Part shown: one piece after another, positions 1-64,000 of the stretch
How the letters are laid out: each line of letters begins with the position of its first letter
How positions within the stretch are numbered: position 1 is the first letter of the stretch
DNA from: Propionimicrobium lymphophilum DSM 4903
GTDB lineage: Bacteria > Actinomycetota > Actinomycetes > Propionibacteriales > Propionibacteriaceae
Length of the DNA: 64,000 nt
Direction: 5' to 3'
Assembly (NCBI RefSeq): GCF_000423485.1
Contig: NZ_AUIB01000001.1
Coordinates: 434,001-498,000, forward strand
Translations under genes and position numbers: made by a program
Notes under the pieces: generated by a model
The model's input: the letters and a program-made list of their open reading frames with translations, nothing else
What the model was told of the DNA's origin: nothing
Database searches by the model: none

Positions 1-2
1 GA

Positions 3-50
3 ATTGTCGCCGGTGGTATCGAGGTTCACTCCGACGCGGCTGTAGGGTAA
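3..50 (+). CDS. possible 3' end of an upstream gene (partial)
   Basis: An open frame from the window edge ends in TAA at 48-50, five bases before the next start codon. The last residues would read VAGGIEVHSDAAVG. The short gap to the following gene would suit an operon, but two of the three frames stop in this stretch, so the reading is uncertain and no function can be given. Confidence 0.3.
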   Translation: MVAGGIEVHSDAAVG

Positions 51-55
51 GCAAC

Positions 56-1456
56 ATGATTATTGCTGCTGCAGACGGTTCCGCTCTAAACAATCCCGGA
101 CCTGCGGGTTGGGCTTGGTATATCGATCGGAACAATTGGGCCGCTGACGGCTGGGAGAACGGCACAAATAATCAGGGTGAGCTCAAAGCGGTTCTTAACC
201 TTCTCCGCGCGACTGCCCACACCGACGAACACCTGAAGATCCTCTGCGATAGCCAATACGTCATTAATACAGTTACGAAGTGGATGCCTGGCTGGAAGCG
301 CAAAGGATGGAAGAAGGCCGACGGCAAGCCCGTTCTCAATCTTGAGCTGGTTAAAGCGCTGGACGAGGCATTACAGGGGCGCATGGTTCGTTTCGAGTGG
401 GTTAAAGGCCACTCCGGACACGACCTGAACGAGGCCGCGGACACGTGCGCCAGAGGAGCGGCTACGGCTGTCCAGCAGGGTAAAGAGGTCGATCGAGGCC
501 CTGGTTTCAATCTGGTCCCTGCCCAGGGGCTGCATGAAGAACCCCAGGACGAACAGCTAGACCTTTTCTCGGGCGGTTTCGATCCTGAGCCGAAAGACCC
601 AGAACCCGCTCAGCACAGGCCGGATCCCAAAACCTCGAAAGAAGATGATTCGAAAATGAAACTTGCATTCATCGGATGCGGGAACATGGGGGAGGCCATG
701 CTCTCCGGCGCGCTACGCGCAAGCGTGGTAAATGCCGCGGATGTTCGGGTAAACACGCACACCGAAAAGTCCATGGCCAGGCTTGCAGAGAAGTACGGTG
801 TAGCTGCACAGGCCGATAAGGCCAAGGCGGTCAAAGGTGCTGATGTGGTGGTGATCGCTACAGAACCATCCAGTTACCCCGAGGTGCTAGGCCAGATTTC
901 TGGTGCGGTTGGTGTCGACGCAGTTGTGATCAGCATCACTCCCGCGTTCAACCTCGAGCAGCTACGCGGTTTCTTGGGAAAGAGCGGGCATTTGGTTCGC
1001 ACGATGCCTAACATGCCCGCTCAGATCGGCAAGGGCTTCACGGGCGTCGTGTTTGAAGACGCAGTTGACGGCGCACAGCGTGAAGCCGTCATGAAGTTCT
1101 TGGGCAGCTTTGGGAAGGCTCAGCAAGTTCGCGAGGAGCAGCTCGGGGCGGTCACGGCGCTGGCCGGTTCTGCGCCTGCTTTCATCTACATGTTCATCTC
1201 CGCGATGGCAGACGCTGGTGTCGATTTCGGCATGACGCGAGCTCAAGCCCTGCAGATCGCCACGGCAACGGTTGAGGGATCAGCGGCATACGTGCGCGAG
1301 CGCGATTACCGAGTTGCGGACCTGCTTGAGGGCATCAGCTCACCGGGTGGCACGACCATTCGCGGCATCATCGAGATGCAAAAGCAGGGTGTACCCGCCG
1401 GCATCGTTGAGGCGATGCGCGCGGTGGTGACCAAATACGATGAAATGAATAGCTAA
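56..1456 (+). CDS. proC: RNase HI fused to pyrroline-5-carboxylate reductase
   Basis: Residues 1-140 are ribonuclease HI, which cuts RNA in RNA-DNA hybrids; the acidic catalytic set is visible as D7, E42, D65 and D129, with H119. Residues 141-200 form a Pro/Asp/Glu-rich linker containing QLDLF (167-171), which matches the bacterial sliding-clamp-binding motif. Residues 201-466 are a full ProC, the NADPH-dependent last step of proline synthesis, with the Rossmann motif GCGNMG. M201 (ATG at 656) is exactly where a stand-alone ProC would start, and AAAGAAG lies a few bases upstream, so ProC may also be made separately by internal initiation. Actinobacterial RNase HI is often fused to a phosphatase domain (Rv2228c type); a ProC partner is unusual. 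Domain calls are firm; whether one or two proteins are made is not. Confidence 0.9.
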   Translation: MIIAAADGSALNNPGPAGWAWYIDRNNWAADGWENGTNNQGELKAVLNLLRATAHTDEHLKILCDSQYVINTVTKWMPGWKRKGWKKADGKPVLNLELVKALDEALQGRMVRFEWVKGHSGHDLNEAADTCARGAATAVQQGKEVDRGPGFNLVPAQGLHEEPQDEQLDLFSGGFDPEPKDPEPAQHRPDPKTSKEDDSKMKLAFIGCGNMGEAMLSGALRASVVNAADVRVNTHTEKSMARLAEKYGVAAQADKAKAVKGADVVVIATEPSSYPEVLGQISGAVGVDAVVISITPAFNLEQLRGFLGKSGHLVRTMPNMPAQIGKGFTGVVFEDAVDGAQREAVMKFLGSFGKAQQVREEQLGAVTALAGSAPAFIYMFISAMADAGVDFGMTRAQALQIATATVEGSAAYVRERDYRVADLLEGISSPGGTTIRGIIEMQKQGVPAGIVEAMRAVVTKYDEMNS

Positions 1457-1469
1457 GTAGCGGTTAAAT

Positions 1470-1522
1470 AATTATCGGGTGCATGAAACTGAGCGGAAGC
1501 TAGGTTTGTGCACCCGATAATT
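1470..1522. terminator. 14-bp perfect inverted repeat after proC
   Basis: Arms 1470-1483 (AATTATCGGGTGCA) and 1509-1522 are exact reverse complements separated by 25 bases. There is no T-run after the right arm, so it may act with the next hairpin rather than as a stand-alone terminator. Confidence 0.5.
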
Positions 1523-1531
1523 TATGAGAAA

Positions 1532-1575
1532 AAATCTGGGGTGGGAAAAATCCCGCCCCAGATTTGATTTATTTA
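1532..1575 (+). terminator. Rho-independent terminator of the rnhA-proC transcript
   Basis: Stem arms 1532-1546 and 1551-1565 pair over 15 bases with one G-U pair and an AAAA loop, followed by the T-rich GATTTATTTAATT. It is the stronger of two tandem hairpins downstream of proC. Confidence 0.8.
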
Positions 1576-2025
1576 ATTACTTAACACGGCGACGAAGCAA
1601 AGATGCCAATTTTATTGAGATCGTTAGTGAGCTTGGTGACGTATACAACGGCTTTGTTTTCGTTCTAGCAAGCTTTTGCAGAGTGCTTTTGGAAGACTGT
1701 TTGAAAGACTTCGACGTGCTCAGAATATTTTCCGTATATTTATTTCATAGTTGAGGAAATCTGCAATTTTTTAAAGATATTAATAGGTTGTGTGGCTCTT
1801 AGTTTCTCTGAACAATCGGTTCTATGTCTATGGTGATTAAGTGTGGGAGGCTCATCTGGAAAAATGGTTTATTCACTATTTTTCTAATGTTCTAAGAATA
1901 CCTAGAGTCATGATAACCGGAAAAAGATCACTTTTAGCTGTAATTGCTAACCCCTTAAAAACACTGAATCTGCACAGTGTGTTACCGTTGTGTCCGTATT
2001 TCGTGGATTAGAAGGGGAACCGAAA

Positions 2026-2298
2026 ATGAATCGGGTTAATAAGGTTGCGTCCGGATTTTTGGCATCACTGGTGATGCTCAGCCTTTGTGCTTGCGGTCCA
2101 GCAAACAAGGGTTCTGAAACGACCTGCGGAGACTATCTTAAAATGAGTAGCTCGAAACAAAAGAAAACGATTGAAACCAATTTTAAAGAGAACAACAGGT
2201 CGTCTGAAAAGGACGAGGTTTCGAAGGTCGCTGGTATGGTTGTCTCTGGGTGCTCTTTCGTCGATGAGGAACAAACTCTGGACTATTTCTTCAAATAG
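2026..2298 (+). CDS. small secreted lipoprotein, unknown function
   Basis: A 90-residue protein with a short basic N-terminus, a hydrophobic segment and a lipobox-like LCAC around residue 22, predicting lipid attachment and display on the outer face of the membrane. The mature part is charged, contains the typical CGDYLKM-like stretch of small actinobacterial lipoproteins and has further cysteines that could pair. I chose ATG 2026 rather than the in-frame start 36 bases upstream because AGAAGGGG sits at 2010-2017 with good spacing and because the signal peptide then begins correctly. It is a single gene between two terminators. I do not recognise a precise family. Confidence 0.7.
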   Translation: MNRVNKVASGFLASLVMLSLCACGPANKGSETTCGDYLKMSSSKQKKTIETNFKENNRSSEKDEVSKVAGMVVSGCSFVDEEQTLDYFFK

Positions 2299-2313
2299 CA
2301 AATTCAGTTACTA

Positions 2314-2356
2314 AGAGCGCTTCGCGGCATTTTTGCTGCGGGGCGCTTCGTTTTTT
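2314..2356 (+). terminator. Rho-independent terminator of the lipoprotein gene
   Basis: A long stem (about 2314-2329 with 2334-2349, including G-U pairs) with a T-rich loop is followed by TTTTTT. Confidence 0.85.
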
Positions 2357-2487
2357 CGGACACTTTTAGCGAGACCAAAAATTCCGATTTTTCGGTGGCA
2401 TCAAGATTGGTTAAAAATCTGGTGCTGCTGCATATTCGCTGCATACGATTGCTGTTGGGGACGAGTAAAAACTGGTTCTGACTAGGG

Positions 2488-2559
2488 TGGGCGATACTGG
2501 GTTCGAACCAGCGACCTCTTCGGTGTGAACGAAGCGCGCTACCACTGCGCCAATCGCCC
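2488..2559 (-). tRNA. tRNA-Val(CAC)
   Basis: The reverse strand folds into a 72-base cloverleaf: acceptor GGGCGAT with ATCGCCC, discriminator A, TTCGAA in the T arm, and anticodon CAC in the loop of the CTTCG/CGAAG stem. CCA is not encoded. Confidence 0.95.
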
Positions 2560-2669
2560 TTTCGTCAGAAGAGATTAGCGCAGTGGTAAACGTCGTTCAA
2601 GCTGCGAAACGTCAATTTTGGCACGTGAAAATTCCGGTACGGGCTAGTTGCCGGTAGTAATGCGCTCGC

Positions 2670-3161
2670 TTAATTGAGTGGGCGGGTGATTTTATCTCCG
2701 GGCTTCGCCTCGCCCAGCTCCTGCCAGGTTCCTGATACTTCGAACTTGGAGAAGGCTGCGGTGGGGTAGGCGCAGGTCAATGCGTCCGCTTTTCTTGGGT
2801 CTTGGGCCCAAGACAACTCGGCGGCCAAGTGAGGGATGCTGGGGGCGTGAGCGACGATCAGCAAAGTGGAAATTTCGTCTGGAACTTCGGATATCTGCTG
2901 GCGTAGTGTCTTGACGGAGCACAGGTAGAGAGCTCGCATGTATTCCACGTGTGGATTGTTGGGCAGGTCTAGCTGGTCAAGAGTGTCGCGAGTCCTAGCC
3001 GCGTCAGAGCACATGACCATCTCGATGCTGTCGTCGCGCAAAGCCAGGCCGGCTGCTTTAGCCTGCTGACGTCCAAATGCGGAAAGCTTTCTTTCGTGAT
3101 CGCTGCATCCGCTTCTGGATTCTGCCTGGGCATGACGCATCAAGATGAGTTTCTTAGCCAT
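2670..3161 (-). CDS. SixA-like histidine phosphatase
   Basis: A 163-residue single-domain member of the histidine phosphatase superfamily. The catalytic RHA motif (LMRHAQAES) lies at residues 8-16, and the second catalytic histidine is in VAHAPS. Family members of this length dephosphorylate phosphohistidine or small phosphoesters; the substrate here is unknown. The frame is open for 28 more codons upstream, but the family begins with M-x-K-L-hydrophobic-LMRHA, so ATG 3161 is preferred. It lies alone, antisense to the tRNA cluster downstream and on the same strand as tRNA-Val(CAC). Confidence 0.85.
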   Translation of the reverse strand: MAKKLILMRHAQAESRSGCSDHERKLSAFGRQQAKAAGLALRDDSIEMVMCSDAARTRDTLDQLDLPNNPHVEYMRALYLCSVKTLRQQISEVPDEISTLLIVAHAPSIPHLAAELSWAQDPRKADALTCAYPTAAFSKFEVSGTWQELGEAKPGDKITRPLN

Positions 3162-3301
3162 GCCTAGACATGCTATCTCGGGCGTAAAAGCGCGGTTTTT
3201 TGCTTTGGGAACTGGGGTTGTGGGCTCGATTTTGACATTCGCCAAAACTCCGCTAAGTTAGTCCTCGCACTTGAAAAACAGGGCAGCCCCGAAGAGGGCA
3301 T

Positions 3302-3374
3302 GCGGACGTGGCTCAGTTGGTAGAGCATCACCTTGCCAAGGTGAGGGTCGCGGGTTCGAATCCCGTCGTCCGCT
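3302..3374 (+). tRNA. tRNA-Gly(GCC)
   Basis: 73-base cloverleaf: acceptor GCGGACG with CGTCCGC, GGTTCGAATCC T arm, anticodon GCC in CTTGCCAAG, discriminator T. CCA is not encoded. Confidence 0.95.
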
Positions 3375-3408
3375 CGGAGAAGGTCTGAGGGCCTAGGCTC
3401 CTCAATTT

Positions 3409-3479
3409 GGTGGAGTGGCCGAGAGGCGAGGCACCGGACTGCAAATCCGTTTACACGGGTTCAAATCCCGTCTCCACCT
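3409..3479 (+). tRNA. tRNA-Cys(GCA)
   Basis: 71-base cloverleaf: acceptor GGTGGAG with CTCCACC, GGTTCAAATCC T arm, anticodon GCA in ACTGCAAAT, discriminator T. It lies 34 bases after tRNA-Gly, probably in one transcript with it. Confidence 0.95.
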
Positions 3480-3480
3480 C

Positions 3481-3555
3481 GGGCGGTTGGCGCAGCGGTA
3501 GCGCGCTTCCCTGACACGGAAGAGGTCGCTGGTTCGATCCCAGTACCGCCCACCA
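3481..3555 (+). tRNA. tRNA-Val(GAC)
   Basis: Cloverleaf 3481-3552 with acceptor GGGCGGT/ACCGCCC, anticodon GAC and discriminator A, followed by an encoded CCA at 3553-3555. It starts one base after tRNA-Cys and is a second valine isoacceptor beside the CAC one on the other strand. Confidence 0.95.
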
Positions 3556-3736
3556 CCTTCAAAAACTTCTTCAAGCTGATTCTAAAGCCATTCACCCTTC
3601 TTGTTTCGGAAAACTCGTTAGTATCTTTTTGGTTAAGGTCTGGTTGCTGCGAGAGTCGCGCTCTTCTTTGCCATTTACCTACAGGCAAGATTATTGTTCC
3701 TTCGCTGTATCTGATTATTTACAAGGGTGATTTAGC

Positions 3737-5977
3737 TTGCAGGTTAAGGCTGACGTGGCTAGCCACGCACCAAATTATCGACCCGAGCTGCACGGTCTAC
3801 GAGCCACGGCCATCCTCATGGTGGCGGCTTATCACATCTGGATTGGGCGAGTAAGCGGCGGCATCGACGTCTTCCTCTTAATCTCTAGCTTCTTGCTGAT
3901 GCAGACGTTTATGCGTCGCATTGATAACAGCCGGCACATCGAGTTGGTGGGGTATTGGCTTAAGGCCTTTAAACGGCTCTTACCGCCCGCTATCGTCACG
4001 ATCTTGTTCACCGTGATAGCGGTACAAGCGTTCTTTCCCGCCGAACGAATTAGGGGAGTGCTGCGCGAGGCGGTTGCTTCGATTTGTTACTACGAAAACT
4101 GGTTCCTAGCGGTTAACAGCTTCGACTATTACGCGGATAAATCGGTCGTCAGCCCTCTCCAACATTTCTGGTCGTTATCGATCCAGGGCCAGATCTTTTT
4201 ACTCTGGCCAGCCATCATCGCCGTTTGCTGGTTTTTGGGCAGAAAGATCAACTTCAGCGTTCGTCAGATCCTGACGCTAGTTTTTGGAGTTATCTTCGGT
4301 GGCTCCCTTATCTGGTCGATCATTCAAACCAACACCAATCAGTCCTACGCATATTTCAGCACCTGGACTCGGCTGTGGGAGTTTGCGCTCGGTGCGCTCC
4401 TGGCGCTGATATTGCCGGGTGTCGAACGGTTCTTCGGCTACGGCCCCGGAAAAGAATTCACCGGTTCTAGGAGCGCCCTTAACGTTCGGGTCGGGCTTGG
4501 CTGGTTCGGGCTGATAGCTATGCTCCTGTGTGGCGTTTTGGTCGACGTCCAGGGGATGTTCCCTGGCTATGTCGCGCTATGGCCGACGGGCGCTGCGGTG
4601 CTCGTCCTGATTGCGGGCAACACAGGTGTTTGGTATTCGGCAGACAGGATCCTTTCGAGCCGCCCACTCAAATTTTTGGGTGATATTTCTTACGCGCTCT
4701 ATCTTGCGCACTGGCCGGTTCTGATCACCACGCTTCAACTCACCGGTTCGAGCCAGCTCAACATCCCGCAGGGATTCGTTGTCCTCGCTGTGTCGATCGC
4801 GTTCGCGACCGTGCTGACCAAATACCTCGACGCGCCGATCAGGTATTCCGACTGGGCCGCAAAGCGACACAGGAATAGCCTCGCGATAATTCTCGCGTCC
4901 CTGCTCGTCGGCCTGGTCCCGGTGATCTCCTATCAGACGATCATCCAGAAGCGGTTAGAGAAGATCTCGGCCGTCGTCAGTGTGGATAATCCTGGCGCTC
5001 TAGTTCTTAGCGAAGATTTTCAGGACTATTCGAGCAAGGACAAGCCCATCAAGCCGTTGCGTGAGCAAATGGAGGACGAGTGGGCAGCAATCGATGGCGT
5101 TCAATGCGACGGCGAATTCCGCCCCGACGACGAAACTCTCGCCGATGGGTGCCGGGTGGGGTACAACGACAGGAATAAGGTGGCGATTGTAACCGGCAAC
5201 TCTCGCGTCGAACAGTATCTGCCTTTTATCGAGCCGGCGCTCAAGAAGAACGGCTGGACTATCGTTCAAGCCCTACGCGGTGGCTGCTCCTTCATTAGCC
5301 CAGACGAAGAAAGCTACCAGCGATACAAGATTTTGCGCGGCGAGACTCGAGCCTCCAGCGATTCCTCTGAGACATTTAGCGAATCTGTCGGCGTGGTTGA
5401 ATCGCCGGTCAGCGATACCTCTAATGGGCCTAGTTGCTTTGAATGGTCAAAAGCGGTGGACGAATACATAGAAAAGATCAATCCCGATCTAGTGATTGCT
5501 GCTTCCACATATGTTCCGAATCCTGGCGACCAGAGCGAGGAGATAGTGCCCGGTTTCGACAAAATCGTCGAAAAGTACACCAGCCGCGGCATCCAAATTT
5601 TAGGGATCCGCGACGAGCCTAGACTCAAACAGACACCGTTCGAGTGCATGGATCCGATCGTCGAAAACGGCCTCAAAGATCTCGACGAAAAAACGGCCTA
5701 CGAAATTGCTGCGAAAGTTTGCACGCAGCCGATGGGTGAGATCTACAGCAGCCAAGATCCGGCTCAGGCGCTCACCAACTTCGAGCGTCAGCCCGGAAAG
5801 CTCTACCTGTTCGACCCGACACCGTGGATATGCCCCGATGGGGAATGCCCGCTAATCATCGGCAACCTTTTCGTCTACATGGATTCTTACCACATGACCT
5901 CGGCGTACATGCGTTCGATGTATCCGCTAGTGGAGGACAAACTCGACAAAATTCTGATTTCGGCCGCCGGAGAATAA
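3737..5977 (+). CDS. OatA-like membrane acyltransferase with SGNH domain
   Basis: The 746-residue protein has an acyltransferase-3 domain (about 12-400) with roughly ten membrane segments, starting YRPELHGLRATAILMV, the family N-terminus carrying the catalytic histidine region. It is followed by an extracytoplasmic SGNH-hydrolase-like domain (about 450-746). Such proteins O-acetylate peptidoglycan or cell-surface glycans. In the SGNH part the usual GDS nucleophile block reads TGNSR (near residue 487), and a DxxH block (DSYH) lies near the C-terminus. The start is TTG with AAGGGTGA 7 bases upstream. It is monocistronic between the tRNAs and thrS. The acceptor is not predictable. Confidence 0.85.
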   Translation: MQVKADVASHAPNYRPELHGLRATAILMVAAYHIWIGRVSGGIDVFLLISSFLLMQTFMRRIDNSRHIELVGYWLKAFKRLLPPAIVTILFTVIAVQAFFPAERIRGVLREAVASICYYENWFLAVNSFDYYADKSVVSPLQHFWSLSIQGQIFLLWPAIIAVCWFLGRKINFSVRQILTLVFGVIFGGSLIWSIIQTNTNQSYAYFSTWTRLWEFALGALLALILPGVERFFGYGPGKEFTGSRSALNVRVGLGWFGLIAMLLCGVLVDVQGMFPGYVALWPTGAAVLVLIAGNTGVWYSADRILSSRPLKFLGDISYALYLAHWPVLITTLQLTGSSQLNIPQGFVVLAVSIAFATVLTKYLDAPIRYSDWAAKRHRNSLAIILASLLVGLVPVISYQTIIQKRLEKISAVVSVDNPGALVLSEDFQDYSSKDKPIKPLREQMEDEWAAIDGVQCDGEFRPDDETLADGCRVGYNDRNKVAIVTGNSRVEQYLPFIEPALKKNGWTIVQALRGGCSFISPDEESYQRYKILRGETRASSDSSETFSESVGVVESPVSDTSNGPSCFEWSKAVDEYIEKINPDLVIAASTYVPNPGDQSEEIVPGFDKIVEKYTSRGIQILGIRDEPRLKQTPFECMDPIVENGLKDLDEKTAYEIAAKVCTQPMGEIYSSQDPAQALTNFERQPGKLYLFDPTPWICPDGECPLIIGNLFVYMDSYHMTSAYMRSMYPLVEDKLDKILISAAGE

Positions 5978-6081
5978 AACTCTGGAACCTTAATTGCCGT
6001 CCTTGGCATTAAATCAGGCAGAATAGGGAATGGAAACAGTCGTGCGGCCCAGTATGCCGCCGAGAATAGTTAGGAAGTTTC

Positions 6082-8097
6082 GTGTTGAAGAAAGTCTTTG
6101 TCTTGCGCGGCAACGAGCGTGAGCAGATAGAGGCGGAGAACGGTTTCGATCTTTTCGGTAACGACCAGAGCGTCGTAGCAATGAAGGTCAACGGAAATAC
6201 CGTCGATCTGGCTACCGAGCTAAACGATTCGGACGAGGTGGAGCCTGTCCTGAACACTAGCGACGAGGGGCTGTCGATCATCAGGCACTCTGCGGCTCAC
6301 GTAACCGCACAGGCACTACAAGAGATTTTCCCGCAGGCCAGGCTGGGCATCGGCCCGCCTATCACCGATGGCTTCTACTACGACTTCCAGGTCGATCCGC
6401 TAACCCCTGAAGACCTGAAAACTATCGAAAAGAAGATGACCCAGATCATCAAGGCTCGTCAGAAGTTCGTTCGCCGCGAGGTAACCGACGAACAGGCCAG
6501 GATTGAGGAGGCGGAGGAGCCCTTCAAGCTCGAGTTGATTGAGGACAAGGGTGGCGCCAATGAATCCGACGGTTCATCCGTCGAGGTCGGTGGCGGCCAG
6601 CTGACGATGTACGACAACGTTCGTCGTGACGGCACCGTCGCTTGGACCGACCTTTGCCGTGGCCCGCACGTCCCGCACACCGGCTACATCAAAGCGGTAG
6701 CGCTAACCCGCAGCTCGGCTGCATACTGGCGAGGTGACCAAGCAAATGCGGCCCTGCAGCGTGTTTACGGCACTGCTTGGGCGACGAAGGAAGACCTCAA
6801 GGCCTACAAGACTCGCATGGAGGAGGCCGCCAAGCGCGACCACCGCAAGCTTGGTCAAGAGCTAGACCTGTTCAGCTTCCCCGAGGAAATCGGCCCTGGC
6901 CTTTCGGTGTTCCACCCAAAGGGCGGCATCGTTCGCATGGAGATGGAGGACTACTCGCGCAAGCAGCACGTTGCGCACGGTTATAGCTTCGTAAACACTC
7001 CGCACATCACCAAGGGCGAGCTTTACAAGACTTCCGGCCACCTCGACTGGTACGCCGACGGCATGTACCCGCCGCTGCACATGGACGAGGAACGCGACGC
7101 CGAGGGCAACATCACCAAGCAGGGCTTCGATTACTACCTGAAGCCGATGAACTGCCCGATGCACAACCTCATTTACGCAGCTAGGCAGCGTTCTTACCGT
7201 GAGCTTCCGCTGCGGCTATTCGAGTTCGGCACTGTGTACCGCAACGAAAAGTCCGGCGTTCTGCATGGGCTGACCCGCGGCCGCGGATTCACCCAGGACG
7301 ACGCGCACATCTACTGCACCCGCGAGCAAATGCGCGACGAGCTTTCCAGGCTGCTGACGTTCGTCCTGGACCTGCTTCGTGACTACGGTCTAAACGACTT
7401 CTACCTAGAGCTGTCCACCAAGAATCCCAAGAAATTTGTGGGCGATGACGACACCTGGCGCGAGGCAACCGAGACTCTTCGTGAGGTAGCCGAGGCCTCC
7501 GGCCTGGAGCTCGTTCCGGACCCCGAGGGTGCGGCCTTCTATGGTCCGAAAATCTCCGTTCAGGCCAAAGATGCCATCGGACGCACCTGGCAGATGTCCA
7601 CTATCCAGCTCGACTTCAACCTGCCAGAGCGATTCGAGCTCGAATACACCTCCTCGGACGGCACGAAGAAGCGTCCCGTGATGATTCACCGTGCTTTGTT
7701 CGGTTCGATCGAGCGCTTCTTTGGCGTTTTGCTCGAACACTACGCGGGCGCATTCCCGGCATGGCTGGCTCCTGTCCAGGTCGTCGGAATTCCGGTCGCA
7801 GAGGCCTTCGAGGGCTATCTAGGCAAAATTATCGACCGGCTGCGTGCCCAGGGCGTGCGCGCCGAGCTAGATGCCTCGGATGATCGCATGACCAAGAAGA
7901 TCCGTACAGCGCAGCGTCAGAAGGTTCCCTTCATGCTGATCGCGGGGGGTGACGACGAGGAAGCGGGCGCGGTTAGCTTCCGATTCCGCGATGGCAGCCA
8001 GCGCAACCGGGTTCCCATCGACGAGGCCATCAAGATCATCACCGACCACATCGCGTCTCGTTCTAATACGGATTTGAGCGCGAATACCGATGAGTGA
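6082..8097 (+). CDS. thrS: threonyl-tRNA synthetase
   Basis: Charges tRNA-Thr in the cytoplasm. The 671 residues show the full order: TGS domain (1-62), editing domain with H69-x3-H73, class II catalytic core (about 270-560) with NCPMH and FRNE-type elements, and an anticodon-binding domain at the end. The start is GTG 6082; TTG 6085 fits the AGGAAG site at 6072-6077 about as well. I saw no T-box leader upstream. Its 3' end overlaps the HIT gene by 8 bases, starting the thrS-HIT-pgsA-patA-pimA cluster that is conserved in mycobacteria. Confidence 0.97.
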
Positions 8098-8653
8098 CCA
8101 GGAGATAGAAGACGAGATTCGCTTCGCGGGCGTGCCCGATTCAATGCAGCGGCTATGGACGCCGCACCGAATCGCCTACATTCACGGCGAGGACAAACCT
8201 GCGGATGCGAGCAGCGTCGAATGCCCGTTTTGCCGCGCGCCTAAAAAGGACGATGAGGAATCCCTGATCGTCCACCGCGGTGAAACTGCATTCGTCGTCA
8301 TGAACCTCTATCCATACAACACTGGTCACCTTTTGGTGTGCCCATATCGCCACGTCGCCAGCTACATTGACCTCACCGAGGAAGAAACCCGCGAGGTGGC
8401 GGAGCTGACCCAACAGGCGATCCGTACAATCACGAGGGTTTCCAAACCGCAGGGCTTTAACCTGGGCATGAACCAAGGCAACGTTGCGGGCGCGGGTATT
8501 GCTGCGCACCTCCATCAGCACGTCGTGCCCAGGTGGCTTGGCGATGCTAATTTCCTGCCGATAATCGCACGGACTAAAGCCGTTCCTGAATTATTAAGCA
8601 AGACCCGCGAAATGCTCGCCAATGCGTGGGCGGATTCTCAGAAAGGTCAGTAA
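8090..8653 (+). CDS. HIT-family diadenosine tetraphosphate phosphorylase-like protein
   Basis: A 187-residue HIT protein with the histidine triad HLHQHVV (about residue 148), plus NTGHLLV and a CPFC pair near the N-terminus. The mycobacterial homologue in the same position (Rv2613c) splits Ap4A by phosphorolysis, so that is the likely reaction. Ap4A is a side product of aminoacyl-tRNA synthetases, which gives sense to the coupling with thrS through the 8-base overlap. It shares its TAATG stop/start with the next gene. Confidence 0.88.
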
Positions 8654-9276
8654 TGCTCGAACACATAAGGGGATACTGGACCAAGCTGATCACCCCCGTG
8701 GCCAAGATGTTGATGAAACTTGGCATCACCCCGGACATGACAACTTGGGTAGGTGCCGCGGTCTCGATCGCGACGTCGCTGATCTTCTTTCCGAACGGAT
8801 GGCTGTGGCAGGGGGCGCTCGTTGTCACCGTGTTCGTCTTAGCGGATTCTTTGGACGGCACGATGGCTCGGTTGACCAATCAGGCGTCGAAGTGGGGGGC
8901 ATTCTTGGACTCCACACTAGATCGGATCACGGACGGTTTCGTCTTCGGCAGTCTAGCGATTTACTACGCCAGCACCGGCGAAGACCTGACCTGGTTTGCG
9001 ATTGGCATATTCGCCCTGATCTTCGGTCAGGTCACCTCTTACTCGAAAGCTCGCGGGGAATCGTTGGGCTACGTGGTTAAGGGTGGCCTAGCCGGCCGAG
9101 CCGACCGTTTATTGATCGGCATGTTGGGCGCGTTCTTGACGGGTATTGGGGTCGAGTGGGCGCTGCCCGCCGCCTTCGTAGTTTTGCTCGTGCTCGGCAT
9201 CATCACCGTTGGTCAGCGCATGTGGATCGTTAAACGCGCATACAACGCGGAGGCTTCCGGGCGGAACGGACAATAG
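8653..9276 (+). CDS. pgsA: CDP-alcohol phosphatidyltransferase, phosphatidylinositol-phosphate synthase
   Basis: A 207-residue membrane enzyme with the CDP-alcohol motif D-x2-DG-x2-AR-x8-G-x3-D-x3-D (ADSLDGTMAR ... GAFLDSTLDR, about residues 68-95) and about six membrane segments. In actinobacteria the member in this locus makes phosphatidylinositol phosphate from CDP-diacylglycerol and inositol-3-phosphate, the lipid anchor for mannosides. ATG 8653 overlaps the preceding TAA by one base; the longer reading (+9 codons) would run into the HIT gene. The location directly before patA and pimA supports PI rather than PG synthesis. Confidence 0.9.
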   Translation: MLEHIRGYWTKLITPVAKMLMKLGITPDMTTWVGAAVSIATSLIFFPNGWLWQGALVVTVFVLADSLDGTMARLTNQASKWGAFLDSTLDRITDGFVFGSLAIYYASTGEDLTWFAIGIFALIFGQVTSYSKARGESLGYVVKGGLAGRADRLLIGMLGAFLTGIGVEWALPAAFVVLLVLGIITVGQRMWIVKRAYNAEASGRNGQ

Positions 9277-10130
9277 TGTTTGACAAGCTGACCGCGTTAA
9301 AGCTTGCCGCGCACGTGCCCGCTTTCGTCTGGAAACCGCTGGGAGCGGCTGCCGCTGCCGTACTGGTAGCTCGTCGCCCCAAACCGATTCGCCAGTGGCA
9401 ACTCAACTACGAAGTTGTTTGTGGGGCTGCGCCAACCGCTAGCCAGACTCGGGCTGGGATGCGGTCGTGGCTTAGAAACACGATCGGTTCCCTCCAATTG
9501 GGGAAGTGGAACACGGACAAAATTAATCGGTTGGTTTACGTCGCTCCCGTTGACGCGCGGCGACTGCGCCGCCACAGGGCAGAAACGGGCCTGATTCTTG
9601 CCCTTCCGCACATGGGGTCTTGGGATATGGCAGGTGCGTGGGCGTGCCAAAATGGTCTGCCTGTCACCTCAGTAGCTGAAAAACTGCCAGCTGGACAGTT
9701 CGAGTATTTCAGCGCGATCCGCGAAAAACTCGGCTTCAAAATCTTTAGCCACAAGACATCAGGCCTGATTCCTAAGCTCTGCCAGGAAATAAACGAGGGC
9801 AGAGTAGTGGCGCTCGTGGCAGATCGGGATTTCAGCAGGCGAGGCGTCGAGGTGTCTTGGCCTGCGGCCAACAAAACCTACGACCTGACGATGCCTCCCG
9901 GATGCGCTCTGATTGCTCAGCGCACGGGCGCCGTCGTGGTTCCGGTTGCGCCTTGGTTCGACGGAAAAATAATGCGAATCCACATTGGGCAAGCAATTGA
10001 GGTGCCCGAGGGCGTTGACGAGGTAGCGTACACAACGCAAGCCATGGCCAATTATTTTGCCGAACAGATTGCTGCGCACTGCCGCGACTGGCATATGCTG
10101 CAGCGTTTTTTCCCAGGAGTTAGACCGTGA
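9276..10130 (+). CDS. patA: phosphatidylinositol mannoside acyltransferase
   Basis: A 284-residue lysophospholipid-type acyltransferase of the LpxL/HtrB superfamily with the HxxxxD catalytic motif (LPHMGSWDMAG near residue 110) and a second block around DRDFS. In mycobacteria the gene in this position (Rv2611c) adds palmitate to the mannose of PIM on the cytoplasmic membrane face. The GTG start overlaps the pgsA stop by one base, and the end overlaps pimA by 4 bases. Function rests on motif plus synteny. Confidence 0.88.
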   Translation: MFDKLTALKLAAHVPAFVWKPLGAAAAAVLVARRPKPIRQWQLNYEVVCGAAPTASQTRAGMRSWLRNTIGSLQLGKWNTDKINRLVYVAPVDARRLRRHRAETGLILALPHMGSWDMAGAWACQNGLPVTSVAEKLPAGQFEYFSAIREKLGFKIFSHKTSGLIPKLCQEINEGRVVALVADRDFSRRGVEVSWPAANKTYDLTMPPGCALIAQRTGAVVVPVAPWFDGKIMRIHIGQAIEVPEGVDEVAYTTQAMANYFAEQIAAHCRDWHMLQRFFPGVRP

Positions 10131-11275
10131 ATCCAAGCGATATCAAGCGTGTCGGGATCGTTTGCCCGTATTCCTTCGTTCGTCCCGGTGGCGTCCAAAA
10201 CCACGTACTGGGTATGGCCGGTTGGCTGAAGAAACAGGGTTACACCGTCGGCATTCTCGCCCCGGGCTTCCCCGAGCAAGAATTACTGGATCTTTACGGA
10301 GTTGACGAGGCCGACTTCACTTCGGCGGGCCGAACGGTCCCCATCAAAATTAATGGTTCTGTCGCCAGGGTGAACTTTAGTCCTAGGGCAGCGATGGCCG
10401 CGTATCGCTGGCTAAAGAAGGGCCAGTGGGACGTCGTGCACGTGCACGAGCCGATCACGCCGACGCTGTCTCTGTTGACGCTTTGGCTCGCCGACGCGCC
10501 GGTTACTGGCACATTCCACAGCGCAAGCCCGATATACAAGGCGCTTCGCGCTTTTAACCAGATGCTGCCCAAAAGCATCAGCAGGCTTAATTCCGCGATC
10601 GCCGTTTCCTCCCTCGCAGCAGAGGTGGCGAACGCGCACACCGGAATCGAACCCGTGGTCATCGGTAACGGGCTGGAAATTGATGACTACACGCTCGCTG
10701 CCACAGAAGGCGAGTGGCGGGGTGGCGACAGTCCACTGATCACTTTCCTTGGCCGTTACACGGAGCCCCGGAAGGGCTTTCAGGTGCTGACCGCAGCGCT
10801 GCCTTTGATTCGTGAGAAGTATCCAGACTTGCGGTGCGTGGTGATGGGCCACGGACCGGTAACGAGCATCCCGGGAGTCGAATTCGTTGGTGGAGTCAGC
10901 GACGCTGAACGCAATGAGTGGTTGATGCGTTCCGACGCGTACATCGCCCCGCAGACTGGCAGGGAGAGTTTCGGCATCGTGCTGATCGAGGCTTTAGCGT
11001 GTGGCGCGCCGGTGGTAGCTAGCGACCTGCGAGCGTTCATCGACGTTCTATCCGACGAAGATGGTATCTGCGGGCACGTCTTTCAGGCTGGTAACCCGCA
11101 AGCTCTCGCTGACGCCGTATCGGCAAGCCTCGAAGAGCCTCGGGACCTGCGTCTCGAGCGTGGACGCAAGGTGGCGGCAAGATATGATTGGTCTGCGATC
11201 GGCCCGCAGGTCATCTCGATGTATGAGCTGGCAAAAAGCAGAAGAGAACGGCTGCATCCAAAGAAGCCCAATTAG
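10127..11275 (+). CDS. pimA: phosphatidylinositol alpha-mannosyltransferase
   Basis: A 382-residue GT4 glycosyltransferase. The N-terminal Rossmann half has PYSFVRPGGVQNHV (acceptor side), and the C-terminal half has GRYTEPRKGF and the nucleotide-sugar-binding E-x7-E segment (ESFGIVLIEALACG). PimA transfers the first mannose from GDP-mannose to PI on the inner membrane face. The GTG start overlaps patA (GTGA). Together with pgsA and patA it forms the PIM-initiating block. Confidence 0.92.
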   Translation: MNPSDIKRVGIVCPYSFVRPGGVQNHVLGMAGWLKKQGYTVGILAPGFPEQELLDLYGVDEADFTSAGRTVPIKINGSVARVNFSPRAAMAAYRWLKKGQWDVVHVHEPITPTLSLLTLWLADAPVTGTFHSASPIYKALRAFNQMLPKSISRLNSAIAVSSLAAEVANAHTGIEPVVIGNGLEIDDYTLAATEGEWRGGDSPLITFLGRYTEPRKGFQVLTAALPLIREKYPDLRCVVMGHGPVTSIPGVEFVGGVSDAERNEWLMRSDAYIAPQTGRESFGIVLIEALACGAPVVASDLRAFIDVLSDEDGICGHVFQAGNPQALADAVSASLEEPRDLRLERGRKVAARYDWSAIGPQVISMYELAKSRRERLHPKKPN

Positions 11276-11294
11276 TGGCTATACACTTGAACTC

Positions 11295-11870
11295 GTGATC
11301 AGCAAGTCGAGCAACAGAATCTTCACGATTCCCAACGTGCTGTCATTTTTACGCCTGTTGGGGGTGCCATTCTTTTTGGTGCTTGTCCTGATCGGGCGTG
11401 ATCTTTTGGCTGTGATCCTTCTGGCTGTATCGAGTTCCACCGACCTGCTTGACGGCCAGATCGCACGCCGATTCAACCAGCAGAGCAAACTCGGTGAGGT
11501 GTTAGATCCCGCTGCCGACAGGCTCTATATTCTCGTGATCGTCGTGGCGCTAGCTGTTCGCGGCATAGTGCCGTGGTCGTACCTGATAATTCTTTTGGGC
11601 AGAGATTTAATGATGCTTCTGCTCGTGCCCGCTCTTCGTGCGCGTGGAGCGATCAGCCTGCCCGTTCATTTCGTTGGCAAAATCGCCACCTTCTGTCTGC
11701 TTATCGCGCTTCCGCTTGTCCTCCTGGGGGCGGGCAGCTGGGTTATCTCCCCGGCGGCGAAGATTCTCGGCTGGGCGTTCGCCTGGTGGGGTGCTTTCAT
11801 GTATTGGTGGGCTGGGCTCGTGTACGTAAAACAGACTTTTTCTTCTGTGAAAGAAACCGAGGCATCGTGA
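11295..11870 (+). CDS. CDP-alcohol phosphatidyltransferase (PgsA2/cardiolipin synthase type)
   Basis: A second, 191-residue CDP-alcohol phosphatidyltransferase with the full motif (STDLLDGQIARR ... GEVLDPAADR) and several membrane segments. In mycobacteria the homologue sits directly before the DUF881 genes, as here, so it is probably the Rv1822 type that makes phosphatidylglycerol phosphate or cardiolipin. The start is GTG 11295, with no clear ribosome site; the longer frame upstream overlaps pimA and is unlikely. The 3' end overlaps the next gene by 4 bases. Confidence 0.85.
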   Translation: MISKSSNRIFTIPNVLSFLRLLGVPFFLVLVLIGRDLLAVILLAVSSSTDLLDGQIARRFNQQSKLGEVLDPAADRLYILVIVVALAVRGIVPWSYLIILLGRDLMMLLLVPALRARGAISLPVHFVGKIATFCLLIALPLVLLGAGSWVISPAAKILGWAFAWWGAFMYWWAGLVYVKQTFSSVKETEAS

Positions 11871-12658
11871 GTCAGCGGCGCCCCGACGAGTCGATGGAGC
11901 TTCTCAACTCCATCACCAGAGAATCGAATCTTCGCCCAGACGAGCAGCACGATGACAGCCCCAGGGGTTGGCGGAGCGTGGGGGTTTTCCTGATCTGCGC
12001 AATCGCCGGTGCGGCTATGGCCGCCTCGGCATTGACGATCGGTCAGGCTCGACCCCAAGCGGTTGCTGATCGAGCCGAGATGGCTGGCCGGGCGAGCGCT
12101 GCAGAAGAGGAAAACGAACAACTTCGCTCCGAGGTTGAGCAACTGAGAGCACAGACGCTTAGCCTGCGCAACCAAAAGGGTTTGGGCACCGATGCGCAGT
12201 TGCGTGAACTCGAATCGTTCGTCGGCATTGAGGCCGCGAGCGGTCCGGGCGTGGTCATTGAGCTTCGAGAGGGCACCCTAAAGCCTGGCAAAAAAGAGAC
12301 CGAGGAATCCCGCGTGCTAGACGACGATCTGCAGCTAGTCGTGAATGGGCTTTGGCAATCTGGTGCGCAGGCGATCGCCATCAACGATCACCGCGTGACG
12401 ACGCGAACTGCGATCAGGCAGGCAGGGCAGGCGATCACGGTGAACTATCGTTCGTTGACTAGCCCATACAAGATTTCGGCCATTGGCGGGCAGGACCTCG
12501 CCGCTAACTTCGCGAACACCTCTGGCGGTGTTCTCCTTGGCCACTTGAAGCAGAACTATTCCATCGAATGGTCGCTGAACACCAGCGATGATCTGACGCT
12601 TCCCGCAGATCCCGGCCTGGCGCTTTCGCAGGCGAGGCCGCTGGCGGAGAAAGGATAA
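11867..12658 (+). CDS. DUF881 membrane protein (first copy)
   Basis: A 263-residue protein: short cytoplasmic N-terminus, one membrane segment (about 45-65), coiled coil (about 75-115, EEENEQLRSEVEQLRAQ), then the extracellular DUF881 domain with GPGVVIELREG and DDLQLVVNGLW. DUF881 proteins flank the small basic protein in most actinobacteria, next to cell-division and envelope genes; their biochemical role is unknown. The GTG start is coupled to the previous gene (GTGA). The pair with 12987-13694 suggests a heteromeric membrane assembly. Confidence 0.88.
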   Translation: MSQRRPDESMELLNSITRESNLRPDEQHDDSPRGWRSVGVFLICAIAGAAMAASALTIGQARPQAVADRAEMAGRASAAEEENEQLRSEVEQLRAQTLSLRNQKGLGTDAQLRELESFVGIEAASGPGVVIELREGTLKPGKKETEESRVLDDDLQLVVNGLWQSGAQAIAINDHRVTTRTAIRQAGQAITVNYRSLTSPYKISAIGGQDLAANFANTSGGVLLGHLKQNYSIEWSLNTSDDLTLPADPGLALSQARPLAEKG

Positions 12659-12661
12659 AAT

Positions 12662-12994
12662 ATGTGGGCGATTCTCGGACTTGTCGTCGGTGTGGTCGTG
12701 GCGCTGATTTGGAGCCCAGAGCTGCCGATCGGCCTGCAGGCATATCTGCCGATTATGATCGTAGCCGCAATCGACGCATTGATTGGCGCGCTGCGGTCTT
12801 ACCTGCAAAAGACCTTCTCTCAGCGGGTTTTTCTGATTTCTTTCATCTCTAACGTTGCCGTGGCGGCCGCGCTGGTTTGGCTCGGCGACCTGCTCGGCGT
12901 GGGCAGCCAGCTTTCGACGGCCGTGCTGGTTGTTCTCGGCATCAGGATCTTCACGAACGCGGCCTCCATCAGGCGGGAGATCCTGCATGCGTAA
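12662..12994 (+). CDS. sbp: small basic protein (DUF1290/Sbp)
   Basis: A 110-residue protein of three or four hydrophobic segments, matching the small basic protein first named from the Bacillus division locus. It starts 3 bases after the first DUF881 gene and overlaps the second by 8 bases (ATGCGTAA), so the three are translated together. Role unknown; the fixed DUF881-Sbp-DUF881 order suggests one membrane complex. Confidence 0.9.
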   Translation: MWAILGLVVGVVVALIWSPELPIGLQAYLPIMIVAAIDALIGALRSYLQKTFSQRVFLISFISNVAVAAALVWLGDLLGVGSQLSTAVLVVLGIRIFTNAASIRREILHA

Positions 12995-13694
12995 GTTCGT
13001 CGAGAAGTTCTTCAAGCCGTCGTCCACGCAGCTTGTGCTGGGCGTTGCACTTGCTTTCCTGGCGTTCGCGCTCGTCATTCAGCTCGCTCGTCCCGCAACC
13101 AAGAACCCCTACGAGGGGATGCGCCAAGACGACCTGATCCAGGTGCTCGATGGCTTGAATGACGAGTCCGAGAGACTGAACAAGGAGATCAACGAGCTGC
13201 GCGTCACCCGAGACAAGCTGCAGAGCGGTTTGGATGCCAACCAGGTCTCCGAGGAGGAAGCGGCTAAGCGCAAAAAGAGCCTCTCCGTGTTGGCGGGCAT
13301 CGCGCCCGCAAGCGGCAGGGGAGTGAAAATCACCATCCGCGCTCCAAAGCAGAAGCTGAAGGCGGGTACACTGCTGAACTCGATTCAGGAGCTTAAGGAC
13401 GCTGGGGCCGAGGTGCTCGAGATTAACGACTCCATCAGGCTCGGCGTCGACAGCTGGATCGGAGATAACGAACAAGGAATAGTTGTCGATGGCCAGCAGC
13501 TGGGCACGCCAATCATCATCAAGGCGATCGGCGACCCGCACGCCTTGGAGGAGGGCGCTAAATTCAGGGGCGGCCTGGTCAGTCAAATAGAAAGCCCGAA
13601 GGTTGGCGGTAGCGTCGAAATTGTTAAATCTGACGAGATAAATATCGAATCGGTCAGAGAAATGCCTCAACCGCTGATAGCTAAACCTGCGTAG
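12987..13694 (+). CDS. DUF881 membrane protein (second copy)
   Basis: A 235-residue paralogue of the gene at 11867-12658: one membrane segment (about 13-33), coiled coil (about 50-85) and a DUF881 domain with GRGVKITIRAP, LNSIQELKDAG and GTPIIIKAIGDP. ATG 12987 inside the end of sbp is chosen because the earlier frame would translate sbp out of frame. It is the last gene of the operon before a hairpin at 13789-13820. Confidence 0.88.
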   Translation: MRKFVEKFFKPSSTQLVLGVALAFLAFALVIQLARPATKNPYEGMRQDDLIQVLDGLNDESERLNKEINELRVTRDKLQSGLDANQVSEEEAAKRKKSLSVLAGIAPASGRGVKITIRAPKQKLKAGTLLNSIQELKDAGAEVLEINDSIRLGVDSWIGDNEQGIVVDGQQLGTPIIIKAIGDPHALEEGAKFRGGLVSQIESPKVGGSVEIVKSDEINIESVREMPQPLIAKPA

Positions 13695-13788
13695 GCCAAA
13701 CCACCTAGCCACAAACCGTGTAGCAACGGGTAGAGTTAGTTTTCGTAAACGGAACGAATTCAAAGATTTCAATAAGCTAATTGCTGAA

Positions 13789-13820
13789 ATTGGGCGTTTT
13801 CGATTCCTTAAACGCCCAAT
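13789..13820. terminator. 11-bp hairpin after the DUF881 operon
   Basis: ATTGGGCGTTT at 13789-13799 pairs exactly with 13810-13820 across a 10-base loop. The loop side is T-rich but no T-run follows, so it is a weak terminator or an RNA-stabilising hairpin. Confidence 0.5.
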
Positions 13821-13883
13821 GCGGTTAAAAGGATAGTATCTAGCCAGTAAACTAATTCACATTAGTTGTTCGAGGGGAGTGCG

Positions 13884-14387
13884 ATGATTACCTGCGCAAT
13901 ATGTGGCAAGGAGAATCCGAACGAGGCAAACTTCTGCCAAAAGTGTGGTGCAAAGCTGGGCGCGCAAAGCAACGAGACGACACGGATCATCTCTTTCGTT
14001 GAAGACGAGGCACGCGACGATATTCGCACGGTTGAACTGAGCCCTGAGGACGCTAACGCCGTCCGCGATCTTCCCGAAAACAGCGCACTCTTGATCGTCA
14101 CTAGGGGCCCCGACGTCGGTGCCCGCTACCTTCTCGATTCCGACGAGGTGACTGTTGGGCGCAGCCCGAAGAGCGATATCTTCCTGAACGACATCACGGT
14201 CTCTCGCTACCACGCTAAGTTCACCATGAACAATGGCTCGGTGGTGTTGGTCGATCAGCACAGCCACAACGGCACCTACGTGAACCGCACACTAGTGGAT
14301 CAGCAGGTGACGTTGCGTCAGGGCGACGAAGTTCAGATCGGTAAGTACCGGATGCTGTTCTTCGCTAGCGAGCGTGGTAGTAGGTAA
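13884..14387 (+). CDS. garA: GarA/OdhI-type FHA protein with N-terminal zinc ribbon
   Basis: A 167-residue cytoplasmic protein. Residues 1-26 form a zinc ribbon (C4-x2-C7 and C18-x2-C21). E31-T32-T33 matches the ETT phosphosite of GarA/OdhI, where PknG or PknB phosphorylation switches binding to 2-oxoglutarate dehydrogenase and glutamate enzymes. The FHA domain spans about 65-160, with GRSPKSDIF, TVSRYH and HNGTYVN. The zinc ribbon replaces the short tail of the mycobacterial protein. ATG 13884 has GAGGGGAG 4 bases upstream. It shares TAATG with ftsR. Confidence 0.9.
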   Translation: MITCAICGKENPNEANFCQKCGAKLGAQSNETTRIISFVEDEARDDIRTVELSPEDANAVRDLPENSALLIVTRGPDVGARYLLDSDEVTVGRSPKSDIFLNDITVSRYHAKFTMNNGSVVLVDQHSHNGTYVNRTLVDQQVTLRQGDEVQIGKYRMLFFASERGSR

Positions 14388-15085
14388 TGCCCAAGGCGCC
14401 CAAGCGCAGCATCGGGCAAGTCTTAAACGTTCTTAAGCCCGAGTTCCCAGACATTTCGATTTCAAAAATTAGGTATTTGGAATCGGAAGGATTGTTGTCG
14501 CCTGAACGCGCCCCGAGTGGTTACAGAAAGTACTCGAACTCCGATATCGAGCGGCTAACTTATATTCTTCGCGTGCAGCGTGATAACTATCTGCCGTTGA
14601 AGGTGATCCGAGAGAATTTGGAGGTCATAGACAGCGGCGGCGAGGTGCCGGAACCGACCGCTCCTGAGGACACTGTCCCCGAGGAAAATAAGCCGCAGGT
14701 CGCCAAGGCTAGGGCGGCAAAGAAGAGCAAAAAGCAGCCGCTGAAGCTGAGCCGACAAGAGCTAATGCAGGTTTCTGGCCTCTCTGAGGCGACTTTGATG
14801 GAGCTAGAAAGGCACCGAATGGTGCTGCCCAGGAGAGGTTCCGTCTATTACGGGCGCGATGCTCTGACCATCTGCGTCGTCGCGCGAAAGCTAGCCGGCT
14901 ACGGTATGGATACCCGTCACCTGAGGGCAATCAAACAGTCCGCCGAACGCGAAGCAGGCATGATTGAGCAGGCCGCCAGGCCCACGATCTTGAAGTCACC
15001 CGAGCCGAGTAAAGCGTTAAACGAGGTTAGCCAGCTGGTCGTACACGCCCACGCAGCAATGATCTACACAATGCTAGAAAGATAA
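14387..15085 (+). CDS. ftsR: MerR-family transcriptional regulator FtsR
   Basis: A 232-residue regulator with an N-terminal MerR winged helix (about 1-75: ISKIRYLESEGLLSPERA) and a second, MerR-like helical part (about 120-200). In corynebacteria the gene at this position activates ftsZ expression; the mycobacterial homologue is Rv1828. It starts on the last base of the garA stop, so both are co-translated. Target genes cannot be read from this window. Confidence 0.85.
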   Translation: MPKAPKRSIGQVLNVLKPEFPDISISKIRYLESEGLLSPERAPSGYRKYSNSDIERLTYILRVQRDNYLPLKVIRENLEVIDSGGEVPEPTAPEDTVPEENKPQVAKARAAKKSKKQPLKLSRQELMQVSGLSEATLMELERHRMVLPRRGSVYYGRDALTICVVARKLAGYGMDTRHLRAIKQSAEREAGMIEQAARPTILKSPEPSKALNEVSQLVVHAHAAMIYTMLER

Positions 15086-15131
15086 GGCGAAACTCGCACC
15101 TTGGGCGGGCTTGCTCAATAGAATTTCAGAC

Positions 15132-15590
15132 ATGATTGAGCTTGACGTCGTTGGGGTCCGTGTCGAGGTTTCGACGAGTTCTCCGATGCTTCTGCTCAGA
15201 CAAAGCGATGGGTCTCGATTCTTGGCCATCTGGATCGGCGCCGCCGAGGCGTCGGCAATCGTCAACGCGCTGGAGTGCGCGAAGCCGCCACGTCCGCTTA
15301 GCCACGATCTGATGTCCAGCCTGCTTGAACTGATCGACGAACCCGTAGAGGGTGTCATAACCGACGTTGAGGATGGTGTCTTCTATGGACACCTGACTGT
15401 AGGAGACAATGAGATCGAGGCACGCCCCTCTGACATGATCGCGCTGGCTCTTCGCTCTGACTTCAAAATCAGCTGCTTAGAGTCCGTAATGGATAAAGCT
15501 GGGGTTGAGGTTTTGGAAGAGGCTGAAGATGAGGTTGAGCGTTTCAAAGAGTTTCTAGAACACGTTACCCCAGAGGATTTTGAGGGATAA
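15132..15590 (+). CDS. bifunctional nuclease family protein (DUF151)
   Basis: A 152-residue DUF151 protein with the family blocks ESN-like ASAIVNALE and DARPSDMIALAL near residue 100. Members from plants and Thermotoga have DNase/RNase activity; in actinobacteria the gene is fixed between ftsR and the second merR. ATG 15132 is chosen over an upstream frame start. No ribosome site precedes it, but TAGAAT at about 15118-15123 could give a leaderless or near-leaderless mRNA. Confidence 0.85.
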   Translation: MIELDVVGVRVEVSTSSPMLLLRQSDGSRFLAIWIGAAEASAIVNALECAKPPRPLSHDLMSSLLELIDEPVEGVITDVEDGVFYGHLTVGDNEIEARPSDMIALALRSDFKISCLESVMDKAGVEVLEEAEDEVERFKEFLEHVTPEDFEG

Positions 15591-15734
15591 AAGGCCTAGC
15601 CGGAAAGGTATTTAGCCGGGTCTGAGGCAGTCGCTTAGCTCTTTGGTTTTGCGACACGAGAGGTTCAAAGAACGGGAACTTGAGACTTTTAGCTGTAGCG
15701 TTTCAACCAGCAACGAAAGAGAAAGGCTAACGAC

Positions 15735-16283
15735 GTGAGCGCAGCGCAACAGAAGGAACGCCAAGAGGCGCTTTTCGACGGCGACTTCAGCCCGATTCCT
15801 GAAGACGTCGGCTTCCGCGGTCCTGCTGCGTGCCAGATCGTTGGCATCACCTACCGCCAGCTAGATTACTGGGCTCGCACAAAGCTCGTCGTTCCTGGCA
15901 TCGCCCAGGCATCTGGCACCGGTTCGCAGAGACTCTACTCGTTCCGCGACCTACTGCTGCTCAAGGTAATCAAGCGTCTGCTGGACGCCGGCATCTCGCT
16001 TCAGCAGATTCGAGTGGCCATAGATCACCTCCGCCAGCGCGGCATCGAGGATCTGTCTCAGGTAACTTTGATGAGCGACGGCGCATCGGTTTATGAGTGC
16101 ACAGACGCCAACGAGGTAGTCGACCTGCTTCAGGGCGGGCAGGGCATGTTTGCCATCGCCCTCGGCGGTGTTTGGAAGGACGTCGAGGGGACGATCGCCC
16201 AACTGCCGTCCAACGACGAAGCTTCATTCGAAGGCAAGGACGAGTTGGCCGCACGGCGGCAAGCTAAACTGACAGCAATGTAA
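15735..16283 (+). CDS. MerR-family transcriptional regulator
   Basis: A 182-residue MerR protein with the winged helix at about 25-100 (GITYRQLDYWARTKLV, then GSQRLYSFRDLLLLKVIKRL). It is the Rv1830-type member that ends the conserved FHA-ftsR-DUF151-merR block. GTG 15735 has GAAAGG about 8 bases upstream. The preceding 140 bases contain no gene and probably hold its own promoter. Confidence 0.85.
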   Translation: MSAAQQKERQEALFDGDFSPIPEDVGFRGPAACQIVGITYRQLDYWARTKLVVPGIAQASGTGSQRLYSFRDLLLLKVIKRLLDAGISLQQIRVAIDHLRQRGIEDLSQVTLMSDGASVYECTDANEVVDLLQGGQGMFAIALGGVWKDVEGTIAQLPSNDEASFEGKDELAARRQAKLTAM

Positions 16284-16318
16284 GACTTCCGGCCCAGCTG
16301 CCGGTTAGGGGCTAGCGG

Positions 16319-17332
16319 GTGATCCGGATCAATAAATTGTTAAAGTGGGTTGGTCAGACCCCTGTTGTTGCCCACTTTATTCGCGCGGCGCAGCGCTACA
16401 TGAACAGACTGGGCAATCAATTCGCTGGCTCAATCACTTTTTTCAGTGTGTTGGCGATCGTGCCCATTTTGATGTTTGCCTTCGCGGCTCTCGGCCTGAC
16501 TCTAACCGTAATCCGTCCGCAATGGATGGGGCTGGTTCAAGAAATAATTCGTGACAATCTTATGGTTGGCCCAATCCAGGAAAAAGTCCTAGGGCTGGTT
16601 GAGGTGTACCTTTTCGGCTGGCAGCAGGTCGGTATCGTTGCCATCATCGTCGCCCTCGTCGTGGGGTCGGGCTGGATGAACAACTTAAAGAACGCGATTA
16701 GGGGAGTCACCAGCACAGACTTCGATCTGCGTGAAAGCCGCAGGTTCTTCTTGTGGGAGCCGCTGTTTAGCGCAGCAATGCTGCTGGTCCTAATGGTGTT
16801 GATTGCGGTCAGCTTCGCGCTGAGCGTCGTCGGGGTCTATTTGGCTGAACAGATAGTTCGTTGGCTGAACTTGGAGAATCTAGGATTCAGCCAGACATTC
16901 ATCCAGGTTGTCTCGCTGGCTCTCGGTTGGCTTTTCATCTCGGCCATGTTCATGGTCATTTATGTTGCGCTGCCGCAGACGAAATCTCCGCGTCGAACCG
17001 TGGTCATCGGATCTGGCCTAGCCGGCGCCTGTTTCTTGGCGGTACAGGGCGCGGCAAGCATGCTGAGCGACCTATTCTCGGCGAACCGAAGCATCCAATT
17101 GTTCGGCCCGATCATCGTGACCATGCTTGTGCTCAACATCTTCGCCAGGCTGCTTCTCTTTTGGGCTTCATGGATCGCCACCGCAACCCAGCCGGCCATC
17201 GCGTACCGCTGGAGTCCCGCGGATGAACCGCTTCGAAATCGTCCGGACACGATCACGGTCCCGGGCCACTGGGAAGCGGCAGACCGGGACCGTGAATCTA
17301 ATGAGGCGCTAAAGTTTCTGCGCGGCGAGTGA
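16319..17332 (+). CDS. YihY/BrkB-family inner membrane protein
   Basis: A 337-residue polytopic protein with about six membrane segments and the YihY/virulence-factor-BrkB signature (FAGSITFFSVLAIVPILM near residues 37-54). The family was once called ribonuclease BN, which is now regarded as wrong; function is unknown. GTG 16319 is taken as start, without a clear ribosome site; an ATG at about residue 28 is an alternative. It converges on pfp with one base between the two stop codons. Confidence 0.85.
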   Translation: MIRINKLLKWVGQTPVVAHFIRAAQRYMNRLGNQFAGSITFFSVLAIVPILMFAFAALGLTLTVIRPQWMGLVQEIIRDNLMVGPIQEKVLGLVEVYLFGWQQVGIVAIIVALVVGSGWMNNLKNAIRGVTSTDFDLRESRRFFLWEPLFSAAMLLVLMVLIAVSFALSVVGVYLAEQIVRWLNLENLGFSQTFIQVVSLALGWLFISAMFMVIYVALPQTKSPRRTVVIGSGLAGACFLAVQGAASMLSDLFSANRSIQLFGPIIVTMLVLNIFARLLLFWASWIATATQPAIAYRWSPADEPLRNRPDTITVPGHWEAADRDRESNEALKFLRGE

Positions 17333-17333
17333 T

Positions 17334-18548
17334 TTACTCGACGGCCTCAGGAGCGGGCTGACCCATGTCGGTTACCATGTCGACGAACCATTGCTGGGTG
17401 ATGTCGAACGGCTTGTGGCCAGCGATGCGCTTGAAGTCGATGACGCTCAGTTCATCGTTCGCATCTTCGTCTAGGCCGACGACGCCGGCCTTGCCCTCGA
17501 GGGCCGCGTCGACAGCCATCTTGCAGGTGCGGTCGATGAGCTCGAGATCCTCCTCGCCCGAAGCTGCGGAACGAGAGAAGTAGCCGGACTTCTGAACCAT
17601 AGTTTTAGCGGCGTCGAGCTTGCTAGCGAACTGCTTGCCGAACCATGCGCCAGGGTTGATCTTGTCGAGCTGTACGTGGTCGAAAGCGTCGCGCGGAACC
17701 TCTTCGCCGGCAGCCTCCATGGAAGCGACGATCTCAGGAACGCCAGCGCCTTCGGAGATGAAGATGTTAACGTTGCCGACGGTGTCCATGATCTTCTTGA
17801 GACGCTTTGCTTCCTCGTCAAGATCGATGTGCATCTCGGGCAGGTAGATCGCGTGCACGTCCCAAGCCTCGCGCGACAGGCCGATCTCGGGCAGCCAAGT
17901 CTGCTGATCGAGCCATTCACGGTAGTAGCGGGTAGCCTCCGCGGCCAAGTAGCCACAGTTGCGGCCCATGATCTCGTGTACGATCAGCTCGCGCGGAGCT
18001 GCGTTGTGCTCGGCGATGACGTTCTTCGCGTAGTCGGCAGCCTGCTGGGCGGCGGTCCAAGCGCCGAGACTCTGCTTGATCGGGAAGATGTCGTTGTCGA
18101 TGGTCTTGGGCAGGCCGACGACGGTCAGATCGAAGTTGTTGTCCTTCAGGTAAGCGGCCAGATCGGCGGCGGTGGTGTTGGTGTCGTCGCCACCGATGGT
18201 GTGCAGCACCTGAACGCCATCCTCAACAAGCTGCTTTGCGGCCACTTCAAGGGGGTTCTCGCCTTCTGTGACCAGACCGCGCTTCACGCAGTCCTTGACG
18301 TTGGTCAGCTTCACTCGCGAGTTACCGATGGGGGATCCGCCGAACCCGTAAAGCGTGTCTGCATTCTCGCGCACGACGTCGGTGACCGGAATCGAGTTGC
18401 CCTTAAGAAGGCCCTCGTAGCCGTATAGGTAGGCGATGATCTCGGTCTCTGGAGACTTCTCGGTGTAGTACTTGATCAGCCCAGCGACTGCCGAGGATAG
18501 GCAGGGCGCGAAACCGCCAGCGGTGAGGAGTCCAACTTTTTTAGCCAT
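17334..18548 (-). CDS. pfp: pyrophosphate-dependent 6-phosphofructokinase
   Basis: A 404-residue phosphofructokinase that phosphorylates fructose 6-phosphate in glycolysis. The phosphoryl-donor motif reads GGDDTNT instead of the GGDGS of ATP enzymes, and PKTIDND follows: both mark the PPi-type. The reaction is then reversible and can serve gluconeogenesis. MGRNCG and the substrate-binding region are present. It is monocistronic, tail-to-tail with yihY. Confidence 0.92.
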   Translation of the reverse strand: MAKKVGLLTAGGFAPCLSSAVAGLIKYYTEKSPETEIIAYLYGYEGLLKGNSIPVTDVVRENADTLYGFGGSPIGNSRVKLTNVKDCVKRGLVTEGENPLEVAAKQLVEDGVQVLHTIGGDDTNTTAADLAAYLKDNNFDLTVVGLPKTIDNDIFPIKQSLGAWTAAQQAADYAKNVIAEHNAAPRELIVHEIMGRNCGYLAAEATRYYREWLDQQTWLPEIGLSREAWDVHAIYLPEMHIDLDEEAKRLKKIMDTVGNVNIFISEGAGVPEIVASMEAAGEEVPRDAFDHVQLDKINPGAWFGKQFASKLDAAKTMVQKSGYFSRSAASGEEDLELIDRTCKMAVDAALEGKAGVVGLDEDANDELSVIDFKRIAGHKPFDITQQWFVDMVTDMGQPAPEAVE

Positions 18549-18682
18549 GTTTTCTCTTTCTGTAACTAGAGGAGTGAATAGGCGTTACTTGGTTACAAAT
18601 TCAATTCTAGCCGGGAACAACCGTTAAAACATCCCTTGTCTTTTGGCAGAATTACCAATGTCTGCTTGCTAGGAGAACTTTA

Positions 18683-19072
18683 ATGTCGAATGAACGTGGG
18701 TTGAGCCTTTCTACCTTGACCGCTTGTTTGCTACCTGCTTTTGTCATTGTCGCAGGTCTCGGCATCGACGGTGCCGCCCAGGTTGCCGCGAATCGGAAGG
18801 CCGAGGCAATCGCGTCTTCCGCCGCCAGAGCCGGGATGGATGCCAGCGCGGCCTCGCGAATTCAGGGCGACATGGGCAGCTACTTCGCCGTTAGTGCCGC
18901 CAAAGATTACGTCTCTAAGTACTCGAACCTAAACGCGGATGTGAGCGTGGCAGAAAGTGGCGAACTGAACGTCGTGACTAAGGGGAGGACGCAGACGATA
19001 TTTCTTTCGATCATCGGTGTGGATCAACTCGAGTGCAGGGGAGAGGCTAGCGTCGATCTGTTCTCCAGCTAG
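18683..19072 (+). CDS. TadE/TadG-like pseudopilin, orphan
   Basis: A 129-residue protein with a short N-terminal GLSLSTLTACLLPAFVIVAG hydrophobic segment after MSNER, followed by a helical AANRKAEAIASSAARAG stretch. This layout is that of Tad-pilus minor pilins and TadG N-terminal regions, where the hydrophobic part anchors the pre-pilin. No other tad gene lies in the window. AGGAG sits 8 bases before ATG 18683. Assignment is by layout only; another short membrane-anchored protein is possible. Confidence 0.55.
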   Translation: MSNERGLSLSTLTACLLPAFVIVAGLGIDGAAQVAANRKAEAIASSAARAGMDASAASRIQGDMGSYFAVSAAKDYVSKYSNLNADVSVAESGELNVVTKGRTQTIFLSIIGVDQLECRGEASVDLFSS

Positions 19073-19127
19073 CCGAAAAGTTGGCGGTTTTGCCTAGCTG
19101 CGCGCCCGAGCCGGCTAGCATTGGGTA

Positions 19128-19751
19128 ATGGCAGAATATCTTCAGGTTCATCCAGTAAACCCGCAACATCGCGCGCTGGTGCGCACTGCCGAAGCATTAC
19201 GTGACGGCGCAGTCATCGCTTATCCGACGGACTCCGGTTTCGCTTTGGGCACTCGTTTAGGTAATCAAGAGGGCGTCCAGCGAATTCAACAAATCAGAGA
19301 CTTGGACGAGAAGCACAACCACACGCTCGTGGTCAGTGAATTCGCCCAAATCGGCAAGTATGTCGAGATGGGCAACAGCGTCTTTCGGGCAATCAAAGCG
19401 GCCACACCGGGGCGCTATACCTTCATCCTGAAAGCCAGCAGGGACGTGCCAAGGATGGTGCAAAACCATAAGCGCAAGACCGTCGGCGTTAGGGTGCCAG
19501 ATCACGTGACCACGCTCGCGCTCCTAGACGAGCTGAACGAACCCTTGGTTTCCTCAAGCCTCATCCTCCCCGGCGAAACGGAGGCCATGTCGGATGGGGA
19601 ACTCATCAAGGAGAGGCTCGAGCACGACGTCGATATCATTCTCGATTCAGGCGACGTGATTCCGGACCCGACGACGGTTGTCGACTTTACGGTCGAGGAT
19701 GCCCCGCATATTGCTCGTCTCGGGTCGGGCGATCCGAGCCTTTTCGAGTAG
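19128..19751 (+). CDS. Sua5/YciO/YrdC-family protein, YciO type
   Basis: A 207-residue protein of the YrdC fold with YPTDSGFALG (residues 31-40), the K-x-R-like dead-end KHNHTLVVS and VGVRVPDH. The length and N-terminus (EYLQVHPVNPQHR) match E. coli YciO rather than TsaC. YrdC-fold proteins make threonylcarbamoyl-AMP for the t6A tRNA modification; YciO-type members are paralogues with weaker or unclear activity. It converges on lysR with no gap. Confidence 0.85.
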   Translation: MAEYLQVHPVNPQHRALVRTAEALRDGAVIAYPTDSGFALGTRLGNQEGVQRIQQIRDLDEKHNHTLVVSEFAQIGKYVEMGNSVFRAIKAATPGRYTFILKASRDVPRMVQNHKRKTVGVRVPDHVTTLALLDELNEPLVSSSLILPGETEAMSDGELIKERLEHDVDIILDSGDVIPDPTTVVDFTVEDAPHIARLGSGDPSLFE

Positions 19752-20654
19752 CTAGCTTCCCGACGCGGCGTCGGCGCAGATAGCTCTTAAGAAGCTAGCC
19801 GCCGGGCCGCGTGGGGGAGTCTCGAGCGGCCAAACTGCCCTAATCGGGCGGGAGAATAGCTGTCTTGACTCGAGGCCAACTTCCGTGACAACGCCGACTT
19901 TTATCGCTCCTGCGACGGCCCTTCGGCTCATCACGGTTGGACCAGCGCCCGCGGCCACGTTCGCGAGCACCACAGAGTTGCTGCTTGCCACGATCGCAGG
20001 TGCAACATGTTCGGAGCCTAGAGCTAGCTCAAGGACCTCGCGCGTGCCGGAGCCCTCCTCGCGCAGTACCAGTGGGGTGTTAGCGAGCTTTTTGAGGCTG
20101 ATTGGGCTGCGCCTGCGAGCCCAGGGGTGAGACGCGGCTACTACTAACACGAGCTGGTCGTGGCCGAGCATCAGCGACGCCAAGCGTTCGTCTAGGTGAG
20201 GCGACTCGATGATGCCAAGGCGTGTGTCACCCTCGAGCACCCTGGACATTATCTGAGAGGAATTGTGCACCGACATCTGTACGTTAACGCCAGGGTTCTT
20301 GACCTGAAATTTGGTTAGCCAGCCGGGTGCGTAGCATTCCGCAACCGTTTGAGAGGCCATAATTTCCAGGTTGTTTGCGATGTCGCTCTGCAGGCTGGCG
20401 ACGGCGGCATTGAATTCGGTTCCAGCCCTAAGCAGCGGTTCCGCCCACTGCGCGATTAACGCACCGGTCTTCGACAGCCTGGACCCAGAATGGGAGCGCA
20501 GCAGAATATTTTGGTTTAGCCTGCGCTCGAGTTGCAAGATCGCGCGCGATGCGTTGGGCTGGGCCATGCCACAGGCCGTCGCCGCTTGAGACAGGCTGCC
20601 CGTCTGGCCGACGAGGATGATTAGTTGGAGAACCTGGAGGTTTGGCCACGACAT
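19752..20654 (-). CDS. LysR-family regulator, divergent from yeiH
   Basis: A 300-residue LysR protein: winged helix at 1-65 (LIILVGQTGSLSQAATACGMAQPNASR) and a periplasmic-binding-like effector domain (about 90-290). Divergence from yeiH with 72 bases between them is the classical LysR arrangement, and LysR regulators of YeiE type go with YeiH exporters. It therefore probably controls yeiH in response to a sulfur or sulfonate signal; this is inferred from position. Confidence 0.88.
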   Translation of the reverse strand: MSWPNLQVLQLIILVGQTGSLSQAATACGMAQPNASRAILQLERRLNQNILLRSHSGSRLSKTGALIAQWAEPLLRAGTEFNAAVASLQSDIANNLEIMASQTVAECYAPGWLTKFQVKNPGVNVQMSVHNSSQIMSRVLEGDTRLGIIESPHLDERLASLMLGHDQLVLVVAASHPWARRRSPISLKKLANTPLVLREEGSGTREVLELALGSEHVAPAIVASSNSVVLANVAAGAGPTVMSRRAVAGAIKVGVVTEVGLESRQLFSRPIRAVWPLETPPRGPAASFLRAICADAASGS

Positions 20655-20709
20655 ATCTAAAGTATATGGCCGTCATAGTTATTTGAGAATTCCGTAGCCT
20701 GTGGAGAAG

Positions 20710-20726
20710 GTAAATAATTATCTTAC
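20710..20726. promoter_or_regulatory. imperfect palindrome in the lysR-yeiH gap
   Basis: GTAAATAATTATCTTAC directly before the yeiH GTG is a near-palindrome and the most symmetrical sequence in the divergent gap; it may be part of the LysR operator. A GGAGAAGG at 20703-20710 lies too far from the start codon to be a normal ribosome site. Confidence 0.3.
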
Positions 20727-21770
20727 GTGACTGTGACTCAAAAACCGCTCGCGCGAATCGGCTCGAAATCGTCCTCGGTTCTAACCCAATTCCGTAGTTT
20801 CCTTCCGGGGCTTGCGCTGATCGCGGCCCTGACGCTGATAGCGATGGCAATAAACAACTTCATCCCCATCATCAGCGCCTTGCTGATAGCCATCGTTTTG
20901 GGTGCTGTGGCGGCTAATGTTCACGAGACCCCGGCCGCATTCTGGCCTGGGATTAACTTCGCATCAAAACACCTGCTTCGCTCAGGAATCATTCTTCTTG
21001 GCCTGCAGGTGACGTTGTCTTCGCTGGCGGCTCTCGGGTGGCAGCGCCTAGTGCTCGTCGTGCTGATCGTCTCCCTCGGCGTGAGCTCGACGATTGCGAT
21101 CGGGCGAATGATGAAAATGTCTAATACTCTCGTCGGTGTTATCGCATGTGGCTTCTCCATCTGCGGAGCTGCAGCCGTTGCTGGGGCTAAGGACGTAGTC
21201 GGCGCCAAAGATAACGAGACGGCGACCGCGCTTGCCTTGGTAGTTGTCTTCGGCACCTTATGCATCCCGATTCTTCCTGCTCTCTGTTCACTGTTCGGGC
21301 TGGATCCGGCGAGCGCAGGAACCTGGGTTGGTGGGAGCGTGCATGAGGTAGCTCAGGTCGTCGCTGCGGGAGCCGCGCTCGGCGAACCGGCAATGACGAT
21401 CGCTATCGAGGTGAAACTCGCACGCGTCGTCTGCCTCGCCGGAGTCGTTGCCGTCCTCGGCCTGCTTCGCCGTCGTAAGGGCAGCGGTGTGGCTGATCTC
21501 GAGGGCAAGATGCCCCCGCTCATCCCTGGCTTCGTGCTCGGTTTCTTGGCGATGGTCATAATCGGTTCGCTCCTGCCCATTCCCGCACCAGTTCTTGGCG
21601 GTGCGAAGATCCTCCAAACCGCGTTGTTGGCCATGGCGATGACCGGTCTTGGGTTCGGCATTCGTGTCGACGAGCTGATCAGAGTTGGCCACAAGCCGGT
21701 GCTGTTGGGCTTGATTGCGTCAATCATCGTTTCGGTGGTCTCGCTCGGCGGAGCCATGCTGCTCGCCTAG
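20727..21770 (+). CDS. YeiH/UPF0324 family membrane exporter
   Basis: A 347-residue polytopic membrane protein of the UPF0324/YeiH family (about ten segments; conserved ACGFSICGAAAVAG and GTWVGGSVHEVAQVVAAG blocks). Family members have been linked to export of sulfonates or sulfite-like anions, but evidence is thin. The GTG start follows MTVTQ-coding GTG repeats, so 20733 is possible too. Control by the divergent LysR gene is likely. Confidence 0.88.
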   Translation: MTVTQKPLARIGSKSSSVLTQFRSFLPGLALIAALTLIAMAINNFIPIISALLIAIVLGAVAANVHETPAAFWPGINFASKHLLRSGIILLGLQVTLSSLAALGWQRLVLVVLIVSLGVSSTIAIGRMMKMSNTLVGVIACGFSICGAAAVAGAKDVVGAKDNETATALALVVVFGTLCIPILPALCSLFGLDPASAGTWVGGSVHEVAQVVAAGAALGEPAMTIAIEVKLARVVCLAGVVAVLGLLRRRKGSGVADLEGKMPPLIPGFVLGFLAMVIIGSLLPIPAPVLGGAKILQTALLAMAMTGLGFGIRVDELIRVGHKPVLLGLIASIIVSVVSLGGAMLLA

Positions 21771-21835
21771 TCCCTGCCCGGTTTAGCGCTTTAGCTAGAG
21801 CACAAAAATGCCCAGAACGTGGCATGCTAGAGGTT

Positions 21836-22723
21836 ATGCCGAAGACCACTTCTGAGTTACTAGACCTGCTAGACCTAACAGAAACGTCGCCCGATGTGTT
21901 TTCCGGTTCGCAGCCGGACACCATAATGCAGCGAACGTATGGCGGGCAGGTAATGGCCCAGGCGATAGTGGCTGCATACAAGACGCTCCCCGAAGATCGC
22001 AGGATGCATTCCATGCACGCTTTCTTCCTGAGGCCCGGAAACGCTCACGTTCCGATCACCTACAAGGCAAGTAGGCTGCGTGATGGAAGGACGTTCTCGA
22101 CGCGCAGGGTCGCCGCCAGCCAAGAAAAAGACATCTTCGGCATGTCCGCCTCGTTTCACCACATGGAGGATAGCCGGCTGAACCACCAGGACGAACTGCC
22201 CAGCCCAACTCCGCCGCCGGAAAAATGCCCCAGGCTAGTTGACTTCATGAACGCCGCATATGGTGAGCACCCGATGTGGCACGAATGGGACGCTCTGGAC
22301 GTGAGGTTCGCAGGAGATTCCGCGGGAAATGGCAGCCCCAAGCTGCCGAAAATTCCGGTCCACAGCCACAAATCCCACATGAGGGTCTGGATTAAAACTC
22401 AAGAAAAGCTTCCCGACGACTACGCGATTCACCAAGCGATTTTGGCGTATGCGAGCGATCTGACCCTGCTTTCGGTGACGACCGTGCCGCACTCCGTAGC
22501 TTTTATGTCCACGAAGATCCAGACCGCGTCGATCGACCATGCGATGTGGTTCCACAGACAAGGCAGGGCAGACGAGTGGCTGCTCTACGACATGATCTCA
22601 CCCTCTGCCAGCCATGCGCTCGGGTACGGCACCGGCAGGCTGTTTCAGGACGGAAAACTGATCGCCTCCTGCGCCCAGGAGGGCCTGGTTCGTGAGGTTG
22701 AGAACCGGCCTATCTTAAGCTGA
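21836..22723 (+). CDS. tesB: acyl-CoA thioesterase II (TesB family)
   Basis: A 295-residue double-hotdog thioesterase that hydrolyses medium/long-chain acyl-CoA. The N-terminal hotdog (about 10-115) has YGGQVMAQAIVAAYKT and SMHAFFLRPG; the C-terminal hotdog (about 160-290) carries DH-type segment SIDHAMWFHR and the terminal EGLVR, as in TesB. ATG 21836 has AGAGG 4 bases upstream; an in-frame ATG 12 bases earlier lacks one. Confidence 0.9.
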   Translation: MPKTTSELLDLLDLTETSPDVFSGSQPDTIMQRTYGGQVMAQAIVAAYKTLPEDRRMHSMHAFFLRPGNAHVPITYKASRLRDGRTFSTRRVAASQEKDIFGMSASFHHMEDSRLNHQDELPSPTPPPEKCPRLVDFMNAAYGEHPMWHEWDALDVRFAGDSAGNGSPKLPKIPVHSHKSHMRVWIKTQEKLPDDYAIHQAILAYASDLTLLSVTTVPHSVAFMSTKIQTASIDHAMWFHRQGRADEWLLYDMISPSASHALGYGTGRLFQDGKLIASCAQEGLVREVENRPILS

Positions 22724-22729
22724 ATTTAA

Positions 22730-22759
22730 GACGGGACCGCCGAAACCGGCGGGCCCGTC
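22730..22759. terminator. bidirectional hairpin between tesB and pyrC
   Basis: GACGGG-ACCGCCG pairs with CGGCGGGCCCGTC over 22730-22759 with a small internal mismatch and an AAAC loop. It lies between convergent genes; the T-runs are poor on both sides. Confidence 0.6.
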
Positions 22760-22767
22760 TCTAGCTA

Positions 22768-24027
22768 TTAAGCCGAATGCGAGTAGGTGATCTGGCCCAG
22801 GCAGAGCGTCAACTCGATCGGATCGGGCAAATCCAGGCCGTGATACGGGTTGTTGCGGCCCTTCGATGCCGACTTCTCACGGTCTACGACTGCGCGTCGG
22901 GTTGGCTCGATTAGAGTCAGGTTTGCGGGCTGGCCGGGCTCGACCGGACGGCCCTGGTTGCTGATCCTGCCTAGTTGCGCCGGGCGGTAGCTGAGAATAT
23001 CCGCGACCTTTTCCCAACCGATTAGGCCCGGGTTGACCAAGGTCTCGATGACCACAGCAAGAGACTGCTCGAGGGCAATCATGCCGGGTTTGGCGTCCGG
23101 GAAAGAATGAGATTTATCGGCAACTGTATGCGGGGCATGGTCCGTTCCTACGATATCGATGATTCCATCTGCTAACCCGTTGCGGATGCTCATGACGTCG
23201 TCCTCTCCGCGCAGGGGCGGATTCACCTTGAACGAGGTGTCGAGGCCGAGCAGCTTTTCGCTGGTCAAGAGCAAGTGGTGGGGTGTGGCTTCGGCGCTCA
23301 TCCGCACGCCGCGAGCCTTCGCCCAGCGCACAACAGCCAGTGACTGCGCAGTTGAGATGTGGCATGCGTGCACGCGCGCGCCGGTCAGCTCCGAGAGCAT
23401 GGCATCGCGAGCGATGATCGAAGACTCCGCCGGCCACGGCCAACCAGGCAGCCCTAGTTCCTCGGCGATCGACGCCTCATCTGCGCAGGATTTGGCCGTC
23501 GCCAGGTTGTGATCCTGGCTGTGCTGAGCTACCAGCAGATTATGCTTGGCGGCCGCTTCGAGAGCTCGCCGCATGAGAGAGGCATCCATGACGCATTTGC
23601 CGTCGTCGCTGAGCACTTTAACGCCAGCCGCGGCTAGTGCATCGATGTCGTTTAGCTCCTTGCCTTCCAGGCCTTTGGTGATGGATGCAATGACCTCGAC
23701 CTGAGCGCTGGCATTCTTCGCGCGTCGACGCATGTCCTCGACGCGCTCAACGCTATCGGTGACGGGGGAGGTGTTGGCCATCGCGAACACGGCGGTGTAA
23801 CCACCGGCCGCTGCGGCTGCGGTGCCGGTCTCGATCGTCTCGGCCTCCTCGCCGCCAGGTTCGCGCAGGTGCGTGTGCAGATCCACCAGACCTGGAAGAG
23901 CAATCAAACCGTCCGCCGATATCTCCTTGGCTCCAGAGGGCTTTTCCGCGACGAACCTATCGCCGCTGACGTAAATATCCCGCTTGGTTCCATCCGCTAG
24001 CTGTGCACCTTTAATAACCAGTTCCAT
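22768..24027 (-). CDS. pyrC: dihydroorotase
   Basis: A 419-residue amidohydrolase for the third step of pyrimidine synthesis. The zinc-binding HTHLREPG motif lies near residue 57, and further metal ligands in AQHSQDH, ACHIST and GTDHAPHT. The length is that of the type I enzymes found with aspartate transcarbamoylase in actinobacteria, but here pyrC stands alone. ATG 24027 (MELVIKGA) is chosen over an upstream frame start because the family N-terminus begins there. Confidence 0.93.
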   Translation of the reverse strand: MELVIKGAQLADGTKRDIYVSGDRFVAEKPSGAKEISADGLIALPGLVDLHTHLREPGGEEAETIETGTAAAAAGGYTAVFAMANTSPVTDSVERVEDMRRRAKNASAQVEVIASITKGLEGKELNDIDALAAAGVKVLSDDGKCVMDASLMRRALEAAAKHNLLVAQHSQDHNLATAKSCADEASIAEELGLPGWPWPAESSIIARDAMLSELTGARVHACHISTAQSLAVVRWAKARGVRMSAEATPHHLLLTSEKLLGLDTSFKVNPPLRGEDDVMSIRNGLADGIIDIVGTDHAPHTVADKSHSFPDAKPGMIALEQSLAVVIETLVNPGLIGWEKVADILSYRPAQLGRISNQGRPVEPGQPANLTLIEPTRRAVVDREKSASKGRNNPYHGLDLPDPIELTLCLGQITYSHSA

Positions 24028-24081
24028 GAACCGAAATCTACCCAATTCATAGCGCCTTTATGCGATCGGCAAGGCGTTGCG

Positions 24082-24119
24082 GAAAAAATAAGAGGGCCAC
24101 CGAACGGTGACCCTCTTAT
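24082..24119 (-). terminator. terminator of pepN
   Basis: A 15-base stem (24088-24102 with 24105-24119, one G-U pair) is followed on the minus strand by a T-run complementary to the A-run at 24083-24087. It can also stop plus-strand transcripts. Confidence 0.85.
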
Positions 24120-24132
24120 CTAGAACAAAAAC

Positions 24133-26733
24133 TTAAGCGTTCTCGGCGTCTAGCTGCTGCGCCTTGATCGCGCGCTTGCTCAACGAGATTTCCTCGCTGA
24201 GCACGCGCATGGCCTCATCTGGAACCTTGTGGCTGGCGATGAAGGCTTGCAACCTATCGAGCCAGGCCTCGTCCGCTACGGTGTAGGGCCACAAATTGCT
24301 AAGCGCGGTGGTGCGAATAACGTGTCCGCGGCGCGCCCAGATGGAATCGGGCTGGCACATCTGCTCGAGAATTTCGAGGTACTTGTCTGCGTACGTCGCG
24401 GTGATGTCCTCCTGGCCGTAATTCCAGAAGTTCTCCGAAATCTCGGTGTATGTGTGGTTGGGCAGATCCTCGACCTCGGTCAGCTGTGCCCAGGCGTCAG
24501 CCTTAGCTGCTGCGTCCTTGAGGCAAGCGCGGGCCCCGGCGGCAGATTGTGCGCCAGAGATCGTGTTGTCTGCCTCAAGCTCCTTGGCGATCAGTGCCTC
24601 GTCGGCGACGCCGATGCGTGCCAGAGACTTGATGATCAGCCAACGTCGATCCGAATCGATGGGCAGACCCTCTGGGACGTCCTCGCCCTTCAGCCACCCC
24701 TGGAGCAGGTCGGCACCTGCGGGAGATCCGATCGCGTTGACCAGAGCGTCCGCGAACGCCAACTGGCTGTCCGAACCGGGCTGCGCGTGCATCAGGTGTT
24801 CGGTCAGGCCAGCCACGAGCGTTGCCTTGCGGTTAGCCCTGTTGTTCGGGTGAGAGTAACTGCTAGCAGCAACGGATAGCTGAGCTAGCTCGTTGCGAAT
24901 CGCGGAGTCGTCGTCCTCGCCGGCAAGACCCTGAAGAACGATATTTAAGAATTCCTTCGAGGGCAGCTCGGCATCTCGAAGAGCATTGTTCATGGCGGTC
25001 CAAACCATTACGCGGGCCATCGGATCCGGCATGTCCTTCAGGTGCTTCGATGCAGTTGCCATGCTGGCCTCGTCGAGGCGTACCTTCACATAGCCCAGGT
25101 CGCGGTCGTTCAGCAGCACCAGGTCCGGAGCCTTGCGTCCGACCAAAGCTGCGATCGGGGTGCTGGAACCGTGCACGTCCACAGGCATGCTTTCGGTTGC
25201 GACGAGCTTGCCGTCCTCCGTCAGCTCGTAAAGACCAATCGCGATCTTGTGGGTGCGCAACGTGTCGTGCTTTTTCGGAGCCTTCTGGATCACCTCGAAG
25301 TTAGTGATGGTGCCGTCATCGTCGAGGTCGAGCTTGGGATAGATAGTGTTGACGCCTGCGGTTTGCAGCCAATCGCTGGTGAAACCGCTCAGGTCTTTAC
25401 CGCTAGCTTTCTCGAGCGCGCTCAGCAGATCGTCGAACTCGGTGTTGCCCCAGGCGTGCTCCTCGAAGTATTCACGCACACCGCTCAGGAAGTTATCCTC
25501 GCCGACCAAGCTGACTAGCTGCTTGAGGACGCTTGCGCCCTTTGCGTAGGTGATGCCGTCGAAGTTCTGGTCTACGGCGTCCAGATCCACCATCTCGTTG
25601 GCTATGGGGTGGGTGCTGGGCAGCTGATCTGCGCGATAGGCCCATGCCTTGCGGGCGTTGGCGAAGGTGACCCACGGGTTGCGGCCGCCGTATTTCTTAG
25701 CGATTTCGCCCTGACAGAAGTAGGCAGACCACTCGGCGAAGCTCTCGTTTAGCCAAATGTCGTTCCACCACTTCATGGTCACCAGGTCGCCAAACCACAT
25801 GTGAGCCAACTCATGCAGAATCGTATTGTCGCGGGCGTCGTAGCGGTCAACGCTAACCTTTGAGCGGAACAAGTACTGATCGCGGAAAGTGACGCAACCG
25901 ACGTTCTCCATCGCGCCGAAGTTGAACTCGGGAACGAAAATCTGGTCGTACTTCTCGAAGGCGTATTCGCGTCCGAAGGCCTCTTCGTAAACCTCGAAGC
26001 CGCGTTGTGCAGCCTCTAGGATGCGATCGGCGTCCAGGTATTGCGCCATCGACGGGCGGCAAACGACGGCCGCTGGGATGTCGCCCTTAATCGATTTAAT
26101 GGTGCCCTGCTCGACGTGGTATTCGCCAGCAACCAGGGCAGTCAGGTAGGTCGAGATGGGCGGGGTGGGCGAGAACGTCCATTTGGCCATATCGCCGTCG
26201 AGGATCTCCGGCTTCGGAGTCGGGGAGTTCGAAATGGCCACCCAATGGGCAGGGGCGATAAGAGTCAGCTGGAAGGTTGCCTTCAAATCGGGCTGTTCGA
26301 AAGTTGCGTACATGCGTCGAGCGTCCGCGCTCTCAAACTGTGAGTACAAGCTGATCTTGCCGTCGGTCGGGTCGACGAAGCGGTGCAGGCCCTCACCGGT
26401 ACGTGAATAGCGCATTAGGGAAGTTACCGTCAGCTCGTGGTCCCCCTTGCTGGGAGAGAGCTCGAGACGGCTGCCCTGGTAAGAAGAAACGTCGATCGGC
26501 TCCGAATCCAGATACGCCGAGAGGACGCGCTCGCCGATGACGTCGATCCAAGTCGGCTCGCCGGTGCTAGAGAACCTAGCAGTGGTGGTCTGGACGAAAG
26601 TGGTATCGGGGGATTCGAGCTGGCTGCCATCAGGGTAGCGCCCACTCAGGTCGACTACGACTTCGTACGACTTTGTAGCGATCTGCTTAGATCGTTCTTG
26701 AGCCTGCGCTCGAGTAATGTTTTCTATGCTCAT
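24133..26733 (-). CDS. pepN: aminopeptidase N (M1 family)
   Basis: An 866-residue zinc metallopeptidase removing N-terminal residues from peptides. GAMEN at 273-277 binds the substrate amino group; the zinc site is HELAH (307-311) plus E330 eighteen residues on. An ERAP1-like C-terminal helical domain follows, as in actinobacterial members. ATG 26733 (MSIENITRAQAQ) is preferred: AGGAAG lies 7 bases upstream, whereas the longer frame lacks one. No signal peptide, so cytoplasmic. Confidence 0.95.
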   Translation of the reverse strand: MSIENITRAQAQERSKQIATKSYEVVVDLSGRYPDGSQLESPDTTFVQTTTARFSSTGEPTWIDVIGERVLSAYLDSEPIDVSSYQGSRLELSPSKGDHELTVTSLMRYSRTGEGLHRFVDPTDGKISLYSQFESADARRMYATFEQPDLKATFQLTLIAPAHWVAISNSPTPKPEILDGDMAKWTFSPTPPISTYLTALVAGEYHVEQGTIKSIKGDIPAAVVCRPSMAQYLDADRILEAAQRGFEVYEEAFGREYAFEKYDQIFVPEFNFGAMENVGCVTFRDQYLFRSKVSVDRYDARDNTILHELAHMWFGDLVTMKWWNDIWLNESFAEWSAYFCQGEIAKKYGGRNPWVTFANARKAWAYRADQLPSTHPIANEMVDLDAVDQNFDGITYAKGASVLKQLVSLVGEDNFLSGVREYFEEHAWGNTEFDDLLSALEKASGKDLSGFTSDWLQTAGVNTIYPKLDLDDDGTITNFEVIQKAPKKHDTLRTHKIAIGLYELTEDGKLVATESMPVDVHGSSTPIAALVGRKAPDLVLLNDRDLGYVKVRLDEASMATASKHLKDMPDPMARVMVWTAMNNALRDAELPSKEFLNIVLQGLAGEDDDSAIRNELAQLSVAASSYSHPNNRANRKATLVAGLTEHLMHAQPGSDSQLAFADALVNAIGSPAGADLLQGWLKGEDVPEGLPIDSDRRWLIIKSLARIGVADEALIAKELEADNTISGAQSAAGARACLKDAAAKADAWAQLTEVEDLPNHTYTEISENFWNYGQEDITATYADKYLEILEQMCQPDSIWARRGHVIRTTALSNLWPYTVADEAWLDRLQAFIASHKVPDEAMRVLSEEISLSKRAIKAQQLDAENA

Positions 26734-27002
26734 GCCATGCTTCCTGAAGTTTTGTACTGTCCAGCGAATAACCTCAAACGGACTCACGCGCCTTACTAAA
26801 TAGCCGAACTCGACGTTGGTTTAAGAAGTCGAGCAGCCGCAATTGGTTATGCAAGCAACGTTTAATTTTAGCCTAAGGGAAAAATTTCCTAGCCAGCGGG
26901 TACATCGCCGAGCATCATTAATGCGATTATCACATCTAATAACCGCTATAGTGAGATTCAAATCAATCGGGTTTTACACGAATATTCCGTTAGGGGAAAT
27001 GA

Positions 27003-27785
27003 ATGACAAGCGGACGGGTCAAGCGTGCCGAACGGTTCGCGGATTCTGAAGCGTATCGCGAACAGCCTGCTCCCCGCAGGGCGTTGTTGATTTCCCAAGA
27101 AGATTCCCCTCAGCCTTATGCAGTAGCCAGGCGTGCCCTCGTGGAACCCAGCAGGCGCTCGTTAGAGGTGCCTGAACTGACCGAGGAACAGCTCCGTAAC
27201 CTTCGAAAGGCCAGGCGAGGCGCTCCTGTTAGGGCGCTGCTCGACCGTCTGCTGGACGGCATCGACAACTCCGCTCGCAGGGGGCTGGTGGATCCTGGCG
27301 ACGCCGTGGCAGGCGAACTCCTGCGACTTTCCGAGCTTGACCCAAGGTGGGGATTCGTCCAGGCCGTGCGTTACGAGGACGATAAACCGGTGCTAGATCA
27401 TTGGGTGGTCGGGCCTGGTGGTATCTATCTGCTCAGCGCAAAGACACATCCGGGGTCGAGGCTGTACGTCGCGGGCGATAACTTTCTCGTAGACGGCAAG
27501 GATGCACCTTATGTTCCACAGGCCCGTGAAAATGCTCTTCGAGGCGCCGAAGAAATTTCGAGCAATATGCGCTGGGACCTGGACGTCATGGGCGTGATTG
27601 TCCCCGTTAACGACCGCAAACTAACGGTTGATCAGCAACCGTATGCGGTCGAGGTTATGGCAGATGATGGTCTGGCCGAATGGCTGGTTAACCGCCCCGA
27701 AGAACTAACAAAACAGCAGATAATCGCTGCTTACAACGCAGCCCGGAGCAAATCCGAGTGGCGACCCAAGCGCGGGGAATTCTAA
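27003..27785 (+). CDS. NERD-like nuclease-related domain protein
   Basis: A 260-residue protein. The C-terminal half (about 125-200) resembles the nuclease-related NERD domain: VLDHWVVGPGGIYLLSAKT, then SRLYVAGDNFLVDGKD and PQARENALRGAEEI. The N-terminal 100 residues are basic and disordered-looking. NERD domains share the restriction-endonuclease-like fold and often occur with helicase or kinase parts; here the domain is alone, 35 bases before ligA. Nuclease activity is unproven. AGGGGAA lies just before the start; a second ATG at 26999 is out of frame. Confidence 0.6.
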   Translation: MTSGRVKRAERFADSEAYREQPAPRRALLISQEDSPQPYAVARRALVEPSRRSLEVPELTEEQLRNLRKARRGAPVRALLDRLLDGIDNSARRGLVDPGDAVAGELLRLSELDPRWGFVQAVRYEDDKPVLDHWVVGPGGIYLLSAKTHPGSRLYVAGDNFLVDGKDAPYVPQARENALRGAEEISSNMRWDLDVMGVIVPVNDRKLTVDQQPYAVEVMADDGLAEWLVNRPEELTKQQIIAAYNAARSKSEWRPKRGEF

Positions 27786-27817
27786 TCTGCCGATTAGTCA
27801 GCCAATGGCACAATTGA

Positions 27818-29995
<2,178 letters not shown>

Positions 29996-30052
29996 AACCA
30001 GTAAAATTTAGTATCGACGAATTCGACCCGATGGGTCTGAAAGGATCTAGTC

Positions 30053-30514
30053 ATGCGTGTACACATTGGAACCGACCATGCCGCCTTCGAAATGAAGAAT
30101 TACCTGGTCGAGAAGCTGCGTGAGGAAGGATACGAGGTAATCGACCACGGGCCGGCCGAGTACGATGCTCAAGACGACTACCCCGACTACATCATCCCCA
30201 CTGCAGAGGCAACGGTTGCCGAGTTTGGCGATGGCGCACTGGGTGTCGTACTTGGTGGTTCGGGCAACGGCGAGCAGATCGCGGCCAACAAGGTTAAGGG
30301 CTGCCGTGCTGCTCTCGCAGACTGCGTCGAACTTGCAGAGCTGGCCCGCGAGCATAACAACGCCAACGTCATTTCGCTGGGTGGACGATTCGTGTCCAAC
30401 GAATTGGCGCTAGAAATCGTCAAGACCTTCTTGACCACCAAGTTCAGCGACGAGGAGCGTCACTCCAGGCGAATCCAGAAGATGACCGACTACGAGAACG
30501 AAAAGTGCAAGTAG
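30053..30514 (+). CDS. rpiB: ribose-5-phosphate isomerase B
   Basis: A 153-residue isomerase converting ribulose 5-phosphate to ribose 5-phosphate. It shows the family IGTDHAAFEMK start, DHGP, and GGSGNGEQIAANKVKGCRAAL; the active-site region is the actinobacterial type, with no catalytic Cys in the GGSGNGE block. GAAAGGAT precedes the ATG. Followed by its own terminator. Confidence 0.93.
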   Translation: MRVHIGTDHAAFEMKNYLVEKLREEGYEVIDHGPAEYDAQDDYPDYIIPTAEATVAEFGDGALGVVLGGSGNGEQIAANKVKGCRAALADCVELAELAREHNNANVISLGGRFVSNELALEIVKTFLTTKFSDEERHSRRIQKMTDYENEKCK

Positions 30515-30531
30515 TCAGCTAGAAGCTAACC

Positions 30532-30759
30532 CTACTGGCCCCGAATTCGGGCTATCAGATAAGGCAAGACCTCGTCCTCGCGCAACGTTGGGGACGAGGT
30601 CTTTTCTTCTTCAGCCCTGCCCAGGCCGCGCGCGCGCAGGGCTCGATCGCGGTCCACCATTCGAGTAATGCCGTCCCTGCCGAGGTCTCGGGAATGCTTG
30701 CGCGCGCCAGCATCTCTCGACCCTTGCTGTTCAACGCGGCTACTGTGCTGCTTGGGCAT
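30532..30759 (-). CDS. small basic protein, unknown function
   Basis: A 75-residue, highly charged protein (SRDAGARKHSRDLGRD, then DRDRALRARGLG) ending in a more hydrophobic LPYLIARIRG. It looks like the short basic proteins found in many actinobacteria, but I cannot name a family. AGGGG lies 6 bases before ATG 30759; an ATG two codons earlier is too close to it. The rpiB terminator hairpin of the other strand lies inside the coding part. It may be a real gene or a chance frame. Confidence 0.45.
   Translation of the reverse strand: MPKQHSSRVEQQGSRDAGARKHSRDLGRDGITRMVDRDRALRARGLGRAEEEKTSSPTLREDEVLPYLIARIRGQ
30566..30612 (+). terminator. terminator of rpiB
   Basis: AAGACCTCGTCC at 30566-30577 pairs exactly with 30592-30603; TTTTCTTCTT follows. 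The hairpin overlaps the possible small gene on the minus strand. Confidence 0.8.
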
Positions 30760-30838
30760 TCCCATTCCCCTCGAGTAGTAATAAGAAGTCTAGTCTGGAA
30801 CTAAACGTCTATCTGATGTGGTAAATGCCGCAATCAGT

Positions 30839-33277
30839 CTATTTGGCTTTACTCTTTTCAACTTGAGCGAGCGCAGTGTTTGCCGGGTTGCCCTTTGCAA
30901 GTGGGGAAGGACGGTATTTGGTTAACAGGTTTACGCTGCCGCCTCGGTCAATGCCATCCTTGTCGGGTTCATACCAAGCCCCCTGAGGAACGGAAATGAC
31001 TCCAGGGACAATACGTGTCGTGACCTGAGCAGGAATGCGCATTCGTCCACGATCGTTGAAGACGTCCACCATGTCATCGTTCTCGATGCCGCGTGCCTGA
31101 GCATCGATCGGGTTGATCCACACCCTCTGCGGGTGCGCCTCTTTAGACTTCGGCAAGTTAGCGTAAGAGGAGTGCGTCCGGCCCTTGTAGTGGTGCCCGA
31201 TCAACTGCAAAGGATACTTTTCGTTTTCTTTGGCTTGGCCAGGGCCCTCCCAAGTCTCAATGTGCTCAGGAAGGGCAGTTAATCTTTGGCCGAGTGTGCC
31301 ATCGAACTCCCAGGTTTTAGACATTTCCCAAAGCCGGTTAGAAAAGATTTCAATTTTTCCTGACGGCGTCTTTAGCGGATTAGCTTCGGGGTCCTCCCTA
31401 AAATCCTTCATGGAGACGAACGGAACATCCGTGTGTCGTCTCCACATGCCGACCTTTCGGAATTCTTCAGGTTCGGGAAGAGTGGGTTCCTTCTTTTTCG
31501 ATTCTTCCCACAGCCACATGCGCCACTCCTCTTGCGTGCGGCCCTGGGTGAACTCTTCCTCGATTCCCAGGCGCTTAGCGATTTCCGTGCACATCTCGTA
31601 GCCCGTCTTGCAGTCGTATAGAGGTTCGATTGCCTTATCTGCCCAGATGGCCCATCCCATATCGCCGCAAGACATTCCAGGAATTAAATCCTGCTCCTCG
31701 AAGTTAGTCGTCGAGGGGAGCACCATGTCAGCCCATTTGACGCTGTCAGTGTGCTGGTGATCAATAACGAGAATAAACTCAGCCTTCGATGTGTCCGAGA
31801 GCGTCTTGTAGGTCTGGTTCAAATCGTTGTGCTGATTCGTCAAGCAGTTCGACGCGTTAACGACCATCAGTTTGATTCCGACGTCAAGCTTGTCTTTGCC
31901 GCGGACCCCGTCTTTAGTCGCCGTCATTTGCTCGCCGTGATCGATGGCGTCGATCCAATTGAAACAAGAGATCTGAGTTTTGACGGGTGGTTCTTTGCCC
32001 TCTTGCAAGGGGAACTTGGCGATTTTTGCCTGGGAGTTTCCTTCTCGCGCCCCGTTTCCGCCGCCATGTATGCCAGGATTTCCCGTGACGCACGCAAGCA
32101 GGAAGACAGCTCGAGACGCGTTTTCACCGTTAGCTGAACGCTGTAGCCCCCATCCTTGAGTAATCGCGACGGGTTTCGTGGTGGCAATTTCGCGAGCCAA
32201 CTGACGGATCTTCTGCGCAGGGACGCCACAAATCTTAGCTGCCCATTCCGGGGTCTTCGCGATGCCATCGGGGCCTTTACCTTCAAGGTAGGCGCGGTAG
32301 GAGTTGTTCGCAGGGACGCCTTCGGGCATCGTGTGTTCGTCGAATCCGATGCAGTATTTGTCGAGGAATTCTTGGTCTTGCAAGTTTTCCTCAAGCATGG
32401 CGTAGATCATGCCTGCGATTAATGCTGCATCGGTGCCAGGACGAAGTGCGATCCATTCGTCAGCGATCGTTAACGCAGTTTCTGAATATCGTGGATCGAT
32501 GACGATGGTTCGGATGCCGTGGTCTTTGCGAACCTTTGTGACGACGCCCGTTTCCCCACCACCAGACATTCTGGTCTCGAGTGGGTTGTTTCCGAACATA
32601 ACCTGCAATTTGGTGTTTTTGGCGTCCTCGAACGAGTTCGAAGGCGTCCATTCCCCATAAAAATAGGGGAAAGCGGCAGTGATCTGAGCCGTAGAGTAAT
32701 CGCCGTATTGTCCGAGGAAACCACCGAAGCAGTTCAAAAGCCTGGGCCAGGTGCCACGCTTAGTGATATTTCCGCCGGTGGATCCTGTCCCGTAGTGATA
32801 CCAAATAGCTTCGTTGCCGTATGTCTCTTTGACCCTCTTCAGTTCGGAAGCGATGGTGTCGAACGCCTCTTCCCAAGAGATCTGCACCCATTTATCCTCG
32901 CCACGCTTTCCCGCGCGTTTCATCGGGTGCTTAATCCTGTCGGGGGAGTAGATGCGCTCTCTCTGGTTGCGGCCACGGACGCACGCAATGTTGCGGAGAT
33001 TGTTGAGTTCGTTGCCGCCTGTGTTGTCAGGCAATACCCGAACGACTTTTCCGTCCTTAACCTGAAGGCGAAGCGCACATCTCGACTGGCAGTTAACCAG
33101 GCAAGCGTTCCAAACCGTGCGGTCTACGTCGACCCTGCCGGTTCCGTTTGGCACTAGTTCATCGCTGGGATGAGAGTAGGGGCTCGGCTGTTTCGAGCAC
33201 GCTACTAGACCGGTGGCAGCGCCTGCTGCGGCAGACCACTTCAAAAAGGAACGGCGACTCGGCAACTTACTGCTCAT
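30839..33277 (-). CDS. dmsA: DMSO reductase-type molybdoenzyme catalytic subunit
   Basis: An 812-residue exported molybdopterin oxidoreductase. The Tat signal (RRSFLKW) is at residues 7-13, then a lipobox-like LVACS. The iron-sulfur site is CLVNCQSRC plus CVRG about 40 residues later, as in DmsA. The molybdenum ligand is the Ser in GDYSTAQI. Conserved dinucleotide-binding parts follow to the C-terminus. It should reduce DMSO, TMAO or a similar S/N-oxide as anaerobic electron acceptor. No DmsB or DmsC gene is next to it. ATG 33277 has GAGG 6 bases upstream. A TorD-family chaperone gene lies directly upstream. Confidence 0.9.
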   Translation of the reverse strand: MSSKLPSRRSFLKWSAAAGAATGLVACSKQPSPYSHPSDELVPNGTGRVDVDRTVWNACLVNCQSRCALRLQVKDGKVVRVLPDNTGGNELNNLRNIACVRGRNQRERIYSPDRIKHPMKRAGKRGEDKWVQISWEEAFDTIASELKRVKETYGNEAIWYHYGTGSTGGNITKRGTWPRLLNCFGGFLGQYGDYSTAQITAAFPYFYGEWTPSNSFEDAKNTKLQVMFGNNPLETRMSGGGETGVVTKVRKDHGIRTIVIDPRYSETALTIADEWIALRPGTDAALIAGMIYAMLEENLQDQEFLDKYCIGFDEHTMPEGVPANNSYRAYLEGKGPDGIAKTPEWAAKICGVPAQKIRQLAREIATTKPVAITQGWGLQRSANGENASRAVFLLACVTGNPGIHGGGNGAREGNSQAKIAKFPLQEGKEPPVKTQISCFNWIDAIDHGEQMTATKDGVRGKDKLDVGIKLMVVNASNCLTNQHNDLNQTYKTLSDTSKAEFILVIDHQHTDSVKWADMVLPSTTNFEEQDLIPGMSCGDMGWAIWADKAIEPLYDCKTGYEMCTEIAKRLGIEEEFTQGRTQEEWRMWLWEESKKKEPTLPEPEEFRKVGMWRRHTDVPFVSMKDFREDPEANPLKTPSGKIEIFSNRLWEMSKTWEFDGTLGQRLTALPEHIETWEGPGQAKENEKYPLQLIGHHYKGRTHSSYANLPKSKEAHPQRVWINPIDAQARGIENDDMVDVFNDRGRMRIPAQVTTRIVPGVISVPQGAWYEPDKDGIDRGGSVNLLTKYRPSPLAKGNPANTALAQVEKSKAK

Positions 33278-33444
33278 GGTCATCCTCGCTTACGAATTGC
33301 CAATAACTATTTTCGCTAATTCTATTAACTGGAAGCGTAGATTTCTGCCAGTAAAAAGGTTAAAAACGCCACTTCCAGAAATGCGAAAAATATCTGCAAT
33401 AACGCAGGCAAATATTGAAAAGGTTTTGCTTAGGCTGGCCTTAA

Positions 33445-34350
33445 TTAGCTGACTAATTCCTTTGCGGATACCAGCGCTTTTTCTAGCGTCTTGCTCGTCG
33501 GCAGAATGCTCAGCCTGCGGAGGGGTGCCTGTTCGTCGGCTGGCGCGTCTTGCGGCAGGTTGAGCTTGATCACGGTCTCGTCGGTTTCAGTTGTATCTGA
33601 GAGCGAGGTCAAGGTCTGCGGTTTATCGTGGCAGCAGCACCCGTCATTGGATAGTGCTCCACAGGAAAGAAGAGCTCTAGCCCACAAAAGTATGGTGCCG
33701 AGCGTCAGAAGTTCCATGCCTTTGACCCAGTGTGTTTGGGCAGCCTGCGTCGCCTCGGCCAACATCTGAGGCGCCCACTGCAGCAGGTGGTCTCGCGTGA
33801 AATCAGCGGCTATCCACGTCAGGCGGGTGGCTTCCTGCTGGTCTCCACTGGTCAAGGCTTGGTGTGCGCGCAGGCAAGCGGTCATCAGGAAGTTGATTTC
33901 CAGACCGATGTGGTCGTCCGGCTCTGAGTTTAGCTTCGGAGCCTCGAGGTCAAGCTTGCGGTAACACTCGCGGACGGCCAACGTTTCTAGATCGAAAACA
34001 AGGCCATCGGGGCTGCGGTGCACCGACTCGAACGGTGGCACTTTAGAAGTGGACGAAATGCCGTAGAGCAGGTCTTGGTCATGAAAGCGCTGGTCGTAAG
34101 TCTCGACGCTGTCTGATGACGCCTGAAGCTGGTTAAGCCCCAAATCCGTAAGCTGCATTCCATTTTTAGTCAACTGATTTTCGCAGTCTTGATCGTCTGA
34201 TAGTTTGGCGCCTGCCTCGCGAGGTAGCGGCCACTCGTTGAGTATCGCCGTCACCGCTTCGAAAATCTCGTCGCTAGCAGGCTCCAGTTGAATAGAACTC
34301 AGCGCCGAGAACGCCGCTGCGAAGGCTTCAAGACGATCGGTGGAAAGCAT
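33445..34350 (-). CDS. TorD/DmsD-family chaperone
   Basis: A 301-residue protein whose middle (about 115-215) has the TorD-family pattern: PPFESVHRSP, VRECYRKLDL and EPDDHIGLEINFLMTACL. Such proteins bind the Tat signal of molybdoenzymes and guide cofactor insertion. Location directly before dmsA names its client. The C-terminal 80 residues, including CGALSNDGCCCHD, are not typical and may bind metal. AGGAG lies 6 bases before the ATG. It ends 168 bases before dmsA starts. Confidence 0.8.
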   Translation of the reverse strand: MLSTDRLEAFAAAFSALSSIQLEPASDEIFEAVTAILNEWPLPREAGAKLSDDQDCENQLTKNGMQLTDLGLNQLQASSDSVETYDQRFHDQDLLYGISSTSKVPPFESVHRSPDGLVFDLETLAVRECYRKLDLEAPKLNSEPDDHIGLEINFLMTACLRAHQALTSGDQQEATRLTWIAADFTRDHLLQWAPQMLAEATQAAQTHWVKGMELLTLGTILLWARALLSCGALSNDGCCCHDKPQTLTSLSDTTETDETVIKLNLPQDAPADEQAPLRRLSILPTSKTLEKALVSAKELVS

Positions 34351-34416
34351 TTTGCTCCTAAAAACTATTGGGACGCAGCCAGAATACTTGACGCTGTGAA
34401 ACTTAGGCTAAAAACT

Positions 34417-34443
34417 AGGGGAGGGCCGCGAAGGCCCTCCCCT
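34417..34443 (-). terminator. terminator of the LarA-like gene
   Basis: An exact 11-bp stem (34417-34427 with 34433-34443, GCGAA loop) is followed on the minus strand by AGTTTTTAG. Confidence 0.85.
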
Positions 34444-34457
34444 CAAGAACTCGAGAA

Positions 34458-35780
34458 CTACTTGTACAGTTCTGGATCTCCGCTGATTTGTGATGGATCC
34501 TTTAGCCTATGCAGCAGCTCCCCGGCGTTGTGCACGATTAGGACATCCGGGTCCTTCTCTAGCTCGTCGAAATCGAGTGAATCCGGATCCACGTATTCCT
34601 TGTTGTAGATGGCGCATTCCTCCGGAGGAATCTTGGATGCGAAAGCGCAGGTTATGCGGTTTTTCTCCTCGCCCGTCTCGGGGTCATACGTGCCTAATCC
34701 CGTGACGTGCGTAGAGTGCGCAAGCTCGCCCCAAGGATGATCCTTAAACTTGTCCCACTGCTTCACGAAGTAATCACGGTTGTGATAGCCAATCTTGCGT
34801 AGCCCCGGGTGCATGTCTGCGACGCTGCAGATGTGTGGCGCGTAGAGAATCACTTTTCCGCCATCGGCGCAGACGGGCTCGAGTTTGTAGAAGCCTTTAG
34901 CGGCCGTCCAGAAGTCTTCATACATTTCGGGCATCATCGAGACGATTAATTTGTATGGTTTGTCGCACCACTTGATGTGCACCTTCTGAGATACCTCTGC
35001 GCAGGCTTCCCAGGCCGTCTTCAAGTCTCCGAAGCTCAAGAATTGGTTATCCAGAGTTCCTGGTTTGACGATCATTCCGATCAGATACTTGGGCGCGGGA
35101 ATCATGTCTGCCGCAGCGTCGATCATCTTTCGCACGGGCGTGACCCCGAACGAGCCGATCATTTCGTAACAGGTGATCAAAGCTCCGACCCAATGGGACA
35201 TGTCGATCACGTCGTGGCCGGACAGTCCGGGGAAAAAATACTTATTGCCGCCCGAAATGCCCACGACCTCGTGGGGGAGAACCGGCCCGATCACTAGGTT
35301 CACATCCGTGTCGACCACCATCTTGTTTACGATGACGTGCATGTCTCTGTCGGTGAGGCGGCCGCCGGAGAGCTCGCCAATTTCTTTGCGATCGATGGTG
35401 CCCAAGTTCGCGAAGGTGTTCTCGTCCCACCACTCGTGGTTGAAGATCTGCCACCCGGGGTAGGTCTCCGAGAACTTGCCTGGCTCACAACCAGTCAAAG
35501 ACGCAATAGCGTCGTCATCCATAGCCGCGTGCGTGCCAGCGGCGATCACTACGCGAACGTCCTTCGGACGATCTTTAAGCGCGTCTCTGACAAATCCAAG
35601 GATCCTGGCTACGGGAGCGTGACGGGTCCCATCTGGAATGACTATTGTGAGGCGCTTGCCGTCGACGTCGAAATCAGCGAGCTGGGCTTCTATGAAGTCG
35701 CGTTCTTCGTCGTGGTTTAAAACTTTGTCGGCGCCGCCGACGCTGGCGGCCGGTGTCATACCTGGGTAGAGCTGTGTCAT
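34458..35780 (-). CDS. LarA-family nickel-pincer racemase homologue
   Basis: A 440-residue DUF2088/LarA-like enzyme. DGTR near residue 50, AAGTHAAM with H84, and GGNKYFFPGLSG (the lysine that binds the nickel-pincer nucleotide in LarA) are visible. Lactate racemase and relatives racemise or epimerise 2-hydroxy acids; the family is broad, so lactate is only one option. Cofactor genes (larB, larC, larE) are not in the window. It lies upstream of the torD-dmsA pair but ends at its own terminator. TAGGG lies 3 bases before the ATG. Confidence 0.8.
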   Translation of the reverse strand: MTQLYPGMTPAASVGGADKVLNHDEERDFIEAQLADFDVDGKRLTIVIPDGTRHAPVARILGFVRDALKDRPKDVRVVIAAGTHAAMDDDAIASLTGCEPGKFSETYPGWQIFNHEWWDENTFANLGTIDRKEIGELSGGRLTDRDMHVIVNKMVVDTDVNLVIGPVLPHEVVGISGGNKYFFPGLSGHDVIDMSHWVGALITCYEMIGSFGVTPVRKMIDAAADMIPAPKYLIGMIVKPGTLDNQFLSFGDLKTAWEACAEVSQKVHIKWCDKPYKLIVSMMPEMYEDFWTAAKGFYKLEPVCADGGKVILYAPHICSVADMHPGLRKIGYHNRDYFVKQWDKFKDHPWGELAHSTHVTGLGTYDPETGEEKNRITCAFASKIPPEECAIYNKEYVDPDSLDFDELEKDPDVLIVHNAGELLHRLKDPSQISGDPELYK

Positions 35781-35862
35781 AACCCTACTTTGGCCCCAAG
35801 GCGTCGGAAAATCACGCGGTGGCCGTTAGTTGTCGTAATGATCAGGTGATTTAGGTAAAGAA

Positions 35863-35895
35863 AATGGTGACCGCGAACGTGTCGCGGCCACCATT
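35863..35895 (-). terminator. terminator of fumC
   Basis: AATGGTG-ACCGCGA pairs with TCGCGG-CCACCATT over 35863-35895 (one mismatch); TTTCTTTAC follows on the minus strand. Confidence 0.75.
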
Positions 35896-35910
35896 CAAAT
35901 GATTTATCGA

Positions 35911-37320
<1,410 letters not shown>

Positions 37321-37505
37321 GCCTAAAGCCTACCCAGATTTCGTTTTCAATGAGAGGGTACCCCGTCGAGTTGGCGGCAACGCGCGTGAATACTCCGGGG
37401 TTTCGTGAGGATATGCTTAGCAAAATGATCGTTCGGTTAACGCTTGTGCAGGGATACACTGAACCAATAAAGATATCTTTTACGACTAGATAGCGGAGTA
37501 TCAAT

Positions 37506-37823
37506 ATGACCTACGTAATCGGATTGCCGTGCGTGGACGTTAAGGACCGCGCATGCGTTGAAGAATGTCCCGTCGATTGCATCTACGAGGGCGAGCGCAC
37601 CCTATACATCCACCCGGACGAGTGCGTAGACTGCGGCGCCTGCGAGCCTGTCTGCCCGACCGAGGCCATTTACTACGAGGACGATCTACCGGAAGACATG
37701 GAGGAGTGGGCTGACATCAACGCCAGCTTCTTCGACCAGCTCGGTTCGCCGGGCGGCGCTTCCTCTGAGGGCCCCCAGGATTACGACGAGCCCCGAGTGG
37801 CAGCACTACCGCCACAGGCCTAG
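37506..37823 (+). CDS. fdxA: 7Fe ferredoxin
   Basis: A 105-residue soluble electron carrier. Cysteines C9, C17, C21, C25 and C40, C43, C46, C50 fit one [3Fe-4S] and one [4Fe-4S] cluster, as in actinobacterial FdxC. The acidic C-terminal tail is usual. GGAG lies 8 bases before the ATG. It precedes dapC as in mycobacteria but is separated from it by a strong terminator. Confidence 0.95.
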   Translation: MTYVIGLPCVDVKDRACVEECPVDCIYEGERTLYIHPDECVDCGACEPVCPTEAIYYEDDLPEDMEEWADINASFFDQLGSPGGASSEGPQDYDEPRVAALPPQA

Positions 37824-37840
37824 AGCAACAACTTTTTGAG

Positions 37841-37873
37841 ATACGGGACGCTTCGGCGTCCCGTATTTTTATT
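37841..37873 (+). terminator. terminator of fdxA
   Basis: ATACGGGACGC and its exact complement enclose a TTCG tetraloop (37841-37866), followed by TTTTATTT. Confidence 0.9.
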
Positions 37874-37911
37874 TCGAGCAATATACTCAAGGCTCTATAG
37901 CTAGGAGAAAC

Positions 37912-39003
37912 ATGTTGCTGTCTGAAACCCTGCCGCAATTTCCTTGGGATACGCTGTCTGCTGCTAAGGCGAAAGCACAATCTCATCCGGATGGGATCGT
38001 CGATCTTTCCATTGGTACTCCCGCCGACCCTGTTCCCCAGGTGGTTTTGGACGCGCTTGCTGACGCGGGTGCTCGCTGGCACGGTTACCCGACGGTGCAG
38101 GGCACTCCACGGCTGCAGGAGGCCATAACCGGTTATCTGAGCCGCCGGTGGAATTCCGTTCCGCTGACCGAGGCCAATGTGCTTCCCGTAATGGGCACTA
38201 AGGAACTTGTTGCATGGTTGCCGATTCAGGCGGGTGTTCAGCCCGGTCAGACCGTCGTTATTCCCGAAATCGCCTATCCGACCTATGAGGTCGGGGCGTT
38301 GCTGGCGAAAGCTGAGGTCGTTCGTTGTGACGACCCCGATAACTTGTCTGAGGCCCCGTCACTAATCTGGCTGAACACTCCGGCAAATCCGCATGGCGCG
38401 ATCGTTTTGGCTGATTTGCTGAGGCGTTGGGTGGCGTACGCTCGGGAAACTGGCGCTTTGTTGGTTAGCGACGAATGCTATGGCGAGTTTGCCTGGGACG
38501 CCAAGTCATTCAGTCTTCTGGACCCAGAGATAAACGGTGGCTCTCTTGCCAACCTGCTCGCCTGCTTCTCGCTTTCTAAGCGCTCGAATATGGCTGGTTA
38601 CCGAGCCGGTTTCGTTGCTGGTTGCCCGCGGATAATTAAGGAACTTCTGGCCATTCGAAAGCACGCGGGTGCAATGGTTGCCGGTCCTGTCCAGGAGGCC
38701 ATGGCGGCCGCCCTCGATGACGACGAACACGTTAGCATCCAGCGCGATCGCTACATTCGAAGGCGAAACAAGCTTTCTGAGGCGTTACAGAACGCGGGTT
38801 TCCAGATAGATCATTCTGAGGGCTCGCTTTATCTGTGGGCGACGAGGGGAATCCCAGCTAGAGAAACTGTCGATTGGCTGGCCCAGCGCGGCATCCTGAC
38901 CGCGCCAGGTGACTTTTACAATGAGCCCGATCCGACGCACGTGAGAATCGGCTTGACCGCCCTTGATGATCGAATCGAAGCCGCTTGCGAGCGCCTTAGT
39001 TAG
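37912..39003 (+). CDS. dapC: N-succinyldiaminopimelate aminotransferase
   Basis: A 363-residue PLP aminotransferase (fold type I) of lysine and peptidoglycan precursor synthesis. The PLP lysine is in FSLSKRSNMAGYRAG (about residue 224), and IWLNTPANPHG, VSDECYGEF carry further PLP contacts. Its position after the 7Fe ferredoxin is the mycobacterial fdxC-dapC order, which supports DapC among the many aminotransferases. AGGAG precedes the ATG by 5 bases. The 3' end overlaps the convergent gene by 8 bases. Confidence 0.88.
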   Translation: MLLSETLPQFPWDTLSAAKAKAQSHPDGIVDLSIGTPADPVPQVVLDALADAGARWHGYPTVQGTPRLQEAITGYLSRRWNSVPLTEANVLPVMGTKELVAWLPIQAGVQPGQTVVIPEIAYPTYEVGALLAKAEVVRCDDPDNLSEAPSLIWLNTPANPHGAIVLADLLRRWVAYARETGALLVSDECYGEFAWDAKSFSLLDPEINGGSLANLLACFSLSKRSNMAGYRAGFVAGCPRIIKELLAIRKHAGAMVAGPVQEAMAAALDDDEHVSIQRDRYIRRRNKLSEALQNAGFQIDHSEGSLYLWATRGIPARETVDWLAQRGILTAPGDFYNEPDPTHVRIGLTALDDRIEAACERLS

Positions 39004-39868
39004 CTTCGGCGGGTCTGAGCAATAGCGTCGCTCGCCAGGAACTCTCCTCGGGACTCGGCGTTTCTGAGGATTGCCATTGCTGATAGCTATCTGGCGACAT
39101 CGTCCAGTGGTGGTCGTTTGTTGAGGCAGCGACGAGTCCGGCTTGCTGCCCGAGCATCTGTGAGAGCTGAGCCACCGCCCAAGTGGTGGATTTGCTTCCG
39201 GCTTGCACCGTAATTGTTGAGCCATCCTGGGCTACCAGCAGCGCATCGGCCCAAACGCGATTGAAGAAATCCGTCAGTTTAGTTGGGTCTGCAGGATTTT
39301 CCTGCTGATCTACGCAGCTGATTGCTGCTGGGCTAAAGCCGGCTAGCGCACTTGCCCACGCTCTAGCGTCCTGCTCGTGCTTGCGATATTCGTTCGGATG
39401 ATTGGAACGTTGAACTTCTTGGGCGACGTCGTTGATGTCCCCATTTTGCCAATCGGGAACGGTAACTAGGTGGTCATAAAAAGCCCCCGCGGAATACCAA
39501 GGGTCCATGATCTGTTCTTGCGTTCCCCAGCCCTGTGACGGACGCTGCTGGAATAAACCAATGGAGTCGAGGTCTCCGTAGTCAAGGTTTCTGAGCATGG
39601 ATTCTTGCATCGCGGTGGTTAACGCGATGGTCGCGGCTCGCGCTGGCAAGCCCCTGCGGATCGATTCTCCCACGATAATCGCCGCATTCTGGGCCTGATC
39701 GTAGTCGAGATAGGCGCTGTGTTCCTCGACGCTGACTTGGCATCCCTGGGCGGGTTTGTCTGGCCTGGCATCGCCGCGGCCGGCGAAAAAGCTCGCGACC
39801 GTCGCCACCAGAGCTGCTAGCACCACGATGGAGATGGCAGCTATAGACAGATCTTTGGTTTTGCTCAT
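38996..39868 (-). CDS. membrane-anchored lysozyme-fold-like protein, unknown role
   Basis: A 290-residue protein with one N-terminal membrane segment (about 7-30) and an extracytoplasmic domain. The conserved stretch ALTTAMQESMLRNLDYGD, then DSIGLFQQRPSQGWGT, is that of a family common in actinobacteria and resembles transglycosylase folds: a helix with catalytic-type Glu, then a GLFQ loop. I infer a peptidoglycan-linked role; activity is unproven. ATG 39868 starts the signal anchor properly; a frame start 13 codons upstream is the alternative. Confidence 0.7.
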   Translation of the reverse strand: MSKTKDLSIAAISIVVLAALVATVASFFAGRGDARPDKPAQGCQVSVEEHSAYLDYDQAQNAAIIVGESIRRGLPARAATIALTTAMQESMLRNLDYGDLDSIGLFQQRPSQGWGTQEQIMDPWYSAGAFYDHLVTVPDWQNGDINDVAQEVQRSNHPNEYRKHEQDARAWASALAGFSPAAISCVDQQENPADPTKLTDFFNRVWADALLVAQDGSTITVQAGSKSTTWAVAQLSQMLGQQAGLVAASTNDHHWTMSPDSYQQWQSSETPSPEESSWRATLLLRPAEAN

Positions 39869-40048
39869 GAAAGATCCGTGAGGGTCGTGCGAAAAGAAGC
39901 CATGCATTGAACTTTAGCCGACTCGTCCAGACAGGTAAGCGGTCGAGGGGTTCGGAAGATCGATGTGCATAGTGGAAGAAAGAATGTCTAATTAAATTCA
40001 CCGTCCATTAACGACTTCGAAAGCAGCTCGATTGCAGTATTTGGCAGA

Positions 40049-40843
40049 ATGGATACCGATATGAATGAGAAATTTGATGAGACTATCGAGAGTTTCGATA
40101 ACGCTCCGGTGCCCAGCGGTGATTCTGTAGCCCAGGGGCCGGTGATCCGACGTGGCTCACAAGTACAGGCGACCACAACTGAGCAGCGTCTGCTACAGAC
40201 CCAAAGCGATCACGACTGGTTACACTCCGACCCCTGGCGTGTGCTGCGAATTCAAGCCGAATTCGTCGAAGGATTCGGAACTCTGGCCGATGTTGGTGAC
40301 GCCATCAGCATATTTGGCTCGGCACGCAGCAAGCCGGGCAGCAAGCACTACGAGGACGCCTTAGAGATCGGCAAGCGTCTCGCCCAGAATGGCTACGCGG
40401 TAATCACCGGTGGCGGTCCAGGCATAATGGAGGCAGTGAACAAAGGAGCCTCCAAAGCAGACGGAGTATCTATCGGGCTTGGAATTGAACTGCCCTTTGA
40501 GTCTTCCTTAAACGAATACGTGAACTTGGGCATCAACTTCCGTTACTTCTTCGCCAGGAAAATGATGTTCCTGAAGTATGCCCAAGGCTTCGTCGTCATG
40601 CCCGGTGGCTTCGGCACAATGGACGAGCTGTTCGAGGCGCTGACCTTGGTTCAGACCGGCAAAACCGGGCATTTCCCGATCGTGCTGTTCGGCACAGACT
40701 ACTGGTCGGGTCTCGTGGACTGGATGGAGAAGAACATCCTAACCAATGGCTACATAAGCGAACCGGACATGCATCTGTTCAAGCTGACTGACGACATCGA
40801 AGAGACTGTGGAATTTGTCACTAGTGGCGAAATCACGGATTAG
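40049..40843 (+). CDS. LOG-family (TIGR00730) Rossmann-fold nucleosidase
   Basis: A 264-residue protein with the LOG motif PGGFGTMDELFEALT (about residues 188-202) and GGGPGIMEAVNKGA. LOG enzymes release free bases from nucleoside 5'-monophosphates; in M. tuberculosis Rv1205 activates cytokinins. About 50 N-terminal residues are extra and charged. ATG 40061 is a possible start as well. It is followed after 9 bases by the DivIVA-like gene. Confidence 0.85.
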   Translation: MDTDMNEKFDETIESFDNAPVPSGDSVAQGPVIRRGSQVQATTTEQRLLQTQSDHDWLHSDPWRVLRIQAEFVEGFGTLADVGDAISIFGSARSKPGSKHYEDALEIGKRLAQNGYAVITGGGPGIMEAVNKGASKADGVSIGLGIELPFESSLNEYVNLGINFRYFFARKMMFLKYAQGFVVMPGGFGTMDELFEALTLVQTGKTGHFPIVLFGTDYWSGLVDWMEKNILTNGYISEPDMHLFKLTDDIEETVEFVTSGEITD

Positions 40844-40852
40844 GGGACATTC

Positions 40853-41140
40853 ATGGCTTGGCTATTTGCCGTAATAATTCTTGGTGTTTTGGCGGTAGCG
40901 CTTGCGGTTTCCAGCGGCAAGCTGGGTGGTCAGGCGCCGCTTATGGACCAAACGCCAAGGCTGGATTTGCCTGCGAGGGAGCTGACCTCCGATGACCTAA
41001 ATAACGTCTCTTTCGACGTCGTTGTTCGCGGATATAGCCCTCATCAGGTAGACGAGCTGCTGGACCGGCTGACGGATCAGTTGTCGGGGAAGCAGCTCGA
41101 CGATGCGAAATTCGAACAAGTAGAAAACGATATCCCCTAA
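40853..41140 (+). CDS. small DivIVA-domain membrane protein
   Basis: A 95-residue protein: N-terminal membrane segment (2-19), then a short DivIVA-like domain (about 47-75) with FDVVVRGYSPHQVDELLDRL. The Rv1209-type protein holds the same place near DUF3117 and glgM in mycobacteria. DivIVA domains bind curved membranes or partners at poles and septa; here the domain is tethered. TAGGGG lies 7 bases before the ATG. Confidence 0.8.
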   Translation: MAWLFAVIILGVLAVALAVSSGKLGGQAPLMDQTPRLDLPARELTSDDLNNVSFDVVVRGYSPHQVDELLDRLTDQLSGKQLDDAKFEQVENDIP

Positions 41141-41296
41141 GACGGTCATCCGGTTACCTAATGTCGGCTAACATTATGTGCGTTTTTGCCCGAGATTTGG
41201 CCCCATCCACGATAATGGAAATAATAATTCAGCGACGTCTAGAGTGTTTAACCCGACAAATGCTGAACCGTATTTTTCAAGAAGTGTGAGGGTGCT

Positions 41297-41464
41297 ATGG
41301 CAGCAATGAAACCGCGTACCGGAGATGGCCCGATGGAAGTGGTAAAAGAAGGCAAGGGCCTTGTCATGCGTCTTCCAGTCGACGGGGGCGGTCGTTTGGT
41401 CGTTGAGATCAACGAGGAAGAAGCAGCCGAGCTAAAGAAATGCCTGGACGGCATCGTTAAATAG
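41297..41464 (+). CDS. DUF3117 protein
   Basis: A 55-residue protein, MAAMKPRTGDGPMEVVKEG at the start and EEAAELKKCLDGIV near the end, which is the highly conserved actinobacterial DUF3117 (Rv1211 type). Its function is unknown. GAGGG lies 6 bases before the ATG. It sits between the DivIVA-like gene and glgM, as in mycobacteria, and shares a bidirectional terminator with glgM. The gene is short and easily missed. Confidence 0.93.
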   Translation: MAAMKPRTGDGPMEVVKEGKGLVMRLPVDGGGRLVVEINEEEAAELKKCLDGIVK

Positions 41465-41469
41465 CTTGA

Positions 41470-41512
41470 AAAGTAAAGCGGCCACACGTTGCGTGTGGCC
41501 GCCTTACTTTGT
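41470..41512. terminator. bidirectional terminator, DUF3117 / glgM
   Basis: A 19-base stem (41470-41488 with 41492-41510, one mismatch) with A-run and T-run edges between convergent genes. Confidence 0.85.
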
Positions 41513-41526
41513 CTAGGAAAGGTCTT

Positions 41527-42714
41527 TTACTTGGACTCGTAACGCTCGATCGCCTTCTTGTAGACATCCACCGTCTGCTCGGCGATCTTCATCCAGCTGA
41601 ATTCGTCGATGCAACGTTGCCTGCCTGCCTTGCCGAATCTCGCTGCGGTAGCCTCGTCGGTAACTAGCTGATTTACCTTCTGGGCAAAAGTCGACTCGAA
41701 CTTCTCGATATATGCCGGGTCGTCTGCCTGCTTCGGGTCATAGGGGACGAGCAGACCGGTTTCGCCGTCCACGACGACCTCGGGGATGCCGCCGACAGCC
41801 GAAGCGACGACGGCGGTCTCTGCCGCCATTGCCTCGAGGTTCACGATGCCCAGCGGTTCGTAGATTGAGGGGCAGCCGAAAACCGTTGCATGGCTGATTA
41901 CCTGGCGGACGCCATCGCGCGGTGCCATGTCCTTGACCCAGATGACGTCGTCACCCTTAATCTTGCGCAACTCATCGAGACTGTCAGAGAACTCCTGAGC
42001 GATCTCCGGGGTGTCCGGTGAGCTGGCCAGCAGCACGATCTGGGTTCCTTCTGCGAACTTCTGCGCTGCGTTAACCAGGTGGACCAGGCCCTTCTGGCGG
42101 GTAATGCGGCCAACGAAAGCGACAGACGGGCGGTTGATGTCCATGCCGATCTTGTCGCAGTAATCGTGCGCAGTTTCCGGGTAGAACTCTTCGGTGTCGA
42201 TGCCGTTGAGAACCACGTGCACCTTATCCGGATCGAGCTGAGGGTAGGCCTCCAAAATATCGTTGCGCATCGCATTGGAGACGCCAATCACCGCGGAAGC
42301 GCCTTCGTAAGCAGTGCGCTCCGCCCAACTTGACAACTCGTAACCGCCTGCCAGCTGCTCGCGCTTCCACGGGCGCAGCGGTTCGAGCGAGTGGGCAGTA
42401 ACGACGTGCGGAACTGACTTGTACAGGCCGCCAAGATGGCCAGCCAGGTTTGCATACCAGGTGTGCGAGTGCACCAGGTCGATGTCGGGAAGCGCATCGA
42501 CCATGGATAAATCGGCGCCGAAGACACGCAGGGACGAGTTCGCGTCCGGCGGAAAGTTTTCCTGGTGGGCGGTCGCTCCGGGACGGTCTTCGCCCATGCA
42601 CTGAACATCAACATCGATGAGCTTGGCAAGTTTGGGGACGAGCTGGCCAACGTGGACGCCGGCGCCACCATAAATGTACGGGGGATATTCACGGGTAAGA
42701 ATTGAAACGCGCAT
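41527..42714 (-). CDS. glgM: GT4 glucosyltransferase GlgM (glycogen synthase type)
   Basis: A 395-residue GT4 enzyme using ADP-glucose. YPPYIYGGAGVHV starts the acceptor half; GRITRQKGL and the EPLGIVNLEAMA donor segment mark the C-terminal half. The actinobacterial enzyme in this divergent arrangement with glgC (Rv1212c) makes maltose 1-phosphate for the GlgE pathway as well as extending glucan, so GlgM is the better name than GlgA. ATG 42714 (MRVSILTREYPP) is the family start; the longer frame has six extra codons. Confidence 0.88.
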   Translation of the reverse strand: MRVSILTREYPPYIYGGAGVHVGQLVPKLAKLIDVDVQCMGEDRPGATAHQENFPPDANSSLRVFGADLSMVDALPDIDLVHSHTWYANLAGHLGGLYKSVPHVVTAHSLEPLRPWKREQLAGGYELSSWAERTAYEGASAVIGVSNAMRNDILEAYPQLDPDKVHVVLNGIDTEEFYPETAHDYCDKIGMDINRPSVAFVGRITRQKGLVHLVNAAQKFAEGTQIVLLASSPDTPEIAQEFSDSLDELRKIKGDDVIWVKDMAPRDGVRQVISHATVFGCPSIYEPLGIVNLEAMAAETAVVASAVGGIPEVVVDGETGLLVPYDPKQADDPAYIEKFESTFAQKVNQLVTDEATAARFGKAGRQRCIDEFSWMKIAEQTVDVYKKAIERYESK

Positions 42715-42864
42715 AACCAGATAGTCGCACATTTAGGGCTTTTGCGGTCTTGAACCACCAAAAATGGCTTCTGTTGCCGTGGGTCATCTTCAAGCCGTGC
42801 ATCTGAATAGGCAACTTATTGCATATTCGACAAAAGGTTGCCTGCGAACAGGTAAGTTCAAACC

Positions 42865-44088
42865 ATGGCCTCACCTAAAGTATTGTCATTAGTCCTTGCA
42901 GGTGGCGAAGGTAAAAGGTTAATGCCGCTCACAGGAGAGCGTGCAAAACCAGCCGTCCCGTTCGGCGGCACCTATCGTCTTATTGATTTCGTGCTTTCTA
43001 ACTTGGTGAACTCCAACTTGACGAAGGTTGCCGTTCTAACCCAGTACAAATCGCACTCGCTCGACAGGCACATCTCGATCACCTGGCGTATGTCGACGCT
43101 CCTCGGCAGCTACATCACCCCCGTTCCTGCTCAGCAGCGTCGCGGAAAACACTGGTATGAGGGAAGCGCTGACGCTATCTACCAGTCGATGAACCTGATC
43201 AACGATGAGGAACCGGATTATGTCGTGGTCTTCGGCGCGGACAACATCTACCGGATGGATGTCAGCCAGATGCTTCAGGCACACATCGATTCAGGGATGG
43301 ATGCCACCGTGGCTGCTATCCGTGTACCGCGGAAGGAAGCCTCCGCTTTTGGCATCATCGATGCGGGTCCTGACGGCAAAATCCATGAATTCCTCGAAAA
43401 ACCGGCCGATCCGCCTGGCCTGCCGGATAGCCCGGACGAAAGCTTCGCCTCCATGGGTAACTACATCTTCAGCCGCAAGGCTTTCGTGGAGGTTCTGGAA
43501 GCCGACAGTCAGGATCCAGATTCCAAGCACGATATGGGTGGGAACATCATTCCGACCTTTGTCGACGCCCAGTCCTGTGGCGTCTACGACTTCACGCAGA
43601 ACAGGGTTCCGGGCTCCACCGAAAACGACCGCAACTACTGGCGTGACGTAGGCACGATCGACGCTTTCTTCGATTCGCACATGGATCTCATCTCCGTCGA
43701 GCCGGAGTTCAACCTGTACAACAACGAATGGCCGATCTGGACCAACCAGGTTCAGGCGCCGGGTGCCAAATTCACCCTGCATGGCACCGCTGAGAGCTCG
43801 ATCGTTACAAGCGGTTGCGTCATCTCCGGCGGCGACGTCGACCATTCGGTGCTGAGCCCAGGAGTGCGCATCGAAGCCGGCGCTAACCTGGACCGCTGCG
43901 TGATCATGGATCGCGCTCAGATCGGTAAGGATTGCACCCTTAACCACGTGATCCTCGACAAGAACGTAGTGATTCCTGACGGAGTCAGCGTTGGCGTCGA
44001 TAAGGAAGCCGACCTGGCTCGTGGGTTCACCGTCTCCGAGGGCGGCATCACGGTTGTTCCGAAGAACACCATCGTCAAGCCGATCTAA
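42865..44088 (+). CDS. glgC: glucose-1-phosphate adenylyltransferase
   Basis: A 407-residue ADP-glucose pyrophosphorylase that makes ADP-glucose from glucose 1-phosphate and ATP, the substrate of GlgM. The N-terminal nucleotidyltransferase domain has [13 protein letters not shown] and AKPAVPFGG; the C-terminal half is a left-handed beta-helix. It is transcribed divergently from glgM; the 150-base gap should hold both promoters. Confidence 0.95.
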
Positions 44089-44099
44089 GGCATCAAAGC

Positions 44100-44137
44100 A
44101 AAGAATCTCCCGCTTTTTTAAGCGGGAGATTCTTTTA
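44100..44137. terminator. bidirectional terminator after glgC
   Basis: A perfect 16-bp stem (44100-44115 with 44120-44135) with a TTTT loop between glgC and the convergent methyltransferase gene. Confidence 0.9.
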
Positions 44138-44144
44138 GATTCGA

Positions 44145-44795
44145 CTAATTTTTAAGGGCAGCAACAAGGCCGTTGCCGAGCGGCAGCATCGTGGGGGTGA
44201 GGGATTCCTCGTCGAGAATCGCCTGCAGTGCCTCGCGGATGATTAAGGCTTCGTCGGAATCATCCTTGGGGTTAGCAACCAGGTCGTTCCAAAGCGCATC
44301 ATGTAGCACGAGAATGCCGCCGGGGCGCAGCAACCGCTGTGCCTGAGCAACATATTCGCCATACTCGAGTTCGTCACCGTTGACGAACACGATGTCGTAT
44401 GCACCATCGCGGAGATTGTCGAGAACCTCCAGTGCAATGCCGGCGATCAGCCTGAAGTGGTGTGAGGCGTATCCCGCATCGCGGAAAGTCTTGCGTGCCT
44501 GTGCCTGCCATTCGGTCTGGCTGTCGATGCTGGTCAACACGACCTCGCCAGCCATGCCTTGCAGAAGAGATAGGCCGGAGACGCCGGTGCCCGTCCCGAT
44601 CTCTACAACATTCTCTGCCTTGATCGTCTTCGCGATGAATGTAAGGAAGGCTAGAACGCCCTTGCTTGGTACAGGCGTGCCCGCCTTCACCGCGTTATTG
44701 CGGGCTTGCGCCACTTCTTCGGAGAGCGGCACGTAGTTTTCCGCGTATTCTAGCGAACGAGCGGTTAGGGGCTCGGAAATGTTCGAATCAGTCAC
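44145..44795 (-). CDS. O-methyltransferase (class I SAM)
   Basis: A 216-residue SAM-dependent methyltransferase of the catechol-O-methyltransferase-like family 3: NVVEIGTGTGVSGLSLL (motif I, about 62-78), DIVFVNGDELEY and LRPGGILVLHDALWN. The Rv1220c-type gene follows glgC in mycobacteria. Substrate unknown. The GTG start has no ribosome site, but TAAACT lies 6 bases before it, which suits a leaderless mRNA. Confidence 0.85.
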   Translation of the reverse strand: MTDSNISEPLTARSLEYAENYVPLSEEVAQARNNAVKAGTPVPSKGVLAFLTFIAKTIKAENVVEIGTGTGVSGLSLLQGMAGEVVLTSIDSQTEWQAQARKTFRDAGYASHHFRLIAGIALEVLDNLRDGAYDIVFVNGDELEYGEYVAQAQRLLRPGGILVLHDALWNDLVANPKDDSDEALIIREALQAILDEESLTPTMLPLGNGLVAALKN

Positions 44796-44801
44796 ACCGT
44801 A

Positions 44802-44807
44802 AGTTTA
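44802..44807 (-). promoter_or_regulatory. possible -10 box for a leaderless methyltransferase mRNA
   Basis: TAAACT on the minus strand ends 6 bases before the GTG start, the spacing expected when transcription begins at the start codon. No good -35 box is seen. Confidence 0.35.
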
Positions 44808-44824
44808 GCCGGATTTTTGGACTA

Positions 44825-44830
44825 TATAAT
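44825..44830 (+). promoter_or_regulatory. -10 box of the dapA promoter
   Basis: A consensus TATAAT lies 27 bases before the dapA ATG, leaving a short leader with the ribosome site AGAGGAG. No clear -35 box is visible. Confidence 0.5.
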
Positions 44831-44857
44831 GAATATTCCTGCTAACAGAGGAGCAAC

Positions 44858-45739
44858 ATGGCTGAAGCAACATTGGGACGGCTGATCACCGCTATGGTGA
44901 CCCCGTTTGACGACAATGGTGACGTTGACATTGCTAGAGCCCGCGAACTCGCTGCCAGGCTGGTCGATGAACAAGATAACGACGCGGTCTTGGTGAGTGG
45001 AACGACGGGTGAGTCGCCAACCACAACCCCGAAGGAGAAGCTCCAGCTTGCTAAGGCAGTCAAGGAGGAAGTTGGCGACCGCGCCAAGGTGATCGCTGGC
45101 ATCGGCAGCAACGACACGCGCGCCAGCGTCGAATTAGCTCGGGAAACGGCAAAGCTCGGAGTCGACGGGCTGTTGGCCGTCACGCCTTTCTATTCTCTGC
45201 CTCCGCAGGATGCAATCGTTTCGCACTTCAAGCAGATTGCAGATGCGACCGACCTGCCCATCATCCTCTACGACATTCCGCATCGCGCGGGGCGGGAGAT
45301 CGCTACCGAGTCGATGATCGAGCTCGCCGAACACCCGAATATCTACGGCGTCAAGGACGCAAAGAAGGACGTCGCCGGATCCGCGCGCGTCATCGCAGAG
45401 ACCGGCTTGGTCTACTACGCTGGTGACGACGCGATGGTGCTTTCGGAACTGTCCATTGGCGGCCAGGGGCTGGTCGGTACGTCCACTCACTTCACCGGGC
45501 GCCGAACAAAGAAACTAATCAATGCGTGGTTTTCAGGAGATCAAGCTAAAGCGTTGAGCATTTACCAAGAGCTGCTGCCGGTTTACACCGGAGTGTTCGC
45601 CACTCAGGGAGTCATGATGGTTAAGGCTGGTTTGGCCCATCAGGGTTTCTCCGTTGGCGGTCTTCGCGCTCCGCTCTTGGATGCGCCCGCAGAACTGGCC
45701 GAAGAATTCGGCAAGCTGCTAGACGAAACGAATCTTTAA
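44858..45739 (+). CDS. dapA: 4-hydroxy-tetrahydrodipicolinate synthase family protein
   Basis: A 293-residue TIM-barrel lyase that condenses aspartate semialdehyde with pyruvate in lysine/diaminopimelate synthesis. GTTGESPTTT (about 46-55), YDIPHRAG and the Schiff-base lysine in YGVKDAKKD (about 165) are present. AGAGGAG lies 5 bases before the ATG. With dapC it is the second diaminopimelate gene in the window, though not in one operon. Confidence 0.92.
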   Translation: MAEATLGRLITAMVTPFDDNGDVDIARARELAARLVDEQDNDAVLVSGTTGESPTTTPKEKLQLAKAVKEEVGDRAKVIAGIGSNDTRASVELARETAKLGVDGLLAVTPFYSLPPQDAIVSHFKQIADATDLPIILYDIPHRAGREIATESMIELAEHPNIYGVKDAKKDVAGSARVIAETGLVYYAGDDAMVLSELSIGGQGLVGTSTHFTGRRTKKLINAWFSGDQAKALSIYQELLPVYTGVFATQGVMMVKAGLAHQGFSVGGLRAPLLDAPAELAEEFGKLLDETNL

Positions 45740-45748
45740 GAACAAAAG

Positions 45749-45783
45749 TCGGTGCCAGCTAAATGTTGGCACCGATTTTTTTA
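45749..45783. terminator. terminator between dapA and mrp
   Basis: TCGGTGCCA (45749-45757) pairs with 45767-45775 and TTTTTTTA follows. On the other strand the stem is followed by ACTTTTGTTCTT, so it can serve mrp too. Confidence 0.85.
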
Positions 45784-45790
45784 TGTTTAT

Positions 45791-46966
45791 TTAGTTTTGT
45801 ACGCCCAGGTTGAGAGGCTTGCCGACGATCGACTTCTTGGTTTTTGCGATCTGCTTTGCCAGCTCGATGAAGGCTGCGCCAGCAGGTCGATCGGGGGCTC
45901 CCATGACAATCGGGGTGCCCTTTTCGCCGCCTAGAGCCACTAGCTGATCCATCGGGATCTGCGCCAGCAGAGGAACGGGCTTAGCGAACTTGTCGGTCAA
46001 CGCGTCGGAAACCTGAGCGCCACCGCCGGAACCGTACAGCTCGAGCTTGAAGGGCTCATTGCAGTGTGGGCAGGTGGTCTCCAGCCAGCTCATATTCTCG
46101 ATGACGCCCAGAGCGTTCTGGTTCAGCATCGAGCCCATGGTGCCGGCGCGCTCGCTGACCTCCGCAACGGACGACTGTGGGGTGGTCACGACAACCATCT
46201 CGCTGCCCGGCAGCTTCTGGCCGATGGTCATGGCGACGTCGCCAGTGCCCGGGGGCAGATCGATGAGGAAATAATCCAGATCACCCCAGAAGACGTCCGC
46301 AAGTAGCTGGGTGATCGCGCGATCCAGAATCGGGCCACGCCACGCGATCACCTGATCACGACGCTCCTTAAGCATTCCCATGCTGATCACCTGAACCTGA
46401 GCTTCGACGCCGTCGGTTGCGTCCATGCGGACTGGAACCGGCATGATCATGTTGTCCATGACCGTCGGGCGGGCGTCCGTGATGCCCATCAGGTCGGGAA
46501 CCGAGTGACCGTAGATATCGGCGTCCAATAGGCCGACCTTGCGGCCGAGCCTGGCAAGCGCTAGCGCAAGGTTTACGGTGACCGAGCTCTTACCGACGCC
46601 GCCCTTGCCGGAGGCGACAACGATGACGCGAGTCATGCTGCCCGGCTTGTTGAAGATGATCTGGTTTTCCGGCTTATCGCCGCGCAGCTTCGTGGTCAGC
46701 TCTTTGCGTTGCTGATCCGTCATTGCGCCCATGTGCACCTTGACGGATTTAACGCCAGGCACCTGCTCGATCGCGGTTTTAGCGTCGTTCTCTATGGTGT
46801 TCGATAGCGGGCAGCCGGCTATCGTCAGCAGAATCGTCACCTCAACATCGCCGTCATCGGTGACGGTGAGGTTGTCGATCATATTCAGTTCGGTGATCGG
46901 ACGGTTGATTTCTGGGTCTATGACTGTGGTTAATGCTTCCCACACACTTTTATTTAGATCTGGCAC
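45791..46966 (-). CDS. mrp: Mrp/ApbC-type iron-sulfur carrier ATPase
   Basis: A 391-residue P-loop NTPase. Residues 1-95 are a MIP18/DUF59 domain; the ATPase has the deviant Walker A GKGGVGKSS (about 120-128), and the C-terminal CPHC near residue 300 is where a bridging [4Fe-4S] cluster binds. Mrp proteins load clusters onto apo-enzymes. It leads the mrp-DUF1003-CBS gene order known from mycobacteria, here on the minus strand with mrp last. Confidence 0.92.
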   Translation of the reverse strand: MPDLNKSVWEALTTVIDPEINRPITELNMIDNLTVTDDGDVEVTILLTIAGCPLSNTIENDAKTAIEQVPGVKSVKVHMGAMTDQQRKELTTKLRGDKPENQIIFNKPGSMTRVIVVASGKGGVGKSSVTVNLALALARLGRKVGLLDADIYGHSVPDLMGITDARPTVMDNMIMPVPVRMDATDGVEAQVQVISMGMLKERRDQVIAWRGPILDRAITQLLADVFWGDLDYFLIDLPPGTGDVAMTIGQKLPGSEMVVVTTPQSSVAEVSERAGTMGSMLNQNALGVIENMSWLETTCPHCNEPFKLELYGSGGGAQVSDALTDKFAKPVPLLAQIPMDQLVALGGEKGTPIVMGAPDRPAGAAFIELAKQIAKTKKSIVGKPLNLGVQN

Positions 46967-47024
46967 GTACCTTTTCTACCTGAATTTGTTTTAATAACCC
47001 AGAGTCGGAGGTATTAACCTACCC

Positions 47025-47531
47025 TTAGTTTCCGTCGTCTTGGGCTGGCTCGTCTTCCTTATCTAGCTCCGCCAGAAGCTCGCGTAGCTGATCGCGGATC
47101 TCGTTGCGCACGAAGTCTCGGGTGGCTAGCTCTCCAACATTGTTGCGCAGTGATGCGATCTCGCGTGCCAGGAAGTCCATGTCCGCACGGCTCTGAGCCG
47201 CCACTCGGCGATCCTCCTGAGCGCTTCGTCGGTCGCGGTCCTCTTGACGGTTCTGCGCCAGAAGAATCAGGGGAGCGGAGTATGCGGCCTCGATGGAAAG
47301 CATCAGCGTCAGCATGATGAACGAGGGGGCCTCGTCAAACTGCCACGGCGAGATGGTGTTCCACAGGATCCACGCCACGATGAACACCGACATCCAAATC
47401 AAGAATGATGGGCTGCCCATGTAGCGGGCGATCCATTCGGCGAACTGACCGAATGATTCCGAGTTGATCTTTAGCTTCGGCTTCCAGCCCCTGGTGCGTC
47501 CAGGGGTGTCTAGACGGGTCTGTTCGCTCAC
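47025..47531 (-). CDS. DUF1003 membrane protein
   Basis: A 168-residue protein with two membrane segments (about 41-60 and 70-92) and a C-terminal coiled coil (about 100-155), the DUF1003 layout. Function unknown. The GTG start overlaps the end of the CBS-domain gene by 4 bases, so the two products are made together and may interact. Confidence 0.85.
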   Translation of the reverse strand: MSEQTRLDTPGRTRGWKPKLKINSESFGQFAEWIARYMGSPSFLIWMSVFIVAWILWNTISPWQFDEAPSFIMLTLMLSIEAAYSAPLILLAQNRQEDRDRRSAQEDRRVAAQSRADMDFLAREIASLRNNVGELATRDFVRNEIRDQLRELLAELDKEDEPAQDDGN

Positions 47532-48802
47532 TCTTCTGCCTCCTCGGTTTCGCCATCCATCTGAGCGCCACGCCAGTCAGGCGGCAGCATATGGTCGAGC
47601 AAGTCGTCAACCGTAACGGCGCCTACCAACTGCTGGTGCTCGTCTACGACTGGGGCAATCACGAGGTTGTAGGTGGCGAAGTAGCGGCTTAGGTCGTATA
47701 GGTTTAGGTCTGGCGACACCGGTTCGATCTCATCGTCGACCATTCTGCCGGCCATCAGGCTCGGTGGCTCTCGCAGCAGACGCTGGATGTGCACCGCGCC
47801 CAAGTACTTTCCTGTCGGCGGGTCGTGTGGTGGGCGCGTTATGAAAACCATCGAGGCTAGAGCCGGCGTGATGTCGGAGTTGCGCACCTTGGCAAGGCAG
47901 GTGGCGATGGTGGAATCGGCGCTGACGACGACTGGCTCCGGCGTCATCATGCCGCCTGCAGTCAACTCTTCATACTGCAGCAGGTTACGCACGTCTCGAG
48001 CGTCCTCCGGCTGCATTCGGGCGAGCAGGTCCTCCGCCATTTCTTCTGGTAGATCGTTAATGAGGTCGGCCGCGTCGTCCGGGTCCATCTCTTCCAGAAC
48101 GTCGGCTGCTCGTTCGGCTTCCAAGGTTTCCAACAGGTCGACCTGCTCGTCACTAGGCAACTCCTGAAATGCGTCTGCCAGCAATTCGTCGTCCAACGCA
48201 AGAGCGATTTCCGACCTGCGGTCCGGTTCCATGTCGTGCAGCTCTCGAGCCACATCCGCAGGGTGCATCTCGGCCAGCTCTGCGACCTTGGAGTGCGTGC
48301 GCTGCTGATCTGTCCAGACGTACTTTGCGACATCTAGCCACTTGCGTGTGACGATCGGGCCGTATTGGGGGATGCCAAAACGCCTGGACTTGACCTCGCG
48401 GAGGGCGACTTCGGTGAGCGCCCAGTCGCGGTTTCGCACCTGCGCCATGGCGATATCGTGGACGAGCGCGCGCTCTAGTTTATTCTCAGCATCTGTGCGT
48501 TCGATGACCCGATCGAACATGTCGTCGATCACCAAAACTTCGCTGGAGCGCTGTTCGAAACGACGGGTATCGACCTGGCCACCAATCACAATCTGAGTCG
48601 CGTCGATGGACCTGACCCTGATCATCGGGACGAAAATTTGTCTTCGCGCAAACAGCTCGACGACAAGGCCTCTTACCCTGGGGTTCTTGCCCAGCCGGGC
48701 CTGGACCACGGCATCGCGGACCTTGCCGACCTGTTCGCCACGGGCGTCCAACATCGGGAGGCCGCGCAGCTTACTGATGAAAACGGCTGAAGACACACTC
48801 AC
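47528..48802 (-). CDS. PRC-barrel / MgtE-N / CBS-pair cytoplasmic protein
   Basis: A 424-residue soluble protein. Residues 5-75 look like a PRC-barrel, 155-265 an MgtE N-terminal superhelix with repeated acidic elements (LEEMDPDDAADLINDLPEE), and 275-405 a CBS pair. The membrane channel of MgtE is absent, so it is a sensor without a transporter, perhaps acting on the DUF1003 partner. GTG 48802 with AGGAT upstream is preferred to the TTG ten codons earlier. Confidence 0.85.
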   Translation of the reverse strand: MSVSSAVFISKLRGLPMLDARGEQVGKVRDAVVQARLGKNPRVRGLVVELFARRQIFVPMIRVRSIDATQIVIGGQVDTRRFEQRSSEVLVIDDMFDRVIERTDAENKLERALVHDIAMAQVRNRDWALTEVALREVKSRRFGIPQYGPIVTRKWLDVAKYVWTDQQRTHSKVAELAEMHPADVARELHDMEPDRRSEIALALDDELLADAFQELPSDEQVDLLETLEAERAADVLEEMDPDDAADLINDLPEEMAEDLLARMQPEDARDVRNLLQYEELTAGGMMTPEPVVVSADSTIATCLAKVRNSDITPALASMVFITRPPHDPPTGKYLGAVHIQRLLREPPSLMAGRMVDDEIEPVSPDLNLYDLSRYFATYNLVIAPVVDEHQQLVGAVTVDDLLDHMLPPDWRGAQMDGETEEAEE

Positions 48803-48948
48803 AAGCGAAATCCTACCCTTTGGAGTGAGCAATCATGGTCTTCATTAGGCCCTGGGTAAACCAAAACGAATCGCTAACTCACAAGTTCTTCAAAGTTGGC
48901 TCACAGGTTGCTTGTCTAGTCTGGGCTAGTACCGAATTGGAGGAACAC

Positions 48949-49563
48949 ATGCCAAACCGAATTAACATGGACTCGGCTGCCCGAATCAAGGGCGCCACGG
49001 CGATAGCCATCTATGACGAATATTCCGACGCGCAGCGCGCAGTCGATTACCTGTCGGATCGGGAGTTCCCCGTCGAATACTGCACTATCGTCGGTACTGA
49101 TCTGAGGTCTGTAGAGAAGGTGACGGGCAGGCTCACCTGGGGCAAAGTGATGGGTGCTGGTGCCCTACAAGGCGTGATTTGGGGCATTGGCCTAGGTCTT
49201 CTGATGATGCTGTTCTGGCCGGGTGCCGGGCTCGCCACTTTGGTCATGGCGGTAGCCATCTTCATCTTGATCAACCTCATCACTACGGCGATCACCTATC
49301 AGGTTTCAGGTGGCAACAGGGACTTCACTTCGACGACTGCCATCGTCGCCACCCACTACGAGATTCTCGTTGACCGTCAGCACGCAGCTAAGGCTCGCTC
49401 GATCTTAGCCGGGCCGACCTACACGGGCACCCCAAACCAGGTGGCTCAGCAGGATGCCGCCACTTCGCAGGACCTGAGCAGCTGGGCTCCGCCGGCGGCA
49501 CCTAGCCCGCAGCCGGATGCAAATCAGACCCCTCAGCAGACGTTCGATCCGCGCGGCAACTAG
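48949..49563 (+). CDS. general-stress-protein-like membrane protein
   Basis: A 204-residue protein: N-terminal alpha/beta part with VDYLSDREFPVEYCTIVG, two adjacent hydrophobic segments (about 70-115, GALQGVIWGIGLGLLMMLFW), then a disordered Pro/Gln-rich tail. This is the actinobacterial general-stress-protein family (Rv1234 type), of unknown function. ATG 48949 has TTGGAGGA 6 bases upstream; the longer frame has no support. Confidence 0.85.
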   Translation: MPNRINMDSAARIKGATAIAIYDEYSDAQRAVDYLSDREFPVEYCTIVGTDLRSVEKVTGRLTWGKVMGAGALQGVIWGIGLGLLMMLFWPGAGLATLVMAVAIFILINLITTAITYQVSGGNRDFTSTTAIVATHYEILVDRQHAAKARSILAGPTYTGTPNQVAQQDAATSQDLSSWAPPAAPSPQPDANQTPQQTFDPRGN

Positions 49564-49573
49564 CAAACTCAAA

Positions 49574-49613
49574 AAATTAGGCCTGGTCGGTTTTCTCGAC
49601 CAGGCCTAATTTT
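49574..49613. terminator. bidirectional terminator, stress gene / pepP
   Basis: A perfect 16-bp stem (49574-49589 with 49597-49612) with A- and T-runs at the edges between convergent genes. Confidence 0.9.
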
Positions 49614-49621
49614 GTTTCGGT

Positions 49622-51100
49622 CTAATTCAGTAAGCCTGCCATCCAGTCCTCTACATCCTTGCTGGAGCGGGGGAGCTGATCGGACAGGATCCTCGCCGCG
49701 CCGTCAGTGATCAAGATGTCGTCCTCGATGCGCACGCCTATTCCGCGTAGCTCCTCGGGCACCATCAGATCAGTGGACTTGAAGTAGATGCCGGGCTCAA
49801 CGGTGATGACCATACCGGGCTCAAGCTTGCCTTGGCGGTACACCTCGCGCCGGGCAGCAGCGCAGTCGTGAACGTCCAGGCCGAGGTGGTGGCTGGTGCT
49901 GTGCACCATCCAACGCCTCCACTGGCCGCCCTCCGGGCTCAGCGCCTCTTCCGCGCTGACGGGCAAAATTCCCCATTCTTCGAGCTTGCGAGCTATTACC
50001 GAGACCGCTGCGTAATGCACGTCGAGGAAGTCAGCTCCTGCGCGCGCAGCCTCAATGCCTGCGGACTGAGCCTCATAGACCGCGTCGTATACCTTGCGCT
50101 GAGCATCCGTGAACTTACCGTTGACCGGCATAGTGCGGGTGACGTCAGCCGTGTATAGCGAATCCAGTTCGACGCCGGCATCCATCAAAAGCAGGTCGCC
50201 GTCCTTCAGGTCCCCATCATTAACGATCCAGTGCAATGTGTTTGCGTGGTCTCCGGAGGCCGCGATGGTGTCGTAACCAACGGCGTTTCCACGGTGCCTT
50301 GCGTGCAGACCGAAGACGCCCTCAACCCAGCGCTCGCCACGGCCGTTCTTCACGGCATTAGGGAATTCCTTCACGACTGCCTCGAAGCCTACCGCTGTCG
50401 CCTCACAGGCTTCGACCAGCTGCGCCACCTCGAAATCGTCCTTGATGAAGCGTAGTTCACTGAGAGCGGTCTCGAATTCTGCGTCTTCTTTGTCGCCCCT
50501 GCCACGCCACTGGTCTACCCTGTCGGCAAGCTCCGGACTGGCCCCGCGAAGGATCCTCGTCGGTGTGGTGGAAGCCGCCTGGCGTAGGTTCATTTCGAGA
50601 TCACTGATGTCCATAGTGTTGATAGCGCCAAGCGCGCTCATCTCTTCCAGAGACTCTCGCTGGCCGACCCACATTTCGCCGTAAGTAGAGTCGGCGTAAA
50701 ACTCCTCGTCCGTGCGGGGGACCCTAGGGTGGAAGTAAAGATTGGCATCGTGCCCGCCGGCGCTCGGCTCCATCACCAGAAACGCGTTGGGTTCTCTGTC
50801 GGTGCCAAGGCCCGTCAACCAAGTAAATGCGCTGTGTGGACGGAAACGATAGTCGCAGTCGTTGTTACGAACCTGAAGGTGCCCTGCAGGAACAATCAGT
50901 CGTTCGCCAGGGAACATCTCGGAAAGCTGCTGACGGTGCTTGGCGGCATTGACTGCACCCGCGATTGGCTTAGGAAGGTTCGGATCGTACGGCTGCCAAT
51001 CCTTGCAGATAAACTCCTTGAAAGCCTCAGAGAATCTGCTCTGCCTGTTGGCTATTTCAGTTTTTGGGCTGCCCTTCTGCTCTGGGGTCGTCTCGTTCAT
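49622..51100 (-). CDS. pepP: Xaa-Pro aminopeptidase (M24B)
   Basis: A 492-residue metallopeptidase that removes N-terminal residues before proline. The N-terminal creatinase-like domain covers about 50-215; the pita-bread domain has the two-metal ligands in LLMDAGVELDSLYTADVTRT, HHLGLDVHD, EPGIYF and RIEDD. ATG 51100 is preferred because AAAAGG lies 6 bases upstream; GTG 51115 is five codons earlier. Cytoplasmic. Confidence 0.92.
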   Translation of the reverse strand: MNETTPEQKGSPKTEIANRQSRFSEAFKEFICKDWQPYDPNLPKPIAGAVNAAKHRQQLSEMFPGERLIVPAGHLQVRNNDCDYRFRPHSAFTWLTGLGTDREPNAFLVMEPSAGGHDANLYFHPRVPRTDEEFYADSTYGEMWVGQRESLEEMSALGAINTMDISDLEMNLRQAASTTPTRILRGASPELADRVDQWRGRGDKEDAEFETALSELRFIKDDFEVAQLVEACEATAVGFEAVVKEFPNAVKNGRGERWVEGVFGLHARHRGNAVGYDTIAASGDHANTLHWIVNDGDLKDGDLLLMDAGVELDSLYTADVTRTMPVNGKFTDAQRKVYDAVYEAQSAGIEAARAGADFLDVHYAAVSVIARKLEEWGILPVSAEEALSPEGGQWRRWMVHSTSHHLGLDVHDCAAARREVYRQGKLEPGMVITVEPGIYFKSTDLMVPEELRGIGVRIEDDILITDGAARILSDQLPRSSKDVEDWMAGLLN

Positions 51101-51196
51101 CAAAATCCTTTTCACTAGCTAACATCGAGTCTATGTCGCGAAAGCTGCTTTTCGTTCATACGCTCAGTGGTTAACCATAATCAGTTCGGAGAACAG

Positions 51197-51961
51197 ATGA
51201 TCTCGCCAAAAGAGAAACAGAGAATTTCTAGACAGTTAGTGCTGCCAGGTTTTGGCGTGGCGGCTCAAGAACGACTCGCCAGTGCTCATGTCGTGGTGAT
51301 AGGCGCGGGAGGCCTCGGCGGGCCGCTACTTTTGTCTTTGGCCGGGGCAGGCGTCGGGAAAGTGACAATCGTCGATGACGACGAGGTCAGCCTTTCCAAT
51401 ATTTCCCGTCAGATTCTTTTCAACGTTGGCGACATCGGAGAATCGAAGGCCCGCCTTGCCGCAGAGAAGCTTTCCAAAATGCACCCGGACGGTAGTTTTC
51501 TTGCCGTTACCGAGAATTTCAGCCCAGAAAACGCGCTAAAACTAGCGTCCGACGCGGATCTTCTTGTCGAAGCGAGCGACAACTTCAACACGAAATTCTT
51601 AAGCGCAGACGTCGCGGAAGTCACCTCTACTCCTCTGGTTTGGGGCTCAGTGCTCAGATTCGAGGGGCAAGTTGGTCTGTGCTGGAGCGGTGAAAGAGTG
51701 GTGGATGGAGTTGGTTTCAGGGATCTGCATCCCGAGCAGCCCTCTTCCGATCTGATCCCCGACAACGCGAAGGTTGGAGTGCTTGGCGCATCCACCGGGG
51801 TCATCGGCAACTTGATGGCCACGGAGGTAATCAAATTCATTGTTGGAGTAGGCGATTCGCGGCCAGGCCTGCTGCTCAGCTACGACGCTATGAGTGCCAG
51901 GCTGATCCGTTCTCAGGTGGTCGCTAACAGCTCAAGACGTCAGCTGCGCAAGCTAGGGTGA
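51197..51961 (+). CDS. ThiF/MoeB/HesA-family adenylyltransferase
   Basis: A 254-residue E1-like enzyme that adenylates the C-terminus of a ThiS/MoaD-type sulfur carrier. It shows VIGAGGLGGPLLLSLAGAGVG (nucleotide site), DDDEVSLSNISRQ and the EASDNFNTK block. The zinc CxxC pairs of E. coli MoeB are not seen. The rhodanese gene 5 bases on suggests a sulfur-transfer pair, possibly for molybdopterin, which the DmsA enzyme needs, or thiamine. GGAGA precedes ATG 51197. Confidence 0.85.
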   Translation: MISPKEKQRISRQLVLPGFGVAAQERLASAHVVVIGAGGLGGPLLLSLAGAGVGKVTIVDDDEVSLSNISRQILFNVGDIGESKARLAAEKLSKMHPDGSFLAVTENFSPENALKLASDADLLVEASDNFNTKFLSADVAEVTSTPLVWGSVLRFEGQVGLCWSGERVVDGVGFRDLHPEQPSSDLIPDNAKVGVLGASTGVIGNLMATEVIKFIVGVGDSRPGLLLSYDAMSARLIRSQVVANSSRRQLRKLG

Positions 51962-51965
51962 TTGC

Positions 51966-52289
51966 ATGTTGAAAAAGGAATCCAGCGCAGACGAACTGTT
52001 AGCGATGATCAGATCGGGCGAAGCAGTGGCCTTGGATGTCCGCGAGGACGACGAACGAGAGGCAAAAGACTTATCGGTGCCATCTGAGCACCTTCCGCTT
52101 TCTCGCATGAGCGAGCAAGTTTTCGACGATTTCCTCACAGCTTTGGGCGCAACTACTAAGGTCGTCATCTACTGTGCCTCGGGAGGTAGGAGTCAGCGAG
52201 TGGTAAACCACTTCTCTGATAAAGCCGCTAAGGCTGGCGTCGAGCTGCTTAATCTGCCCGGTGGTGTGCTTAAAAACGCCGGTAAATAA
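51966..52289 (+). CDS. single-domain rhodanese
   Basis: A 107-residue rhodanese with the active-site cysteine C70 in IYCASGGRS and LDVREDDERE near residue 23. It carries persulfide sulfur. Together with the ThiF-type enzyme it matches the two halves of MoeBR/MOCS3-like fused proteins. Confidence 0.88.
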   Translation: MLKKESSADELLAMIRSGEAVALDVREDDEREAKDLSVPSEHLPLSRMSEQVFDDFLTALGATTKVVIYCASGGRSQRVVNHFSDKAAKAGVELLNLPGGVLKNAGK

Positions 52290-52322
52290 AGCAGTTGGCT
52301 AACGCTGGCATAATATGGCCCT

Positions 52323-53039
52323 ATGCAAGCAGAACCTCGCCACCAACGTGTCCTTCTCGATTTAGCCAAACTCGATACCGAGGCAGCGCAGCTCCAGCAC
52401 CGCAAGCGAACGCTTCCGGTGCTGAAAGAGCTCTCAGAGCTTGCCAGTGAGCGCAAGAAGCTACTCGAGGAGGTTGTGGTCGCAGACACCAAGGCCAGCG
52501 ACACGAAGATGATCCTAGATCGAGTCGACGAAGACTTAGAACCCGCAAAGGCGAGGCTGAAGCGAAACGATGAGCTGGCCCACACGAATCTGCCGCACAA
52601 GCAGATTCAGGCCATCCTCGACGAGAGCGAACACCTCAAAGGCCGCATCGCCGAGTTAGAAGAACAGCATCTGAGCGCAGAAATTGACGCCGAAGAGGCC
52701 AGCGAAAAGGCCGCGGCGCTAGCTAAGCAGCGCGTCGACATCGAGACAAAGATGAAAGAACTGATCGTAGAGCGTGACGAGCAGGGCAAACAGATCGATG
52801 CTGACTACAAGGCCAACCGCGACGAGCGCGCCCAAACCGCTAAGGCAATTCCCGAGGCGTTGTTGAACGTCTACAACAAGATCTCTCAGCGAAACATCTA
52901 CGGCGCAGCGCCATACAACAACGGTCGCTGCGGTGGCTGTGGGCTGGAACTCGACGCGACAGACAAGAAGCGCGCCCAGGAAGCCAGCCCCGAAACCGTG
53001 CTTCGCTGCGAGGAGTGCAGTCGAATCTTGGTTCGCTGA
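52323..53039 (+). CDS. coiled-coil protein with C4 zinc ribbon (CT398 type)
   Basis: A 238-residue protein: long coiled coil (about 10-165) and a C-terminal zinc ribbon (CGGCG ... CEEC, about 198-235). The Chlamydia homologue CT398 has a known structure; actinobacterial members (Rv2229c) are of unknown function. In mycobacteria the gene sits beside the RNase HI gene; here that gene is 52 kb away. RNase P RNA follows immediately. Confidence 0.88.
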   Translation: MQAEPRHQRVLLDLAKLDTEAAQLQHRKRTLPVLKELSELASERKKLLEEVVVADTKASDTKMILDRVDEDLEPAKARLKRNDELAHTNLPHKQIQAILDESEHLKGRIAELEEQHLSAEIDAEEASEKAAALAKQRVDIETKMKELIVERDEQGKQIDADYKANRDERAQTAKAIPEALLNVYNKISQRNIYGAAPYNNGRCGGCGLELDATDKKRAQEASPETVLRCEECSRILVR

Positions 53040-53045
53040 TCGCGC

Positions 53046-53051
53046 TATACT
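53046..53051 (+). promoter_or_regulatory. -10 box of the rnpB promoter
   Basis: TATACT lies 8 bases before the mapped 5' end of RNase P RNA. A matching -35 box at normal spacing is not obvious. Confidence 0.45.
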
Positions 53052-53059
53052 TGTCGCTC

Positions 53060-53446
53060 GGATGAGTCGGCCGGGTGATCGCGGCGAAAGCTGAGGAAAG
53101 TCCGGGCTCCACAGGGCAAGGTGGTGGGTAACGCCCACCCGGGGTGACCCGCGGGATAGCGCAACAGAAAGTAGACCGCCTAGTTTGGCCTTAGCGCCAC
53201 ACGGGTAAGGGTGAAAGGGTGGTGTAAGAGACCACCGCGACGTCGGCGACGGCGTTGGCATGGCAAGCCCCACCTGGAGTAAGACCAAGAAAGACGCACT
53301 GCGTCTGCGACGGCTTAAGCTGCCCGCCTAGCCGTCGGGTAGGTTGCACGCCGGCGGCGCAAGTCGCCGGGGAAGGCTGCCGGTAACGGCAGTCGCAGAT
53401 GGATGATCACCGATTACAGAACCCGGCTTATAGGCCGGCTCGTCCC
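53060..53446 (+). ncRNA. rnpB: RNase P RNA, bacterial type A
   Basis: About 387 bases. The ends pair as helix P1 (GGATGAG-CGGCC with GGCCGGCTCGTCC). GAGGAAAGTCCGGGCTCC is the conserved CR-I region, ACAGAAA follows, and ACAGAACCCGGCTTATA near the 3' end is the conserved P4 partner. It is the catalytic RNA that trims tRNA 5' ends. Confidence 0.96.
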
Positions 53447-53716
53447 TTACAAATTCAGCAGCCTGGTCTTTAACATGTCGTAATCCTCTTGGGTTATTAG
53501 CTTCTCGTCAAGTATTTTTTTGGCCTTTCGGAGCTGCTCCAATGCGTCTGGTGAGTCCTGCCGATTGAATCCCCCCTGCCATTATCTGTGCCGCGCATAA
53601 CGCCGCTGGCAACAGCGGTTGTCGGTGGCAGAGCGTCAGGAACTGTTCCAAAGTCGAGCCAATGATCGGCGAACATGCCCGATATTGCGCCGTTGAAGGC
53701 ATTTAATTAATGCCAT
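53447..53716 (-). pseudogene. SPFH/SHOCT (virion-core-like) protein, internally deleted
   Basis: Two ends of one gene survive. ATG 53716 gives MALIK; shifted by one base the frame continues AFNGAISGMFADHWLDFG and on to VMRGTDNGRG, matching the start of the SPFH family related to YdjI-type virion core proteins. Directly after a run of six G the third frame reads ALEQLRKAKKILDEKLITQ and ends LLNL-stop, a SHOCT C-terminus. The SPFH body, some 250 or more residues, is missing and two frameshifts remain. It overlaps the 3' end of the TFIIB-type pseudogene by 10 bases, an old operon join. Confidence 0.75.
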
Positions 53717-55173
53717 GTTTTATCCCTAACTTCACTGTTTTGATTCATTGGTGGAAGAATTTTTTTATCCCACATCTTCAGGTTTGAAACCTCAACTTTT
53801 GTTTCTTTTCTAAAATCGTGTTCCTCAGCCAAACTGAGGGCGAGTTTGTTCAAAAAATGCGGCGCGCTGACGAAAGCAAAGAGACAAGCGGGGAGTGTCA
53901 GTGCGGACCACAACATCATCGACTGGCGCAAGCCCAGAGCAGCCAATAGCGGAGCAATCATCGAACCGATAAAGGTCAACACGACGAAAGTGATCGGTGG
54001 GGCTAGCAGAACCACTACCGATGATTTCTTGCGATCGTAGGGTACCGCTCCCACGGTTTCTTTGGTCCGGCCATTTACCGCGAGCAAATAGTGCCGGCGA
54101 ACGTCTTTTTCGACCTCAGTGAAGGTGTATAACCAAACTGGTAGGTAGATGGCTAACCAGCGGCTGCCGGTGGTGTCGAGTTCGGCATCCATCCAATCGA
54201 CGCCTAGATCGTATAGGTCAACGGTCTTCTCAACTTGGTCGCTTGCCAAAGTCGTAAGCTGCCAGTCAGCGATCTCTCGCAGTTCGGACAAGTTCTGTTC
54301 GCGACTATCCGCGGAAAAACCGCGCAGATAGCTTGCCTCGAACGCAACCGCGTTTTGGGTGTCATAGGGTTGCAGGACGTTCACGACGTGCGTCGGCAGA
54401 CCTCCGTCATAAAAATCGACCGCCTGCTCATCATTCGTTCAGAAAACGAAAGTAACGAGAACTTCCCTTGCCGGGCTTTGCCCTTACTTTTTGAAAGGCT
54501 GTCCCACTTTTTGGCCGATTCGATTGCAAGGTCGTCGACCGTCAGGTCTAAATCGCGGGCGCCGCTGAATTCTTGCCTTGAGGCGCGGCTTTCCTTGTCG
54601 TAGCGCCTGCCTTGGATCCTTTTCTTTCCGATTCCGCTGGCACGAACATGAAGATTGGCGTCCAACAGGATATACGGCAGATAGACACCTCGGATGCGTT
54701 CTAGTGTAAGGCTGGTTTCGAAGTCCGACTGAATTAGTAGCCGGTGCTTGGATATATACTCCTGCATTCTGGTCAACGCGGTGTCGCGGCTGACGCTAAA
54801 CGGCAAGATAAGATCCGGAAACATCCCATTTGGGATCTGATGATTAACGGATAGCGTCTGCCGACACCAGTGGCACTCTAGTCTCGAGCTTTTGCGAGGT
54901 GTTTATCATCACCTCACCGCCGCAGCCCTGACACTTTATGGTGACCAAATCGAACTTCGGGTCAGTATCCTTGGCGCCGAAACCAACCTGGCGACCTACG
55001 ATATTCAAATCGTTCGTGGAATGCTCCGGAAGGAGCTTTGGTGCCCACTCGTATCGGCAAAACTTACAAACCCGTTTGCCCACAGTGACGACAATCTCCG
55101 CGGATCCGTATCGCGGGCACTTATTTAGCCCGTGATCACCCCAGATGCCACCGTGGGTGTTCGAGTCAGCCAT
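53707..55173 (-). pseudogene. TFIIB-type zinc-ribbon membrane protein, frameshifted
   Basis: Three pieces in different frames make up one protein. First (55173-54844): zinc-ribbon region, KCPRYG ... CKFC and then CQGCGGEV; the second Cys of the first CPxCG knuckle is Tyr. Second (about 54842-54381): HQIPNGMFPDLILPFSV and IRGVYLPYILLDANL. Third (about 54430-53707): EQAVDF, then VLQPYDTQNAVAFEASYLRGF, a long helical part and two membrane segments. These blocks occur in this order in the TFIIB-zinc-ribbon family of actinobacteria and firmicutes. A stop after ADAIR plus at least two frameshifts separate them. Confidence 0.8.
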
Positions 55174-55281
55174 GGCCATTTCCGACTTTCAGGTTCGCAA
55201 CATATATTTCTGAAAATCATTTCAGGCCAGGATTAAAGGCAGGTTAAATTCTCGTTTAACGAAAGTTAATTTGGCCTGTTT

Positions 55282-56001
55282 CTAGATGAGTTCCGCGTCT
55301 AGCTGCTGGGTGGTCACGCCGCTTGTGCCGGGCTGCAAGCTGTTCATGAAGTGGAGTACGCGCGCATCCTCGCGTTCGCTGATGACTTTGTGAAGCTTGC
55401 CGTCGACCCAGTGGATTGCCGCGCCGTCATCGATCGCGTAGCCGTCGGGCAAGATTCCGCTAGCGATGGCGTCCGTATAGGCCCCAGCGCGCCCTTCTTC
55501 GCCCTGGAAATGCGGGCAGAAGCTGCCCTCCAACAGGCCAAGACCGCCGCGCCAAGGACGCATCGGGCCGAACGAGTCGGTCAGGCAGCCTTCGAACCAG
55601 CAGCAAGCACCGGCGGAAATGCCGGCGAAAATGGTGTCTTTTCCGTTGGAGGCCATCTGTTTGAGAACCGCATCTACCCCGTGTGCTTTCCAAAGTGCCA
55701 TCATGTTTACCGTAGAAGACCCGCCTCCAACGAAGACGATGTCGGCCTCGGGTAGCCTCTCGATGGCGTGTGCTGCGCCCGTCCAGAGTGTTAGAACCAT
55801 GGTTCTAACACCAAGCACGCCGTAGCTGACAAGGAACTTGTTGATATACGTCGCGTCGTCTGCTGAAGCTGTCGGAATAAAGCACACCAACGGGGCCTCC
55901 ACGCTCGACAATCCGACAATGTAGCGATCGAGTGCGGTAGGTGAGCCGGTTGGGGACATAGAGAAGCCGCCGCCTCCGGCGGTGATGATGTGCGTGGTCA
56001 T
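55282..56001 (-). CDS. S51-family serine peptidase (peptidase E-like)
   Basis: A 239-residue protein of the class I glutamine-amidotransferase-like fold. The nucleophile Ser is in GISAGACCWF (about 123-132), as in peptidase E and cyanophycinase; VFVGGGSSTVNMM and a late IDDGAAIHW complete the set. Peptidase E cleaves Asp-X dipeptides. It stands alone, divergent from purK. Confidence 0.87.
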   Translation of the reverse strand: MTTHIITAGGGGFSMSPTGSPTALDRYIVGLSSVEAPLVCFIPTASADDATYINKFLVSYGVLGVRTMVLTLWTGAAHAIERLPEADIVFVGGGSSTVNMMALWKAHGVDAVLKQMASNGKDTIFAGISAGACCWFEGCLTDSFGPMRPWRGGLGLLEGSFCPHFQGEEGRAGAYTDAIASGILPDGYAIDDGAAIHWVDGKLHKVISEREDARVLHFMNSLQPGTSGVTTQQLDAELI

Positions 56002-56050
56002 GTCTGAAGTTTCGCAGATTTTCGGGTCGCATAGGAAGTGTTTCCGCTGA

Positions 56051-56080
56051 TTAGCCCTACATAACTCAATTTTCTATGCT
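56051..56080 (+). promoter_or_regulatory. promoter of a leaderless purK mRNA
   Basis: TTAGCC (56051-56056), an 18-base spacer and TATGCT (56075-56080) end 8 bases before the purK GTG. There is no ribosome site, so transcription probably begins at the start codon. Confidence 0.5.
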
Positions 56081-56088
56081 TAAAAACT

Positions 56089-57240
56089 GTGAACCAGAGC
56101 GTAGGCGTTATCGGTGCCGGCCAGCTTGCAAGAATGCTTGCTGCCCCAGCAATCGGTTTAGGTATTTCCATGAAGCTCCTTGCCGAGGGCGAGGGCATGT
56201 CAGCCAATCAGGTCTATTCGGACGTGACGGTCGGTGATTACACAGACGAATCAGCCGTCATAAATTTTGCTAAGACCGTGGACGTGATCACTTTCGATCA
56301 CGAACATGTCCCCACTTCTCTGCTGCGAAAATTGCAATACATGGGCGTAAAGGTCAGCCCGGGCCCGGAAGCGCTTGTCTATGCGCAAGACAAGCTTGCA
56401 ATGCGCGAACGCCTAACAAAAACCCTCGACGCGCCAGCACCCAAGTGGCGGCACTGCAAGGACCAAAACGAGTTGGTGGACTTCGGCAACGAGATCGGCT
56501 GGCCGATCATTGCTAAGGCAAGCCGAGGCGGTTACGACGGGCACGGGGTCTGGAAGATAGCTAGCCCGGACGAAGCGAATGTTCCCTTCGAGGAGTCTCT
56601 AGACGTCAGCGCGGGTGAAAAAGTCCATATCATTGGCGAGGAACTAGTTGATTTTTCTCGAGAGCTTTCCGCTATCGTCGCTAGGACGCCAAGCGGTCAG
56701 GCGGTTGCCTACCCGATCAGTGAGACGATCCAAACCGATGGGGTTTGCGCCCAAACAATCACACCCGCTCCAGGGTTGAGCGTTGAACAAGCCACTGACA
56801 TCACCAGGCTCGCGCTAGACATCGCCGACGATCTAGGCGTGGTCGGTCTGTTAGCCGTGGAACTGATGCAGCGCAAAGACGGCTCGGTGGTGATCAACGA
56901 GCTAGCTATGCGTCCGCATAACACCGGGCACTGGAGCATCGACGGCGCCCACACCAGCCAGTTCGAGAACCACCTGAGAGCTGTCTGCGATTTGCCGCTA
57001 GGGGATCCCTCGACCAGAGCTCCCTGGACCGTAATGACGAACGTGCTAGGTGGCCGAGACCTGAACGGGGGACTGCTGCACCTGTTTTCTAGAGATCCAC
57101 AACTTCGTGTGCAGCTGTACGGCAAAGAGCCGCGCCCTGGGCGCAAACTGGGTCACGTAACTTGTTACGGAGAAGATCTTGCTGATGTGCGTGAACGAAG
57201 CGAGAGCGCGGCAAAATACTTGATGACAAAGACTCTCTGA
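56089..57240 (+). CDS. purK: N5-carboxyaminoimidazole ribonucleotide synthase
   Basis: A 383-residue ATP-grasp enzyme of purine synthesis that carboxylates AIR with bicarbonate. It begins VGVIGAGQLARML, and ASRGGYDGHGVW, plus the metal-binding E-x-N-x-R-like INELAMRPHNTGHW, are intact. Twelve bases separate it from purE, which uses its product. Confidence 0.95.
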   Translation: MNQSVGVIGAGQLARMLAAPAIGLGISMKLLAEGEGMSANQVYSDVTVGDYTDESAVINFAKTVDVITFDHEHVPTSLLRKLQYMGVKVSPGPEALVYAQDKLAMRERLTKTLDAPAPKWRHCKDQNELVDFGNEIGWPIIAKASRGGYDGHGVWKIASPDEANVPFEESLDVSAGEKVHIIGEELVDFSRELSAIVARTPSGQAVAYPISETIQTDGVCAQTITPAPGLSVEQATDITRLALDIADDLGVVGLLAVELMQRKDGSVVINELAMRPHNTGHWSIDGAHTSQFENHLRAVCDLPLGDPSTRAPWTVMTNVLGGRDLNGGLLHLFSRDPQLRVQLYGKEPRPGRKLGHVTCYGEDLADVRERSESAAKYLMTKTL

Positions 57241-57252
57241 GGGAAGGTAAGC

Positions 57253-57756
57253 ATGACTGACAAAGCAAGAGTGGGCATCGTGATGGGCTCCGATTCTGAT
57301 TGGCCGACCATGGAACCCGCAGCAAAGGCGTTGGAAGAATTCGGCATCGGGTACGAGGCCGACGTCGTATCAGCGCACAGGATGCCGGAGGATATGGTCA
57401 AATATGGACGTCATGCTCATGATAGGGGGCTGCAGGCAATAATCGCAGGCGCTGGTGGCGCGGCTCACCTTCCTGGGATGCTTGCGGCTCTTACTCCGCT
57501 TCCAGTCATCGGCGTTCCGGTGCCGCTGAAACACCTCGACGGCATGGATTCACTACTTTCGATCGTCCAGATGCCCACCGGCGTCCCGGTGGCTACGGTA
57601 GCCATCGGTAATGCGCGCAATGCGGGGCTCCTGGCAGTACGAATTTTGGCTAGCGCCGATGAAGATCTTCTTACTAAGATGGTCGATTTTCAGAAAGACC
57701 TCCGACAGATAGCGCTCAAGAAGGGCGAGAGGGTCCGCTCTGGGCAGGTCAATTAG
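57253..57756 (+). CDS. purE: N5-carboxyaminoimidazole ribonucleotide mutase
   Basis: A 167-residue class I Pur[23 protein letters not shown] and [11 protein letters not shown] are the substrate-binding loops. It converts N5-CAIR to CAIR, the next step after PurK. The two genes form an operon. No terminator is visible downstream. Confidence 0.96.
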
Positions 57757-58139
57757 TTATAACAAACTTCGCGAGGAGAACCCAGGTTAGTTAGAAAAGT
57801 TTGGTCGCTGAGGTTTTTCATTCGATAAGTGCCTCGATGTGCTTTATAAAAATGCGATTATTGCGCTCAATGCGAAATTTTGATGTGAATATACATTTGT
57901 AGTCACATTTTCGCTTAAAACTATAAGTCTTTATGAATTGCTTGCAATTATGAGGATGAGAACCTGATAGTGGCATCATCCAATTCACTTATTTTATTGT
58001 TGTGGAGTAGCAATAATCGGTAAAAGATTTGCTAGTTCTGCGCCAGTTCCGCGTACATGGAGGTATGGCCGAACCGCGGATCTGAGCAGCAAACATCTTT
58101 TGAGGAGTTTGCTTGCCAGGAAAATACGGGAGGACAAGG
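57757..58139. other. AT-rich regulatory region before the transporter gene
   Basis: 383 bases without a gene. A symmetric AATTGC-TT-GCAATT lies at 57936-57949, and GTGAATATAC at 57885-57894 matches the HutC operator core at 8 of 10 positions. Both are possible control sites of the transporter gene. A minus frame reaching into this region is a shadow of the transporter start. Confidence 0.45.
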
Positions 58140-59771
58140 ATGTCTGAGCAAAAAGCTATTTTGCCCGATGGGCATGTTCCTGAAAGCAGTGAGATTTCAG
58201 GTTTAGTGCAGCGAATCAAGGCCGCGGGTAAGCACCGTAGCCCGCTGGTTCTCGCAGCCGTTGCAACTATGGGCTCCCTGCTGTTTGGTTACGACACCGG
58301 TGTCATCGCCGGCGCATTGCCCTACATGTATCTCCCAGAGGCAGCAGGTGGCCTTCAACTTGATGCCTTTACTGAGGGCCTAGTTACGGCGACCCTGGCT
58401 CTTGGCGCCGCTTTCGGCGCTCTGCTTGTCGGACTGATCAACGACAAGATCGGCCGTCGCCGCTCCATTATGCTGCTGGCTGCGTTATTTCTGGTCGGCA
58501 CATTAGGCTGCACGTTCTCGGTCAACGTCTTCATGATGTACCCGTTCAGGTTTATCCTGGGCATGGCTGTTGGTGGCGCCTCTTCGACGGTTCCGCTATA
58601 CCTGTCTGAGACTGCTCCGAAGAAGATACGTGGTCCGCTGGTTGCGGTTGACCAGTTCATGATCGTTTTCGGTCAGTTCATCGCATTCGTTATGAACGCC
58701 GCTATCGCTCACATGAACAGTGCACCACAGGTTGTTGTAGAAAACGACCCCTCCGGAAAGTTCCAGAAGGGCGACGTTGTTCTTTGGGACATTCTGAAGT
58801 CCATGCCAGACGTAACCGTAATGGAGGGCAACGGCCACGCATGGCGCTGGATGCTCGTTCTTGCCACTATCCCGGCTATTGCGCTGTGGATCGGCATGCG
58901 CATGATGCCTGAGTCGCCGCGTTGGTACGTAGCTAACAAGCGTTACTACGAGGCCATCTCCTCGATGAAGCAAATTCGCACCGAGAAGAACGACGTCTCC
59001 GGTGAGGTAACGGAGATGATAGAGCTCGAGCGTAAGCACGATCTGGAATCTAAGGAAGCGTGGACGCTGGGCAGAGGCCTTAGAACACGTTGGACAAGAC
59101 GGATCATCATGATCGGTGTCGTCCTGGGCATCATGGACCAGTTGACCGGTATTAACACCGCTATGTGGTACATGCCGAAGATTCTGCACGCTGCAGGCTT
59201 CTCGACCGCTGATGCGATTACACTGAACGTTCTGACCGGTTTCATCTCCGCTGTTGGTTCCGGCATTGGCCTGATCATTGTCGCGAAGTTCATGCGTCGC
59301 AAGGTAGGTATGTTCCAGGAGGCTGGCATTGCTGTTTCGCTTCTAGTCCTGGCTGTAGTGTTCCACTTCGGCGTTGAGCCGCACATGGGCCCCGACGGAA
59401 ACATCTCCGAAGCCGTTCCGGTATTCATTCCTTGGCTTGTCGTCGCAATCGTTTCGGTGTTCGTGTTTATCAAGCAGTCCTGCACCGTGACCTGGGTTAT
59501 CTTGGCTGAGATTTTTCCGAACAAGATTCGTGGTGCAGCGCAAGGTGTTTCGGTATTCTTCCTGTGGCTGTTCAACGCAATCGTTGTTTTCACCTTCCCG
59601 CTCCTCATTAATGGGCTTGGTGGTGCGAAGACCTACCTGATCTTCGGTCTGATAAACGTCGGTTCCTTCCTTTTCTACTGGCTGGTAGTTCCTGAAACCA
59701 AGATCTACTCGCTGGAAGAAATTGAAGAGAGGCTGCTCAAGAGGTACTCTCGCTTAGGCGATGAGACCTAA
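58140..59771 (+). CDS. iolT: MFS sugar/inositol:proton symporter (IolT type)
   Basis: A 543-residue sugar-porter MFS protein with about twelve membrane segments. LFGYDTGVIAGALPYM in segment 1, DKIGRRRSIM after segment 2, PESPRW before the central loop, the segment 7 DQLTGINTAMWY and a C-terminal VPETK are family signatures. The longest match in mind is actinobacterial IolT myo-inositol carriers; a hexose carrier is possible. An unusually long loop of about 45 residues follows segment 6. GGGAGGA lies 6 bases before the ATG. The gene is intact while the enzymes nearby are not. Confidence 0.85.
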   Translation: MSEQKAILPDGHVPESSEISGLVQRIKAAGKHRSPLVLAAVATMGSLLFGYDTGVIAGALPYMYLPEAAGGLQLDAFTEGLVTATLALGAAFGALLVGLINDKIGRRRSIMLLAALFLVGTLGCTFSVNVFMMYPFRFILGMAVGGASSTVPLYLSETAPKKIRGPLVAVDQFMIVFGQFIAFVMNAAIAHMNSAPQVVVENDPSGKFQKGDVVLWDILKSMPDVTVMEGNGHAWRWMLVLATIPAIALWIGMRMMPESPRWYVANKRYYEAISSMKQIRTEKNDVSGEVTEMIELERKHDLESKEAWTLGRGLRTRWTRRIIMIGVVLGIMDQLTGINTAMWYMPKILHAAGFSTADAITLNVLTGFISAVGSGIGLIIVAKFMRRKVGMFQEAGIAVSLLVLAVVFHFGVEPHMGPDGNISEAVPVFIPWLVVAIVSVFVFIKQSCTVTWVILAEIFPNKIRGAAQGVSVFFLWLFNAIVVFTFPLLINGLGGAKTYLIFGLINVGSFLFYWLVVPETKIYSLEEIEERLLKRYSRLGDET

Positions 59772-59784
59772 ATAAATACGCAAT

Positions 59785-59821
59785 AAGAAACCCCGCAGGA
59801 TAACCTGCGGGATTTCTTTTG
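59785..59821. terminator. bidirectional terminator, transporter / gntR
   Basis: A 15-bp stem with one mismatch (59785-59799 with 59804-59818), loop ATAA, followed by TTTT; convergent genes on both sides. Confidence 0.85.
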
Positions 59822-59827
59822 TCAGAA

Positions 59828-60595
59828 CTAATTGGTTAGCGGAACGGTTACGGTGTACTGCGCTGCGTCGTAGCAGTGGTGAGCGAATTCGACGATCCGT
59901 CCGTCCGTTTCATATGAGGTGCGACGCATGGTGACAACCGCAGAACCCGGTTCGAGGTGCAGAAGTTTAGCTTCGCGCTCGGAAGCGTTCTTAGCGCCAA
60001 CCTGTTGGTACCCAGAAGAGAGCTGAACGCCGTTTGCTGCCAGGCATCTGTAGAAACCGTCTCGATCCAGATCTGTCAGAGACGGTGCGATGTCTGATGG
60101 AACGTAGTTCTGCATCAATGCGAGGCGAGAATTATCGAGCCAGCGCAGCCGCTCGAAGAAGACGATTTCGTCGCCGGTATCACAAGCTAGGTTTTCGGCG
60201 ATCTCTTCGTTAGCGAAGAGGACCTCGTATCTGAGCACCTCTGTGCGAGTGGTGTGACCAGCGTCGATGAAATCCTCGGTAAGGCTGGACAATTTGATCT
60301 GTCTCTGAAACGGGCTGGGGGAGACGCGCGTGCCAACGCCTCTGCGCCTGGACAGCAGGCCTTTCGAGACGAGATCTTGCATAGCGCGCCTAACGGTCGG
60401 TCTGGATATTTCTAAACGTTTGGCAAGCGAAACTTCGTCCTCGATTATCTGTCCTGGGGGAAGTTCGCCAGAAGCTATCATGTTTTCCAGTGGGGTAGAA
60501 ATCTGCTGGTGTAGAGCAGTTGAGGAGTCGCGGTCAATCTTAATGTCTATGACGAACGGCTCATCAAGACTGGCCTTGTTCTTTTCTTCTGTCAT
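59828..60595 (-). CDS. GntR-family regulator, HutC subfamily (UTRA domain)
   Basis: A 255-residue regulator: winged helix at about 30-100 (EVSLAKRLEISRPTVRRAMQDLV) and a UTRA ligand-binding domain (about 115-250) with LALMQNYVPSDIA and VVTMRRTSYETDGR. ATG 60595 with AGGAGC 5 bases upstream is preferred to a frame start 51 codons earlier. A perfect HutC-type operator lies about 190 bases upstream, between this gene and the aldolase remnant. It probably controlled inositol uptake and breakdown. Confidence 0.88.
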   Translation of the reverse strand: MTEEKNKASLDEPFVIDIKIDRDSSTALHQQISTPLENMIASGELPPGQIIEDEVSLAKRLEISRPTVRRAMQDLVSKGLLSRRRGVGTRVSPSPFQRQIKLSSLTEDFIDAGHTTRTEVLRYEVLFANEEIAENLACDTGDEIVFFERLRWLDNSRLALMQNYVPSDIAPSLTDLDRDGFYRCLAANGVQLSSGYQQVGAKNASEREAKLLHLEPGSAVVTMRRTSYETDGRIVEFAHHCYDAAQYTVTVPLTN

Positions 60596-60961
60596 TTTGC
60601 TCCTGCACGGCGAGAACTCACTGCTGTTGTCCCCGTCAACGTTGGCACGAGACTCAAAGTCGCACCCCAGCGCCCCCATTAGCGCGGTATGGCGGGAATC
60701 GGTTAAGTCAAATGTCAAGTCCATATGATACTTGAATAATGGTTTCAAAGGTAAGTAACAAATGAAACATGTGGAGAACTGTCTATATACGACGCCTTAA
60801 GTGCTAAATAGTCGCTTATAACGCTTTGCAAAGATCTGATCTAGATTTGGAATGTAAGCATATAGCCATGACTGGACCACTTCTATGGTCAGTAATGAAA
60901 ACGTTTGCAAAAGAGTGACGAGTTCAAGCAAGGATCTGCTTGGAACTGAAAAAATAAAACC
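60596..60961. other. divergent regulatory region, gntR / aldolase remnant
   Basis: About 366 bases. It holds the HutC-type operator (60781-60790), an inverted repeat ACTGGACCA / TGGTCAGT at 60871-60892 and an AACGTTTGC (60900-60908) like LacI-family half sites. No gene is seen apart from the possible N-terminal extension of gntR. Confidence 0.5.
60779..60792. promoter_or_regulatory. HutC-type GntR operator
   Basis: CTGTCTATATACGA matches the HutC-subfamily consensus NyGTMTATAKACNy at every position, with core GTCTATATAC. It lies in the divergent gap of the HutC-type regulator gene, which supports autoregulation and control of the former catabolic genes. Confidence 0.65.
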
Positions 60962-61474
60962 GTGAGCTACGTCGATCGCGTGAAGATCGAAAGCGAAAAA
61001 ATGGTAGCTATCAGGGAAATCCCCGAGATTAGGATGTACGAGCTTGAGCGAATCTCGCAGGCTCTAACTTCTCGCAAACCAGGAAAGCTCTTTAAGGGCC
61101 AGAAGCTCATGGTCGTCGCATGCGATCACCCGCCTCGTGGCGCATTGGCCGCCGGCAGCATCGTCAACGTTCTGACTCCGGACGAGGTTATCAAGTCGAT
61201 GGCGATTGCTAGTGGACTTGGTCGGACCACCTCCTACGCCTGGCTTAGATTGCCTTGCGCGGATGAGATGGAGCGCGTCATGGATACCGCTACGCAACCG
61301 TTGCTGATCCTCGGTGTCGATGTTCCTAAAGATTGCGACGCGACTCTAGAAAAGTGGCAGGTTGTCCTTGCTCAGCCGAACGTGTTCGGTCTTGTTATTG
61401 GAAGTTCACTGCAGTTCCCGGGCAGCGGTGCATCGCCAAGGCAGAAGATGAAACAGCGGGGCTATCTTGAGTGA
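60962..61474 (+). pseudogene. Cgl0159-family (beta/alpha)8 aldolase-like gene with internal deletion
   Basis: The frame is open for 170 codons from GTG, but the family is about 290 residues. The N-terminal MVVACDHPPRGALAAG strand (about 49-64) runs directly into the C-terminal part NVLTPDEVIKSMAIASGLG, PLLILGVDVP and GLVIGSSLQFPG. About 130 residues of the barrel between them are missing without a frame break. A barrel cut this way should not fold as an enzyme. Family members occur in actinobacterial inositol clusters (iol operons). The stop overlaps the TTG start of the iolB remnant. Confidence 0.75.
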
Positions 61475-61556
61475 CAACGAAAAGTATCTAATTCCTGCAG
61501 GATCGATCACTAAGGATAATTTCCAGACGATCATTAGTGCCCAGCGTGCTGGCTGA
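61467..61556 (+). pseudogene. iolB: 5-deoxy-glucuronate isomerase (IolB), N-terminal fragment
   Basis: From TTG 61467 the frame reads SDNEKYLIPAGSITKDNF and on to SAQRAG, then TGA. YLPAGS-type starts followed by an AGW are typical of IolB, and the TGA stands where Trp (TGG) is expected. Nothing of the remaining 250 residues follows; the frame continues into the dehydrogenase fragment. The match is short, so the family call is moderate. Confidence 0.55.
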
Positions 61557-61796
61557 GAAGCAGAAGTAGAGATCAACCGCACCGTCTGCCGCAGCCAGTT
61601 CGTCCTTGGCTCTTACGGCGCTCGCACCCACGAGGACCTGCCCAAGGTCATCGAGATGGTAGCTGCCGGTGCGATCAACTAACGCGAGATCGTCACCAAG
61701 CACTTCTCGCTAGCTGACGCTGGTAAGGGCTACGACGAACTTGCCGCTGGAAAGATCCAGGGCCATGCAGTCGTAGATATGTCCCTTCCCTTCTAA
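61557..61796 (+). pseudogene. zinc-type alcohol dehydrogenase, C-terminal fragment
   Basis: In the same frame as the iolB remnant: EVEINRTVCRSQFVLGSYGAR, then DLPKVIEMVAAGAIN, an in-frame TAA, REIVTKHFSLADAGKGYDEL and AGKIQGHAVVDMSLPF-stop. This is the last 80 residues of a medium-chain dehydrogenase; the catalytic domain and most of the NAD-binding fold are gone. Sequence similarity remains high, so the loss is recent. Confidence 0.75.
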
Positions 61797-61818
61797 GTAG
61801 TGGATAGAAGCTTCAGTT

Positions 61819-61852
61819 CTGCCGAGCGGATACAGATGGTTCCGCCCGGCAG
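61819..61852 (-). terminator. possible terminator of the ATPase gene
   Basis: CTGCCGAGCGGA pairs with TCCGCCCGGCAG (one mismatch) just beyond the minus-strand stop codon; the T-run is poor. Confidence 0.45.
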
Positions 61853-61856
61853 TTAT

Positions 61857-64000
61857 CTAGTTGATGCGAATGTCGTGCCGGTTAGTCAAAGCGCCGTAAC
61901 GGCTTTCGTCTGCGGTCAGCACGATTATCTGTGCCATCTCGCTGGCCCTAGCGAGTATCGCAGCCATTCGAGTCTGACGATCGGGATCGGTGTGACCGAG
62001 CTGGTCATCGAGGAAAATAGGCATTCCGTCCGTCTCGTCGACGAGCATTGCCGCAGCGAGCTTGACCAGTATCAGGAGCTGTTCTTTTGCTCCGCTGGAT
62101 AACTGATCGAAATCTATGGTCACCCCATCCAGCACCCTCGCCTCGACGGTTAGGTCATCCGCGAGCCTGACTGCGAAGGTATCGTCGCGATAGATAGTTC
62201 TGCCCAGTTGATCGATTTTATCTGTGAACGGCTTTCTGTACTTTTCCTGGGCCTGTGCCTGATGCCTGGAAAGTGTGTCGTAGAGCAGCAGGGCAGCATT
62301 TGCTTTAACTTCGATTCTCTCGTAAGCCTCTGTTGCTATTTGTTGGGCAGTTAGGGCCTCATCAAGTTCCTCCTGCCTGACGTCTGCGGAAAGCGCGCTT
62401 AGCGCGCTGGATAGTTTTATGGCTTCCGTCTGCCAAGATGCGAGAGTTTTGTCGGCGTTTTCAGCCTTGTTCTCAAGTTCCTTCAGGCGCTGTTCGTGTC
62501 CCTCGGCGTCTAGAGCAACCAGCTTCTGTTCGACCTCTGCCAGTGATGCCGTTCGCTTGTCGAGTTCCACCTGGGCTTCCGATACTGCCTTTTCAAGCGT
62601 TTCATCGTCGTTTTCTTCACGATCTTTTGCGAGCTGTGCTAACAACTGCTCATAACTTTTTTCGAGCTTTTCAACTTCCCAGCTCAGCCTGCTCTCCTCA
62701 GTCACTTCGTCGCCGAACGACGCCCTTAGCTGTTCTAACTTCACCAGGTGCTCTTCTCTGGTAGCGGCAGCCTTCTTCTGCTCATCCCGCGCGTCGTTGA
62801 GGTCGTTTAGAGCCGAATCCAAGCTCTCTGGAAGTGTGTCGGCGTTTTCTGAAATCTCGGCAGCGGTGTCGACGGATTTAACGGCTTTTCTTAGGTCCTC
62901 GATGCTTCGTCCGTTAAGCAGCAGAGCAAGACGCTGATTGACCATGTCGCGCTCGCGTTCGTAGTCGCTCAGCTTATGTGCCATCTCCTTCGCTTCTTCA
63001 ACGGATTCGCACCCAGCCTCGTGTAAAGCCTGCGCAAGCTTTTCGGATGCATTTTGCTCCGCCCTGCGAAAATCAGAGACTGCTGGCGCGCTGAGCTCGA
63101 AGCGCCAGGTATCTGGAACCTCGAGGGTCATGTCCGAGGTGACGTTTTCGCTAAATCCGTCTTCAACGTCGACCTTCTCGCCGTTTATCAGCAGTTCTCG
63201 CTGGGCAGTGAGCGCCTTCACGCTAATTCGCGCTGAGCTTGCCACTAGCTTCGCCCTCGCCGAATCGAGCTCTCGCTGGAAAGAATCGATGTTGGCTAGA
63301 ACCCTTCTCGAATTAGACGCGTTTAGCTTTCCAGAGTTCAGCAGATAATCCAGCTCTGTAAGTCGTTCGTCTTGCACCTCGACCTGTGAAAGTAACGACT
63401 CGTCTACAAGCGCCTTCTTTCTTGCTTCGAGAGAAGCAACGGCTAGCTGAGCCTGTTCGAGGCGATCGTTGGCTTTCCTGGATTTCTCGGAGAGTTCCTT
63501 AAACAGGGCTTCTGCGTCTGCAAGGTCGTTTCGGTAGGCAGAAATCTTAGGAGTCAGTTCCGCAAGATTAGATTGTGCCTCCCCCAGTTCTGCCTCGGTT
63601 TTTTTTACATCCGAGATTCTTTTGTTTCGTGCTTCCAGGTTGTTCTTGGCCATGGTCAGGACAAGCTCGGCGCTATTTTTCTCCCTACTAGCCTTATCAA
63701 GCTCGTCTTTGGCTGACTTGATCTCGGCATCGGCCTTCTTAATCTCTTCGAGCTCCCGATTTACCATGGCGGATAGCTCGTTGTATCTGAAGATATTCGT
63801 CCTCGCCTGATTCAGGCGTGTCTCTTTGCCGTCGATTACTCGTACCGCAGCCTTCGCCGCATCGACTCGGGAATCTGCCTTCTGAAGAGTATCTTTCGCC
63901 GCGCTCAAATCACCCCTAGGTCTTCCAGCAGCGGTGAAGTACGCGTCCCTATGAGCCTTGGCTTTCGCCACCAAACTCTGGTCTGAGCTGTCTACCGCTC
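61857..64000 (-). CDS. SMC/YhaN-like coiled-coil ATPase (partial)
   Basis: The C-terminal 714 or so residues of a large protein that continues past the window end; no stop occurs up to base 64000. Long coiled coils (about 20-280 and 370-590 from the first visible start) flank a middle globular part, and the C-terminus has the ABC signature LSSGAKEQLLILVKL and Walker B MPIFLDDQLGHTDPDR with D-loop. Walker A must lie upstream. Such ATPases of the YhaN/SbcC type act on DNA ends, often with an SbcD-like nuclease encoded next door. The second acidic residue of Walker B is Asp rather than Glu. Confidence 0.85.
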   Translation of the reverse strand, partial: AVDSSDQSLVAKAKAHRDAYFTAAGRPRGDLSAAKDTLQKADSRVDAAKAAVRVIDGKETRLNQARTNIFRYNELSAMVNRELEEIKKADAEIKSAKDELDKASREKNSAELVLTMAKNNLEARNKRISDVKKTEAELGEAQSNLAELTPKISAYRNDLADAEALFKELSEKSRKANDRLEQAQLAVASLEARKKALVDESLLSQVEVQDERLTELDYLLNSGKLNASNSRRVLANIDSFQRELDSARAKLVASSARISVKALTAQRELLINGEKVDVEDGFSENVTSDMTLEVPDTWRFELSAPAVSDFRRAEQNASEKLAQALHEAGCESVEEAKEMAHKLSDYERERDMVNQRLALLLNGRSIEDLRKAVKSVDTAAEISENADTLPESLDSALNDLNDARDEQKKAAATREEHLVKLEQLRASFGDEVTEESRLSWEVEKLEKSYEQLLAQLAKDREENDDETLEKAVSEAQVELDKRTASLAEVEQKLVALDAEGHEQRLKELENKAENADKTLASWQTEAIKLSSALSALSADVRQEELDEALTAQQIATEAYERIEVKANAALLLYDTLSRHQAQAQEKYRKPFTDKIDQLGRTIYRDDTFAVRLADDLTVEARVLDGVTIDFDQLSSGAKEQLLILVKLAAAMLVDETDGMPIFLDDQLGHTDPDRQTRMAAILARASEMAQIIVLTADESRYGALTNRHDIRIN

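Follow-up and report, generated by a model that had tools for sequence, protein, structure and literature searches.

The core inositol catabolic genes are iolB, iolC, iolD and iolE (PMC9430895), and in Actinomycetota the iol operon of Winkia neuii (L001) and iol1 of C. glutamicum offer points of comparison. The two C. glutamicum carriers, IolT1 and IolT2, take several inositols and also glucose, fructose and xylose (PMC9603128). For the related genus Cutibacterium there are measurements of phosphatidylinositol (PI) lipids (PMC11237483), and residues implicated in inositol phosphate binding are described for M. tuberculosis PgsA1 (PMC6506517). Dependence on imported inositol is described for Pneumocystis, an inositol auxotroph reliant on the transporter Itr1 (PMC5156303). 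Here, we describe a locus in a window of 64,000 nucleotides (the whole stretch of DNA analysed) from Propionimicrobium lymphophilum DSM 4903, with the following features:

58140..59771, + strand: iolT-type MFS sugar porter, 543 aa, intact open frame
59792..59811, + strand: hairpin resembling a terminator (8 pairs, 7 GC, T-rich tail), between iolT and the regulator gene convergent with it
59828..60595, − strand: GntR-family regulator with UTRA domain (HutC subfamily), 255 aa, intact
60962..61474, + strand: remnant of a Cgl0159-type aldolase gene, with an in-frame deletion of about 127 residues at 61157-61162 and a frameshift near 61420-61431
61467..61559, + strand: iolB remnant, about 30 N-terminal codons, TGA at 61554-61556
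61560..61796, + strand: zinc alcohol dehydrogenase (ADH) remnant, C-terminal approximately 78 codons, TAA at 61680-61682

The locus shares with the Winkia and C. glutamicum operons the kind of carrier, a GntR-type regulator, the Cgl0159 aldolase and iolB, but differs in that its enzyme genes are deleted or broken and only the carrier and regulator are intact. The Winkia operon is complete and holds orthologues of the carrier, regulator, aldolase and iolB. Gene order matches intact iol clusters: an intact member of the family (L123) has gntR(−) followed by iolC, Cgl0159, iolB, iolD, iolA, ..., ADH, an order shared in part by L122 and L124 (in L124 from iolC on), and a MAG contig (L009) carries iolT(+) gntR(−) iolC(+). 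We count the dehydrogenase as part of the iol cluster on neighbourhood, because relatives hold a zinc ADH near iol genes (L007, L016, L017, L020, L022, L023, L122-L124 and L127), and the family clusters L122-L124 also include it. Gene content and order identify the locus as what is left of an actinobacterial myo-inositol catabolic operon whose carrier and regulator are intact, and it has the gene arrangement of intact relatives after at least three deletions.

Alignment to intact relatives, at 55-68% identity, bears out the initial annotation in that all three enzyme pieces are shortened or spliced. The aldolase piece matches PF22649 (Cgl0159) within 60962-61474 (E 3.1e-33) at profile positions 149-241 only, and against seven full-length relatives it aligns in two parts, N-terminal and C-terminal, separated by a gap of some 127 residues. 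Its native C-terminus (IAKAEDETAGLS*) sits in another frame after the frameshift near 61420-61431. The segment 61467-61559 aligns to the IolB N-terminus, with the conserved Trp of RAGWE turned into TGA, and is fused in frame to the zinc ADH C-terminus that starts at 61560 (68% identity to L020), in which the TAA at 61680 replaces a Tyr of the relatives. Upstream of the aldolase remnant, nothing was recognisable as the tail of iolC. Set against intact clusters, the locus lacks iolC, iolD, iolA and most of iolB, which agrees with the proposal that several deletions removed most iol genes. Adjoining the remnants, positions 61857-63998 encode a large SMC/Rad50-like coiled-coil protein that runs past the end of the window; Pfam gives no match to it, and its NCBIfam matches are all below cut-off.

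The carrier and the regulator have the full open frames first ascribed to them, with domains over cut-off. The carrier matches Sugar_tr in a profile search (E 1.5e-92) and exceeds the TIGR00879 cut-off, which places it as an IolT-like member of the MFS sugar porter family. Its nearest relative is iolT of the complete Winkia neuii operon (71% identity), followed by Brachybacterium carriers (67-69%) that also lie within iol clusters, and orthologues are found inside iol operons in L001-L005, L007, L016, L017, L020, L022, L023, L026 and L122-L127. The putative substrate of the window carrier is myo-inositol. A search for a second close IolT across the genome found none, the next best match being 34%. 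In the tree, the carrier clusters with those of Winkia and Brachybacterium (five-row clade, support 100/98) and not with most Propionibacteriaceae carriers, and this grouping suggests that the carrier, perhaps with the whole operon, moved between actinobacterial families or underwent differential loss. The hairpin downstream of iolT is assigned by position, as such hairpins are no commoner than chance in the region, and promoter-like matches there are not clearly above chance either.

The longest frame of the regulator gene spans 59828-60748(−), with the ATG at 60595 as the likelier start. An N-terminal GntR helix-turn-helix domain (PF00392) and a C-terminal UTRA domain (PF07702), both over cut-off, place the product in the GntR/HutC subfamily. 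However, the match to HutC proper, the histidine utilisation repressor, reaches 117.9 bits against a TIGR02018 cut-off of 220, so the protein is HutC-like in architecture only, and the original label of a HutC-type regulator holds to that extent. A common operator upstream of iolT and gntR was sought across relatives and gave no convincing palindrome.

The genome comprises 2.04 Mb in 26 contigs with a completeness rating of 100%. By the state of three core genes the locus is no functional inositol catabolic cluster: iolB is truncated, iolC is absent from it and the genome has no iolD. The search for ino1 proposed in the initial annotation likewise found no match to PF01658 in this genome rated complete, using a profile that does detect the gene in C. 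glutamicum as well as in 47 of the 197 genomes of the family sample. PF07994, tried as a second test for ino1, is uninformative, since it misses even C. glutamicum. Three IMPase-family proteins are encoded in the genome. The window also contains genes of PI lipid synthesis:

8626..9276, + strand: phosphatidylinositol phosphate synthase (pgsA/PIPS), NF045883 239 bits (cut-off 170)
9276..10130, + strand: phosphatidylinositol mannoside acyltransferase, NF005919 225 bits (cut-off 209)
10127..11275, + strand: glycosyltransferase, probably PimA by position, no family over cut-off

Aligned to solved homologues, the PI-phosphate synthase keeps the inositol-phosphate binding residues (motifs DR, SYSKAR, GRADR and QR). 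Together with the NF045883 match this supports its assignment, and the product of 8626..9276 is a predicted consumer of inositol phosphate. Hence, of the two genes named earlier, pgsA is confirmed as PIPS, and pimA rests on its position and glycosyltransferase class. Given an encoded PI-phosphate synthase and no detectable ino1, the cell would depend on outside inositol, and we infer that it is probably an inositol auxotroph.

The combination is not confined to this genome. We drew from 197 family genomes the 75 that are at least 95% complete, at most 5% contaminated and have a PI-phosphate synthase over cut-off. PF01658 finds ino1 in 26 of these 75 and leaves it unmatched in 49, of which 38 have iolD. 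The 49 take in all members of genera g4 and g14 among the 75. By these profile matches, it is common for Propionibacteriaceae to have a PI-phosphate synthase and lack ino1, usually alongside inositol catabolism.

We propose, with moderate confidence, that the intact carrier and regulator of this decayed iol operon now serve inositol import for lipid synthesis. Comparison with intact operons shows that deletions took iolC, the central part of the Cgl0159 aldolase, and the stretch from early iolB via iolD and iolA to the late part of the zinc dehydrogenase gene, and that point lesions additionally struck the remnants. The cell would rely on external inositol, imported by the carrier, with the regulator tuning carrier expression to an inositol-related ligand. 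The PI-phosphate synthase takes inositol phosphate, and imported inositol would therefore first need phosphorylation by a putative kinase, after which the synthase could build PI and PI-mannosides. The earlier suggestion that the carrier feeds PI synthesis thus gains from the encoded PIPS and the missing ino1, but it had left out the phosphorylation step, for which no kinase could be named, and it meets a caveat in another genome of the family (below). Pneumocystis with Itr1 would work alike, although it is a fungus with eukaryotic PI synthesis and without an operon remnant. In evolutionary terms the locus would represent ordinary decay with a plausible re-use of the carrier.

That other genome, G032 (genus g27), has iolT, gntR and ino1 and no iolD. 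Its iolT-gntR pair (L121:10326-13005) is divergent and lies between fba and ilvD. It resembles the window in that a carrier and a GntR/UTRA regulator are kept in a genome without iolD, but it differs in being divergent instead of convergent, in its place between fba and ilvD, in the absence of visible remnants and in the presence of ino1. Because G032 keeps the pair together with ino1, its retention there can be explained without lipid supply, and keeping iolT-gntR alone is no proof of such a role. The window carrier could instead owe its retention to a broad role in sugar import (glucose, fructose or xylose, for example), with a purely historical link to inositol. The retention of iolT in G032 despite ino1 would fit such a role, as would the hexose and xylose transport by IolT1 and IolT2 of C. 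glutamicum (PMC9603128) and the few other porters of the carrier's family in this genome. Nevertheless, we consider it rather unlikely, given that another sugar porter adjoins a fructokinase-like gene on contig C4, that the inositol operon's GntR regulator is retained with the carrier and that the absence of ino1 gives inositol import a value of its own.

Less likely still is that the decay is recent, and that carrier and regulator have simply escaped disabling mutation so far. The remnants do align at 55-68% identity with few small lesions, and of 108 columns that are otherwise invariant the carrier has changed at two, with V97 and C448 in place of the Gly of the compared orthologues. However, all three disabling small lesions (two stops and one frameshift) fall within the 276 remnant codons and none within the 798 kept codons, a split with a conditional probability of 0.017 under equal decay, or 0.066 from the stops alone. 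Moreover, the branch of the window carrier (0.30) is not clearly longer than that of its Winkia sister (0.27), and by this measure the carrier is shown to be still evolving at an ordinary rate. Lesion distribution and branch length favour retention, with a small lesion count and a single species of the genus. The last alternative, an inositol pathway completed by genes in other places with this locus as a redundant copy, is highly improbable. Nothing speaks in its favour, and whole-genome searches found no iolD (best matches are thiamine-enzyme paralogues at 26-28%) and with it no second, complete iol operon; the presence of such an operon was what the initial annotation had named as fatal to its reading.

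If the reading of import for lipid synthesis is right, this bacterium would be a natural inositol auxotroph that obtains a lipid head group from its environment, and the locus would show a nutrient pathway reduced to import and put to use in biosynthesis. More tentatively, many PI-making Propionibacteriaceae without ino1 may live on imported inositol by way of a putative inositol kinase, with this genome as a reduced case whose iol carrier and regulator persist solely for lipid supply. Since the PI-phosphate synthase requires inositol phosphate, the family would be a place to seek the missing inositol kinase. Among the PfkB proteins of this genome, none could be named as such. The candidate at C10:24253-25104, which neighbours a PIG-V type mannosyltransferase gene, does not follow the loss of ino1: the proteins nearest to it (51-57%) come from g17, a genus with ino1, and its matches include no genome of genera g4 or g14. 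Other larger PfkB proteins resemble ribokinase or are fructokinase-like or KDG-kinase-like, all below family cut-offs. Positions 3737-5977 of the window encode a 746-aa protein whose SucT acetyltransferase match (279 bits) is far under the cut-off of 1275. On contig C10 (L118:1501-3388, G000:C10), a PfkB-type kinase gene and a PIG-V type mannosyltransferase gene overlap convergently.
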